This document shows positions 1 through 64,000 of a DNA stretch of 64,000 bases, one piece after another. The position numbers and the translations under genes were made by a program. Below the pieces are notes generated by a model. It saw only the letters and a list, made by a program, of their open reading frames with translations. It was not told where the DNA came from and ran no database searches. The stretch is from the NCBI RefSeq assembly GCF_000003815.2, contig NC_049991.1:5425822-5489821 (forward strand), in the 5' to 3' direction. Origin of the DNA: Branchiostoma floridae. Lineage: Eukaryota > Chordata > Leptocardii > Amphioxiformes > Branchiostomatidae. Positions within the stretch are counted from its first letter, which is position 1, and every line of letters starts with the position of its first letter.

Positions 1-320
1 AACTAGCTCTGGGATCTTGCTTTCCTTTACTGGAAGTAACATAACACTGGGAGTCTTCCATGGCTTGTCTCTCTGGACGTAAGCCACAGAAAGTGAGACA
101 GAGCGGCACGCTGTCATTTGAGCATACACACACACTGAACAAAGTTGCGGGAACTAGCCCTGGGCGCAAGCAAACTATTGTGGTAATTGGCAATTACCAA
201 GCCTGGGGAACATTGTGGGTTAACCCTCAGCAGAAAGGGTAGCAGGCAAAAGCATATTTCTCAGCCCCTGAGCAATTCATTAGAGAGTCTCTTCGTGTAG
301 GCCGACTCCCTCACCTTTGG
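1..320. other. No recognisable feature
   Basis: I see no supported gene, RNA or named repeat. The short open frames lack splice signals or any family resemblance. Confidence 0.4.
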
Positions 321-324
321 AGAA

Positions 325-414
325 CTACTGTAAAGATGGAAATTTCCGCGGTGGTTTTCTGGTAGCGGTTTTCACGTGAGCCTTTTCACCGCGAAGATTT
401 CGCATTTTACAGTA
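325..414. repeat. MITE hairpin, TACTGTAAA family
   Basis: The ends are inverted (ACTGTAAA at the left, TTTACAGTA at the right) and the interior is rich in CCGCGG and CACCGCGAA motifs. Other members lie at about 33676, 38868, 45048, 48364 and 53056. It is a small non-autonomous DNA element with no coding capacity. Confidence 0.6.
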
Positions 415-1300
415 AAAAACTTTGCATGATACTTTCAATTCAACCGCGACCACACTTCATTTTAGCAATCCCGCGAAATTAAAATCCCGCGAATATATGC
501 TCGATTACGGTATACGATTGATTGCATGCAGTGTATCACAAAGGTTCCAATCAAGAATCCTACCACCCCCGGGGGACAACGCATTTTTATACCACTTTCT
601 CAAGATTAAATGTAACTCTACATGACGTTCTTTTTCACCTGTGGACTTCTGTACATTCACGATTGCAAAAGAAATGCGCACTATCGCAAAAGGACGTGTC
701 TTCGGCAGCGTATTCTTCTACCCAGCGTTACCACGGAGGCCACCAGACAAGGATAAGTTGTGGGCTACCGAGAATAACGTCAGTGAAGAACCAGCTTTGA
801 CGTTAGGGTCGCTCTTCGGGGATCCAGTGGGCGAACGCCGAAGGTCATCGTATTTTTCATAGTGGGACATGTGTGCGTGTGTAGATTGCATTCAATGTCT
901 GACACGTAACACGTCTCTTTTGAACACACTTGAACAACCTACCGCCAGACATACGTAGGGCTCCAAATATCTGACCTCCTTTAAGTTAACTCTAGAGACT
1001 CTTGAAATAAAAGAAATTACCAAAATGAAAGGACACTCTGAGCTTTTCCTCTACTATATGTTTTTGTACTATGTATATGTTATATATATATGTTGATAGA
1101 TTTATCGATGTAATCTGCATGTCTCTTATATCTTATCTGACCCTTACCTCCGTCATGACCTCAATGAAACGCAGGCCGATTTCAGTTTCTCATGAATAAA
1201 TGAAGGTTCAAACAAACAAAACATAGGGGGCATGCATGTACATGCGACAAGGAACAGTGATAAACATTACTGAAAAAAAAAGACTACTCGAATACTAGAG
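415..1300. other. Unassigned intergenic DNA
   Basis: AT-rich DNA with short TA runs near 1080. No coding exon or RNA could be supported. Confidence 0.35.
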
Positions 1301-1490
1301 TCGGCTACATCTAGACAAGTCATTTTTTTTTGGAAGCAGAGGCAGACAAAGCCCCACTTTTGATTTATCTTCAATGTAATCCTTCACCTTTAGATCACTT
1401 TGATTTCGCTATGCTTTCAGAAGACTAGAGAGCCGGGCCATTACTTGGTAGGTGGTTGATTAGGTTTTTACAAAGCGTTTCGTGCACTTA
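1301..1490 (+). repeat. Dispersed repeat, copy 1 (pairs with 3685-3878)
   Basis: It begins TCGGCTACATCTAGACAAGT and ends near CAAAGCGTTTCG. The same stretch recurs in the same orientation at 3685-3878 with scattered substitutions and small indels. It is probably part of a larger DNA transposon whose other half is at 1553-1780. Family not identified. Confidence 0.6.
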
Positions 1491-1552
1491 ACACACACGA
1501 CGGATGACCAAGACATCACACGTAAAAACTAAAACGCGATGAAAAGAACTCT

Positions 1553-1780
1553 CTTAGCTCACATATTAGAGTTTGAATTAAATTGTCGAGGGGTGGTACA
1601 CGTAGGACTGATTTTCCCTAGAAACAGAAACATTCTTTGTTTATATTTGGAGCTCCTAACCATGGTTAACAATCATGCGTAAAACGGCCATATATGAAAA
1701 AAAAACTGTTATATATGACAAGCGGCCTGTAGGCCGATTGAGCTTCTCGTAAATAGATAAAGGTTCAGACAAATCAAACA
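1553..1780 (+). repeat. Dispersed repeat, copy 1 (inverted copy at 3914-4122)
   Basis: It contains GGAGCTCCTAACCATGG and GGCCTGTAGGCCGATT. The same blocks occur in reverse complement at 3914-4122. It follows 1301-1490 directly, so the two blocks probably belong to one element that was rearranged in its second copy. Confidence 0.6.
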
Positions 1781-2894
1781 AATTCTCTCGATAGATATAT
1801 TTTGGATTACTTTTAGCATAATTTATCTTGAATGTAGATGTATCTTGTTTGACTATAGCAGTGATTTCACTGCAAATGTTACCTTTATTGTATAGAATAT
1901 CAGCCAAAATTTACACGTGGACATGAAAGCTTCAATTAGAACAGAAGAGAACAGAACAGTCGCAGAATGTTACGTTGTTGAAAAATTTAAAAAATGCATT
2001 GCTAAGCAAAACATTAATATTCTGTCATTATGTTGGGGTGTTTGTAGGGGTTTTCGATATGTTTTTCAGAATACTTGTTAATGAGGAACCCCCCAAACAC
2101 TTACAGATTCATTAGTAATGTTCACACAACTCAAAGGTACTCAAAATAGTCTATCCAATATTCCTACAGTTTTAACACTACCAAAACCCCCAAAGCAAAC
2201 ATAAATGCATCCCTTTCTCTACCGTGTTAAAACACAGTACCAACCAACATCAAATCATTATCCGCCTAATTAACTTCAAAAAGCAACCAAGACATTGTTT
2301 TCCAGTTAAGTTGATATCTATCACCTGTATATCTTCTATTTTTAAAACCCAAAAAGACTTTTTTGGCGATATTTTTTTTAAATTAAAAACAACAACAACA
2401 ATGGTACATTCGTCAACCACTAAAACTAGTGTTTGTACAGTCGAGTACTATTGCACATGGAGGGATAACATATACTGGTGTGTCTGGACGAATTACATGT
2501 GTAACTTAACATGCAGTACATGGGCAGTGGAACAGTCAGAAAAGACAAATACATTTGTAGTACATTTGTCAAAATACTGGGAAACCTTAAGGAATATGTA
2601 CAGTCTGTTACTGCACTATGATCAAACATGGAGTAGTCTAATAATAGGTGGGGTTCATGCAAAAATATCAATAGTAAATTTGTACCCAAAAAGACTTATG
2701 ACTTGTCTTCGGCTCAAGTCCATCTTAATGAATTATATCATAACTAAAAGCATCACCGTTTGAAGTTAAACACTTTTCAGTTACCCTTCGGACTTATTTT
2801 CTCAACTTAAAGTTCTTATAGCTACCTACGGTGATTTTGATTGGCTATTTAGATCAAAGAGACTTCAATGAGAACCCTGTTGCTGCCATAACGA
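1781..2894. other. Unassigned AT-rich DNA
   Basis: A 179-codon open frame crosses 2224-2763, but it has low-complexity composition, no start context and no recognisable motif. I do not call a gene here. Confidence 0.35.
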
Positions 2895-3035
2895 AGATGA
2901 ATTAGAGCCATGCGGCTTTGCAACGGCGTGCGTTTTTGGACATGCACACCGTGTCATCCCCCTACTATTCTCGATAAATCTGTTGGGGTCTTTTAGGTGC
3001 AACGGTTTAACACTTGACACCTGAAAGCTCCCTCA
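2895..3035 (-). repeat. SINE/LINE 3'-tail fragment
   Basis: Read on the minus strand it carries AAAAGACCCCAACA, then a GTAGGGG-type stretch, and ends in AAAGCCGCATGG. The same order of blocks occurs on the plus strand at 23585-23725. It is a dispersed retroelement tail with no coding capacity. Confidence 0.55.
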
Positions 3036-3314
3036 TATTAGCTTAAACGTTGCATCCGGAATAACGAAATTAATACTTGACAACATGTCCGATCTGAGGT
3101 CGACCCTAGCATGTGAAAATCCGGCCCGCTACAAATCAACGGACTCCAGATGGCCAAGCAGCCGGGTTGCGTTGCAGCTTGCGCCACGGGGACATGCCAT
3201 AAGCCATATTGCACTACCAATATCTACTTGAAAAACCATCATGGTTCACCTCAATTGAAAATTACGTCTTTTTTACCTTTGTTTGAATAGGAGCAGGACG
3301 TGCGTTAAGGGGGC

Positions 3315-3554
3315 ATCTCACTGCACTTGGGGCACCGGTGCGGCACTGCCTGGTTCAAAAGATTACTCAACGGATTTAAGAGATAAAGAAGGAATTTCCT
3401 TTCGTTTTGTATACATTAGTTGTCTTCTAAGTCACGCTTTTACGTACTAGGCAATATCAGAATTATATCACAAAAAAATCGGCGACAAAAACACAACAGT
3501 GCCACAGTGAACGAACCCCGCAGTGACGCACCGGTGCTCCAAGTGCAGTGAGAT
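3315..3554. repeat. MITE with long terminal inverted repeats (family A)
   Basis: The left end ATCTCACTGCACTTGGGGCA and the right end TGCTCCAAGTGCAGTGAGAT are near-perfect inverted repeats, with CACCGGTGC in both arms. A second member lies at 9036-9259. The interior is non-coding. Confidence 0.75.
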
Positions 3555-3684
3555 ATACCACCTTTACTTCTGTCTTTAAATGCATCGCATGCATGTCGGA
3601 TACCCCCCCCCCCCCCAAAAAAAACGCGTCATTCAAAATGCTATAGAGACCATGGCCTTTCTTTGAATAACATAACAATTTGTG

Positions 3685-3878
3685 TCGGCTACATCTAGAC
3701 AAGTCCTTTCTTTTGGAAGCACAAAGCACAACTTTATAATTAGATTGATCTTCAATGTAATTATTAACCTTTAATTCACTTTGATTTCGCTAAGCTTTCA
3801 GAAGACTAGAGAGCCGGGCCATTGATTGGTATACGTAGGTGGTTGATTAGGTTTTTTACAAAGCGTTTCGCGCACTAA
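3685..3878 (+). repeat. Dispersed repeat, copy 2 of 1301-1490
   Basis: Direct, diverged copy of 1301-1490, sharing AGAAGACTAGAGAGCCGGGC and GTTGATTAGGTTTT. Confidence 0.6.
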
Positions 3879-3913
3879 CCGAAATTTACAATTCTTTGTC
3901 ATTGCCCGTATTA

Positions 3914-4122
3914 TTTGTTTGATTTCTTCATGAGAAGCTCAAATCGGCCTACAGGCCGTTTTTATGTAACAGTCGGTTTCCTTGGCATATCACGCATGAT
4001 TGTTATCCATGGTTAGGAGCTCCAAATATAAACAAACCTGAGTCAGTTTCTAGAAATAAATCAGTCCTACGTGTACCACCCATCGACAGTTCAATTGAAA
4101 CTCTAATATGTGTACTGAGAGA
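3914..4122 (-). repeat. Dispersed repeat, inverted copy of 1553-1780
   Basis: Reverse-complement counterpart of 1553-1780, sharing CGGCCTACAGGCC, CCATGGTTAGGAGCTCC and CTCTAATATGTG. Confidence 0.6.
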
Positions 4123-4514
4123 GTCCTTTTCATTGCGTTGTAGTCTCCGTGTGATATCTTGGTCTCCCGTTGTGTGTGGCACACTGCAGCTGCAAATATT
4201 ACTTCTCGGTTGGCTTAAGGCGGCCCAGGTCTGCATGAGAAAATGCAGGTATTGATTTCGGTAGCAATCATTTGTGATTCCGGACCGATAACTTTAGAAC
4301 CTCTGGATGGATTGCGATTTCCTTTGCTATGGGGATAAAATGTGTGAGCCATTGTGCTATAGTACGCATCAGAAGTTTGCTGCTGTTTTGTGGTTCCTTT
4401 CAAACAAATATTTACACCCCTTTTCTTGATATAGAGTGATCTGGTCTTCCCTATCTGTCAACCTCCTTGGTGACAGCTGTGACATCTGTTTTGAATTTTC
4501 AGCAGCATGGGAGT

Positions 4515-4920
4515 GTGTGGACGGGAGGTTCCAGTGCTCTATTTCCAGAACAGAGGTTGGGGGTGGTTGCATGATGCTCAGGATTGACTTTGGGCCTCCT
4601 TGTGTTTGAACTTGAAACTGCAGGTAGTCTTCTGTGTGTTGAAGGTGCGTTTCCTGCGCTATATCTAAACTTGTGGTCGCGATGATATTTGGTACATGGG
4701 TTGATGGTGGTTGCCTGACACTCAGGTTTGATTTTGGGCTTCCTAATATTTGAACTTGATCATGACATGGCAGGTAGCCATTTGTGTGTGGAAGGGGCGT
4801 TTCCGGCGCTGTATCTCCAGAATGAAATGTGCGATCGCAATGATATTTTGGTACAATTGGGTTGATGGTGGTTGCCTGATGCTCAAGTTTGATATTTGTT
4901 TGAAATTTTGATTTTTGTTA
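4515..4920. repeat. Three degenerate tandem repeats of about 120-150 bp
   Basis: Three successive blocks (from about 4515, 4633 and 4784) share TGTGTGGAAGG, a GGCGCTGTATCT-like stretch, GATGGTGGTTGCCTGA and CAGGTTTGATTTTGGGC. Divergence is substantial, so the array is old. No coding frame survives across units. Confidence 0.55.
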
Positions 4921-5493
4921 ACACTATACAACATATGTACCAAAACAAAACAAAATATTTCATGCAGGTTTGAGATTTCAGACTCTTGTTATATTATTTA
5001 GTAGCTACTACATGAACATGTTAACCCTGTGTCATGTTGACACTTTTTACCAATTGCCATTGCGTACTTAAGTTCTGAAAATAAGATAGAAATAGAATAT
5101 AAATGGTATATGAAAACTGGACGACAGATACTAAATTAGGTGATGGATGATGTTAAGCTTCATACCAATGACTTCTCAATTTGGAACACAACAAATTTTA
5201 TCACCAGTGCAACACCTGCGTCAGCGATCAAATATTTTCATCAAATATGATTTGATCAAATATACGTTTGTATGCAGGGCTAAGACGTTTCTTCACGCAG
5301 ATAACGTAATAACACCAAGTGACCGTTTGACGCTATCTGACGTGCTGTGAGCTCTTATGACGAACACTCGTGCCCTAATATGGGCCGCCGTAATAAACCA
5401 AGTAGTCTACAGCACGTGTGCGGGAGGGATCGGTCAAAAATCAAACGACAGCCTTAACGGACAGTCGTAATCACAGACGTGTAGCTATGTATT

Positions 5494-5770
5494 TTGATTG
5501 CAAACATCGATCTAATGCTGGAAAGAGTGAGAATGTTTTTATTGCAGACATATATATTTGATGCTCAAAAGATTGGGGCATTTAACTTATCACAGACAAC
5601 GCAGGTATTTAGATATATGTTTCATTGCAAAAATCGATTTCATGCTGGAAAGAGAGAGAGATTTTTTTTATTACAGACATATATATTTGATGCTCTATAG
5701 AGTGGGGAATTTTGTTTACGAGTATAACAGACAACGCAGATATGTAGATATATGTTTGATTGATTGATGA
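5494..5770 (+). repeat. Tandem duplication, about 135-bp unit
   Basis: Two adjacent copies share ATGCTGGAAAGAG, ACAGACATATATATTTGATG and ACAGACAACGCAG. The duplicated peptide-like frame is a by-product of the repeat, not a gene. Confidence 0.6.
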
Positions 5771-5782
5771 GACATTTTTTTC

Positions 5783-5888
<106 letters not shown>

Positions 5889-6155
5889 ATGTGTGTCTGC
5901 AAAAAATGTCTCACTCTTTTGAAAGATGTTTGAAAGAGTGGGACATTTTTCTACATACACGTTAACTTTGTTATGTGGATTTGTACTTTTTTTTAAACAG
6001 CTGGTAAAGGTAAGTAACCCCACGCATAAAGGTGGACGGGCGTTACATCTTTACAAGTCAAGTCTAGAAGACTATTGGTCACTTTTCCCTAACCTCTTCT
6101 TAGAAAGATTCGACAAGAGAAGTCACCCTGATGACAGCTGTGAGTAAAAAAACAC

Positions 6156-6235
6156 TTACGAGGAGGTATGACCCTGATGCCGACCAACAAACTCTGCCAT
6201 TTGTTCGTCGGCATCAGGGTCATACCTCCTCGTAA
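6156..6235. repeat. Strong hairpin with 29-bp perfect arms
   Basis: 6156-6184 is the exact reverse complement of 6207-6235, and pairing extends with one mismatch to a loop of about 10 nt. The arm includes GAGGAGGTATGACCCTGATG. It could be a young foldback element or a structured transcript. Nothing nearby identifies it as a microRNA gene. Confidence 0.7.
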
Positions 6236-6663
6236 TTTATAGCTCGCTGACAACTCGGCCGAGCTAAATTCTTGATTTGTAAAGGGGGCTTAATGACATC
6301 ACTAGGAGGGCTAGGGACTCACTTGTACATTCCGCCATATTTGGGGATTGTCCTGTAAATTCTGGGAAATCAAAGAAGAATGCAGCTTCTTAATCTTAGA
6401 AATCTGCACATAGATGGTTAGGAATAGAACCAATGCATTAGATCAGTACTAGTCCTCCAGCGAGGATAGCAGAGTAAAGATTGGAGGAAGTCCATAGAGT
6501 CCACTGCTGTTGAGCGAGGAAAAATACAGGTCCACGTCTTCAAAACTTCGCAAACTCATTTTAAAGTACGCCATTGAGATACTAGTAAATGCCACTACCA
6601 CCACCGCCACCCCAGCCCCTTTTCTTCATCAGTAGCACAACCTAATGTCAATGCCTTCAAATA

Positions 6664-6790
6664 ACATGTAAATAGATATACTTGATATGCCAAAAAGCAG
6701 TTACGCAAGCAACTGGATATGCTTTTTGACTTATCAGATTTTATCCAGCTTGAGTAAATGCATTTTGGTGTATCTTGTTACCTGGGTGTC
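6664..6790. repeat. Hairpin repeat, GCCAAAAAGCAGTTAC family
   Basis: It shares CCAAAAAGCAGTTAC and CAACTGGATATG with repeats at 20025-20110, 25612-25695, 27383-27436 and 35844-35937. It is a foldback MITE family scattered through this window. Confidence 0.5.
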
Positions 6791-7100
6791 AAGCCTGCAT
6801 CGACACATACTTCATATGGTATGAAAAAGCTTCAAATGGAAAATGTAATGTCAGTTACCCGATATAGTTGATTGAATACATCATGAAAATGATATCAACG
6901 TTTTGAATCGATCCCGTCATTGCAACAGCGCAGCGAACGAATGTACCAAAAAAGGCAGCTCTTCCCTCTGGATTCCCATTGGTCCGTTCTAATTACCGGC
7001 GGCGCGCCATTGGCTGATGGAAATGGTCCATAACTCCGCACTCAGGTAGTACACTTACAGTTCTTACCCGGCTTCTTCAGACGAGTGCAGCCGCTCCAAA

Positions 7101-7523
7101 ATGACGACCGATCCGAGCGTTGACTTCGTCATGGTCTTCAACGACACAACTAACGACACGCTGACAGCCGATCCTTACGGGCAACCTCAAGAGGTGTCCC
7201 GAGCGACGCTGTGGGTGCTCGCGGTGCTGATTCCCATAGCGATGCTGGTCATCCTGATCGGAAACACGCTGGTGGTAGTGGCCGTACTGAAGGTACGGGT
7301 GCTCCAGACCATACAGAACTACTACCTGGTGTCGTTAGCGGCCAGCGATCTGATGGTGGGCGGCCTCATCATGCCACTGGCCCTGATGAACGAGCTGATG
7401 GGGTACTGGTCCCTGGGCCGCATCATGTGTGACATCCACGTCACTCTGGACATCTTCGCCTGCACGGCCTCTATCCTTAACCTGTGTGCTATCGGACTGG
7501 ACCGACACTACGCCATCACACAG
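7101..7523 (+). CDS. 5-HT1-like biogenic amine GPCR, exon 1 (N-terminus to TM3)
   Basis: First of two coding exons of a 468-residue class A GPCR, joined in phase 0 to 18345-19328. This exon gives residues 1-141: an N-terminus with two NDT glycosylation sites (N14, N18), TM1 with the GN pair, TM2 with D83 (2.50), C110 (3.25, disulfide) and TM3. D117 sits at 3.32, the amine-binding aspartate of aminergic receptors. The exon ends CAG|GTAAAG just after the DRY region. That motif reads D-R-H here (134-136), a variant of the usual DRY. TM3, TM5 and TM7 text is closest to vertebrate 5-HT1 receptors as I know them, but an octopamine or dopamine receptor is possible without a tree. The receptor would sit in the plasma membrane and couple to G proteins. 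The ATG at 7101 is the first in frame. Confidence 0.88.
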
Positions 7524-8486
7524 GTAAAGAAGGCTTTTAACTTCTTTTCTAAATCCTATAATGTATGTAGTAGCCTGGATAGAAGATTGTTACCAGGGCC
7601 TAGCTACACAAAGCAGCTTCTTGGCTCTAGGGCTAAAATTCACCAAAGAAAGTTTTACCATGGAATTAGTAATAAAATGGTTTATTTGGTGCTCAGCATG
7701 TACAGATTGGCAGGGCGCTAACACTAGGCCCTGAATTGCTCTTGTACTTACATCTCGTTACCATAGCAAACTTAACGAGGACATTCAAGATCATTCACAT
7801 TTGTCAAACGTAATAAAATATTTAAAATATGCCTATGTTGCATTGAGTGACAAAATCAACAGATAAGGTAAAAACAACGCAGTTTATGAGTTCAGTAGAT
7901 GGACGATGTGCGGAATTGTGCTTTCTTATACCGCTTCGTTAGACCCTGGCTTGTAGGTCCTGGAAACAGTCTGGCTCCCAGGCTGGTAATGAACCATATT
8001 TTTATGCAGTCCTCGTAACTAAATGTCTATTCACCCTGTCTCTAGTGCTTTTGAACCTCTACAAACCAAAATTGCTCTGCTAACTTTCCATATTTTGACT
8101 GACATTCTGCAAGGTCATTTGTGAAGGAAAGCAACATCTTTCCCCTTATTGATATTCTGCTAGACGTGTGCTTGAGACGAGTATATTAGTGAAGGGCTTT
8201 TAGCGCAGCGCCTTGTGCACGGCATGTCAAGCTCACATGCCACACGCACGTCGGTCTAGCGCAACCTCAACGGACGGCGAAATGACGATACTTATCGGTC
8301 AAAGCATCACCGGTACCCGTTTGCGCGCACGTCGTGTATGAATCTGTACCGATAAGAAGAACACCCCAGTGCCGTGTATGGCATTCAGAAACGGTAGCGC
8401 AATCGATATGGCATATACGTTAAGTTTTGACAAGTTCAACCTTAGATATTCTGATTTTATACAAAACATACCATGTTAAGTGAGAT
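7524..8486 (+). other. GPCR intron, 5' part, no nested feature
   Basis: Starts GTAAAG. The receptor frame runs on into the intron for 65 codons before a stop, so the open frame beyond 7523 is intron read-through. No element is recognised in this part. Confidence 0.5.
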
Positions 8487-8706
8487 CGCATGGCGCAGCG
8501 GCAGCGTGTTTGGCTCGGGACCGGGAGGTCTCGAGCTCGAATCCTACCGTATCACTGATCTTGTGCCCTTTCCTCGCTTTACTCGGGTTAAAATAAGTAC
8601 CTAGCTTCGGCTAGGGCCGTCCATAGGATAGGACGTTAAATGGAGGTCCCGTGTTTAGGGAGAGCCACATGCACATCCTACTTATTAAGTCAATCCTTCC
8701 ACAAAA
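8487..8706 (+). mobile_element. tRNA-derived SINE
   Basis: An A-box-like TGGCGCAGCGGC and a B-box-like GCTCGAATCC are spaced as in a tRNA. They are followed by a SINE body with TTGTGCCCTTTCCTCGCTTT and GGACGTTAAATGGAGGTCC. The cloverleaf does not close properly, so this is a SINE head rather than a tRNA gene. It lies in the GPCR intron, same strand. Confidence 0.7.
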
Positions 8707-9035
8707 CGTGGTATGTCTGAAATAAATATATAAATAAATGTATTTCAATCAAGATCAAACTCCTCACACTCAATTGACTGGACCACCCCACACATAAATC
8801 CTTCAGTGTGAAATTTACAATTCCAAATATATATGAACTTGTTTGACTTAATTTTTTCTTCCATCTCGGATATTAAAACGCGACGTTGGATTTTGAAATG
8901 TGGTGGGGACAATGAAAATCGAACCCTACAGGAACATTAAAATGTAATCGCTGCGGCTTACATAAACTGCAAACATGATATGGTTGCCGAGCACGGTTAT
9001 GGCACAAAAATTGTATTTCTGCTTCTACAAGTGTG

Positions 9036-9259
9036 CTCTCACTGCACTAGCGTTACGCTTGCGTCTCTGCGGGGTTCGAACGATACTCAACAAATTTCAG
9101 AGATAAAGAACGAATTTTCTTACTTTTTGTGTATTTTGTCGTCTTCTAAAATATATTTGTACGTATTACGCAATGTTTTTTAATTGAGAAAATAACAAAA
9201 GAGGGGACGCAGTGAACGAACCCCGAAGTGACGCACCGGTGCTCCAAGTGCAGTGAGAG
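9036..9259. repeat. MITE family A, second copy
   Basis: CTCTCACTGCACT at the left and GTGCTCCAAGTGCAGTGAGAG at the right match the ends of 3315-3554, and both copies contain CACCGGTGC. The interior is AT-rich and non-coding. Confidence 0.7.
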
Positions 9260-9494
9260 TGCACCTTTACCGAATACGGTTATGGCACGACACTTGTATT
9301 TAAGCTTCTAAGTCAGAACCCGTGTGCATGCGAATTTGGAGCATTGCGTGTATGTATCCTAGTGATAAGAGTCAAGTTCTTATATATGTATATCAGTACC
9401 AGCATCCGAGTAGAACCGATTGAGAAACGCAGTGGGCCTTGGCTGTACACACATGTCATAGGAGCAATAGAACGAAAGCGTTACAGCCATGTTA

Positions 9495-10066
9495 GGAGGG
9501 GCGTTCAATAAGTAATAACTCTGACCCACTTCCAGTTGTCTGATCTAAATGAAATTTTGCACGTGTAATGATTTATATCTCTATAGTTTATGTTGCAAAA
9601 AAGAGCTCTGAACTAATTTCTGATTTACTGGTGTTTGAACTGAGTTAGGTGTGAAATGGACCAGGTGTGAAATGGAGCCAGTTGAGTGTCGTGCAGTGAT
9701 CCGGTTTTTGTATTTGAAAGGACGCACACCAAAGGAGACTTTTGATGAAATGAAAGAAACTTTTGGTGATGATGCCCCATCATATAATCTTGTAAAACGC
9801 TGGCATCCTGAATTCAAACATGGCCGGAAGTCTGCGGAAACAGCTCCCAGACCTGGTCGTCCCTCTTCTGCCATTGATGAGGCATCTGTTGGAGGACCAA
9901 CCTGGGGTGTCCTACAAAAACGGTGTCCAGAGCTGCATCAAACGATGGGAGAAATGCATAACTCTGGGTGGTTCCTATGAAGAGAAAGACTAATAACTGT
10001 GCCAAGTTTCATTAATCTCCTGCTATGGGAAATGAGTCAGAGTTATTACTTATTGAACGCCCCACG
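9495..10066 (+). mobile_element. Non-autonomous mariner element with 28-bp TIRs
   Basis: GGGGCGTTCAATAAGTAATA at 9498 continues as a 28-nt perfect inverted match to 10036-10063. The element is flanked by TA at 9493-9494 and 10067-10068, the mariner target duplication. At 572 bp it is under half the usual mariner length because the transposase core is missing. The outermost three bases of the two ends differ. Confidence 0.85.
9672..9999 (+). pseudogene. Mariner transposase, internally deleted
   Basis: The first 70 or so codons from MEPVECRAVI match the N-terminal helix-turn-helix of mariner transposases (KGRTPKETFDEM, then APSYNLVKRW, then a GRPSS linker). About 20 codons later another frame gives the family's C-terminal tail (IKRWEKCITLGGSYEEKD followed by TAA at 9997-9999). 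The DDD catalytic core between them is deleted and the junction changes frame. The product could at most bind the TIRs; it cannot transpose by itself. Confidence 0.8.
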
Positions 10067-10086
10067 TATATCCATAGCTTTTTTTA

Positions 10087-10236
10087 AGCTGTAAGGGCAG
10101 TGGGTTGCCATCCTCCGTGTCTAGAGCACGGTATTGTAAGACAAATCCCGTCCCTGTCCTTACACTGCCTTTTACCTCCCAAGTCAGGTTCCCATTTTTA
10201 CACCTGGGTGGAGTCAGGAAAGTCGTATAAAGTGAA
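10087..10236 (-). mobile_element. SINE fragment
   Basis: On the minus strand: GACTTTCCTGACTCCACCC, then a CAGGTGTAAAAATGGG-type block, then ACTTGGGAGGTAAAAGG. This is the body shared by the other SINEs here. The promoter head is weak or missing. Confidence 0.55.
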
Positions 10237-10249
10237 CTTTATTTCTTGC

Positions 10250-10985
10250 TTTTTGCCACCTATGGGCCATAGCAAATACAATAGTAATAAAACTGAGTGA
10301 CATAATGTAACACAAATCATAAACACGACGAACATATCTGTTACTTAAACGTAAATCATATAAACCATAAGAAAAGTATCACCAGAAACACGGGATAACA
10401 TAAAATTCTAAATCATAGATAAACACATAAATTCTAAATCATAAATAAACAAAAGCATAATATAACTTAAATGCAAACAACAATTAATTTAATTTAACTT
10501 GACCAATTTAAATCAAGGGAACAAATTGTACAAAATTTCAGATTAATGGTAAAAGAACAAATGATAATTATCAACATGGAAACACATCATCAAATAAATT
10601 ATCACAGACGTAATGCAACTTAATCAATTTAAAAGCCACAGGACACATATTGTAACAAATAAAACAAACAAAACAAAACAAGGCATTGTTTGCAAAACAT
10701 TAAGTGTTAATCAAAATGCACAACAGGGAAACACAGTTAAATAAAATCATAAGAAATTAATAATAACAATGATAATAATAATGCAACTTTAATTTCCAAT
10801 ACAAATCAATAAATCAAATGTAGTTGTAACCAAAAAGTAAATCAACCGTAAATCATAATGTGTTACATATCATCAAAACAAGGAATTACTTTATCACATA
10901 GGACATAAAGGGCAATCGAAATAAATGGCAAAGAAAAAATGTAACTAGACTCATAAATCAACAAAATCCACAACAGAGAACAGGG
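10250..10985 (-). mobile_element. 3' UTR of the LINE at 10986-16094
   Basis: AT-rich non-coding stretch after the ORF2 stop, with repeated ATAAATTCTAAATCATA blocks around 10405-10450. Its low-complexity content suits a LINE 3' region. The exact 3' end is not clear. Confidence 0.5.
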
Positions 10986-13900
10986 TTACGTGGACAAGGA
11001 CGACGAATGTTGGACGTTAATGCATTGCTGTCTTAGAATAAAAGCCTTATATACAAACCTTCCTAGCTGTCTCGTTGTATTGACTGTTGGTCCTTTCATT
11101 AACTCTCTAAACTTGTTTGGGTCTGGTCTTTTAACGTAGAAACTGGGCAGATGTTCTTTTCTTAATGCATTAAAAAATGGACATTCCATGACAAAATGAT
11201 ACTCATCTTCTATCAGTCCTTCTTCACATAATTGACATAACCTTGCTTCTCTTCTAGTCTTATTGTGTCTACCTTTTTCTATGTTGAGTGCATGTGAGGA
11301 GCATCTTAATTGGGATAGGGCTTTCCTGTGGTTAAGAACATTAATAACATTGAGGTAACTTTCCACATTGAATCTATCTTTAACTGTGCAGTATGTTTGT
11401 AACCTAGCTGTGATTTCTATCTGATTGTTCCATGCTTGTATAGCCCCCCTTTTCACTCTTTTCTTGAATACATGAATACATTCTTCTATGTTGCCAACTC
11501 CCTGGTTGAACCATGCTTCTTGAAGACCATAAGCGAACAGCAATTGCTTTACCTGGCTTACCCATGATTTCCTGTTAACCTGATCAAGTTCATACATCAA
11601 CCTGTAACACTTCTTTGTATATCTGTTGTTATCCATTTCTAACACTTTCAGCCAGAACTTAATGATTCTGCTATACCTAAGAACGTACAAGGGATGCCTG
11701 CCTAACTCTCCTCTTACTGCTATGTTGGGTGTGTTCTGCCCTACCCCAAGGTAGAATTTACAAAATTTATTGTGTACTATCTCCAACTGATTACCTGTAT
11801 GGAAACCCCATATTTCACACCCATACATCAGAACTGGAAGTATCATGGTGTCGAACAATTTAAAAACTAATTCTGGTGATATAGCTCCAAATTTGTGAAT
11901 TCTTTTCTTCAGTAAAAATGTAGCTTTTGATGCTTGAGCCGCTAGAGTTTCCTGCGCCTTAAACCACCTTCCACTGGAGGAAATTGTTATCCCCAAATAT
12001 TTATATGAATTCACCACATCTACCTTTTTACCACAATAATACCACTTTTCGGTTCTTTTCAGTTTGCCACCATTCCGAAATACCATCACCTTTGTCTTAA
12101 CCAAGTTTACTGTCAGTTGCCATTTTGAACAGTATGTATTTAAAGCATTTAGTACCCTTTGCAGCCCTATTACTGAGTCAGCACACAGGGCTAAATCATC
12201 TGCAAACATCAAACTTAATATTTCTACATCTCCCACTTGGATACCCCTGCATCCACTTTGTTTTAAGTGATCATCTAAATCTCTTATAAAAAATGCAAAT
12301 AAGAAGGGAGAAAGAATACAACCCTGACGTACTCCCTTAGTGCAATTAAACATCCCACTTATCTCCTCATTAATTCTAACACATGATTTTACCTCTTCAT
12401 ACAGTGCTTGTACAAGCTTTACCATTTTGGTACTTAACCCCCCTTGTAGCAATTTTATCCATAAGTATGCTCTATTCACACTATCAAATGCCTTTGAAAA
12501 ATCAACGAATGCACAATAAAAACGTCCCCGGGGTCTTGTAAGGTATTTATTTACTATAGAATTTAAGCAGAAGAGATTGTCTAAAACTCCGTACCCTTTT
12601 CTGAATCCCATTTGTGACTCAACCAGTTTTTCCCCTGATTCACCCCAATTGTTCAGTCTCTTTCCCAGGATTGTTAAGAATAATTTACCAAAAACTGACA
12701 ATAACGTTATACTTCTATAGTTTTCTACCTCGTCCTTCCTCCCAGATTTAAATAACGGATTTATGATACCTACGGTCCATTGACGTGGAATGACCCCAAA
12801 ATTAAAGCATTTGTTAAATAAGATTTTCAAGTATGGTAGTAAGACTGATATGCTTTCTTTGAAGAACTCTGGTAGAAGATTATCTATTCCTGATGCTTTG
12901 CCTGTTTTCAAGTTCTTGACACTATCTAATATTTCCTGTTCAGTTATTTCTTCATCTAAACTGTCGATAAATTGGTCTGAGTGGGACAACATGTTCTGAA
13001 GAAGTTCAGTAATGTTGATGCTTTCCTCCACTGTGTAATCCTCTCCACTCTCATTGTATAGCCCCTCAAAATAATTTGCAAACTCTTGTGCACCTATGTT
13101 ACCCATACTATTTACTTTCTTTCCTTTAACTAACCTCCAAAACTCCTTTGGATCCCTCTGTACAGTTCTCAATTTAGTTCTCATGTTTTCCCTATGTGCT
13201 CTCCTTTTAGCCCTCACTAATGCTTTATATTCTAGTTTTGCTTGTTTAAAAATCTTCCAATTATTTTCACATTGAACCCGCCTGTATTTATGAAGACTTC
13301 TACTTAGAACTTTTTTTGCCTGTTTACAGTCCAAATCAAACCATTCTTCTTGATTGTTTGGTGTATTCACTCTTTGCCTTGGTTTTTGTCTCATGGGTGC
13401 AGCAGCCATCTCCAGCATTTCACCTATTTTTTCTACAGCAGCATCTAATTCATTCAGTTGAAGATTTAAATTTACTTGTTCTAGGAGAGCTTGTGCACTT
13501 TGTCCGTGTAATAAGTTCCTAAATTCTTCTGACCTATCCTCATACCACTTGTAACGAGTTGTATTATTTGCAGTATGTAAGTTGTCTTTAATCTGTGGTG
13601 AAACCCTATTTGTGTGTATCCTAGTAACCAGGGGCATATGATCAGATTCAGCTCTGGTTACTACTGAGAAGTCTGGGATGGAGTTAAGCATACTGTCTTT
13701 GATTAGTACATAATCAACAACACTTTTACCAGGGTTTCCATCCTTAGTCAGAATGTGGTCCCTTATACAGGTGTAGCTACCTACATTTTTATCCCCGTAC
13801 AGTCTTCCATTAGCAATTCTTAAATTTGCTGTCTTGCATAGATTTATCAGACTGTAACCAAATCCATTAATGCACTTATCTTGAGAAAACCTTGGGGGAG

Positions 13901-14453
13901 GAGCTATGTCGACCAAGTAATCATGTGGAAGGGGTACAAATTTGTCATCATCCTTTCCTTCTACCACATAATCACTTAGAGTTCCTGTTCGAGCATTAAA
14001 GTCTCCCATTATCACATACTCACAATTTTCCATGTCTGATATGTATTGGGACAATTCTGATTCCACTATCTGAAAAATATCTTCAGTGTTGTGTATAGGC
14101 GAATTTTCAGGTGAGACATAAACAATACCAAGTATCAGATTAGCTTCCCATCTAAAAAAGTCTTTGTCAAGGGAGCACCAAATAACATTTTTAGATTGGC
14201 TTGATAGTCTTTTGACACCTTTGTTAAGTTCTTCTCGAATAAAAAGAGCCAATCCTCCAGAATTTCTTATAGCAGATTTCTTCTTACTTCTATTACTGGT
14301 GTAAACTACATACCCTTCCAGGGGAACGTCGTCCTTGTCTTGTGTCCACGTCTCTTGCAATCCAATTATATCATGTTGTTTTAGGAAGTTAATGAAGTCG
14401 GGATCCTCTCGCTTTGACAACAAACCATTTACATTCCATGACATTATTGACAT
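10986..14453 (-). CDS. LINE ORF2: APE endonuclease and reverse transcriptase
   Basis: Intact 1155-residue ORF2 of an APE-type non-LTR retrotransposon. Residues 1 to about 280 form the apurinic endonuclease domain (SWNVNGL at the start, QETW near 33, GDFNA at 150, SDH at 270-272). The reverse transcriptase follows, with NYRSITLLS, FVDFSKAFD, VRQGCILSPF and the FADD catalytic box near residue 751. Near the C-terminus C-x2-C plus H-x4-C (CQLCEEG and HFVMEC) form a zinc-knuckle-like site. It nicks target DNA and copies its RNA in place. No frameshift or stop breaks the frame, so it is a recent insertion. It lies antisense in the GPCR intron. The clade (CR1/L2, Nimb or another) cannot be settled by eye. 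Confidence 0.92.
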   Translation of the reverse strand: MSIMSWNVNGLLSKREDPDFINFLKQHDIIGLQETWTQDKDDVPLEGYVVYTSNRSKKKSAIRNSGGLALFIREELNKGVKRLSSQSKNVIWCSLDKDFFRWEANLILGIVYVSPENSPIHNTEDIFQIVESELSQYISDMENCEYVIMGDFNARTGTLSDYVVEGKDDDKFVPLPHDYLVDIAPPPRFSQDKCINGFGYSLINLCKTANLRIANGRLYGDKNVGSYTCIRDHILTKDGNPGKSVVDYVLIKDSMLNSIPDFSVVTRAESDHMPLVTRIHTNRVSPQIKDNLHTANNTTRYKWYEDRSEEFRNLLHGQSAQALLEQVNLNLQLNELDAAVEKIGEMLEMAAAPMRQKPRQRVNTPNNQEEWFDLDCKQAKKVLSRSLHKYRRVQCENNWKIFKQAKLEYKALVRAKRRAHRENMRTKLRTVQRDPKEFWRLVKGKKVNSMGNIGAQEFANYFEGLYNESGEDYTVEESINITELLQNMLSHSDQFIDSLDEEITEQEILDSVKNLKTGKASGIDNLLPEFFKESISVLLPYLKILFNKCFNFGVIPRQWTVGIINPLFKSGRKDEVENYRSITLLSVFGKLFLTILGKRLNNWGESGEKLVESQMGFRKGYGVLDNLFCLNSIVNKYLTRPRGRFYCAFVDFSKAFDSVNRAYLWIKLLQGGLSTKMVKLVQALYEEVKSCVRINEEISGMFNCTKGVRQGCILSPFLFAFFIRDLDDHLKQSGCRGIQVGDVEILSLMFADDLALCADSVIGLQRVLNALNTYCSKWQLTVNLVKTKVMVFRNGGKLKRTEKWYYCGKKVDVVNSYKYLGITISSSGRWFKAQETLAAQASKATFLLKKRIHKFGAISPELVFKLFDTMILPVLMYGCEIWGFHTGNQLEIVHNKFCKFYLGVGQNTPNIAVRGELGRHPLYVLRYSRIIKFWLKVLEMDNNRYTKKCYRLMYELDQVNRKSWVSQVKQLLFAYGLQEAWFNQGVGNIEECIHVFKKRVKRGAIQAWNNQIEITARLQTYCTVKDRFNVESYLNVINVLNHRKALSQLRCSSHALNIEKGRHNKTRREARLCQLCEEGLIEDEYHFVMECPFFNALRKEHLPSFYVKRPDPNKFRELMKGPTVNTTRQLGRFVYKAFILRQQCINVQHSSSLST

Positions 14454-14504
14454 TGTGTTTCTTTCATTACAGTGTTTGCAGGCATTTTCCTCATTGCCAA
14501 AGAC

Positions 14505-16070
14505 TCATACAAGATTACAATATTTTGACTTATGCCCATATTGACCACAAGTGAAACACTGAATTCTGTGTCTACATATATTGACATTGTGACCATTAAT
14601 ACCACACACTTGGCATTTCTGCATGCTTTGTTTAATCTCTCTGTAGTGTTTATTTCCCTGTGTCTTACAGTCAGGATCACATAAATCTAGACCTGTTTTG
14701 TCCATGATAGACCGGGCCCAAGTTTCGGTGCCTTTCTTACTCACATGTAGTCCGTCTTTGCTAAACATGCTGGTATCTATCAAACCTTCTACCATGAATA
14801 TGTTTGTGCAGTCCACATACCTGGCGCCTTCAAGATGGCTCACCAGACGTTCTAGAAGGTTGTTTACCTGCATTGCCATATCATTTTTCATCTTGCAATC
14901 TCCCCTGGGTAGCAGACTTGTGAACACTACCTCACATCCTGGCTGATATTTCCTGACTTCTTCATACACATTTCTAAACTTGGTCTCTATTTCTTCCAGA
15001 GAGTCCCTACCAACATTGTTCGTCCCAGCATGTATAATCACCTGCTTTACTTCAGTTCCCACAGATAACAAAACCGATAACTTTGATTCCACAGTTTCGA
15101 TTTTAGCACCTGGGAATGCTGAGACTACTAGCTGACTACCTGTTCCGTACCTTTCCCTCATGCCTGTATCTGTGTTCAAGTAGCTACGTATTCGACTTAC
15201 ATTGGAGTCACCAATCAGCAGGGACCTTCCCTCAGTTCTTTGCGGAGTTTCCTGCACTACTGTAGTCCTTACTGTTATACTCTCACCAGGTGGACTATCT
15301 TCCTCATGTCTGCCTCCGTTGCTGAGTTGTCCACTATCAGTACTAGCTTCTCTTAATGATGCATTCTCCTCCTGCAATCTTCTCATCTCGGATGATTCAG
15401 TACTTCTTGTATGCTTGGGTGCATTGCTGTACAGACTCTCCTGTATTGAGGCTAGGGAGGTCATGTTTTTCTTTAACTCCCCTGTTACTGATTCATCTCT
15501 GGTTTGTTTTGTGGCATCTGTAACCTGTGAACTAGGAGATGGGCAGAGCTCAATACCTTTATCTGCACTTCTATCGTGCCCTGCTCCAGAAATTACAGAT
15601 AACGTTGAGCCTTGTTCTATGTTGTCAACCTCACTTTCAGGGGTCAAGGGGAGCTTCTGCATCTCCTCCTGTTCTGCTGGAGTATTAGAACTAAAACAAG
15701 ATAAACATACGCATCGGTTGCTTTCTTCTGTTGAAATTGTCTTGTTGCACATCTGACAGCAAGCACATGTAGGCTGGGTGTTTGTACTGTCCCTAAGATT
15801 CCGCAGCCTTATCATCATCTGTTCATGGTCTCTTTCGTCTTCTGCCTGTTCTCTGGCCCATGCATCATTCAGATCATCTAACTCATCATATTCTTTCTCC
15901 ATGTGTTTAAGCAGTACCTCTGCCATGTCACTTTTAGCTTTCAACACATTATCAGACTTATCTATTCCTCTTCTGCCTAGTTCTACACGGAGTTCAGATA
16001 GTTTCAACTTTGGAACCAGAGCCAGGGCTACTTCTCTGATGAATCCGCACACTTTGGCCTGACTCCCCAT
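14505..16070 (-). CDS. LINE ORF1: esterase-like and CCHC zinc-knuckle protein
   Basis: 521-residue ORF1 upstream of ORF2, starting at the ATG at 16068-16070. Order of parts: a helical N-terminus, a Cys-rich patch (CACCQMC to CVCLSC, about 103-127), a Ser/Thr-rich linker, an SGNH/GDSL-hydrolase-like domain (LLIGDSN near 287, HAGTNNVG, DGLHVS near 437) and two CCHC knuckles (CQVCGINGHNVNIC and CFTCGQYGHKSKYC) near the end. ORF1 proteins of CR1/L2-type LINEs are known to carry such esterase domains; the knuckles suggest RNA binding. ORF1 ends in TGA at 14505-14507. ORF2 is in the same frame, with 17 open codons between that TGA and its ATG. Whether ORF2 is made by reinitiation or readthrough is open. 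Confidence 0.88.
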   Translation of the reverse strand: MGSQAKVCGFIREVALALVPKLKLSELRVELGRRGIDKSDNVLKAKSDMAEVLLKHMEKEYDELDDLNDAWAREQAEDERDHEQMMIRLRNLRDSTNTQPTCACCQMCNKTISTEESNRCVCLSCFSSNTPAEQEEMQKLPLTPESEVDNIEQGSTLSVISGAGHDRSADKGIELCPSPSSQVTDATKQTRDESVTGELKKNMTSLASIQESLYSNAPKHTRSTESSEMRRLQEENASLREASTDSGQLSNGGRHEEDSPPGESITVRTTVVQETPQRTEGRSLLIGDSNVSRIRSYLNTDTGMRERYGTGSQLVVSAFPGAKIETVESKLSVLLSVGTEVKQVIIHAGTNNVGRDSLEEIETKFRNVYEEVRKYQPGCEVVFTSLLPRGDCKMKNDMAMQVNNLLERLVSHLEGARYVDCTNIFMVEGLIDTSMFSKDGLHVSKKGTETWARSIMDKTGLDLCDPDCKTQGNKHYREIKQSMQKCQVCGINGHNVNICRHRIQCFTCGQYGHKSKYCNLV

Positions 16071-16480
16071 TGCTGAGGTCTCTACACAACACAATTTATA
16101 AATTGGAAAAGGCCACCTTAATGTGTCGGTCTCCTAGCGAAGATTCGGCTTGGGGCGTCTTCCCGCCAAGGCCCCCTAGGTGCTCCGGCGATGCTCCCGT
16201 AACCTGCAAAGCAATGGGATACTTTGCCAGTATCATAAAATTCTGCAACAATATCAGGGTATGCTCATTGTTGTTTCCTCCAACAACAGTATCAACACCA
16301 ATTACTAGCTACCCACCGGCATGGGCCCTTTATCAGGGCCCGTTGAGTGTGCCACGTCTGAGTCGGTGGGGAGGGGGGCGACCTACGCCACTTCTTCCGG
16401 TTGGCTTTTCCGGGTCGTTCTGTTTGTCTCCTGAGCTCAGCGTCGCCCCGAGTCTTCTCTAGGACCTTGCAATCCTCTCA
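16071..16480 (-). mobile_element. Probable 5' UTR/promoter of the LINE
   Basis: GC-richer non-coding stretch directly upstream of ORF1, with polypurine and polypyrimidine blocks, ending in more AT-rich intron DNA. It is taken as the LINE 5' UTR from its position. The 5' boundary and target-site duplication were not found. Confidence 0.45.
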
Positions 16481-17704
16481 CAAACAGTAACAGTCTTCTG
16501 GCGCTAATACCGAGTCAAAGAATTACACTTTTCTCGAGAACGTCTCGAGTCGTATAAAGTGGCACATGTAATACCCCCAATCCTTGTACAATCTGAGCGG
16601 TTTGCTCTGACTGTTCGCTGTACATAGTCATCTATGTTTGGGATGGTTACGGGTATCAATTCCTGTTTTGGGTCACAGCACTCAGTGGCGCATCCCTACT
16701 CTTGTTGAAATATCATTCAAATTGTTGCCTGTTTGTTTGTTTAAATTTATTTGTTTTGTGACGGCTTGTTTCCTATTCAGACAGCTTCGACTGTGTCTAT
16801 TTCTTGTTTGTTGTTTTTTGCAATCTTTATTATTTAAGCGGCACTATATACGTACACAAAGGTGGCCACCACATATATAATTGTAAATTGAAGAAAAAAA
16901 AGAAAATCCAAAGACGAATGAATTGTCCCATGTATTCAAAACAGCAACAGCCCACCTTGTACTCACTATAGATACAAATACACAAAATTCAAAACAATCA
17001 TTCAGTAAACCACATTTCGTTGAGAGAAATTTAAGTGATATATGAATTTTTCTGTTTTTATTACGGTTTCTTCTTATCTTTGTGCTACGTTGTGTCAATG
17101 CTGTAGAAGAGGTAAACAAGATTTCAAAGCAGGCAGCCTCAAAGAGTACTGGCGATTTTCAAAGAACAAAACTGTATCCGTTCTAATCATGATATGTAAT
17201 CACGCACCGTCTTTCATGCTATTTATCATTGCATGCCTTGTAAAGCTTCGCATTTATTAGGCATTGAAACGCTTGATGAGAACACAGAACTCTACATCAC
17301 TCACACGTGTGTCTTTCCTCGTTTTAAGTCCGGCGGCGTTGTTTGAATGGCCTTGAATGATTGAATCCAGACGAATACCCATCACATGTTGTGTCCTTGA
17401 TGAGCACACGTGCGTGGTGGCAATTCTAAAAGCAATTACGCCTAACGTACTTATGTTCTTTATTTTTGATGGTTTCAAACGAAACAGAATTATCTAAAAT
17501 ATATATAAATTCAGTGACAACGTTGCGATTTCCAGCAACCTGCATATGCGTTTCACGTTTCTATAATCGCAGGGGAAATTGGTACAAATTTGCAGATTTT
17601 GCCCAATTTCCTAGCGCAATTTGACGCAAATCGAACACTTAACTGAACTCCATGCCCTCGTAGCTAGGAATATTTTCTTCAATCCACGAAGTCTCTCACG
17701 GTAA
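16481..17704. other. GPCR intron, no recognised element
   Basis: AT-rich DNA with short open frames only. No splice-supported exon or named repeat. Confidence 0.4.
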
Positions 17705-18294
17705 GGGCATGTTGATTTTATTGTAAGGATGACATCCGCGCTCATCAACTTTTGGCCGTCTCCAACGAAACAAGTGCTTTTGAAAAAAGCTGTGTCTTGG
17801 CTTGTAGTAGAGATAATTTGCTTGTCTGCTAAATACGTCTGCAGTATATTGTCCTTTACAAAGTGTTGTTTCCAAGCTGCCTATAATTGGGCAGGTATCA
17901 TCAACTGATAGGTAAGATAGAGTAGGTGGTAGAGATGGTTTTGAAAAAAAGTTTCCAACCATACTGTTAATAGTACAAAGCACTGTTGTAAATAAAATGA
18001 GTACATTTATGCCGTAGATTGCAAAAATATCAGAAAACGGGTACCAATGTCATATAGTTATTTTAAAAAAATAGCCATTTCAAAGGTCAAAGATGAAGAT
18101 ATGACAGAACCAAAAATGAAGACTATTATTTGGTATACCATACTCTGTGTGCTAAGTCATTTGTTAGATAAACCTTTCTGGCCACTTAAATTTCTGAAGG
18201 CATCTTTTTGGCCAAATGTTTTTAATTCCCTTGCTCGCATCAGTTTTGGGAATTCCCATAGGATGTCATCCATATGATCAAATCAACATGGCCT
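17705..18294. repeat. Harbinger-like MITE, about 590 bp (family B)
   Basis: The ends GGGCATGTTGATT and AATCAACATGGCC are inverted repeats, with GGATGACATCC and GGATGTCATCC just inside. TAA flanks both sides, a 3-bp target duplication of PIF/Harbinger type. Related copies are at 32427, 44481 and 61303. Confidence 0.7.
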
Positions 18295-18344
18295 AATGAT
18301 AAAGCGCAAATGTTTATTTGATAATTGTGTTTTATTTTCAACAG

Positions 18345-19328
18345 GCGGTGAAGTACACGGCGACCAAGACCACAAAGCATGCCATAGGGGGTATCGCCAT
18401 GGTGTGGACCGCGTCTACTATCATCTGTCTACCGCCTCTTCTGGGCTGGGGGACCGATAGCTTCCACCCGGGCCTCTACCCTCGCTGCGACTACACCGAC
18501 AATTTCATCTACGTCCTCTACTCCACCGTGGGATCCTTCTTCGGGCCCCTTCCCATCATGCTCGTGGTCTACACGCGGATCTTCATCGCCGCAAGGTCCC
18601 GGATCAGGAAACTGCGCAAGCGCAGTGGCATCCGCCGCTCTACTAGCATCACTACCGCAAACTTGCACCGTTTGGAGGCACCCGAGGGGAAAAACGCGCA
18701 GACAAGAAGTAAGGAAGGAAAGGGAAAGGAGATCAAGATGAAAGCGGGAATCTCGTCGTGCCCTCTTACAGCTGAAACAATCAATGAAGACACGCCCCCT
18801 ACCACACCAGGTGTTTTGATACGTCCGGAGAAGTTAACGGCTGTCTACTCGAAACACGCCCTCAACAACAGCAGGCCGAAACAAGCCCACAAGAACGGGA
18901 CAAGCTCGCATCACGCACCGCAAGTGTTCAACGAGAAACCCACGGATTTTCACAGAAGCGCACCACTTACGGACGTAGAGGCAGTCAGCTTGAACGTCGT
19001 ACCACGGGAAGACCCGGTCCTCAAGGAAGCCAAGGAACGTCGCTGGAAAATGATGCAGGCCAAAGAGCGCCGCCTAACGATTGTCATCTGTATCGTCACC
19101 GGCGCCTTCGTCACTTGCTGGAGTCCGTTCTTCGTGGCTTACGTGGTGAGAACGGTTCACGAGTCTTTGGTGTCCCCCGCGCTATTCAGAGGCTTTGTGT
19201 GGCTGGGATACTGCAACAGTGCGCTCAACCCCATCATATACACACTGCTCAACACGGACTTCAGACAGGCTTTTCAACAAGTGTTGATCAGGAAGTTTAG
19301 CGCACCGTTTCGCGGCGGTAACAACTAG
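18345..19328 (+). CDS. 5-HT1-like biogenic amine GPCR, exon 2 (TM4 to C-terminus)
   Basis: Second coding exon, after the acceptor TTTTCAACAG; gives residues 142-468 and the TAG stop. Visible parts: W162 (4.50) in TM4; LPPLLGW; TM5 with S201, T202 and S205 at 5.42, 5.43 and 5.46 and P209 at 5.50; a long third intracellular loop (about 226-383) rich in Lys and Arg; TM6 with C-W-S-P (399-402) where most aminergic receptors have C-W-L-P; TM7 with W427 and NPIIY (436-440); and a short tail. The IFIAARSRIRKLRKR start of loop 3 resembles 5-HT1 receptors. The last 60 or so bases of this exon and the stop are repeated downstream. Confidence 0.9.
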   Translation, partial: AVKYTATKTTKHAIGGIAMVWTASTIICLPPLLGWGTDSFHPGLYPRCDYTDNFIYVLYSTVGSFFGPLPIMLVVYTRIFIAARSRIRKLRKRSGIRRSTSITTANLHRLEAPEGKNAQTRSKEGKGKEIKMKAGISSCPLTAETINEDTPPTTPGVLIRPEKLTAVYSKHALNNSRPKQAHKNGTSSHHAPQVFNEKPTDFHRSAPLTDVEAVSLNVVPREDPVLKEAKERRWKMMQAKERRLTIVICIVTGAFVTCWSPFFVAYVVRTVHESLVSPALFRGFVWLGYCNSALNPIIYTLLNTDFRQAFQQVLIRKFSAPFRGGNN

Positions 19329-19920
19329 TTTCCATTCACTGTTCAACTGGACTGTTGAAGCCTTGCAGCACTGTACCAACGGGCCACCGTACTTAGACAG
19401 ACACATGCATATACACGTGATAACTACTGTGTAGACAGGCCTTTAAAGTAAACAAGTGTTGATCAGGACGTTTAGCGCACAGTTTCGCGGCGGTAACAAC
19501 TAGTTTCCATTCACTGGTCATCTGGACTGTTGAAGCCTTACAGCACTGTACCAACCGGCCACCGTACTTTAACAGACACATGCATATACATGTGATAACT
19601 GCTATGTAGACAGGCCTTTAAACAAGTGTTGATCAGGACGTTTAGCACACAGTTTCGCGGCGGTAACAACTAGTTTCCATTTACTGTTCAACTGGACTGT
19701 TGAAGCCTTGTAGCAGTGTACCACCGGGCCACCGTACTTCAACAAAGTACAGACACATGTTACCTGTCGACACATGTATATGCTGCATATACATGTGTCG
19801 ACAGGTAACAGCTAAGTTCCATTCACTGTTCAACAGGGTTGGTGAAGCCTTGTAGCATTGTACTACCCGACCACCGTACTTCAACAGACACATGCATGTC
19901 CTTCATGTACATACATAGCT
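19263..19920 (+). repeat. Tandem repeats derived from the GPCR last exon and 3' UTR
   Basis: Units of 170-175 bp start with AGACAGGC at 19263, 19433 and 19608, and a partial fourth unit follows. The first unit is the true end of the coding exon. Later units repeat AAGTGTTGATCAGGA, TTTCGCGGCGGTAACAAC and the stop TAG, then the 3' UTR. Only the first copy is in the receptor frame. Confidence 0.88.
19758..19810. repeat. Perfect 53-nt palindrome
   Basis: 26-nt arms around a single central base at 19784; each arm includes GTCGACACATGTATATGC. It sits inside the fourth, degenerate 3' UTR repeat, where the other units lack it. Confidence 0.9.
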
Positions 19921-20024
19921 ACGCTAGTAGTACACTGTGTAGACTGGCATCATTTGAAAACTGTATGTCACTATATCAACACTGGGTTTTCCTCTATAGA
20001 TCTACAGCTCATATCTAGATGAAA

Positions 20025-20110
20025 GTTAGACATTCAGGTAATAATCAAGATACCAAAATAATACCAAAAAGCAGTTACTCGAGCAAACTGGATCATATCC
20101 ATTCACTGCT
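20025..20110. repeat. Repeat of the GACATCCAGGTAATAA family
   Basis: Contains GACATTCAGGTAATAATCAAGATACCAAAA and CAAACTGGAT, matching the arms at 25612-25695 and 35844-35937. Diverged copy. (Block quoted in two pieces in the element: GACATTCAGGTAATAATCA, then AGATACCAAAA.). Confidence 0.5.
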
Positions 20111-21055
20111 CAACAGCTTCAAAGTCGTTCTACAGCAACAACTTCTTTCTCCGGACAGCCAAAAACTTTGGTACTCTCTTAAAGACAATTGTTTCCCTTC
20201 TGAATACAATCTTCAAGCCTTCAATACCAATGTTCATTGCTGTCTCTTTTCATGCCAATTTTCAACACCTATCAATTTAGTTCATTTCCTAGTCATAGAA
20301 GTGGTCAAATGGCATTGCTCTGAACGAATTCGAACCCGTTAAAATGTTGTCTGTATGTTCTTGGCCTAAAAACATTTGTCTGAACATTGACACGTGCTAG
20401 TGAGTCAACTTCCGTTTATTCCTTGTATGACATTTGCATTCCACGCAATGATACTTGCATTGCTACAATACTATGTATTAAGGGTTATTGCAATTTGACT
20501 TAAATGGTTATGCGCAGTACTGTTAGTGTAACTTTTGCACTTATGTCAGTTTTATGTAGTGATTGCACTTCATGGTAATCTTAACGATTTGCAGTTGTTA
20601 AATATGATATTGCAGTCTATGCTGTACTTATTGCACTTTTTTCCACGGTAGTTCAGTCATATTACTGTGCTTCATTTTTGATATTTTGTGCAGCAAGTAT
20701 TGTAGATTTGTACTTCAGTTATTGTGTAGATATTTGCAGTTTTTCACATATTGCATCGTTTTTTTCTTGCGTACGTATTGCAGTTTTGCACTAGAGTTCT
20801 TGCAGTATTGTTTTGTCACTGGCGAAGAAGTAAATGATTTGGAACGTGGTTTGAATATGCTGTCAGTAGAAGGAACATTAAATAAAATACAGCTTGCAAC
20901 CATTCAATCGTATTTTGGTTTATACATACGTGTATCATCAGTAAGACATAATGCATTCACACAGTGCCTTATACTCTTTAGAGAGCGAGTCTTAATATAA
21001 AGATGTGGGGGTGGGTACTTCTGATCTGATGGCAGTTTAAAGAAACATGCACATA
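20111..21055. other. Unassigned DNA with recurring TTGCA words
   Basis: Between about 20400 and 20810 the words ATTGCA and TTGCAG recur every 20-40 bases, suggesting an old degenerate tandem repeat. No gene is supported. Confidence 0.35.
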
Positions 21056-21072
21056 TGGCTTTCCATGTTCTG

Positions 21073-21200
21073 AAGAAAGGAAAAAGGAGAAAGTAGGGAA
21101 GAAAGAAAGAAAAAGAAAGAACGAATTCGAAAGAATGAAAGAAAATGAGTGAATGGGATGGATAGATGCATGCATGAATGAATGAATGAATGAAAGCAAT
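21073..21200. repeat. Purine-rich and (GAAT)n simple repeat
   Basis: GAAAGAAAGAAA-type runs pass into repeated AATG units (ATGAATGAATGAATGAA) on the plus strand. Confidence 0.85.
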
Positions 21201-21324
21201 AAAGTGTTAGTTCAGCTTTCTGTAGAGTTACTCTTCCACTGGTGGTGACATAGAAGACACAGTATTTACAGGTTCATTGTACCTGGGAAGTTCCCTTAGC
21301 TCTTTTCGACAAGCACAATGAACA

Positions 21325-21485
21325 ATGGACCACGGCTTAACGTCCCGTACTAAGGACTGCGAGTCTTTGCAGTAGCGTGCATGTTGAGTGAGGACAAGAT
21401 GGATAGCATGATACAGGATTTGAACCCAGGACCACTGGTTTCTGGGTCAAACACCCCGCAATTTTCCCGCCACGCGACTCCACAA
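21325..21485 (-). mobile_element. tRNA-derived SINE
   Basis: On the minus strand an A-box-like GTGGCGGG stretch and a B-box GGTTCAAATCC are followed by ACTCAACATG and GTACGGGACGTTAA, the body seen in the SINE at 8487. Truncated or diverged. Confidence 0.6.
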
Positions 21486-22176
21486 ATCACGTGCATGTAT
21501 GAAAAGAAGTAGGCCAACGTTGAATTCAATGGTCTTTCTTGGTATTATGCCTAATACTGATTGGCCCTGAGCCGTTTATATATAACCATTTGACAATAGA
21601 CATAGATAAGCTATGATTTGATTGATGACTGGGATAAAAGACAGGCGTAAAACTGACGCATGATTCCTCATCAAATTGCCCTGATGTTTGAGAATTTCCA
21701 TAGAGATGGGCACAGACGAAAGGAAAACGTGATGCGCACATTATAACATACAATGAACATTAACACAAAAAGGGCTCCTTGAGAGTTCGGTGGTAATTGG
21801 CAATTAGCCAACGGTGAAGACTTCAGAGAAGGGTCTTTTCTTCATTGAGCTGAAAAAGAAGGCATTTCCATGGTTGATTGACGCAAGGAGGTTGAAAAGG
21901 GGACCTCCTTGATTGACGCACGGTTGGAGGACGAACTGAACTGAAAACGACGAGAGGTTGTTGAACTCTTTTGTATTACAGAGTTCAATGATCCCACGTA
22001 GTTCTGTGAAAGTTACACAAAAACTCGTGTACCGAATTACAAACTTATTCACGTTCAGATTCAGGTCCGGACTTAAAAATGCTTTTTTTTTTCAGAAATC
22101 TTACATGCAATTGGAAAATAGACGTACAAAATTATATTCAGAAAGTAATAAACACAAATGATCAGTAATAAAGATA
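21486..22176. other. Unassigned intergenic DNA
   Basis: No supported gene or repeat seen. Confidence 0.35.
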
Positions 22177-22722
22177 AGGCCACAGCAAGTAAATATGGCG
22201 CGCGCATTAATTTTCTCCTGATTTCAGAAAAAAAAACAAGAATTTTTTTCTTCTGCAGGGATGGTCAACATGACGATAAAGTACCAAAATGAGCAAATAT
22301 GTTTTATTGTAGCCTAATAATTGTACTTGTAGATGTCACACTTGAGAGGTACCCAGGGCTGTAGTTGTAGAAATGAAACTTATTGGATAGTTGTAAAAGT
22401 GACACCAATATGGAAGCCATGAGTGTGGTTACCAATGTTGTTGGTGATGCCAGTCTACCACACTTGTGTCACTTTTACCACACCAGTACATGTCTTAAAT
22501 ATAGGACTGAATGGCTTGTTGGCTCTGATATCATGTTTTGTCCCTTTAACTCTTGTAACAACATTCATCACAACTTTATGGTGCCTATTTTTGAAAATGT
22601 AGCCATCTTGTTTTTTTTCACCCATCTTGTTTTTTTTTAACCCATCTTGTTCTTTTTTGCCCTATCGCACTATTTTTGCAGTCTACAGAGGATGTCATCC
22701 ATAAGATTTACTTGCTGTGGCC
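22177..22722. repeat. MITE with GGCCACAGCAAGTAAAT terminal inverted repeats
   Basis: GGCCACAGCAAGTAAAT at 22178-22194 is the exact inverse of 22706-22722. Inside are three CCCATCTTGTTTTTTT-type units near 22605-22660 and an imperfect inner hairpin. No transposase remains. The flanking three bases differ (TAA versus CAA), so the target duplication is decayed. Confidence 0.7.
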
Positions 22723-22950
22723 CAAAGGGAAGCATTTCTATGAAAACATATATGAAATGTATGACTCTGGAATTGCAAACACAGCTACCAGTAGGCCTAA
22801 TATAATCACTTGGAGATTTCGACTTCAATGACGACACAGGTTGCTAAGTCATTTGACACAATTTATTTTGCAAAACCTTTACACATGCTTTAAACAAAAG
22901 TAAACGTATATTTCAAGCACAAAGATACCCCCCCTCCCCACTATATCATG

Positions 22951-23233
22951 TCAGACCCCTTCCGTTGTTGATTGGTCAGACCCTTTCTGTTGTTGATTGG
23001 TCAGATCCCTTCTGTTGCTAATTTGTCAGGCCCTTTCTGTTGTTGATTGGTGAAACCCCTTCTGTTGCTGATTGGTCACTGGTCAGACCCCTTATGTTGC
23101 TGATTGGTCAGACCCCTCCTGTTTTTGATTGGTCTGACCCCTTCTGCTGCTGATTGGTCAGACCCTTTTTCACTGTTGATTGGTCAGACCCCTTCTGTTG
23201 CTGATTGGTCAGACCCCTTCTGTAGTTGATTGG
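22951..23233. repeat. Minisatellite, about 25-bp unit, at the MRPS16 3' end
   Basis: About 11 imperfect copies of GATTGGTCAGACCCCTTCTG, with TTGTTGCTGATT-type linkers. The array runs into the MRPS16 last coding exon, whose final residues and stop codon (minus strand, 23209-23211) are made from the repeat unit. Confidence 0.85.
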
Positions 23234-25378
23234 TCCTTTTCCTGTGCCTCCTCCTGTAGTTTTGCAGCCTTCTCTGCTGCTGCCTTCCTGTTTCTCTCCG
23301 CTGTGAGTGTACTCATGGGGTGAAGAGGTAAGAACCCTGAAAGTCCTGGAGAACAAAGAGATAATCAAACACTCAGTTTACATTCAGTATATGCAATCTT
23401 GAGGTAACACAACGCTACTGCTTAGCCATGTGGATCAAATTCTGTGGACTCTTGATGTTGGAGTTTGATGCTTGCAATGTCTATGGTCATTTTGCATATA
23501 TCTTGGACAAATTGCATCTATCCATAGTAAAAAATTGCATTTGTCATTTGGATGGTAACGTAAAGCCAGCGGCCAGTGTATGAGGGAGCTTCAGGTGTAA
23601 GCCTCAAGCATCAAAACTGTGCATGTAAAAGACCCCAACACAGTTATGGATAAGAGTAGTGGTAGCCCGGCATACTTGGCTATCAAAAACACACAAGCAA
23701 GCCGCATAGCACTTCTAGTTCTACCTACAAAAAATTGTCATGCTTTGTCTTTATCAAACTTTCATAGGATAGATTTACAGCCATGAAATCTATATCATGC
23801 TTGTGTGCGCATTAAATGACCCCACTGTCTTGGGATTCTGACGCCATCTGGTCGCCATCTTGTTTCTGGTCTAGATACAGGCCAGACAGTTTCAAGGCTG
23901 CAGTACCATCATGGATCACTAGTTGGCAGTTCAGTACTGCTGAGTAGCAGACCTCCAACGAAACATAACTTTCTGATATATATGTAGTACTCAATAACAA
24001 CATAGAATGTATGTCACCTACTTACAATTTTTCCACTACATAAGTAACATTTCAAACAAGAAATGACAAATACCACTCAAATTTCTGTGAATAATGTACA
24101 AAAAACTCACCTAAAAGTTGTGCCACAGACTTGGTGGGTGTTGCCCCCACTACCAACCAGTGTTTTAGTCTCTCGTAGTTAAAGCTGACAAGTTTTTCGT
24201 TGAAGTCGTTGGGCATAGGGTCATAGGTCCCTAGCTGTGGAATTGCACCAATAGAATAACAAATCAGTTATACATGTAGAAATGCTTTGTACTTGTAGCT
24301 TAGCATTTAGCAACAAAGACAAATGTACTTAAATGAAGGTTAGATATCCAGGTAATAATATAGGCAAGATAACAGTTAATAAAGCACCTGAATTTGGAAG
24401 CATTTGACTGTTTAAAATCTATTCAGTTGCTTGAGTGGCCATTCTCTTGCATGAGGACACAGGTACTAGTAAGGTTCGTTTGTACACTATCACCAATAAT
24501 TGCCTGCAAATATTTTGGTAGATGATAGGTGGCGCTGCAGTGGGAGGATTGCAGTCCCAAATGTGAATGTTATTAACTGTGAAAGTCAGTGTGATCAGGG
24601 GGAATACAAGCTTTTATTTAAGTCACATTTGGGACTGCATTCCTTTCAATACAGACAATATTACAGTACAGAATTCTTTAGTGTTACCATATTCACGAAC
24701 CAAAGACACGTGTTATACAAGATGATACACTCAGTTGAACTGGGATATCTAGAAACAGAAAGCACTTCTGTATCTATATAGCCGGTATAACCGCCGTTCG
24801 GCGTAACACACCAGCTTCGCAGGCGCGCGGCGAGGCAGCAGCTGGTTATATTACACCGAACGACCCGTCACACTTACCTTTTGCACATCTATCTGCAAGC
24901 GTTCTTTAAAACTACCAAGAGAAGATGCCCCTACTATACTTGGTGATAACAAATTCCACTCTATAATAGTTCTGGGAAAGTACGAATTTTCGAACACATC
25001 AATTCTAGGTTGGTAACTCTGGTATTTGAAGTCATGGCTGTTTCTTGTTCTTTTTTGAGCTGGAATTAGATGCTTATCAGTCGGTACGTCCACCAGATTA
25101 TTGGTCATTTTGTACATCATGGAAAGTCTGGACATTTTCCTTCTGTCTTCAAGTGACATCCACTGCAAATCTGTTTTCATTTTGGTAGCTTGGTTCTGTA
25201 CCCTTTCCTTTCCACTTGCCTGTTCATAGATCTCTTTGTCTCTCCCTGCTGGCGTTGGTGCCACCACGATGTGGTAAAACGGTCTGTTGGTGCAGCCTCG
25301 CAATGACAGGCGGATGGATTTTGGGCCGAGCTTCCGAATCTGCGCCCTCTTACCCAGCAGGACTGTAGCCAGACGCAT
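23209..25378 (-). CDS. MRPS16: Mitochondrial ribosomal protein S16, three coding exons
   Basis: Exons 25378-25220 (159 nt), 24234-24111 (124 nt) and 23345-23209 (137 nt) join to a 139-residue protein, close to the 137 of the human protein. Exon 1 carries the family block IRLSLRGCTNRPFYHIVVA, exon 2 LGTYDPMPNDFNEKLVSFNY and KHWLVVGATPTKSV, exon 3 LSGFLPLHPM and a charged tail. It is the small-subunit protein bS16m, acting in mitochondrial translation. Phases fit exactly (0 after exon 1, 1 after exon 2). Intron 1 opens with GC (CAG|GCAAGT) rather than GT, an accepted minor donor. The exon 1 frame runs on into intron 1, where a LINE tail happens to stay open for 122 codons; that read-through is not the mature protein. 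The last residues (ending STTEGV) come from a minisatellite. Confidence 0.93.
23585..23725 (+). repeat. SINE/LINE 3'-tail fragment, second copy
   Basis: Same blocks as 2895-3035 in the other orientation: GGGAGCTTCAGGTGT, AAAAGACCCCAACA, AGTAGTGGTAGCCCGG and AAGCCGCATAGC. Lies in MRPS16 intron 2. Confidence 0.55.
24549..24642. repeat. Short foldback in MRPS16 intron 1
   Basis: ATTGCAGTCCCAAATGTGA and TCACATTTGGGACTGCAT form inverted arms of about 19 bp. Confidence 0.6.
24781..25210 (-). mobile_element. 5'-truncated LINE tail in MRPS16 intron 1
   Basis: The minus-strand frame from about 25195 gives the C-terminal part of a CR1/L2-like ORF2 (SLEDRRKMSRLSMMYKM, then a Lys/Arg-rich stretch, then SYFPRTIIEWNLLSP and FKERLQ). 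The 3' region (24781-24865) holds inverted blocks GGTATAACCGCCGTTCGGCG and TTCGGTGTAATATAACC typical of a structured LINE 3' UTR. The insertion begins a few bases inside the intron donor and has no reverse transcriptase core. Confidence 0.75.
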
Positions 25379-25611
25379 GTTGTCTTCTGGAACGTGGTTG
25401 GTCTGCCACTACAGATGTGTACAAACAAATTCACGCATTTATGAATCTATTTCACGTTTGATAGCCCTTTCAACATGAATACTGATTCAGGGCACCTTCA
25501 ACATTATAGTAGTATTAGCACTATAGTACTGGGGGGATAACCCCCCCCCCCCCCACCAAAGTATTAATACAACACAGTTAGTTACCCTAGTGGGATATGT
25601 CGATGTAGGAT

Positions 25612-25695
25612 AGACATCCAGGTAATAAGATACGCCAAAAAGTAGTTACTCAAGCATTAAACTGGATATGGTTTTGGAAACGGTCAGACATTTCA
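25612..25695. repeat. Left arm of an inverted repeat flanking the LINE at 25887-27302
   Basis: GTAGTTACTCAAGC, CTGGATATGGTTTTGGAAAC, GGTCAGAC and ATAGAATC occur here and, inverted, at 27383-27436. The outer part has GACATCCAGGTAATAAGATA, the signature of the foldback family. Confidence 0.8.
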
Positions 25696-25886
25696 GATAG
25701 AATCTACTACTAGTACATGTCACTCACCATCATCATCATCATCCTTTATTGATTTCAACATAGCAGACATAATACCAGCCTGAATAGCGTTGAAATTTAC
25801 AACATAAAAACCGTATATATACAATAAGAAACAATATACTAAAGTAGTAAACAACATCTCCGACGTTAAGTAGCCATTGTTACTGC

Positions 25887-27302
25887 CTACATGTCTACAG
25901 TCTTGTTGTACAGCTTGATAGCTGTGTGCAGGAAAGAGTTCTGAAGTCTTTTAGTTCTAGCTGGGGGGATGGAGAAAGTGTTTTTGTTTCTCAGTGATCG
26001 TCCCGTGGCAGTTGATCTGGAAGGTGGAACCATGTCGTGTAGGGGATGGTCAACATCCAACATTTGTGTGAAAAGTTTGACAGCTGCATCCTCGCGTCGC
26101 GACTGGAGGGTGGGTAGGTCGGGCACATCGCGCCTGCCCGCTCGGCTGATGATCCGTAGAGCCCGCTGTTGGACTCTCTGCATTGCGCGTTCCTGTTCCT
26201 TGCTACAGCCTACAAGGAGGACATTACCGTACTCGAGGACTGGGCGCACGAGGGACACGTAGATAGTCACTAGGTCGGCGACACTGGTCCCTTGCTTTGC
26301 AAGTAGTCTCAAGAAGTGCAGTCTACGGGAGGCTTTAGTAACCATTGAGGTTACTTGTTCTTGCAGGGTGAGATTTTTGTCCAAGATGAAGCCCAGACCT
26401 TTTGCGGACGCGACCCACGGAACGCACACACCCCCAAGGGTTAACCTTGGTGGGCTGGGAACGAATCTGCAGACACAGATTTGTAGCAGTTGGCTCTTCT
26501 TCCCGTTTAGCAACATGTTGTTGGTGTCAGCCCACGAGTCGAGATGAGATGTTTCTTCCTCAAGTGATTTGTCTTCGATGGCTTGAGGTACTGACAGAGT
26601 TCTGGACATTCCGACATCGTCCGCATAGCCCACATTCATAGTGTCAGGATGTACTGTTGTCCTTGAGCTCATAAAGAGTAGGAAAAGGTACGGGGACAGC
26701 ACACCACCTTGTGGGACACCAGATGTCGGCTCCTTCCAGGTACTGGCCACGCCATTGACTACTACCCTCTGACGCCGACCGCTGAGGTAGCTATGGATCC
26801 AAGACACCATGCGTGGACTGGCCTGGATGTCGATCACACGCTGTAGCAGTATGGCATGATCGACTCGATCGAAGGCTTTAGACATGTCAGCAAATAAAGC
26901 TCTGACCAGAGTTGGCTTCTTAGAATCCAGCGCAGTTAGCCAAGTTTGTACCATACGCACAAGAGCGATCGTAGTTGAAGAGCCCCTCATGTACGCGTGC
27001 TGATCTTTAATGACGGCGCGTAAGGAAGGAAGAAGTCTCTTCAGGATGCATCGCTCCATCAACTTAGCCAGCACAGACAGTAGAGAAATGGGTCGCATGT
27101 CGCAAACATCAGTTGCTCCCGCGGACTTCGGGACAGGTGCAATGTTGGCTGATTTCCATATGAGGGGCACTGTACCGTCTTCGTACGAGGCATTGAAGAG
27201 GTGAGTTATGATGGGTGCAAGATCTTCGGCGTGTTCTTTAAGGATCCAGCTGGGGAGATCGTCCGGACCACTTGCCTTTCTGGGGTTGATGGACTTCAGC
27301 AA
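25887..27302 (-). CDS. LINE reverse transcriptase, 5'-truncated ORF2
   Basis: 471-codon open frame with no endonuclease domain, so only the RT part of a Jockey/CR1-like non-LTR element. Motifs in order: NPRKASGPDDLP, PISLLSVLAKLMERC, LFADMSKAFDRVDHA, SGVPQGGVLSPYLFLLF, the YADD catalytic box, LGFILDKNLT and LEYGNVLL. The called start is not an ATG (TTG at 27300-27302), and the frame stays open a little further upstream, so the 5' end is lost rather than chosen. It lies in the proposed 5' UTR intron of MRPS16 on the same strand. Intact over 1.4 kb, hence fairly young, but not autonomous. Confidence 0.88.
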   Translation of the reverse strand: MLKSINPRKASGPDDLPSWILKEHAEDLAPIITHLFNASYEDGTVPLIWKSANIAPVPKSAGATDVCDMRPISLLSVLAKLMERCILKRLLPSLRAVIKDQHAYMRGSSTTIALVRMVQTWLTALDSKKPTLVRALFADMSKAFDRVDHAILLQRVIDIQASPRMVSWIHSYLSGRRQRVVVNGVASTWKEPTSGVPQGGVLSPYLFLLFMSSRTTVHPDTMNVGYADDVGMSRTLSVPQAIEDKSLEEETSHLDSWADTNNMLLNGKKSQLLQICVCRFVPSPPRLTLGGVCVPWVASAKGLGFILDKNLTLQEQVTSMVTKASRRLHFLRLLAKQGTSVADLVTIYVSLVRPVLEYGNVLLVGCSKEQERAMQRVQQRALRIISRAGRRDVPDLPTLQSRREDAAVKLFTQMLDVDHPLHDMVPPSRSTATGRSLRNKNTFSIPPARTKRLQNSFLHTAIKLYNKTVDM

Positions 27303-27382
27303 GGCTTTTACTTCTCCAATCGAGCAGAGTTCATGACCACTGGCTCCACGTGGGAGAAGGATAACTCACGAAGGATAACTTG

Positions 27383-27436
27383 GATTCTATCCGAAACGTC
27401 TGACCGTTTCCAAAACCATATCCAGTTGCTTGAGTA
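27383..27436. repeat. Right arm of the inverted repeat flanking the LINE
   Basis: Inverse of the block at 25612-25695: ATTCTATCCGAAACGTCTGA, CCGTTTCCAAAACCATATCC and AGTTGCTTGAGTAACTAC. Confidence 0.8.
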
Positions 27437-27461
27437 ACTACTTCATGGCATAGTTAGTGGG

Positions 27462-27615
27462 ATCATGTGGTGTAATGGCAGGGGGGTTGGCCCGGAGTCC
27501 ATTGTGCCCTTGGGAAATGTACTTTACATGACTTTCCTCGCCTCACTCAGGTGTATATGATTATGAGCACCTTAAGCTTCGATTTAATAGGGCCCTTCCT
27601 CGGATGAAGGTCGAG
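27462..27615 (+). mobile_element. tRNA-derived SINE
   Basis: Starts GATCATGTGGTGTAATGGC (A-box-like); the body has TGTGCCCTTGGGAAATG and GACTTTCCTCGCCTCACTC, as in the other SINEs. Confidence 0.65.
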
Positions 27616-27960
27616 GTCATTTGTGAATGGACCAAACCTTACAGTATGTGTTCCCTCTAATTTGCTTGTGATCCCTACACCCCCCCCCCCCCAATAATTG
27701 GTATTAATAATAATAATAATTTGTATTATTTGAAAATGATTGGGGATTTATTACTCATGCAGATGAGGTTATTCCGAACATAAATGCTAAAGCAATAGCG
27801 ATCACACAAAATATGTAAGAAGTAAGCACTGAAATGATCATTATTTTTATCATAGAAGCAGATGGACAGTTGATTTTTACCATGTTGTACAAAGCCCCCC
27901 TCCCCATCATCAGGCATTAAAACCTCTATTTAGTCCCATAGACTTCAGTCCTCCACTTAC

Positions 27961-28030
27961 CTGTATATGCAGTGAGTGTGTCTGATCTTCCTTTCCCTTT
28001 CCGTCGTTAGTTGGACGCAATCACACGTTA
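27961..28030 (-). promoter_or_regulatory. Candidate MRPS16 5' UTR exon and shared promoter region
   Basis: On the minus strand ATACAG|GTAAGTGG gives a near-consensus donor at 27961/27960. A matching acceptor (CATCTGTAG) lies 20-30 bases before the MRPS16 ATG. Together they suggest a 5' UTR exon starting a little above 28030. A YY1-like CGCCATCTTT sits at about 28090. RABGEF1 would be transcribed the other way from the same area. This is inference; no transcript is available. Confidence 0.4.
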
Positions 28031-28239
28031 AGAATCGTAGAAGTAAGCTTCTAAACGAGGAAATATCCAATTTTATTTCGACAAGGGCGTCGCCATCTTT
28101 AATTTTCAACCACAGCAGCCAAACGGAGACAAAGGAAAAAAATCAAACACGATCGACAATTCTAAAGTGGTTGCCATCTAAAATTTTCCATAAATTCAAA
28201 ATGATATTAATTCTAACGATTTGTGTGTTAGATTATTGC

Positions 28240-28765
28240 GTGTGATTCGGCAAAAATTCTGATTGATTATTTCTCGTCTGTGTGCTTTGCGGTTCTATGC
28301 CTTCGTTATGACGTAGTGGTATAGTTTGTGCTCGAGGAAGAAGAAGAAATCATCACTTTCTGCTACATGCCGCAAATATCTGCATTTTTAAGAGGTATTT
28401 TACCCATATTTGATGCTAACTTTATGTTAGTCACTTACTCCTTTCCCTTTTAAGCTTCTAAGATGTTCCCTTTAGCTGTATGTGAAGCTAGAAGCACAAA
28501 CTTGGAACCGGAACAAAGGTTGTGTGGGGAGGGGGGCAATAATTTTTTTCTAAATTCTATCAAGGAGCTTTTATTGATTCTAGCGAAAACTTGCAAATGA
28601 AATGATAATATCTTTGTTACGCATGTATGGCAAATTCCACAGTGGCGCCATTGGGGTAATAGTGGATAAGAGGCCACATTTTGCAAACTTTGTGTATTCA
28701 AATTTTGTGTTGGAAACTATAACTAAGCTCTTTCACAGAAGTCAGGACGCATGTACGGCGATAGG
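28240..28765. other. Intergenic DNA between MRPS16 and RABGEF1
   Basis: AT-rich, includes GAAGAAGAAGAAATC at about 28335. No exon is supported. Confidence 0.35.
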
Positions 28766-28766
28766 G

Positions 28767-28863
28767 TAAGGCCCACAAAAAGTAAACAGTCGTTGTCTCG
28801 GCCATTCTTTTAATTTGCATAACAACGTCGGTCCAGACAGGTTTTGTTTACTTTTTGTGTACT
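28767..28863. repeat. Foldback element
   Basis: CACAAAAAGTAAACA and TGTTTACTTTTTGTG are perfect inverted ends around TTTGCATAACAACGTC. A diverged relative lies at about 59080-59165 (TTTGCATAACAATGTCC). Confidence 0.65.
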
Positions 28864-29309
28864 TTACCCTTTGACATATTACCTAGAATTCCTGTCGCCA
28901 CACTTGCGTTCTCTGAAAGGGCCTGTAGTTACTTTGCTTCAGAAGAGAAGTTGCACATATGTGTTTCCTGGCGTCCATGGGAGGGGTGGATATAAGCCTC
29001 TAGTTGTACCAGTTGTACCGACAGTGCAGACTAGATAGTATGTTAGGACACGAAAACCAAAAACTGAAGTTGAAGTAAATTACGAAGATGTAGAAAGCTG
29101 CAATTTTGCAATACTACCAGACAGTGGTAAAAAAAAAAGAAACAGATGCCAACCTTTGGTTTTATTTATTTATGAAAAAGATTATATTTCATAACCTTGC
29201 ATGGAAAGAACAGACAGTTTCAATAGTATGAGTAACAGCAGGAAAGAAAAGGATCTTTACTAAGGGCATATTTCCACCCTCCCCAGGTCCTAGGGAGTGG
29301 TAAGTCACC

Positions 29310-30950
29310 ATGAGTGCAATGAAGAGGGGAACGCGGAAGGGTCTGCACGTGGACCAATCCGAGCTCTTGTGCAAGAACGGCTGCGGTTACTATGGCAACC
29401 CGTCCTGGCAGGGGTACTGCTCCAAGTGCTACCGCGACATCGTGCAGAAGTCGCGCCAGCGGCAGATAGAGAGCGACCACGAATACGCCAAACGGTTACA
29501 GCAACAATACGCAGCGGAGAACCGCGGGAGCCCCGGAGCTAGCGGTGGGTCCGGTAGCGGACGCGAGCTATCGTTCTCCAAGTTCGAGGAGAAAAAGACT
29601 CACCACACTGGGTCAAAAACTCGCACTGTCAAGAAGCTATTCAAAAGCAAATCATCTAGCACTGTGAAGGGGAGTCCCAGCCAAGACGGGAAGCTGACGC
29701 CACAGGCGTCGCCAAAAGAGCCAGTACTCAGCCCGGAGAGCCAGAAAACTGTCAACGAGTTCATAGAGGGTTTACGGATAGTCCGTAGTAGAGCGTTCGC
29801 ACAGGAGCTGTACAAGTCGGCCCAGCACTTCATCCACCGCATGCAGAACTCTGCCTACCTGCCCATAGAGGAGCAGTCGGAGATGGTGCACGACTTCTAC
29901 AACAGCATGAGCGAGCGGTTGCAGAAGCACCCGACGGCCGGCGGGCTGACGGGGGAACAGCAGGCACAGCTGCTGGACGGGGTGGAGAAGCACATCACCA
30001 CCAGGCTGCACCAGCTGCTGTTCTGTCCCTCCATCACTGATGATGAGCAGCGTGACCTGAAACTACAGGACCGCATCCGCTCCCTCAGCTGGGTCACTCC
30101 GCAGATGCTCGACACTGGGATCAAGGAAGACGACACGCAGGTACAAGGGCTGACAGACCAAGCCATCGCGGCCATCATTGAGGTCGGATCCCAGCGCTCT
30201 CCCCAAGAGAAACTCAGCTGTCTCGTCAGGTGCTGTCAGCACATCTTCGAGCTGTTACGCGTGTCTCACGACGCTCCGGCCAGCGCTGACGAGTTCCTAC
30301 CGGCTCTCATCTACATCACTTTGCGAGCCAACCCTCCCCTTCTCCACTCCAACGTGCAGTACATCACTCGGTTTGCCAACCCCAGTAGGCTGATGGCAGG
30401 AGAGGCTGGGTACTACTTTACCAACTTGTGCTGCGCGGTAGCCTTCCTCGAGAGTCTCGATGCCCAGGCTCTGTCTCTAAGCCAGGAGGAGTTCGATAGA
30501 TACATGTCCGGAGAGGCCGTCCCTCCTAAACCTCAACAGAACGACCAGGCAGACGGTTACACATGCGAGGGTCTAATCCTCATGCAGGAAAACATCAAGG
30601 GTTTGAAAGAACTGAATGCGAAACACGACAAGCTCATGGACGATGCCAAACAACTGCAGGATGAGATGAAGGGATTTCGGGATGGCGTGATCAAGCAGAT
30701 TCAGGACGTGCTGAAACGTACGCCACTGGACATCAAGCCCCGACAGCCCTTACAGTTAGCGGGCACCCCAGACTCCCCCATCCAACAAGACCTACTGCTG
30801 AGTCCCTCTACTGTCGGGTATCCATTAGCTGCTGCTGCTGGGGTCCAGGCTGTTACACTGGACACAGAAAATGAGGACAATTTAAACCTGCCACCCCCGC
30901 TACTACCACAGGTGGTATCTTCCCAGGCAGCAGAGGGTAGTGCCAGCTGA
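29310..30950 (+). CDS. RABGEF1: Rab5 GEF Rabex-5, coding region in one exon
   Basis: 546-residue protein colinear with vertebrate Rabex-5 (about 491 residues). N-terminal A20-type zinc finger with C21, C25, C37 and C40 in C-x3-C-x11-C-x2-C spacing (CKNGCGYYGNPSWQGYC); these fingers bind ubiquitin. Then a Ser-rich linker with FSKFEEKKT, a helical bundle, and the VPS9 catalytic domain (DEFLPALIY near 327 and GYYFTNL near 367, holding the Asp, Pro, Tyr and Thr used for Rab5 nucleotide exchange). A coiled coil near 425-460 is the expected Rabaptin-5-binding part, followed by a Pro-rich tail (PPPLLPQV). It acts at early endosomes. The coding region has no intron, unlike vertebrate genes. A possible acceptor (CCCTCCCCAG) at about 29286 suggests a 5' UTR intron. 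Confidence 0.95.
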   Translation: MSAMKRGTRKGLHVDQSELLCKNGCGYYGNPSWQGYCSKCYRDIVQKSRQRQIESDHEYAKRLQQQYAAENRGSPGASGGSGSGRELSFSKFEEKKTHHTGSKTRTVKKLFKSKSSSTVKGSPSQDGKLTPQASPKEPVLSPESQKTVNEFIEGLRIVRSRAFAQELYKSAQHFIHRMQNSAYLPIEEQSEMVHDFYNSMSERLQKHPTAGGLTGEQQAQLLDGVEKHITTRLHQLLFCPSITDDEQRDLKLQDRIRSLSWVTPQMLDTGIKEDDTQVQGLTDQAIAAIIEVGSQRSPQEKLSCLVRCCQHIFELLRVSHDAPASADEFLPALIYITLRANPPLLHSNVQYITRFANPSRLMAGEAGYYFTNLCCAVAFLESLDAQALSLSQEEFDRYMSGEAVPPKPQQNDQADGYTCEGLILMQENIKGLKELNAKHDKLMDDAKQLQDEMKGFRDGVIKQIQDVLKRTPLDIKPRQPLQLAGTPDSPIQQDLLLSPSTVGYPLAAAAGVQAVTLDTENEDNLNLPPPLLPQVVSSQAAEGSAS

Positions 30951-32426
30951 ATTTCTGCATACTAGTATTGTAATTTTACTGGGAAGAGTATATAAAAATG
31001 TTTTGTTTTGTTTGGAGCATGACATGACGAGTAAAGGGTTATGAATCACGTTAATGATATTTGTCATTTGTCACATTTATGGATAAACCAGGCATTTTTA
31101 AAGTAAACCACACATGTACAGGTACATGTACTACACTAGTACTGTAACTGTATATCCCAAGGAATATTGATAATTTTTCTCTTGAACCTTGTACAGTCAA
31201 CTTCATGTATTGTTGCATTCAGTATTATTTCTGCTACATTTCCCAAGACTACCGGTATTTTCTCAAATTGGAAAAAGCATTTTGCCATATACACTACATG
31301 TAGATGTAAATATAGAGATTTCAGTCTTACACTCTAGTTCAAGATTTTTTTGGCATTCATCTACTACGTATACAGTTTACATGTGCATGTACATATACAA
31401 TGTATTGCTTTATACACCCCCACTGCTGTATTTATGATATTGTCAGATCAAATAAGTTAAATCTGTGAAGTCTTTATACTATGATGATTAGAAAGATGGC
31501 AAGAAAATTTGTGTAGTACTTAGTACATGTACATAAGTAATTTGTTGTAGTAATTTTGTAGTTGAGATATGCTGCCAAGAACATGTAGATCAGATTGCTG
31601 ATTGTCCTTTCTGTATGCTGCAAGTGACCCATGACAAGGAATGTAATGACTTTGTAGACCAAAAAAGCTGTAGAAAATGCAAGAACAAGAACAAGGCAAA
31701 AGCATATATTATATGGTAAAATGAAATGCTACAAGAAAAGCTAAGATACGGTATTTGTAAAGTTGGATAAGCTGTTGTAGTAAATAAACTGCAGTATGAT
31801 TATGACATGTATCATTGTGTTGGCTTCATGATGTGTGCATTACATATACAATGAGAGATATGGTGAGGAAAGTTCATAGAGTTCTAGGGGCCTAAATCAC
31901 AGAAGTCGTATACATGTATTGGATTATTTACAATTGGCAACAAAATGCATTATTTCCTATAGACCCCAAGAATGTACTAAATAGTAAGAAATCATGACTT
32001 TCTGGTACTAGTTGTAGTAGGTTATATGCAGCCAGGTTGAGATGGAAAGCAGCTCATTTTCATGAAATAGGTAGCTTTTCAAAGTTTCTAGGTAAGCCTT
32101 AGAAGCTTGTTCTCTTCTTCATTTGTCCCAAGATGGGACACATTATTCTAGGATTTGTCTACTGGGATATATATTGTTGTATAACCAGATATGAAGCACT
32201 TTTACAATTTGAATGCTTGACAGGCTGCGTGAGTGTGTGTCTGCGTGTGAGTGCATAATTACCCATGTGCTGGCTTTCCTAATCAAGTGTTCAATTGCCA
32301 GAAAGCCATGTTTCTATTTCATGTATCTATAGGTCAGACTTTTTTTTCAATGATTCCTGATATGTTCTATCTTCCAATGGAACCCCTGCTACTGGGTACA
32401 TTTTATCTTCGCTTTTATTTTATCTT
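30951..32426 (+). other. RABGEF1 3' UTR and intergenic DNA
   Basis: Low-coding AT-rich DNA. AATAAA at 31783-31788 is a plausible poly(A) signal but not the only candidate. No gene seen. Confidence 0.4.
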
Positions 32427-32889
32427 AGGCCATGTTGATTTGATTACCCCGGTATATGGATGACATCCTTCAGGAACTCCAAAACTGATGCGAGCGAGCG
32501 AATAAAAAAAAAGTTTGGCCAAAAAAAAAAGTTGCCTTCAGTATGAAATCAAAGTGGCCAGGAAGGTTGAACATAGGACTAAACACACATAGTATGATAT
32601 ACCATGATCCTCTGGACCTGAATTTTCTGTACTGGTACCTCCCTCAACCAACAAAAGATTTTTTTTTTCTTTCCGTCCTTTCACATCTTATTCTTTGACT
32701 TTAGATTCATTTTGGCATTCTATATATGGCGTTAGTTATCTGTTTTCTGATACTCTTTTTTTCAGTCTACGGAATGTTTGTGCTCATTTTACAGCTGCTT
32801 TGCACAATTTATTGTGTGGTCGAAAGTGGAAATGGCCAAAAATTGGTGCGAGCGCGGATGTCATCCATATAACCAAATCAACGTGGCTT
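32427..32889. repeat. Harbinger-like MITE (family B)
   Basis: Left end GGCCATGTTGATTTGATTA, right end CCAAATCAACGTGGC, with TTA on both sides as a 3-bp target duplication. Largely colinear with 44481-44961 (shared CTCTGGACCTGAATTTTCTG). Confidence 0.8.
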
Positions 32890-33029
32890 TATCTCTGAGA
32901 ATAATATAAATTTACTAAAAAGTACCTGTCCCTTCCATGTATGCTTGAAAGCATGGTTCAACTTCTAGTGGTTATTCCCATTGACATAGGCTTTTCACTG
33001 CAGCGTATTACTAATAAGTATTATGTTAT

Positions 33030-33130
33030 TGAATAAAGAAGAAGAAGAACTTTATTGCACGACAACTGTAGAGGATACAGTGTTTGGCAACTTGTACATA
33101 CAATACATACAATACATACAGAACAGAACT
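33030..33130. repeat. Retroelement tail, ATACAATACATAC repeats
   Basis: GAAGAAGAACTTTATTGC followed by three ATACAATAC-type units, in the upstream region of EAPP; resembles the 3' end of a LINE or SINE. Confidence 0.4.
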
Positions 33131-33395
33131 ACATGAGTTACTAGTATCTATGAGACTAATCTATTTGACACATGGTATATATATTTACAATCAGGCTAGC
33201 ATTATGTGCTGGTTCAGGACAGTATAATATTGCCTCGTTTTTTAAATGAGTTATATATAAGTTGACCGACATAGGCAGATATATCAGCAGGACATGAATG
33301 GAGACCTCTTATTGTACATTTTTGCCAGTTGCAGGTCACAACAAACACAAAACACACATGTAAAATTGTTACTCATTTGACTTCCAGTCTAAACA

Positions 33396-35329
33396 ATGTC
33401 GAGGAGACATGACATCCGTGGCATTGACCACGATGCAGGTTACGTTCTCGACGAGGAGTTTGAGGAACTGAGCGCGGGAAGCTCAGACGGAGAGGACGAG
33501 CTGGACGTCCTGCTGCACGGGACGGCCAATCAGAAGAGGCGTCTGATCCGACACGCGCTGAGCGGGGACGAGGGGGAGTCCAGCGAATCAGAGGACGACT
33601 TTGAGAAGCAGATGAACAAAGAATTGGATGATGGGATGACTTCAAAGGTCAGTTGATCGTGGGCTGACATCTGTCACGGTAGCCGGAAAAAGGACTTTTC
33701 GCAGTGGTTTTAAGTTCACGGTAGCACCATGCACTTTAGTCCCTTACTGCCATACAAAAATGTTCGCGGCGGATTTAAGTTTGTGGTGAAGCAGCGGCCA
33801 CCGTGAAAACCGAGAACATTAAACCACCGCGAAAGTTTCTGAATTGACAGTAATTCTAACACAAGACTGATTGGCATTTTACTGCATGCTCCTTTTTTCT
33901 GAAAGCCATTGACAGATTATCATTAAAGAGGTTCATTAGTCACGTATGTGCAAAGTTAATAGAATTTTCATCAAGCAGTGACTACTTTTTAAAGGTAAAC
34001 ACACGTCCCTCCAAATTTTCGATGGCTATCAGGCCATCTTGTTCACAGAGATCCAGGCAAGTCTCGACATAGTTCTCACAACTCTCGCGAGAACTAGGTC
34101 ACTCCGTGATCAAGATAGACTGATAGTCATTGAAAATTTGGAGGCATGTGTGTTTACCTTTAAAAAGTAGTCTGCTTGATGAAAATTCTATTAATTGACA
34201 GATTACTGTAAATCAATTTGATATTACGGTTGGGGAGTTTTGGGGAGGAGCTCATGGCATTTGATGAGATGAGAACACTTTTCTGACAGGAGTGATGAAG
34301 TAATTGCAATGATAAAATTCTAGCAGTTTAATAGAATCAAATTATGTTAGCCAATCAAGATATAGTGTTTGTTTGATTATCAGTAATGTTTGGTGACACA
34401 AAAGTACAACTTTTAACCAAATGGTATTTTTGTTTAAGATACTCAGTCTGTCTTTCCTCTTTTGCTTCCAGGAAACAGAAATGTTGCAGATGTATGAACA
34501 ACAGAAGGCTTCAACTTCTGCAGCTGGAGGTCAAGGGTCAGGTCAAAGGTCAGTTCAAGGGTCAGCTGCTGGAGGGAAAGCAGCAGGAGCTGGCAAGACG
34601 AGTCAGCTGACAGCAGCAGATGAGTTTTATAACGATATCTACTTCGATAGCGATGAAGACAGTGACAACGAACAGACACAAGATGTCCAGAATGGGGTTA
34701 AAGGTCAGGAGGTCAAAAGTCACGAGGCCAACTTGGGGTCAGATGGCCAGGGCATGGCACAGAGTGATGCAACAGACGAGAGCACAGACAGCGAGGCTGT
34801 GGGGGCTGATGGGAAGGGGAAAAAATGCAGGAAGAAGCATCGAGTCATGACGAACGATGAGCTTTTCTACGACCCAAACATGGACGCAGACGACGAGAAA
34901 TGGATGACGCGACAACGGGAGAAATACCGAGCAATCAACGAGCAGAAGTCAAGTTTGGGGGCGGGGCCAAGCACGGGCAAACCCAAGGCACAACCAGCGC
35001 CCAACAGCGACGCGATTCTCAACTGTCCGGCTTGTATGACCACGCTGTGCATCGACTGCCAGCGTCACGAACTGTACCAGACACAGTACCGTGCCATGTT
35101 TGTACTGAACTGTAACGTCATCCGTGCCGAGCGCCTCCGGTACCCTAAGAAGAGCAGGGGCAGTAAGAAGCAAAAGAAAGGAGTGGAACGGTTGGAGGCA
35201 GCAGAACCCGGTGCAGAAGGAGATGACGTCTACCACCCTGTCAAGTGTGGAGTCTGTAGTACAGAAGTGGCGGTGTATGACAAGGACGAGATCTTTCACT
35301 TCTTCAACGTGCTTGCTAGTCACTCCTAA
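33396..35329 (+). CDS. EAPP: E2F-associated phosphoprotein, two exons
   Basis: Exons 33396-33647 and 34472-35329 join in phase 0 (AAAG|GTCAGT and CTTCCAG|GAAACA) to 369 residues. Family marks: DELDVLLHGTANQKRRLIRH in exon 1, then an acidic Ser-rich stretch; in exon 2 FYNDIYFDSDEDS, TNDELFYDPNMD, the Cys-rich core NCPACMTTLCIDCQRHELYQ with TQYRAMFVLNCNV, a second CGVC, and the C-terminal block STEVAVYDKDEIFHFFNVL. The vertebrate protein is nuclear, binds E2F factors and affects their transcription activity. This one is about 80 residues longer, mostly from low-complexity Gln, Gly and Ser insertions after exon 1. A possible 5' UTR acceptor (TTGACTTCCAG) lies 8 bases before the ATG. Confidence 0.95.
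33676..33856. repeat. MITE, TACTGTAAA family, in EAPP intron
   Basis: GTTCGCGGCGGATTTAAGTT and AACCACCGCGAAAG are inverted, as in 48364-48572; the right end reads TTGACAGTA. Confidence 0.6.
33956..34194. repeat. Foldback element in EAPP intron, 75-bp arms
   Basis: TTAATAGAATTTTCATCAAG with TTTTTAAAGGTAAACACAC and CTCCAAATTTTC in the left arm are repeated inverted in the right arm (GGTGTGTTTACC-like, then CTTGATGAAAATTCTATTAA). The loop holds TCTCGCGAGA. Confidence 0.85.
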
Positions 35330-35843
35330 ACTGTGGACCTCTGTTGTTCTTAAAACCTTCTCCATACTGTGTACATGTATCAACATATGAAATCTATACA
35401 TGCATTCGGCATAGTCTTTTAGATAAGGTATAAGGTTATTGTATAAACTAGGACTTGATTTAGCTAAATTTGGACTGCAACTTTTGTACATAACTTTGCA
35501 TTTGTATCTGTGTGAATACTTGAGAAACTGTACGTTTCCACAACAGCAAAACATCTACCCTATAATAACTTAAAATTTGGTCTATTTTGTGAACAACAGT
35601 ATCTATAGTTTTCTGCTAATGATTTTGCCTAAAAGTGTTTACTACATATTGTACATTAACTTTACATGTACAAAGTGAGAAAGAAATATCATCAGATCTA
35701 TAGTTGATGCATTGGTAAAGGTTACTATATACATACCAGGTAACTATATACTAGTACTCAATACAAATGCTACTGCAACAGTCTGAAATGTCTGAACTTT
35801 TTCAAAACTTGTCTATTTGCTTGATTAACTTTTACGTCGATGT
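35330..35843 (+). other. EAPP 3' UTR
   Basis: AT-rich non-coding DNA after the stop; no second gene. A clear AATAAA is not obvious here. Confidence 0.4.
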
Positions 35844-35937
35844 AGGTTAGACATCCAGGTAATAAGATACGCCAAAAATAGTTTGACCGTTTCAAAACCA
35901 TATCCAGTTGCTTGAGTTACTATTTTTGGCGTTGATT
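35844..35937. repeat. Foldback MITE, GACATCCAGGTAATAA family
   Basis: ACGCCAAAAATAGT and ACTATTTTTGGCG are inverted ends; inside is CCATATCCAGTTGCTTGAGT. It is the compact form of the repeat whose arms flank the LINE at 25887-27302. Confidence 0.75.
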
Positions 35938-36739
35938 AACTTTTGTATTGAGATCTGGACTTTAAGAGCCACAGTTCGACATTTTTTATCTGTCAAATAG
36001 AAATACCACTTCATATTCTCAACATTCCATATTTCCAAGTTATATAAGTTACAGATTTCCTCACTGTATTAAAGTTGCATTGTATGTTTTGATAACAAGA
36101 AAGTTGTGTTGGAAAACGTTAGTTGGACCACAGATATAATGTTACAGCTGCTCTGACCATGTAGTTGGAACATTGAGGATAAATTAGAAAAAAGATATCA
36201 AATGTTTATTTCTTGGATTGTGATTTTTGTAACTACGATATGTGTTTCCCCGTCACAACATTGTAAAGAAAGGTATGTTTTAAAAATCATCTTGAGTTGA
36301 AGTCCTGTATCAAGGATTTTTTTAAACTTCCTTGCCTGTATAAAAAAAAGAATATTAAAGGAAAATATCTGTCCCTACACATTTCCAAATTTGTTCCAAA
36401 CACAGTACAAACGCTAACAGAAATATAACCTACTTGGCGAAGGTAATAATGGAGACCATGAGTATACTCCAGGAAAAAAGGAAGCCGAAATTAAAGATTT
36501 CATAAATGTCCCTTTTCTGCGCCACGTATGTTGGTCTATGTTAATGTGTAATCAGACTGACACCCCTATGTTAAGTTGGTTCAGTCCTCCTAAAGTTTTG
36601 TCCTGATACCGACTCCTAGAGTTGGAATAAAGTTCCTCAAATTAAATTGGAAATTCATCCCCTATCACACCCCTGTATCTCGTCGCTCATTCCCCAGGTT
36701 TGACCATTTTGTGACTTAGGAAACGAGATTGGCTCATGA
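35938..36739. other. Intergenic DNA
   Basis: No supported gene or repeat. Confidence 0.35.
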
Positions 36740-36815
36740 AAATGATATGTATTTCACATCAAAATCATATGTATTACACATCAAAATCATAGTACGTATT
36801 TCACATCAAAGTCAC
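36740..36815. repeat. Three short tandem units, CACATCAAAATCATATGTAT
   Basis: TTTCACATCAAAATCATATG recurs three times with small changes. On the minus strand this is where the 3' UTR of the 38450-45910 gene ends by homology to 55205-55240. Confidence 0.65.
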
Positions 36816-37795
36816 AAACAACATCTTTGGATGATTCTGCCGGTAAATCACATAACAGATAAGATGTAAAAATGGCATAGAAATAAGACATAAATTTAGA
36901 TCATTTCAAGTTATTCAAGTCAATTTCATCTAACAGTTTCAACCCAAGTAAAATATAATTCCCTTTGACACAAAACATCAGATTTTGTTTCATCCATTTA
37001 GTAACTTTTGCTCATTACAAAATAGTTCTCTATATCATTTTTAACATTTAGACTTTCAATTTCTTTCATCAAAGCTTAACGTTGTTACCTGGAAAAGTTC
37101 AATATTTGACATCCATAGTACAAAAACTCTATAAAAAGATAATGAATTATGTACCTAGAAAAATATGCCATTGTAGTTTTACAATCTTAAAATTTCTTTA
37201 AACATTTTTCAACATCACATTTTGCATAGCTGAATAACATAGTATAACTTATTTGTTTCATTCACTTCAATTCAACAGCATCAATAATATTGTAGCAACA
37301 ACATAAAATTTACAAGAAAAACACTACTGTAGTGCTTGTATACCTCAAAATGTTTCTCTCTGACCAAGTTCATTTGATATCATATGGCAATGGAAACTAT
37401 AGGCGCATAGAAAATGATAAAGTCTTGATGTAACCAATGAGAACGCCCTAGGAACTATGTTTCTTTGATTATAATGACTTATTTTTTAAAGACATAACTG
37501 TAACTAGTACAGCTTATTTTGCTGAATAAGCTAAATATTTACATTCAAGAAAAATGCCATACATAAAATATACCCAGTCTTATTCCAATTGAAAATCTCC
37601 GTATCTTACAAATATCACAGCAAATAAAGTTTAAAAATTGGCACACAGTCAAAACTGCCCAGAGGAGATTGATAAAATCTCGTCTATGTGGACAAGTTGT
37701 CACTACAGACGGGATTCTTTAATGCTGCTGTCAATTGGTAAAATCACCTAATAAGTGACCATCCAAAAATGGTCATATTGGCCAGGTGGTCCTTA
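36816..37795 (-). other. 3' UTR of the minus-strand CUB-LDLa gene
   Basis: On the minus strand it aligns by eye with the 3' UTR of the plus gene (54440-55235): GAGATTTTATCAATCTCCT here against GAGATTTTATCAGTCTCCT there, and TTGTGACTTTGATGTGAAAT near the end of both. Confidence 0.55.
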
Positions 37796-38153
37796 GGCCA
37801 CACCAATTTAATTTCTTGGTTCACGGATTCGCTCGCTCCTATTTTTTGGAAAATAAAATAAAAGTAAAAATTACCACTCAGCAAATTTTCACCATTAATG
37901 AAACCATTCACCAGCTTTTTGGTGTAGCAAATTGGCCTTTATATTATAAGCTCCTTAAAGTGTGGGTACAGGAGCTGTTACTGTACAATAATAGTGTTTT
38001 TTTACTTTTTTCAAGCTGAAAACTTTTTATTCTTTATCTTTTGGATTAGCCCTTATCTTTTCCCCAACCATTTTATAATTTTTTTTTTTGGTCTGTCGCT
38101 CCATATTTTTTATGAAAAAATCAGTGAACCAAGAAATTAAATTGGTGTGGCCT
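37796..38153. repeat. Harbinger-like MITE (family C), 358 bp
   Basis: GGCCACACCAATTTAATTTC and GAAATTAAATTGGTGTGGCC are perfect inverted ends (arms continue through CTTGGTTCA). The second copy, in the other orientation inside, is 43906-44255. Confidence 0.9.
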
Positions 38154-38189
38154 AAGGTTACAAAGTGGTGACAGGCTTGCCTGTATTTG

Positions 38190-38390
38190 GTTCTAACGCT
38201 AGTTAACCTTCATCAGTGGGGTAACCTATATCCGTTGGTAATGTTATGGTATCAAGTCAACGGACGTTGGTCTCAAACTAGTGTTTTGAAAATATTGCAG
38301 TTAGAAATCAGCGTCCGCCAGACTTGATGATACCATATGTTTTGAAACACAGCAGATAAGGGTACCGTGAGAATAAAGGTAAAATAGTGA
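38190..38390 (-). repeat. MITE (family D) shared with the plus-strand paralogue
   Basis: On the minus strand it ends AACGGATATAGGTTACCC, then GTTAACTAGCGTTA. The same element in the same orientation lies at 54148-54376 just after the stop of the other gene, so the insertion predates the gene duplication. Confidence 0.7.
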
Positions 38391-38449
38391 CTTTCAACCA
38401 CTGCACCCATAGAGGGACAATCATTTCTATACCACATCATTTCCACTGT

Positions 38450-41400
38450 TCAAGAGCTAGGGGGAGGAGAGGGCTTCACGACTTCATCATAGCTCGGTGG
38501 TGGCGAGTAAGACCCACCCCCTGCCACCTGCGGCGGTCCGCTATTGGCCAACCGAGCCGCCGTTTCCATCGGAACATCAGATCTTGTCGTTGCAGGTCTA
38601 CATAAAGAGGAGAAAGCAAGACTCATTGTCAGTAACTGGCAGCAAAGAGGCACCAATGATTGTCTTGACTATTAAGAAACACATCTTTATGACAAGTAGT
38701 AAAACAATGAAAAAAAAACAGGTAAATGTAGACTACAACGAGGGTCTGCATGCATATTCTTTTCTGTAACGCCTGCCTTAATTTTGGCATTCATGATACA
38801 TATACTGGGGAGATCTGAATTCAGCTGCACATAGATGTGGAAAGGTGGGGAAAAGATAGATAGAACAAAAACTTTGCAGTGGGTTTGAGTAAATTGCAGT
38901 GAATCAGTTACTGCAAGAACTGCAAACACAAAACCACCGCAAACATTTCTGCATTTACAACATAAGGCACAACATCCATCTATAAACATGTCCTTACCTT
39001 TTCTTCCTCCTGTAGCAGATGTAGGTGACCACAATGAGAAGGAGAACTCCACCCACACAGCCTGTGATGATAGCGACCTTCTTCAACCACTGTCGGTGCT
39101 CAACAACTGTATTGAACACAACAAACAGAAGTTGGAAGATATCATAAGTTTCTCGCATGTCTCACTTGATTGTAGCTTATGGATTATGCCAATAAGTTTT
39201 GATGAACATTATATGTGTTCACTGATTACTTCCAATGCCACTCTACAGTGAATACGATTTTTTATTTTTTTTGGTTTCTCCTGTCGATTGGACAGATGAG
39301 GAGGCAGACAGGCTATTTACCTGTTTGCCTGACCTGCACATGACTTTTTATGGTGAAGGAGGGGTGTGCAATTCCTTCTCCACCCTCTCGTCTACTGGAG
39401 CACTAAGTCTCACAGGGGCAACTCACGGTATGCAACGTGTGAGGCGGCTCCAGCAGATGCAGCTTTGTTGTTCAGAGTATCCGTCTCCTAGGAGGCTTCC
39501 GACCAAGGATGTAAGGGGTTCCTCCTACCCCCGACTCGTGTGCCATGGCGGGTGCCGCTCATGCCCGAACATGCCCCTAAGGCCTGCCTCGGCCACATAG
39601 CCCCATCAAGCCACACAAGGCCACTAGATACTCATTTACACCAGTTAAGTGAGGAAAGTCGTGTAAAGTGCCTTTCCCAAGGGCACAAGATCGGTGACAC
39701 AGCAGCTGGATTCGAATACGATTATTACAATACTAAAAATACAGGTCATGTATGATTGTCATGTATGATTAAAAACCAGTTCTACCACCTCTGAAATGTA
39801 CTTCCTGCTACTCCAGCTTGAACTCTGACCTTTGCAGTCATTTTTTTGCTCAATCAATTCCTGCCACTCTATTGACAGTATATTCAAGGAACAACGCACA
39901 CACACCAACCCACAACACAAACAAACACACAAACTATGAACAAAGACTCCAAATAAAAACAAAAGCAAATTGAAGTATCACAGAGGTGAACAATTAAGTA
40001 CAGTCTACATGTATACCAACAGCCCAAAGAATGACATCTATTGTCAAAGTTTTTGACATTTGCTTCCATTGCAAGAGTCCTCTTTCTGCTTCCAAAGTAG
40101 AAAACTCACCCCCGCAGCCACCGTCACTCCAAAATTCCTCATCACTGTTGTCTCCACAGTGGTCGACTCCGTCACACATCAGACTGTCGTCTATACACCT
40201 GTCCCTACGGAGGCACGTGTAGCCATCACAGCCGTGATAATCTGTGGTAAATACAGACACATCAGACTGTCGTCTATACACATGTCCCTACGGAGGCACG
40301 TGTAGCCATCACAGCCATCATAATCTGTAGTAAATACAGACACATCAGACTGTCATCTATACACATGTCCCTACCCAGGCACGTGTAGCCATCACAGCCA
40401 TCATAATCTGTAGTAAATACAGACACATCAGACTGTCATCTATACACATGTCCCTGTAACCCAGGCACGTGTAGCCGTCACAGCCATCATAATCTGTAGT
40501 AAATACAGACACATCAGGCTGTCATCTATACACCTGTCCCTACCCAGGCACGTGTAGCCATCACAGCCATCATAATCTGTGGTAAATACAGACACATCAG
40601 ACTGTCATCTATACACATGTCCCTACCCAGGCACGTGTAGCCATCACAGCCATCATAATCTGTAGTAAATACAGACACATCAGACTGTCGTCTATACACA
40701 TGTCCCTACCCAGGCACGTGTAGCCATCACAGCCGTGATAATCTGTAGTAAATACAGACATATCAGACTATCATCTATACACCTGTCCCTAAGGAGGCAC
40801 GTGTAGCCATCACAGCCGTGATAATCTGGAGTAAATACAGATACGTCTTACTAGTTATAATTATGTGACGTTTGCCAACCAACCAGTTGATGTGTGTGTG
40901 CTACTGACAGTCAGTCTACGTGAGTGTGTTGTGTGTGTGTGTTTCTGTTTCTGTGAATTTGGGTGCATGTGTTAAAGTGTGTGTCTGCGTGCGTGTGTAA
41001 GTATTTCTTGGAAGCTGAGTACATTATTTCAAGTCTTGCTTACTGACTTGATACTTGATAGTCGATGTTGATACAAAAAACATCCTTAGAAATAATGATT
41101 ATACAATGTCATATAAAAGATAAGAACCTCATACACATTGTGACACTTGCAGTTCACAACATTTCAGGAAGAGGGCAGTGATAATCACAGAATTCCAGCC
41201 ACCCTGATGACTCATAATGAAAAAACAAAATCATACATCACAATCAAACCTGCCCGGGAAGACTGCTTATGCGAACAATTAATATCTGGTCTTCATGGAC
41301 AGATGTTTTAGACAGAATTCTTATAGCTTGCATCAAAGAGAAAAGTAAGGAACTACCAAAAAGTCAGGTCACATTAGCGCAGGTGGTCTTTGTGTAAAAA

Positions 41401-44400
41401 CATATTTGCACACTGGTTTAACTGTAAGTTGAATTAAAAATCGTGCTACATACGTGCTGAATGGTAGACCGTGTATCGGATGCGAATGCGGCCACCGCCA
41501 TTCTGATATGATTTAAGCTTGAGGGTCACATGATGATCGTGTGCATCAAAGTCTTGATGAAATGTCCCACAAACCTTCTCCCAGCTGCCATCAGTAGGAA
41601 CAGTCGTTCCAGTGGCTGTATAGGACCCACTCTACAATTGACAATAGAAAAGGTTAGACAATGCTTTTGAGTGTCAGTGTAATGTTACACAACTTTTCAC
41701 AAATGCAACTTTTGAAAATGCAAAAGTCAGGCAACCATTTTTGCACCTGGGTAGAGGAAAGTCCAGGTAAGCACCTTTCCCAAGGACACGTCAGCGTCTC
41801 TGGCCATGAATGCCAAGAACTGCACCTGTAGCCACTCACTCACAAGGCTACCAGCTATTTGATGCCACATAATTTTGGTAACTAAGACCAAATGCCTTCA
41901 GCTAATTATTAATATGTAATATTGCCTCCTCTGCAGGCCTGACTAAAATTGCGCTCCTGGCAGCCGGCATAACAGTTGCCACCACCTCGGGGAAGCAATT
42001 CCTCCTACGCAGGGACATCCAACAGTGAAAACGCCTGTCTGGATGTACCCTGCTTTCTCAACCGTCACCCTTAGTTCCTGACCGCCCTGTTAGTATAAAT
42101 GTTAATGAGCTTTGAAATACCCTTATATATGCAAGATCCCTTTTGAAAGCCTATTCTCTGATTGGCTGACAGCTGGTTTGTGGCGACGCCCACAGCAATT
42201 AAGGGTGATAGTTGAGAAAGCAGGGTACATTCAGATAAGGTGGTTTTGCCGTTGGATGTCCCGGCGTAGGAACATGTGGAGAAGGGGAATTAATATAACC
42301 CCAGCCAGCAAGAGATTTTGTAAATACTGTGATCAGAGGCTTAACCGGCCATCTTAGTAGCGGGTGTGCCTAAACACCACAAACGACCACAAACAACCAA
42401 GAAACACCACAAACGACCACAAACAACTCTAATATGCAGTGTATATGGGTCAAAGACATTGTGTGGCGCTCTGGAAACATTGTTTAATTTATAAATTTTA
42501 TGAATCTAAAAAATGCAGCAAGTCTTGCTTCGATCTTGAAACCAGCGGACTAACTTGAAGTAATTACTGGTGAATACGTAGGACTTGCTGCGTTTTTTAA
42601 ATTCATAAATGTATAAACAATGTCTCCAGAGTGCCACACAAGGTCTTTGACCCATTTACACTGCATATTAGAGTCGTTTGTGGTCGTTTGTGGTGTTTCT
42701 GGGTCGTTTGTGGTGTTTATAATTAGGCAGACCGTTAGTAGCGGCAAGCTGGCAGCAAATCTGACCACCATAAGAACCTGACCAACATGTTGAATTGAAA
42801 CTTATGAATCAGCGCTTAGCACTTCCCATCAAAAACAAACGCCACTGTTAGACAAAGGCCATGAAACTGTTACAATAAACCTAAGGATGTTTCCAAACTT
42901 CATACCTTGACAAACAGTTCATCTTCGCAGTCGCTATTAGTCCCCCTGATACTGATGTCTGTAAACTGTAGAAAAATCCGCTTTCCAACGGCCGCCACTA
43001 GCGAAACCTGGGTGAAGGAAGATTAATTTACATGTAATTATGGTATATACATTGTGTCGGGCCAGACAAGAAATCATGGAAAATCAAGATCCTTTTTCTT
43101 AGAACTTCTGTGGAGAAACTCTGAAAACGGTGACACCTGGGACATTTATAATGTCCTTGGGGACACAAAGGTAACTGTTTCTTTAATAATAAAGTGCTAA
43201 CAAACAGAAAAAAAATAACATTTAACAACTGCAGTTTGAAATGGGGCTGCTAGGGAACACATCGCTAATCTTTAGCAGGCTATGGTCTCCTACAAGAAAA
43301 ACTACTAGCAAAAAATTGGGTAAACATCCTGTCCCAAAATAAAAACTTAGAAGAAAACAAAAGCAATTACATGTAAATGCAGTTTTGAAGGAATCTGCTA
43401 GGGGATTGAATGACTGAAACACTAGGAAACATTGACAATGCAAGTTATCAACCTTATTCATGGAGATATTAAAGTATTTAGCCTCATTCCCAGACTGCGA
43501 GTGGGTCTGGCTTTTATTTTATGGGGGGGAATTTCACAGAGGACGGTTCGCGAGTTTCAACTCTATAGGTTCTCTTATGCTGGGAAAGAGAGTGTTTACT
43601 GAGGAAGGGAGTTTGCCGTGGAAGGGAGTTTGCCAAAAATTGGAATGGTAGTTCTGTCTCACCTTGAAGCGTCCCCCCATAGAATAAAAGCCAGCCCTGC
43701 TCAAATTCTGCGAAGAAGGCTAATTGATATTGTTATCTTACCGCACAGTCTTCTAAAGCCGGGTAAGAACCCCAGTACAGGTCTCCAGCATCGGAGTCTG
43801 AAATGTCCACCCTGTTCCCACCAGGACTGCAGTAGTATCCCATGCTGACTGTTTACAAAGAAATTCGCAAGTCACATTCAGTCATTTGTATTCCCAGTCA
43901 GCTTGGGCCACACCAATTTAATTTCTTGGTTCACGGATTTTTTCATAAAAAATATGGAGCGAGAGGGCGAAATAAAAATAAAAATTGCAAAATGGTTGGG
44001 GTAAAGGTAACGGCTAATCCAAATCATAAAGAAAAAAAGTTTTCAGCTTGAAAAAAGTACAAAAACACTATTATTGTACAGTAACAGCACCTGTACCCAC
44101 ACTTTAAGGAGCTTATAATATAAAGGCCAATTTGCTACACGAGAAAGTTAGTGAATGGTTTCATTAATGGTGAAAATTTGCTGAGTGGTAATTTTTTTTT
44201 TCCAAAAAATAGGAGCGAGCGAATCTGTGAACCAAGAAATTAAATTGGTGTGGCCTTGTGTATCTGTATCTACTGTCACGTTATCAAATTCCGTCTGTAC
44301 GCTGTTTATTAACCCAATATCTATGAATGATGTAACGCTGTATCGGTTATTATATTGTATTTGTGAAAGTTTGATAGCCTGTATAACAATACTCTCCAAG

Positions 44401-45910
44401 AAAGAGTTTTGGCTGGTCTTGAAATAGGCGTTTTTGTAATGCTAATTCTATTTTGTCCTGCTGGTGTACTGGTAACGTTAGGCCATGTTGATTTGATTAT
44501 ATGGATGACATCCTTCAGGAACTCCAAAACTGATGCAAGCAACTCCAAAACTGATGCAAGCGAATAAAGAAAATTTAAAGTTTGGCCCCCAAAAAAAGTT
44601 GCCTTCAGTATGAAATCAAAGTGGCCAGGAAGGTTGAACATAGGACTAAACACACATAGTATGGTAATCACCATGATCCTCTGGACCTGAATTTTCTGTA
44701 CTGGTACCTCCCCCAACCAACAAAAGATTCCGTCCTTTCACATCTTATTCTTTGACTTTAGATTCATTTTGGCATTCTATATATGGCATTAGTTATATAA
44801 ATCTGTTTTCTGATACTCTTTTTTCAATCTACGGAATGTTTGTGCTCATTTTACAGCTGCTTTGCACAATTTATTGTGTGGTCGAAAACTTTTTTTTTTT
44901 GGAAATGGCCAAAAATTGGTGCGAGCGAGGATGTCATCCATATAACCAAATCAACGTGGCCTTACATTAAAAAATGGGACAAAATAGACGGCCCGGAAAA
45001 ATGCCTAAAAAAACGCTGGAACTGATTCTCTGCTTGGAAAGTAAAGGATACTGTAAGTACATGTAAGTTTGCGGGAATTTGATTTTGCGATAGCGGGAAA
45101 ATGGAGTTTTACTTTTAGTGATTTTCCTTAAAGTTCATGGTGTAGTAGCAAGTTTGCGTTTGAGTTCATGGTGATGTGGCCACTGCAAAAACAAAGCGTA
45201 AAAAAATCATTAACACCACTGGAAACATTTCTGCATTTACAGTATCAGTCCTTGGGTTAAAGCCTCAGTGCATGTGCGAACCCCGTGACTAAGACCATAT
45301 ACTTGGCAGTTGCTATGCTGTTTCCTGTATTGATTTATATATAGAGAAGACAAATAATGGTTTTATGTATCACAAACTATCTACCTCTCTTTCAATACTT
45401 CTTGTGCAAGAAGCCTTCGGGCATGATTTTGCAAACATAAACACTCCGAGAGCCTGGCCTCTAATTAACATACAGCACTACGTAACGTTTATGTTGCGGG
45501 CTGGGATAGAACATAGAATGTAATGTCAAGTAACATTAAGTACTTGGTTGGTAAACGTTACCATATTAAACCCTGCACAGTATTTCATAGCCACCAGCCT
45601 ACACAACGAATAGTCGACAGGGGACACAACGTTACAACTAATGGGGCAAAGCTATATTAGAAACTGCAAAAATATTGAAACGAGGAAGTTTGGTTTCGCC
45701 TTAGTATGACAGGTAACGGTACCAGTGTCGCAGGTCCAGAGAAACAACAACGTTTACCTCACAATCTGTAACGTTACCCAAGGAGCTTTTATCAGGTAAA
45801 AGCTCCTTGCGTTACCTAAACTGCTAGAAGTACTTACTGTCTTTCGTCGCCGCTCTAACATATGTGAAGGCAAGGACCAGGAGAAAGTTGTGAATCCAGG
45901 AGAGCGCCAT
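38450..45910 (-). CDS. CUB-LDLa-TM membrane protein with PPxY tail, minus-strand copy
   Basis: Seven exons: 45910-45838, 43848-43742, 43007-42906, 41631-41454, 40241-40110, 39106-38998 and 38597-38450, totalling 849 nt and 282 residues. Splice phases (1,0,0,1,1,2) match the plus-strand copy exactly. Parts: signal peptide (MALSWIHNFLLVLAFTYVRA), one CUB domain with four Cys over exons 2-4, one LDLa domain in exon 5 (CDGYTCLRRDRC to CGDNSDEE), a TM helix in exon 6 (AIITGCVGGVLLLIVVTY) and a tail with PPPSYDEV, a PPxY motif that binds WW domains of Nedd4-type ligases. The tail ends in PSPPPSS after a 3' change that removes the NxVV end seen in the other copy. Intron 4 carries seven truncated copies of the LDLa exon start. 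Ligand unknown; LDLRAD4/PMEPA1 and NETO proteins share parts of this plan but not all of it. Confidence 0.85.
38868..38961. repeat. MITE relic in intron 6, shared with 53056-53146
   Basis: TACTGTAAA-family fragment 37 nt past the TM exon; the plus-strand gene has one 44 nt past its TM exon. Shared ancestral insertion. Confidence 0.6.
39600..39722 (-). mobile_element. tRNA-derived SINE fragment in intron 5
   Basis: Minus strand: B-box-like GGATTCGAATCC region near 39708, GATCTTGTGCCCTTGGGAAA and ACGACTTTCCTCACTTAAC. Confidence 0.6.
40242..40837 (-). repeat. Array of seven truncated LDLa exon starts with splice acceptors
   Basis: On the minus strand, copies start at 40324, 40407, 40493, 40576, 40659, 40742 and 40825, ahead of the full exon at 40241. 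The period is 83 bp except one of 86 (3 extra bases near 40455). Each unit has CTGTATTTACYACAG, then the first 71 bases of the exon (ATTATGATGGCTGTGATGGC and on to CTGATGTGT), and no donor site. The structure is the same as in the plus-strand gene. Confidence 0.95.
40838..41453 (-). other. Intron 4 outside the array
   Basis: (GT)n-rich stretch near 40888-41000 and ordinary intron sequence. No other feature. Confidence 0.5.
41735..41850 (-). mobile_element. SINE fragment in intron 3
   Basis: Minus-strand CCTTGGGAAAGGTGCTTACC and GGACTTTCCTCTACCC match the SINE body. Confidence 0.5.
42004..42270. repeat. Foldback element with about 70-bp arms
   Basis: CCTACGCAGGGACATCCAAC and CTGCTTTCTCAACC at the left are inverted as GGTTGAGAAAGCAG-like and GTTGGATGTCCCGGCGTAGG at the right. 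Confidence 0.75.
42374..42720. repeat. Large foldback with ACCACAAACG repeat ends
   Basis: Arms of about 165 bp. The outer ends are repeats of CACCACAAACGACCACAAAC (left) and GTTTGTGGTCGTTTGTGGTG (right). Inner matches include TCTAATATGCAGTGTA and AATTCATAAAT-type blocks. Confidence 0.85.
43493..43705. repeat. Foldback element in intron 2
   Basis: TCTGGCTTTTATTTTATGGG and CCCATAGAATAAAAGCCAG are inverted; the loop has GGAAGGGAGTTTGCC twice. Confidence 0.7.
43906..44255. repeat. Harbinger-like MITE (family C), second copy
   Basis: Same inverted ends as 37796-38153, interior reversed. TTG flanks both sides as a 3-bp target duplication. In intron 1 of the minus-strand gene. Confidence 0.88.
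44481..44961. repeat. Harbinger-like MITE (family B)
   Basis: GGCCATGTTGATTTGATTA at the left and CCAAATCAACGTGGCC at the right, TTA duplicated on both sides. Very similar to 32427-32889, so a young family. In intron 1. Confidence 0.88.
45048..45243. repeat. MITE, TACTGTAAA family, in intron 1
   Basis: Starts TACTGTAAG, ends TTTCTGCATTTACAGTA. The plus-strand gene has a member at 48364-48572 at a comparable place in its intron 1, next to shared text (GTCTATTTTGTCCC), so it may be a common insertion. Confidence 0.65.
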
Positions 45911-45972
45911 ACTTGTGTGCTGCGGAGTTGTAACGTTACCAGTCTGTAAACGTAAGGCGGAAGTAAATGCCG
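45911..45972 (-). promoter_or_regulatory. Proximal promoter of the minus-strand gene
   Basis: Minus-strand GGCATTTACTTCCGC, with an ETS-type ACTTCCG core, lies 48 bases before the ATG and is conserved at 47730-47744 in the paralogue, with ACAACTCCGCAGCACACAAG next to each ATG. The matched block stops exactly where a 940-bp element begins. Confidence 0.55.
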
Positions 45973-46914
45973 GGTTTACGGAAAAGGCTGGGCTGTCTAC
46001 CTGGGCTGTCTACCTGGGCTGGCTATCATGTCAGGCTACTTGGACCTACGAAAGCCCATTGCGACAAAAGCTGTTTTAGCAGTAGGGGTTGTTTGTGCCC
46101 AATGAAAAAGCTATGTGTGAAGCCATTGTGTGTGTTACATAACCCAGAGGTTCTGGGTTCAAATCAGTTGATATGCCACCGATCTTGTACCCTTGGGGGG
46201 GGGGGGGGGGGGGTGTACTAACACGACTTATCGGGCTGATTGGAATAGTCTTAAGACTGGTGGCTAATTGGTCAAAGTTGTCAAGGAGCCGTTCTATAGT
46301 GGCTGTCAGGGTCCAGGCTTCTGCGCAATACATTAGGATCGAGAATTGGATTGTGAGGAGCTTAAAATAAGCGTTGCTTAATTGCAAGGGTCTGGAACTG
46401 CTGCCACTCGGTGCTAACTCAGGTGACCTCAATATGACAGCAATTACCCCAGGTGTGGCCATAGGACTTAAGGGTTGGAACCATTTACACTGGGAAGGAA
46501 GGACCCCTAGTCTTTTCCGTAAGTGTGGTGGGTTCTTTGCCCTATCCGAGGGAGGGCCCTTACAGAAGCTAGGTACTATTTTCTCTACCCCAGTGAAGGG
46601 AGGAAAGTCGTGTTAGGAGCCCTTCCCAAGCGCACAAGATCGGTGGCATATCAACTGATTCAAACCCAGAACCTCTGGGTTATGTAACATACACAGCTCC
46701 TTCACACACAGCTACTTCACACAGCTCATTCACATAATAACACAATCATCCTTCGGACACAGCTTCTTCGCTGAGCACAAACAACCCCTACTGCTAAAAC
46801 AGCTTTTGTCCCAATGGGCTTTCGTAGGGCCAAGTAGCCTGACGTCATAGCCAGCCCAGTTAGACAGCCCAGGTAGACAGCCCAGGTAGATAGCCTAGTC
46901 TTTTCCGTAAACCC
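45972..46914. mobile_element. Inverted-repeat element inserted in the minus gene's promoter
   Basis: Ends GGGTTTACGGAAAAG and CTTTTCCGTAAACCC. The arms (about 45972-46195 and 46600-46914) share CTACGAAAGCCCATTG, AGCTGTTTTAGCAGTAGGGG and TACATAACCCAGAGGTTCTG with a tRNA-like B box (GGTTCAAATC). The loop holds a poly-G tract at about 46194-46214 and a LINE remnant. The ancestral promoter text CATATCCGG resumes at about 46945. Confidence 0.7.
46240..46400 (-). pseudogene. LINE reverse transcriptase remnant
   Basis: Minus-strand text FSILMYCAEAWTLTATIERL resembles the region after the RT active site of LINE ORF2 proteins. Only about 45 codons survive. Confidence 0.5.
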
Positions 46915-47214
46915 ATAAAGTCCTTGTGGCCGCCGCGAGCCGGATATGAATTACAGGGACATTCTATGATGGTAGTATACATGATTTCATTTTAAAAGAT
47001 GATGATAAAAAGCAAACATTCAGGATGTGTACCAACAACATAATTGTCCAATTGTGGCACCAACGGTATATTTTCAAAAACCATCTTCAAAACCTGTATC
47101 AAAAATTATTATGAACAAAAAAATTTACTTTATTTGGCCCAAACTCAGGTGTTGGCTGTTGACTCAATATGTCTAGGAGAAAATATTACATATCATGAAA
47201 TAATACAAAAATGT

Positions 47215-47470
47215 AACCCTTATTCACATTTATCTGCGGGGTAACCTATATCTGTTGTATCTGTTACATGTATAAACAGTGTATTTCGGGATATCAAGTC
47301 AATGGGCTGTGCCTTCAAATTGCAATGTTTTCAAAGTACAAATGTATTACAGTTCGGAAGCACTGTCCGTCGATTTAGTATTCGTAGATAACCTGTTAAA
47401 AACGGATAAAGGTTACCCTGTGGATAAAGGTGAACCAGCGTTATACCCTTCAGACAATATAACGGTGGTA
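47215..47470. repeat. MITE (family D)
   Basis: CGGGGTAACCTATATCTGTT at the left, AACGGATAAAGGTTACCC and AAAGGTGAACCAGCGTTATA at the right; same family as 38190 and 54148. Confidence 0.65.
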
Positions 47471-47699
47471 TAAAAGGAAAAGGTGTCACTTCGCACAAGA
47501 ACCTTATAATACTTGCAATGGAAAAGTACTTAACAGAGGAGGGAAATGCTATAATAAAGTCAACGTTCACTCAAACGTTGACCTGACTAAATAAAGTTCG
47601 TTCTTCCTCCTCCCTTCTCAGTACGTCATTTACCACTTGTCAATTACAAATATAGAATGACGTCACTTCCTGCCACTTCCAGGAAGTCCTTGTCGACAA

Positions 47700-47783
47700 A
47701 GTTTCATATCCGGTGCCGCTGCCACACGCGGCATTTACTTCCGCGTAACGTTACAGACTGGTACAACTCCGCAGCACACAAGT
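47700..47783 (+). promoter_or_regulatory. Proximal promoter of the plus-strand gene
   Basis: CATATCCGG near 47705 and GGCATTTACTTCCGC at 47730-47744 (ETS-type core) are conserved in the minus-strand copy, where a later insertion separates them. The ATG follows 40 bases after the ETS-like site. Confidence 0.55.
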
Positions 47784-50700
47784 ATGGAGCTTTCGTGGGT
47801 TCAATGCTTTCTCCTGGGTCTTGTCTTCACATATGTAAGAGCGGCGACGAGAAACAGTAAGTACTAACAGTTTAGTTACCAGTTTTAACGTTCAACTTTA
47901 TGTGAAGTTTAAAGCGTGCACGCTCGCGCTCACACATGCTGTTGTTGTTTTTCTCGACTTGGGATACTGGTACCGTTACTTAGGCGAAACCGTATGTTAC
48001 TCAGTCCTCGCTTTTAATAGCTTTGCCGCATAATTTATCTCCTATAGTGATCTCTATAATGTGCAGTTGTGACAAATTATAGGAATCTGAAGTATTTGTC
48101 CCCTCGACAATAACTATCATCATATGACATCATGTGAAGTTCAAGTATAGGGTGTTGGTCGGGAAATAGTTCGAATAGCAGTGCAGGTTATATGGTGTAC
48201 GTAGTGAGGTTTATGATGTCCATAACGTATACGTAGTGCTCACAGTATGTCCAAAGTATGACCCTAGTGTCAGAGGCCAACATCCCACCGTCCCCCCCAG
48301 CCCCAAGGGTTTACGGAAACGGCTGGGCTGTCTACTTGGGCTGGCTACCATAACAGGAAATAGATTACTGTAAATGCAGAAATGTTCGCGGTGGATTAAT
48401 GTTCACGGTTTTTGCGGTGACGACTTCACCGCGAACTTAAAACCACCGCAAACATTTTTCTATTATGGTATTAGACTGTAGTCTATGTCGAACTTAAATC
48501 CACCGCGAAAAGTCCTTTTTCCCGCTACCGCGAAATTAAATCCCCACGAACTTATTAAGTATATTTACAGTACCCTCCATCACAGACCAATCAGCAATTA
48601 GCATCCAAGGTAAAGGACAGTTATACCAAGAACCTTATACATTGTACTTTGCGCTCCAAGCAGAAGTTTGGCTCCACCTGTTTTCTGACAATGTTTTATG
48701 TGTTTTGTCGGGCTGTCTATTTTGTCCCTTTTTCTTCATGGTCAAAATAAAAACCACGTCAAAAACAGCCAGAGCCAAACCTCTGCTTGGAAAGTAATGC
48801 ATCATGTAACGTTACATTATAATTATGAACTATCTTTTTCTAACTTATGAACTATCAGAAATTATGTCAGCGATACAGCAAAATGCCGACTCAGCATGCA
48901 GATGACTAAATGTGACTTGCATATTTTTTTGTTAACAGTTGACATGGGGTACTACTGCACACATCCTGGAAACAGGGTGGACATTTCAGACTCTGACACT
49001 GGAGAGTTGTTTTTGGACCCTTATCATGCCTCAGAAGACTGTTCGGTAAGTTAACAATCTTTATATTATCATACCTGGGCTGTGATAACGCTCGATAAGG
49101 GACTGAGTTACTGTGTTTAAGTGTGTTATCACACAGGGTCTGTTATAAGATATTACATGTAGCTTCCATCAGGTTTGAACATACCGTATTTTCTCGAATG
49201 AAGTGAGTCGCACTTTTAAAACTTTTCAAAATTGAAAAGGCGCAAATACTGCTACAAGTGGTTGCCAAAGTTAGGATGTGCACAGATAACTTTAAGTGGT
49301 AAAAAAACATTTGTATTTGTGAACAAGTGTTTTTTTTTTCTGACACAAGGCTGAATCTCAATATGGTTACAGTGTGTTACAATAGCATAGGCTGTACGTG
49401 TGTATGTGGTGTTCAATTATATTACTAGTACAATGTATATAGCAAGTGGCAGGACAGAGCTGGAGGGGCTGATCACCATATACATGAATGTGTTTGAGTG
49501 AGATAAACAGAGCAGTAGTTAAATGTTAGGCTAGACCATATGGGAAGGTACACATTTTCTTGCAAATGTCCCTCACATACCACAATTTTCTTTTACCCAG
49601 GTTACTCTGGTGGCAGCCGTCGGCAAGCGGATTTTTCTACAGTTTACAGACATCAGTATCAGGGGGATTAGTGGCCATCGAGACTGCACAGATGAATTGT
49701 TTGTTAAGGTATGAATTTTGAACACATCCTGGGACTTTATAGGAACTCATAATGACCACAACAGACAGCAAACATGATGTTTCTAAGCTGTATTATGATC
49801 TTGTAAGTCATCTAGTATTACTGTAGACCTAGTCAACTTGTGCAAAAATGTAACTGGGCATCAACTCAGATTAGTCTGACCTTGGTAGTGCACACAGTCA
49901 CGACAGTTATAGCCTTTGCCGTCATCTAGGAGCAGCAGCGTTTATTTTTCAGGGGAGCACTGATTACAATACCTGCAAATGGGGCTTTATAATGTTACAT
50001 ATCCCAAGGCATTTGGTCTTATCAGAAACCTTTGTTGCAATTCTCTAATGTTTTGTGGCATCAAATCCAGGCTATGCTAGCAGACTCAAGAGCAAAATGT
50101 AACTCTGGTTTGGTTTCTGGCTGAGACATTGTGGAATGGCATTAATAACAGTCAACTTTCCTCATCACTTCTTTCACCTTGCCAAGTTTTTTTGTAAGAT
50201 AATTTTTATTGAGTTTCAAAGAAAAGAAACACATACAAACACATGCAAGTTTTTTGTTTGTTAAATTTTCCTGAAATTTCTTTAAGTTGCATAGCATTTA
50301 ACACACATAGGTAATCTGACTATCATGTTCTACTGTCTTTGCAGGGTGGATCCTATGGAGGGGGTATCCGTCCAGACAGCTCCTGGGAGAGGGTTTGTGG
50401 AATATCTCATCCTGACTTTGATGCACACAATCGTCATGTGACCCTCAAGTTCAAAAGTTATCTGCATGGCTATGGCCACATCCGCATCCGGTACACGGTC
50501 TACCATTCAGCGCGTACGTATTACAATTTTCAATTCAACGTACAGTCATTTAAATGCGTAATTCAATGATATACCCTCAAAGTAAGACAGATCGGGCAAC
50601 ATGTAGTCTGTTGTGCTAAATTTCTGGTTGAAGAAGAATCCACCGAGAAACGAAATCGTTGATCTTTGAAGAACAACAAAGCATCACTACCAGTACTATA

Positions 50701-53700
50701 CATTTTACCCAGTTGCAAGGTGATTGGCATGTATAGTCAGTAGCAAAGGTTGGTTTGATATGCCTGTCCATTACATTTTAAGGTAAGCCTGCAAGTGTGC
50801 CATAGTCACTCACTATCCAATTTTTTTGATTGTTTGTGCCATGGGAGGATGAAATTGCAACCTATCGCTTGATACTTTCTTTAACATCTGTTTGGTTTCT
50901 GCTTGTAGAATTCTATGTTTGATAGAGGAGAAAAACAATTGTAAGCAATGCTGCAACTTGGTGTGGACTCTTTAAATAAATGCTGTACAATGTTACAGAC
51001 AGTACACAAAATTCAATTTGCCCAGAAATTGTTCTAAAATTCACCAGAGAGTTTCTAAGTTCTGTTACCAAACATCTGGATCCGCCAGTCAGATGTGTGT
51101 GTGTATTCACTACAGATTATGATGGCTGTGACGGCTACACGTGCCTCCGTAGGGACAGGTGTATAGATGACAGTCTGATGTGTCTGTATTTACCACAGAT
51201 TATCACGGCTGTGATGGCTACACGTGCCTCCGTAGGGACATGTGTATAGATGACAGTCTGATGTGTCTGTATTTACCACAGATTATCATGGCTGTGATGG
51301 CTATACGTGCCTCCGTAGGGACAGGTGTATAGATGACAGTCTGATGTGTCTGTATTTACCACAGATTATCACGGCTGTGATGGCTACACGTGCCTCCGTA
51401 GGGACATGTGTATAGATGACAGTCTGATGTGTCTGTATTTACTACAGATTATCACGACTGTGATGGCTACACGTGCCTGGGTAGGGACATGTGTATAGAC
51501 GACAGTCTGATGTGTCTGTATTTACTACAGATTATGATGGCTGTGATGGCTACACGTGCCTGGGTAGAGACATGTGTATAGACGACAGTCTGATGTGTCT
51601 GTATTTACTACAGATTATGATGGCTGTGATGGCTACACGTGCCTGGGTAGAGACATGTGTATAGACGACAGTCTGATGTGTCTGTATTTACTACAGATTA
51701 TGATGGCTGTGATGGCTACACGTGCCTGGGTAGAGACATGTGTATAGATGACAGCCTGATGTGTCTGTATTTACCACAGATTATCATGGTTGTGATGGCT
51801 ACACGTGCCTCCGTAGGGACAGGTGTATAGATGACAGTCTGATGTGTCTGTATTTACCACAGATTATCACGGCTGTGATGGCTACACGTGCCTCCGTAGG
51901 GACATGTGTATAGATGACAGTCTGATGTGTCTGTATTTACCACAGATTATCATGGCTGTGATGGCTACACGTGCCTGGGTAGAGACATGTGTATAGATGA
52001 CAGTCTTATGCGTCTGTATTTACTACAGATTATGACGGTTGTGACGGCTACACGTGCCTGGGTAGAGACGTGTGTATAGATGACAGTCTGATGTGTCTGT
52101 ATTTACTACAGATTATGACGGCTGTGATGGCTACACGTGCCTGGGTAGGGACATGTGTATAGACGACAGTCTGATGTGTCTGTATTTACTACAGATTATG
52201 ACGGCTGTGACGGCTACACGTGCCTGGGTAGGGACATGTGTATAGACGACAGTCTGATGTGTGACGGAGTCGACCACTGCGGAGATAACAGTGATGAAGA
52301 ACATTATAGTGTCGGTGGCTGCGGGGGTGAGTTCTCCACATTTTGAGATTGTGGAAACAAATGTTGCAAACTTGACATGATTCTTTGTGTTGGATGATGT
52401 TTTTTATACAAATCTGTATTTGATTTAGTGCTTTGCTCACCTCTGTGATAATAATCACTCAGTGTACAGAGTCTTCGTTATCGGTCTGTGTGTGCATGCT
52501 TGTTTGTGTTGGTGTGTGTCTGTAGTCACTTGAATACACTGTCAGTATAGTGACAGGATGTGAGTGGGATGACTGCTAAGGTCACAGGAGGTCAGAGGTG
52601 GTAGAATTAGTTGTTAATCAGACATGACAGTCTTGGTCAATGAAAGAAGCTACTACTGCACGATTTTCACATATTGTTTTTGGTCTGACCTTTTTTTTCA
52701 CAGATTCTTATTAAAATATTCAATATGTTCTTCACTTTCACTGTAGCATGACAGGAAGCGATCAATGGACACATGTACCATTCATCAAAACATTATTTCC
52801 ATAACTAATAACCTACCATCAAAACATTAGACACTTGATAAACGCTAAGTATTTCACAGAGTCATGAAACTTCAAAGTCTTGTTTGTCCTGTTTTTTTCC
52901 CAGTTCTACATCACCGACAGTGGTTGAAGAAGATTGGAATCATCGCAGGCTGTGTGGGTGGAGTTCTCCTTCTCATTGTGGTCACCTACATCTGCTACAG
53001 GAGGAAGAGAAGGTAAGGACATGTTTCAATAATAGATGGGTGTTGTGTCCTATACTGGAAATGCAGAAATTTTGCATTGGTTTTAAGTAAGCAGATTTTG
53101 CAGTAACTACTTTACTGCAAACTTGAAACCACTGTGGAATTTTTGTTCTGCCATCCCTCCCACCTATCCCTTGTCTATGTGCACCTGACTACAGAAGAAC
53201 TTCTGCGTATTATGCCAAAATCAAGGAAGGCTGAATTATGCAAAATTTTGCCGCCTCACTACGAATTGAATTGAATAATACAGATTACAGTACAAATTAT
53301 GGAATATCAAAATAGGCTACTGACAGCTTACAGAAAAGAACATACAGACGCTCACTGTAGGGCTGACGTCAGAGTTGCGTTGCGCGGTAGAGGGCAAAAA
53401 ATGGGAAGACGATTTGGGTGTGACTTAAAATCCTTGAAAATCCTTCTTTTCCTTGAAAATTTTTGCCCAATCTGGAGACTTTTTGAGTTAGAAGAGACAG
53501 GTAGGGTCTAAGCTTTCCTGTTTGGGTCAAAATTTGTTCAGTTCAGCAGTTCAGCTGGTGTAAGGACAGGTTTTAGTTATAGGGTGCTACTGGTTGTATC
53601 AGGAGGGAAAATGGGTCAAAGGTGAGGTTTCTTTCATAGAGCGAGCTTTTCTCCGAGAATGAGCCAAACAACCCTCTGTTTTCTTTGAATGCTTATAAAC

Positions 53701-54117
53701 TAGACCCAAGTGACTTTCTGGTGGAGAAGAATTTTAAAGATTGAACTATGGGTTAGTACTTTTTTGAAGCCTTCATTCAGTGTATTTCAACATGCTTGTC
53801 AATGGGCAGCCCTAACTTCGATGTCTGACCTGTAGTCTACCTTTACCTGTTTCCATTTTTTTCATTGTTTTACTACCTGTCATAAAGATGTGTTTTTATT
53901 CATTACATTGGTGCTTCTCTGATGCTGTTCATTGACACTGAGTATTGCTTCCTTCTCTTTCAGCCCTGCGACAACAACATCTGATGTTCCTATGGCAACG
54001 GTGGCTCAGACAACCAATAGGGGACCGCCACAGGGGACAGGGGGTGGGTCTTACTCACCACCTCCTAGTTATGATGAAGTAGTGAAGTCCTCTCCTCCTG
54101 GAAATGCTGTGGTATAG
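47784..54117 (+). CDS. CUB-LDLa-TM membrane protein with PPxY tail, plus-strand copy
   Basis: Seven exons: 47784-47856, 48939-49045, 49601-49708, 50345-50513, 52195-52326, 52904-53012 and 53964-54117, totalling 852 nt and 283 residues. Signal peptide about 1-21; CUB domain about 25-152 with C31, C59, C89 and C114; LDLa 157-195 with six Cys and the calcium-site text CGDNSDEE; TM 207-228 (IGIIAGCVGGVLLLIVVTYI); cytoplasmic tail with PPSY (266-269) and an end NAVV, which resembles a hydrophobic PDZ ligand. The predicted place is the plasma membrane, with the CUB and LDLa domains as a ligand-binding ectodomain; the PPxY suggests control by Nedd4-type ubiquitin ligases. It is divergent to, and an inverted duplicate of, the gene at 38450-45910. 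Intron 4 contains 13 truncated copies of the LDLa exon start. I do not recognise a named orthologue. Confidence 0.87.
48308..48355 (+). repeat. Fragment of the GGGTTTACGG element
   Basis: GGGTTTACGGAAACGGCTGG then GGGCTGGCTACC match the left end of 45972-46914. Confidence 0.6.
48364..48572. repeat. MITE, TACTGTAAA family
   Basis: TTACTGTAAATGCAGAAATG at the left, ATATTTACAGTA at the right, with GTTCGCGGTGG and CACCGCGAAC inverted inside. Confidence 0.8.
50514..51115 (+). other. Intron 4 upstream of the splice-acceptor array
   Basis: Starts GTACGT. Ordinary intron sequence ending in a partial repeat unit (CAGATGTGTGTGTGTATTCAC) just before the first array copy. Confidence 0.6.
51116..52194 (+). 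repeat. Array of 13 truncated LDLa exon starts, 83-bp period
   Basis: Copies start at 51116, 51199, 51282, 51365, 51448, 51531, 51614, 51697, 51780, 51863, 51946, 52029 and 52112, every 83 bp without one indel; the real exon is the 14th, at 52195. Each unit is an acceptor (CTGTATTTACYACAG) plus 71 bases coding for YDGCDGYTCLGRDMCIDDSL and M-C. CTGAT about 22 bases before each AG could serve as the branch point, and it lies in the half-exon of the previous unit. There are two text types, CLRRDRC/CLRRDMC and CLGRDMC. No unit has a donor, and since 83 is not a multiple of 3, use of any early acceptor leads to a TAG within the next unit. Confidence 0.97.
52327..52903 (+). other. Intron 5 of the plus-strand gene
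   Basis: GT-rich near 52480-52530, otherwise featureless; donor GTGAGT, acceptor TTTTTTCCCAG. Confidence 0.6.
53056..53146. repeat. MITE relic in intron 6, shared with 38868-38961
   Basis: ATGCAGAAATTTTGCATTGG and TTTACTGCAAACTTGAAACC correspond to the fragment at the same intron position of the minus-strand gene. Confidence 0.6.
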
Positions 54118-54147
54118 AAATGATATTATGGACTGTCCTTGGGTCAC

Positions 54148-54376
54148 AGGTAACGCTAGTTCACCTTTATTCGCGGGGTAACCTTTATCCGTTACATTTA
54201 ACACCAGGGTATTTCAGGATATCAAGTCGGCTGACGGTGGTCTCAAACTGCATTATATTGAAAAAAGACTGCAATTCGAAACTACCGCCCATCAACGCGA
54301 TATTCCAAAGTATCTTGTTTTGAAGTACAACGGATATAGGTTACCCTGCGAATAAAGGTGAACTAGCGTTATATAC
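54148..54376 (+). repeat. MITE (family D) in the 3' UTR
   Basis: TAACGCTAGTTCACCTTTAT at the left and ATAAAGGTGAACTAGCGTTA at the right are perfect inverted ends. It lies 30 bases after the stop codon and in the same gene-relative place and orientation as 38190-38390. Confidence 0.88.
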
Positions 54377-55240
54377 ACATGCATAAGAAGCATACAGTTA
54401 AACTTGTACAGACTCAACACTGACTATTTCTACCAATTTCTACCTGGCCAATTGCAATGTGACTACTTTCAGGTGGTCACTAGTACTTTCAATTGATGTT
54501 TTTTGGCGATGCCTCAGGGGCGAGCCAAATAGTATATTATTCCCATTGACACAAGCATTAAGAATCCTGTCCAATAGTAACAACCGGATAGATGAGATTT
54601 TATCAGTCTCCTGAGAGGTCTTCCTGGACACTTTTGACCTAACTGTTATTGTGAAATGCTGTGATTCTTGATGATTTTATGTTGTTGCAATATTATTGAT
54701 GTTTTTGTTGTGCATGACATGTTCACATAGTTAACATGTCATGGTGCCATTGAGGTTGTTAAAAGAGCTTTGAAATTAAGTTATTATCATTCAGCTATGC
54801 AAAAAGTGTGATGTTGACATAAGTGTTCAAAGAATATTAATATCTTAAGAGTGCAACTGTAGATTTTTTGCCCGGGTAGATAAGAGCAGCCATTATCTTT
54901 TTATAGATTTTATAGATTTATAATTTTTGTATTATTGATGCCAAATATTGAAGTTTTTCCTGGTAACATTGTAAGACTTTGAAGAAAAGAATTGAAAGTC
55001 TAAATGTTTAAATGATGTGAAGAACTATTATTACAATGAGCTTTAGGTACTGTGTAGTTGAAACAGATATTTTGTTTTGTGGAGTTATTTTTTTACTCGG
55101 GTTGAAAATAATTTTCCTAGACAATTGGAATAACTATAAATGATATGAATTATCTTCTTGATATTTCGATACCGTTTTATATCTTGCCTGTAACACTATT
55201 TACTGGTATTGTTTGTGACTTTGATGTGAAATAAAAAGCT
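54377..55240 (+). other. 3' UTR of the plus-strand gene with poly(A) signal
   Basis: Homology to the minus-strand gene's 3' UTR runs to TTGATGTGAAATAAAA; AATAAA at 55230-55235 is the likely poly(A) signal. Confidence 0.6.
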
Positions 55241-56128
55241 ACATCATGATGGAATGGGATATCACCTATAGTGAGAATAAGAGATGAGGCTAGTAGTGAT
55301 ATGCCATTTTGCGTATGTCTTAAGGCATTGATTGACAGAAATTTTCAATATCTATATTTGCTACAGGCAGAAAGAGAATAAAGTTGACATCTGTCTCAAG
55401 ATTTGTAGTTTTTTGTGTGCCCTATATGCTGTCCAATAAAAGTCTGCTTGTTCGTTATGATATTGATTTGGGACAAAAACTAAAATGCCAGGAGCGTTGA
55501 CGAGAAAAGCCCCGTCTTTAACTGATCACACAAGCCGTTCTGCGAACGCTTGGCTCAGTATGACTAGATCGGTTCTTTCCTGATGAATTCGTGATATTGT
55601 GGGTAGTCAGGGCGAGCTTCAATGTCAAGAACAAGAGCAGGAAAGACCTGGAGTAAAAACCCCAAAAGAGCCCATGTTGTTTCCCAAGTCGCGAAGTCGT
55701 TAGCGAGAATACGGGCATTTTCGTAACAGGTGCTGGAAAGCGGGAGCGTGATAGTGGATGAATTTCCGATTTTATGGAAAAGGGACATTTATGAAATTGT
55801 TTGCTTCCTTCTTTTCAAGGTATTCCCTTATGGTCTTCATTTACATCCCTTCCTTCTTGACTTCGCCCGAATTTTCTCCAATTCTCGAGTTATACCTAAA
55901 GTTTGTTTTTGAGATCAGTAGCTTGTGATCAAAGTCTTTACTGAAAAGTTTTTTTGTCTTTCTTATTACCCTAGAACGTCATACGGTAATAAGAAAGACA
56001 CGCAAAAAAGAATGGTATCAATCTGAAACAAGCATTCACAGAGCGGCGCTTCAGTTTCGTCAAAACTTGTCATTTCATTTAATTTCACGAAACCAATAAT
56101 CTCTGAAAAAACGTAGTATTAATTCATA
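55241..56128. other. Unassigned intergenic DNA
   Basis: Short open frames only; none is supported by splice sites or motifs. Confidence 0.35.
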
Positions 56129-57210
56129 ACGGGGGCCACCCTAAGATGCTTCCTGCCCTAAGATGCCACGGATTTTTTTCTGATCTTATTATGCATATTA
56201 TAAGTACGTCGTGTTTGTTGCCACTGACTATGATGATTAGAAAGGTAAATAAACCAAGTCGAAACAAACAGCTTTTTTTCTATTAAAAAATACTTACACA
56301 TATTCACTTCCCATTTTTTTTTTGAAGACAGAATTTTCACAATAATGTTGGTGGCGCCGAATCACTGTGGTCACCTGTTACTAGGTATTGGTGGATCGTG
56401 TCCCTCGATATACAACCAGTACAAAACAGCCACACAACTGTCATACACATAAGAATTAAAGCTTCACAAAACACTACAAATATTGGTCTTCAAATGTTTG
56501 TTGAGTAGAAGACCGGCCATAGAAAAAACAACATAAGCCGTTGTTTTCCCCAGGGAGTGTGGCCCCGAAGGTGCATGGCAGACGAGCGAACGCCCCAAAG
56601 ATTTGTTACTCTAGCAAATGATTCGTACCGTCTATGAAAGTGAAACTTCACAGAGTGATGTTTCCCAATATGTTTCCCAATACGTACACAGAGTTTTTTT
56701 GTGTGATTTGGGCGTTGTCGTTTTTCGTAATGATTTTATTAGTCAGGTCGCCGCACTCAGTGTATTTCGCCCATTTCCCATGAAAACACGACCTGGATTG
56801 TGATAGATTCAGCCCTCCTCGCGGAAGACAAGAAGCACACATAATTACAATTCTACTGTCAAAAGAAAGCTATATATCATAGAATTAGAATTTTTATTTA
56901 TGTTTATCTAAATTGGTCACCAGCTTCCAAAGAGAGCAAATTACAAAAGCGTGCCAAGTTAGGGCGCACTGTCTAACGCAGCTCAAAATCGGAAGTTATA
57001 TTCACGATAAAGCCCTCGGTGTTTGCCAGTTGTAACGCGGAGGGTGAAGGGTTCATGAACCGTATGAATGCATTCCTTAATCAAGTATGGTCTCTAGATG
57101 AATGTGTTAAAAATTCATTGATCAAAACTTGACCACTCTTTGGCAACTTGTGAAGGAGCGCCGTGAGTTCGAGCGCGTAAAAAAGCGCAACATCTTAGGG
57201 CAGCCCCCGT
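56129..57210. mobile_element. Non-autonomous TIR element, 1.08 kb, TA target duplication
   Basis: The left end ACGGGGGCCACCCTAAGATG and the right end CATCTTAGGGCAGCCCCCGT are inverted with two mismatches. TA lies outside each end. CCCTAAGATG is repeated once more near the left end. No transposase frame is seen, so it was moved by a related element. Confidence 0.75.
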
Positions 57211-57622
57211 TACAAAACAAAACTCTCACACCTCATTTGCCATGATTTGCTTCATTCTTTAAGTTCCTTGATCAGCTGCAGTTCCAATTACACAGACCTT
57301 TTGTAACGTTAGATCTTACAACTTTCACGGTTTGTGCAGTATTGACTATATAGTACACCCTTCTGTGACCTGTCAATATTTTTTTCTTCCACCGAAGCAA
57401 ACAAACCTAAAAAAATCATAAAACAGTTCAGTCAACAAACTTGTAACCTTTGAGCCTAATATCCGTGTTTTCCTTCGTAGGAAAATCTGATGTCGCAGTA
57501 TGTTATCAATCTACATAATCTGTACGTGTCAATGGGGACCCCTAGCGACCTCCGTTATTTTTGCCCGTGCGAGTTAACGTGTTACATGCAATGATAATTT
57601 TAGCCGATTAACTGCGCTGCGT
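57211..57622. other. Unassigned DNA before the gap
   Basis: No supported feature. Confidence 0.35.
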
Positions 57623-58143
57623 NNNNNNNNNNNNNNNNNNNNNNNNNNNNNNNNNNNNNNNNNNNNNNNNNNNNNNNNNNNNNNNNNNNNNNNNNNNNNN
57701 NNNNNNNNNNNNNNNNNNNNNNNNNNNNNNNNNNNNNNNNNNNNNNNNNNNNNNNNNNNNNNNNNNNNNNNNNNNNNNNNNNNNNNNNNNNNNNNNNNNN
57801 NNNNNNNNNNNNNNNNNNNNNNNNNNNNNNNNNNNNNNNNNNNNNNNNNNNNNNNNNNNNNNNNNNNNNNNNNNNNNNNNNNNNNNNNNNNNNNNNNNNN
57901 NNNNNNNNNNNNNNNNNNNNNNNNNNNNNNNNNNNNNNNNNNNNNNNNNNNNNNNNNNNNNNNNNNNNNNNNNNNNNNNNNNNNNNNNNNNNNNNNNNNN
58001 NNNNNNNNNNNNNNNNNNNNNNNNNNNNNNNNNNNNNNNNNNNNNNNNNNNNNNNNNNNNNNNNNNNNNNNNNNNNNNNNNNNNNNNNNNNNNNNNNNNN
58101 NNNNNNNNNNNNNNNNNNNNNNNNNNNNNNNNNNNNNNNNNNN
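57623..58143. other. Assembly gap (521 Ns)
   Basis: Run of N. Open frames crossing it are artefacts. 5' exons of the downstream leucine-rich-repeat gene could be hidden here. Confidence 0.99.
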
Positions 58144-58204
58144 AATGTATTCAAACAAGGAATATAATGTGCCATTGACAAGTCTAAATACATATACCAC
58201 AACA

Positions 58205-58308
58205 GACGGTCTCACAACGCCACCTATTAATGATGGTGGATATTGCAACGTTCCGCAAGACGTATTGCAAAATTAGCCATTATCAACAGGGGGCGCTGTG
58301 AGACCGTC
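58205..58308. repeat. Foldback MITE, GACGGTCTCAC family
   Basis: GACGGTCTCACAACGCCACC and GGGGGCGCTGTGAGACCGTC are inverted ends. A second copy begins near 63890 and runs off the window. Confidence 0.8.
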
Positions 58309-59061
58309 GGCTGTCAGATTAAACATGGTAGAACCATGTATGTGATTCTGGTGCGATTATTCTCCCAGGTTGCTTGAAAATATGGATCTGTTCACTGTTC
58401 ATTTTCAAGAAGAAGGAAGATTAAGAAGTTGTGACTGTGTGTAACATAGCATGCAATAAAGGTAGTTGCTAGAAAGGTAGTTGCATTATTTGCGTAATTT
58501 ATACATGAAATAGAAAACGTTCACGATCCAAATCATAGTCTCAGATTCGACACCTTCCGTGATCACGCAGCACATGTTATATTTGGCTGTCCCTCAAATA
58601 AGGCTTTTTACCTCTCCTCCAACAAGTTCATCCGTACTACTTTATGTACCCGCGTCATGTCGCGCATAAATACTGTGTTCTGCTACCATTGAAGGATCGC
58701 AGGCTGGCTAGCAGAACACGCGGTTTTACAAACAGCGAGTTTCTGGATGCAGTTTGTTTGGTACGTAGGTTTTGTACTCTTTTGGTCCCTGTAAAAACAG
58801 TACTGATACATGATATTGCTTGTTCGCTGTTGAATATCTCGGTCAAATTGGCATTTTATTTGATAGTCAAAGCAAGGAGGTTGTAAAATAACAGGCCTAG
58901 TTTGTTGGGGAGGGTTTGACTGAACATGCTTTGCATTTTGGCATTCTGTTTTATTTTGTTTTTCCAACCCTGAGAGACTACCCCGGCGAGCATTTTAGTA
59001 GAACGTTATCATTCCCAATCTTCACGGGTTGACTACAAACTGTTTAATAGAAGTCAACGTA
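58309..59061. other. Unassigned intergenic DNA
   Basis: No supported gene or named repeat. Confidence 0.35.
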
Positions 59062-59079
59062 AGATAATATTTCAAAGAG

Positions 59080-59165
59080 TAAGGCCCCGAAATTGTAAAC
59101 AGCCCTCGTAGAGTCTCGACCATTGTTTCGATTTGCATAACAATGTCCGGACGGGCTTTGTTTCC
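59080..59165. repeat. Diverged foldback related to 28767-28863
   Basis: TGTAAACAGCCCTCGTAGAG, TTTGCATAACAATGTCCGGA and GGGCTTTGTTTCC follow the same order as the element at 28767. Confidence 0.5.
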
Positions 59166-59603
59166 TAGCCGCAGCGCTACACCTGTTCCCGCACGCCACA
59201 GTCAGGTGGTTAATTAACCCAATTATGAAAGGCAACCAATCAGAGGGATTATGCAAATAAGCACGTATGCTTTCTTTCCAGAGGATGCCTTTATTGAAGT
59301 CGCCGCCAACCCTCCAAACGTCGTGCCTGGATGTGGTGTGTAGACTGCCCCAGGAGGAGTGGAGCAGGCCACACATCGCCACATGGCTTCCTAAGATCAC
59401 CAGCGAGAAGCAGCCACACAACCTCTGTATTTAAAGGCCTTGTTCTGCTATAGTCAGACCTGTATTAGCGGTCACCTTTTCATAGCGACCACCTGGCCAT
59501 TGCAGTCACTTTGTGTTGGTCCCTTGGATTTTTCCCATTGACATAAGCATTAAGAAATAGTCTTGGTGGTAGCGGGACTGTTACTGTCTGACAGGGTTAA
59601 TAA

Positions 59604-59940
59604 ACGTTGTAGCCAGCACCCGTCCTTCCGTCCTTTGACGGAATTTTGCAGGTGGGGACGGAAAAAAATGTTGCCCATTCTGTCCTCTGTGACGGACAAA
59701 AATGGATATGTAAAAAACATTCAGCCTGAAACCCTTGTGTAATTTTTTTTAGTCTACTGGTCCAGTAAAATTTACAGCTCAAAATGCAGGAAATGGCATT
59801 TCAAAGGGTCTAGATTTCAAAATTTTCCGAGGAAACATGCTCCCGGATCCCCCTTGGAATGGCACACTGTGCCTTTGGCGCTCATTTTCATTCAAAATTG
59901 AGGGGACGGAAAATGATTTTGGGCTGGCTACAACCGCTGC
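59604..59940. repeat. Foldback element, GTAGCCAGC ends
   Basis: GTTGTAGCCAGC at the left and GCTGGCTACAAC at the right are inverted. CGTCC and GGGGACGGAAAA blocks recur inside. Confidence 0.65.
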
Positions 59941-61062
59941 GGGAGTTACGCGTGCCTTGAACGTTAGAGCACAAGTTTTTGTCAGCTAATTTACCAACAT
60001 TGCGCAATTGGCAATATCAATCATTTTCGGTAGATTTGACTTTGTAAAGTTCGTTGAGTTTTGAGACGATCGAGACATTGTTACTTGGTAAGAAATATTA
60101 GTGGGTACTGAAATAATGTGCAACTTATTGCTCGTGGACAATTGATCAGCATTTTCTCTATCGAAGCCGCCTGTCTATAATGGCCACATTTTCCCAGTCC
60201 CTTGAGTGGCCTCTATAGACAGGTTTGGCTGTATTGCCAAAACTTAATTCTTCAAAGACAAAACACACTGGTTGTAATTCTTTAAGCTATAATTCTTTAA
60301 GCTGTATGTTCAGTGATGTACCAGTTGTTTCTCAGAAAAGTGCATTATAGAACCCTATGCACACCTAGTACCTTAGGAAGTGTAGCCTGGTCTGTTAAGA
60401 CTCGAAATACCACTTGCATATGCAGGTCATATGGTCAAATTGGAGCTATGCAGGTATTTCTGGTGTCTACCTGCACTGACCAGTTTATGTACTGGATTTT
60501 ATACATAAATATCATATGATGTAGGTGTATGTGGATTACTATTAGCTATTAGCTACATTAACTATTACCACCTATAAAGTATAAAAGAAAAAATAGCAAT
60601 GGTTCCTGAACAGTTTTAGCATAATCCATAGTTCCTACATTCAGTGTGGTGCAGGTAAAATCTGTCTGGTGCAGCTTATTTTTAGTGTTGATGTCACGGT
60701 GGCATGGTAGTGAGTCAAGTCAAGGATCAGGACAGAGGCATGATGTTGCGGAGATGATAACTTTATTCAGAGATCAAGTGGACACGTCCTTTCCCTGCCA
60801 CGTCTCTCGGTGGAATCCTCTACCCTGATACGTGTCCCTTCTCAAACCCCTCTACATCTGGTCCCACTTAGTCCGGTGACATTCCCCACACCAGGGGTTA
60901 ACAGTGACTTAACACGCTGTCACTTCGTGACACCCTCGTGACATTACCTTAGATTTAGCAAAAATGTCCTACAATGTTGGCAAGTTTTCCCTGATCCAAT
61001 AGATTTAACAAGTGACAAAGATGACCTCTGGTGTGTTGTTGAGATTATAATTTATGTTGCAG
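59941..61062. other. Repeat-derived DNA upstream of the LRR gene
   Basis: Contains GCCTGTCTATAATGGCCACA and GGCCTCTATAGACAGG (60170-60225), a MITE-like inverted pair. I searched for an F-box or other N-terminal exon and found none convincing. Confidence 0.4.
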
Positions 61063-63281
61063 GTGCAGATTTGTACCAGGATTTACTTGATCACCTGGTC
61101 AAGACCGAACAGCTGCAAGCCTGGCACCTGGAGCATGTGGCACACCAGAGTCTGAAGAGTCTGCGGCTGGAAAGTTCTTTGAATTCCAAAGTCCTTGATG
61201 TTGACACTGTTCAACTCATCGCTATGAGATGCCCTGTAAGTTGCGTATATACATATTCTCGAGTCCTAGATGATAATTGCTGCACTCTTTTATCGTTATT
61301 AGGTCATGTTGATTTGATTTTTTTGGATATCATCGTCTGGGAACTCCAAACTGATTAGCAAATAAGATAAAAGTTTAGCCCCAAAACGTTGTCTTCCTTT
61401 ATGAAATCCAAGTCAGGAAGGTTGAACACATGACCAAACACACAGAGCATTGGAATACAAAACAATGTATTCTTTTTGTTCTACCTTGAATTGATGTTGG
61501 CATTCTATAACACTATGATGTGTTTTCTGATGTATTTTTTTAGTCTATGGCATATATGTGCTCATTTTGCAACTGCCTTGAACACTTACTGTATGGTTGA
61601 TTTATTTTTGAAATAGCACCTAATAAATCTATTCAACAGATAGAATTATTCACAAAAGTCTTTGTATTTTACATACTTCTAGTACTTTCACCATTTCTCA
61701 ATACAGTTTTTTTTTTCATTTCACCATTTTGGATGACAGTGTACATCTTTAAAACATACCAATGTAATTGAAGTACTCGTAAACATGGTCAATGTGGGAT
61801 TCAAGTTGTGATTATTAAGACTTCACTGAAAAGCCTTTATCTAATATACACAAAATTGTGTTATTCATTTTCATACTTATTCAAATTCTTGCATTGAATT
61901 TAACATGTGCAAATTTTTTAAGCTTCATCATTGCTTCTTTCTGGTGAATGAATCACAAATTTTCATGTTTTTTTTTTATTTGCAGAACTTGGAAGACGTC
62001 TCATTGTTCAGCTGCAAAGAACTGCCAGTTCAGAGTATCCAGCTGATCACAGGAAATCTTGCCCATCTGAGGGTGCTGGACATCGATTACACCAAAGCTG
62101 ATGACGCCACCATGAAAACTCTGTCCCGTGGATGTCCCGAAGTGGAAGAACTGAGAATAAGGAGTACCAATGTCACAGACATCGGCTTGTTTGAGCTGTG
62201 TGGTTTGGGGGAATCCGGGGAGGGGTGCAAGAAGCTCGCTCGACTGTGGATGCACGATTTAGCCAAAGTCACCCTCTTTGGTGTGTCCTATGTGATCAGA
62301 GCATTGAAAGAGCTGAGAAGTGTATTTACTGAGCACAACATAGGGCTTGTCGTGTACGGCATTTACCAGGAGTGTCTTCTACACAATCTTCCATTGCTCC
62401 CTCTCAAACTGGACTACATCAACTTCACATCAGAGATTGCCAGGCAATCACCAGGAGAGAAAGTGTTCACACTGGCACCTGCCTCGTACATCAAGGGTCT
62501 GATGTTATGTCCCAACCTGAGAGATCTTGTGCTTAATGTAGGGATGTTGGCAGACATGGATGAAGAGATTCTGCTTGGTCTTTCCCAATTGACTCATGTA
62601 GTGGTTGCAGACTCCAACCCAGAGCTCGACGATGGCTCATTTCATCGCGACGTCGTCCCCTTCTTGAGCAAAGTTGGTGCTAAGATGGAAAGGGTAATGC
62701 TTGTTGATTTCTCGGATGTGGACATCCTTCTTGTTGTAGACCGCTGTCCTATGGTGAAGAGTTTAGTATTTTCGAATGTACAAGGTATTGCTGCACAGCC
62801 ATACTGGCAAGTAAAAGACTCTGCTCTCCAAAACATCGAAAGTTTTCACCTCGACATCCTTGAAGACAACGTACCACAAGAGTCTCTCCGATACCAGCTG
62901 GAGCGAGTGCTGAAAAATGCCCCAAAGTTGAAATCACTGCGCCTTGAGTACGTGCACTGCTTCACGGATGACTTCATGTCCGATGTGATGAAGTGTAACA
63001 AGTTTGAGTTTCTCGAGACTTTGGACTTGATCGAGTGCCATGGCATCACACGGAAAACCATCGAGGCATTGATGTACAGTAACACAGCAGAGAACTGCAG
63101 CGAAGTGGTTGTGAGCAAGTGTGACAATCTGAGCAAGACGGACCTGGACTACCTGGGGGAGCTAGCAGCGGTGGAAAACATCAACTTCTCTGTGGTAGAC
63201 GAATTTGACGAAGAGTATGATGCAAATAATAACAATGGAGAAGAACAGCAGGAAGCAGAACTGGACATATCAATAGATTAG
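61063..63281 (+). CDS. Leucine-rich-repeat protein, last two exons (5' end missing)
   Basis: Exons 61063-61235 and 61986-63281. The first begins after GTTGCAG in phase 1, so it is internal; the second ends with TAG. Together they give about 488 residues. The text follows LRR periodicity of the RNI-like/F-box-LRR kind: SLKSLRLESSL, CPNLEDVSLFSC, LAHLRVLDIDYT, CPEVEELRIRSTNVTDIGL, CPNLRDLVLNV, APKLKSLRLEY and FLETLDLIECHGITRKTI, ending in an acidic, Asn-rich tail (DEEYDANNNNGEEQQEAE). The exon junction falls inside one repeat (MRCP|NLED), supporting the splice. A possible substrate-binding part of an F-box protein, but no F-box exon was found, so the role is open. A family B MITE relic (61303-61617) lies in the intron. 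Confidence 0.75.
61303..61617. repeat. Harbinger-like MITE relic (family B)
   Basis: GGTCATGTTGATTTGATT, CAGGAAGGTTGAACACATGA and TGTGCTCATTTTGCAACTGC match 32427 and 44481; the right end is lost. Confidence 0.65.
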
Positions 63282-63865
63282 GACTGAACATGTACAATAT
63301 TATCAAAAAAATATTTGATTCTTTTGAGGTCCCAGATTTGTGGAATCTTTTCGTGCATAATCGTTACAGTTGCATAGAAGTAGAGCAAATATTCAGGCTT
63401 CTTAAAGAGAAAAAAGAATTCCATTGTCAGGCAAATATTAAAAAAAAACAAATGCTCAATGTCCAAGAGAAATTTATATGAATGTCCGAACAAGAGGATT
63501 TCTGAATTTGTGAAGGGTCCTTACAGAAAATTAAAGGAAAAATATCCCAATTTGTATAGTCTTGTACATTGGACCAATGAGGTTTAAAAGGGTGTTCGTT
63601 TATTTTTCAAATGGAATAACCCTAAAAAACCTGTTAGGCCACACTAATTTTACGGATGACATACGCGCGCGTATTGATTTTTGCATATTCTCAAAAGATG
63701 TGGCCACATGTCACCCAATAGCATACCTGGTCAATCAGAATTTTATACTTGCCAGAGGATCTGCTCTCCAGGGTAAGGGACACATTGTAAGGGTATGGGA
63801 CCATGAAACCCTTGTTCCCATCTATAAACAAGAATTGCGATAAAACATTATTATTTGTTCCAGTA
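63282..63865 (+). other. LRR gene 3' UTR and downstream DNA
   Basis: Includes GTTAGGCCACACTAATTTTA near 63629, a partial family C MITE end. No other gene is seen. Confidence 0.4.
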
Positions 63866-64000
63866 AACAATCCGCCGTTGGCTAATCTGAAAGTTGCAAC
63901 ACTAACACATGGTCTCAAAGCGCAACCTATCAATGGTGGATATTGAAATAAATTTGTGACGTGTTGCCACATCAACTATTATCAATAGGGGGCGCTGTGA
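63866..64000. repeat. Foldback MITE, second GACGGTCTCAC-family copy, cut by window end
   Basis: ATGGTCTCAAAGCGCAACCT and AGGGGGCGCTGTGA match the ends of 58205-58308. Confidence 0.65.

Follow-up and report, generated by a model that had tools for sequence, protein, structure and literature searches.

Tandem copies of an LDLa exon border in two inverted receptor genes of Branchiostoma floridae are probably a neutral amphioxus mirage

Fourteen near-identical 3′ splice acceptors, 83 bp apart, stand at the LDLa exon of a Branchiostoma floridae receptor gene, and the array that carries them is very probably an amphioxus mirage, neutral and homogenized with the coding exon. The term mirage denotes tandemly duplicated intron-exon borders of amphioxus genes (PMC3087553; this paper and PMC3902484 are cited throughout from excerpts). 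The first-pass annotation of the window, which is the whole stretch of 64,000 nucleotides analyzed here, held that no case of this kind had been described, which is incorrect, as mirages of this kind appear in the excerpts of both papers. It had also left two alternatives for the array, a splicing rheostat or a neutral minisatellite ignored by splicing, and the latter fits best. The features of the plus-strand gene are the following:

50345..50513, plus strand: upstream exon of the receptor gene, CUB-like by eye and ending in phase 1 (sequence reading)
51116..52194, plus strand: 13 decoy units of 83 bp with 13 decoy acceptors (TRF, spacing and splice reading)
52195..52326, plus strand: functional 132-nt LDLa exon, followed by donor GTGAGT (Pfam PF00057 at 25.7 bits, above the 24.1 cut-off)
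52904..53013, plus strand: transmembrane exon (hydrophobic stretch by eye)
53923..54114, plus strand: open frame with a probable cytoplasmic tail and a PPPSY motif by eye; the exon start is not fixed

A Pfam search bearing on the CUB identity of the upstream exon found no family, either for the exon or for a joined piece assembled by eye.

TRF reports a tandem repeat at 51096-52262 of the plus strand with a period of 83, 14.1 copies and 94% matches. The exon-start positions run 51116, 51199 ... 52195, and all 13 spacings are exactly 83, so the fourteen acceptors were placed correctly at the outset, as were the donor (GGGG/GTGAGT, after the last exon base at 52326), to which the last acceptor alone runs straight, and the end of the upstream exon at 50513. 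Each unit spans the intron-exon border and contains the splice signal AG, with 15 nt of intron end followed by 68 nt of exon start (52195-52262) rather than the 71 bases originally given. A CTGAT had been said to precede each AG; it is found at 12 of the 14 acceptors, with its A at -21, but unit P12 has CTTAT and unit P01 has neither. The anatomy that had been proposed, namely decoy acceptors, a repeated branch-point-like motif, a frame-shifting period and an early stop, is otherwise borne out by the checks of spacing, motif and translation. A chance origin of the array is ruled out by the TRF result together with octamer shuffles, since the window's plus strand has 18 occurrences of [AC]CAGATTA, with 14 inside the array, against a maximum of 7 and a mean of 2.7 in 50 mononucleotide shuffles. 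Bases 51086-51099 of the intron match exon bases 52250-52263 at 13 of 14 positions and, judging from the letters themselves, this match is a plausible microhomology that could have served the first duplication.

A second array of the 83-bp unit, absent from the first-pass annotation, lies on the minus strand from 40825 to 40241, in an inverted copy of the gene at a distance of 11 kb:

41454..41631, minus strand: upstream exon of the inverted gene copy
40242..40825, minus strand: 7 decoy units of the inverted copy, one with a 3-base in-frame insertion
40110..40241, minus strand: functional 132-nt LDLa exon in the inverted copy (PF00057 at 20.7 bits, short of the 24.1 cut-off)
38997..39106, minus strand: transmembrane exon of the inverted copy

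This array has 8 acceptors, 7 of them decoys, with one spacing of 86, and together with its LDLa exon it occupies 40110-40841 of the window on the minus strand. TRF gives a period of 83, 8.0 copies and 94% matches; both arrays, with 14.1 and 8.0 copies of this period, are thus minisatellite-like tandem series, as mirages are. The number of acceptors differs between the two gene copies (14 vs 8) in the one assembly used. When the whole assembly (513,431,437 bases, 431 contigs) was searched at the DNA level for more copies of the array, at least these two and no others were reported, the counts being lower bounds. Among the 38 matches of a protein search of the genome, the strong ones are these two receptor genes and the weaker ones are LDLa-like sequences elsewhere.

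The published mirages offer close parallels. In BflGb6, units of 150-160 bp repeat an intron's 3′ end joined to the 5′ part of an exon, one haplotype having 6 of them and another 3, and in BflGb9 the 3′ border of an exon is duplicated at 157 bp (PMC3087553). The same excerpts describe Adh3 mirages with somatic instability and point to further amphioxus loci (PMC3087553), and PGBD5 and troponin C have been added as mirage genes (PMC3902484). The receptor arrays share with them tandem minisatellite units over an intron-exon border that are alike inside and diverged at the edge, and with BflGb6 the joint duplication of intron 3′ end and exon start. They differ in that the receptor gene is not among the genes named in the excerpts of PMC3087553 and PMC3902484, in that the plus-strand array has 14 acceptors, more than the examples published there, and in that the arrays sit in two inverted gene copies with a common variant pool. 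A minisatellite of repeated splice sites also occurs in human 6-16 (IFI6/G1P3), where two downstream repeats act as splice donors and yield three mRNA species (Turri 1995, as cited in an excerpt of PMC4526556); the repeated sites are donors in that gene, whereas in the receptor array they are acceptors.

Other mirages are present in this genome. A survey covered 92 exon loci, some of which overlap or adjoin one another: all 23 ADH loci, all 9 globin loci, the best 30 of 150 listed LDLa loci and the best 30 of 137 listed EF-hand loci. The mirage detector flagged 23 of the 92, and 11 of the flagged loci were judged by eye, the other 12 and the 69 unflagged loci lying outside that reading. Eight were accepted (L004, L021, L051, L060, L064, L072, L078 and L089), with L064 judged from its TRF unit and its extracted copies; L014, L043 and L063 were flagged by the detector and judged not to be mirages. 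By family, mirages were found at 2 of 23 ADH loci, 2 of 9 globin loci, 1 of the best 30 LDLa loci and 3 of the best 30 EF-hand loci. Because ADH, globin and EF-hand were chosen for their already published mirages, 8/92 is not a genome-wide rate. L004 is an Adh-type exon with 59 bp x 6.9 at the acceptor and 33 bp x 9.8 at the donor, L064 is a globin array of 158 bp x 4.2, and L060 is a globin donor duplicate with 157-bp spacing. Compared by description with the excerpts of PMC3087553, these three agree with Adh3, Gb6 and Gb9, respectively, in family, border and globin unit length. Further splice-border arrays lie at an ADH-family exon (L021), an LDLa exon (L051) and EF-hand exons (L072, L078 and L089), and the last three could include a known mirage.

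When a decoy acceptor of the plus-strand gene is joined to 50513, translation meets an early stop after 44 residues in 13 of 13 cases, and acceptor 14 leads into the open 132-nt exon; in the inverted copy, all 7 decoys give an early stop after 44 or 45 residues. The earlier assertion that any acceptor other than the last gives a stop holds for all 13 when the unit is read on, but fails if a GT inside the unit serves as donor, and splicing from the GT that lies 33 nt in would preserve the frame. The early stops from 13/13 and 7/7 decoys would suit a splicing rheostat, in which decoys would capture a share of splicing that ends in an early stop and copy number would set the productive output. 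The presence of the array in two gene copies and the upstream acceptor signals of most decoys, which are as good as that of the real site, would suit it too. However, no evidence of a rheostat emerged from the sequence analysis, and one is very unlikely. A decoy exon running to the 52326 donor would measure 215-1211 nt, and the two genes have unequal numbers of decoys (13 and 7). Furthermore, Adh3 data and globin RT-PCR suggest that mirages leave regular splicing undisturbed (PMC3087553), and no aberrant mRNAs arise from the Adh and TnC mirages (PMC3902484), as far as the excerpts on these other genes go.

Over the 22 bases preceding the acceptor, 5 of the 13 decoys match the real site exactly, and neither this comparison nor that of CTGAT found an upstream-sequence advantage of the real acceptor over the decoys. 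Given these identical stretches and the recurrent CTGAT, a local upstream signal cannot explain the choice of acceptor. The last acceptor would presumably be chosen because it alone lies a normal exon length (132 nt) from a good donor. On general principles of splicing, acceptor choice is most simply explained by exon definition; in a neutral mirage it would select the last acceptor, and the decoys would leave with the intron. The locus is a natural test of how the spliceosome chooses among 14 near-identical acceptors in differing context.

Comparison of the two arrays reveals a common pool of variants. Units of the plus-strand (P) and minus-strand (M) arrays are on average 93% identical to each other, equal to the identity inside each array, whereas the intron before the array is 49% identical between the gene copies (39-43% in the shuffled control). 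Identity is 56%, with many gaps, in the intron that follows the LDLa exon, and 76%, 89% and 91% in the upstream exon, the unique half of the LDLa exon and the transmembrane exon, respectively. Across the arrays there are 9 shared polymorphisms, no fixed differences and 16 variants confined to one array. Together with the 93% identity of units against 49% in the intron, this indicates that the arrays exchange sequence or that one was recently copied from the other. Inheritance of a long array by both copies without later exchange is ruled out by the same disparity between intron and units. A single clade of M units is rejected (p-AU 0.003), in a tree test that recombination between units makes approximate, and none of the 15 inner branches of the unit tree is well supported. 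The mixing is nevertheless incomplete, and units still cluster by array: grouping by array takes 4 changes against a mean of 6.5-6.6 for shuffled labels, with 12 and 7 of 500 shuffles as low.

Several units are identical within an array (P02/P04/P10, P06/P07 and M03/M06). The units at the edges, P01 and M01, belong to the most diverged, and P12, an inner unit, is diverged too. The arrays are therefore homogenized inside the cluster with the edges excluded, and in published mirages the cluster edges are likewise diverged and outside homogenization (PMC3087553, excerpts). Unequal exchange within arrays would keep the units alike, as would gene conversion or recent copying between arrays. By eye, the translations gave no sign that the duplicated half of the LDLa exon changes faster, since 3 residues differ between the copies in each half. 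A variant pool common to two inverted arrays may be new.

All the results rest on one assembly, and one globin mirage appears to be wrongly assembled in a genome draft (PMC3087553, excerpts). It is nonetheless very improbable that misassembly produced the array or its number of copies, as neither array contains an N, the two differ in copy number, variants and orientation, and other loci of the genome also have mirages.

The decoys also vary in a coding-like manner. Over the 22 units, the exon-half variants comprise 9 synonymous and 6 nonsynonymous changes, against an expected nonsynonymous share of 0.75-0.82 (P 0.0003-0.005). With milder null shares, the window alone gives P 0.04 at 0.65, 0.10 at 0.60 and 0.30 at 0.5, for units that are not independent; the share of 0.65 is an estimate made here for free decoys beside a constrained exon. 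Eight mirages were entered into a comparison of decoy with functional exon, of which 6 gave decoys (19 copies) and L051 and L078 gave none. Pooled, these six other mirages have 30 synonymous and 13 nonsynonymous changes (P 4e-6 at a null share of 0.65 and 0.007 at 0.5), counts in which some divergence may belong to the functional exon. L089 shows the opposite, with 0 synonymous and 2 nonsynonymous changes. In the receptor arrays, common and private variants do not differ significantly (Fisher 0.33), and no variants are private to the two functional units. Decoy exon halves thus appear to exceed the neutral expectation at synonymous sites, weakly so for the window alone under the milder nulls, and this may be new. 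The synonymous excess is read here as decoys that would be repeatedly re-seeded from, or pass through, the coding position; since every unit may come to occupy that position, decoy sequence would stay coding-like.

Compared with re-seeding, a less likely reading of the coding-like variation is use of the decoys as in-frame mini-exons. Each unit would then be a 33-nt exon, from the acceptor to TGG/GTAGGG, with a 50-nt intron, and would add the 11 residues HYDGCDGYTCL. This would account for coding-like constraint in decoys, 33 nt keeps the frame, and in 7 of 22 units the donor reaches 5.0 bits, compared with 2.7 and 5.4 bits for the two authentic upstream donors (these and the following scores come from a donor-site matrix). 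However, the corresponding site is TCC/GTAGGG (0.8 bits) in 8 of 22 units and TGG/GTAGAG (1.2 bits) in 5 of 22, two of the 22, M01 among them, have no usable GT there, and a frame-shifting GT at 43 nt scores higher (5.8 bits) in 6 units. The functional exon carries TGG/GTAGGG as well (52227) and must stay uncut there, a 50-nt intron is very short, and mirages of other genes show coding-like variation too. Mini-exons are extremely unlikely. The rheostat, for its part, does not need coding-like decoy variation.

For the neutral mirage, the shared pool and the coding-like decoys suggest that decoys of mirages belong with coding exons to a single evolving pool, an idea that is not stated in the excerpts of PMC3087553 and PMC3902484. 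It is unlikely, though conceivable, that the inverted arrays further act as a shared archive of receptor variants that diversifies the LDLa domain. The decoys would then store versions of the LDLa N-half, chiefly D/H, G/R and M/R at three positions, and exchange would move stored versions into and out of the two coding exons. Under such an archive, the ladder of 14 units may in addition make a small share of the mRNA unproductive, in dependence on copy number.

The window contains other repeats. Near-palindromic stretches at 42381-42718, 33956-34194 and 54151-54371, of about 220-340 bp and 74-82% self-complementary, are perhaps mobile elements. A dispersed direct repeat of about 430 bp occurs at 32472-32891 and 44538-44964 (88% identical), and a 25-bp minisatellite, GTCAGACCCCTTCTGTTGTTGATTG, is present in 11 copies at 22950-23235.
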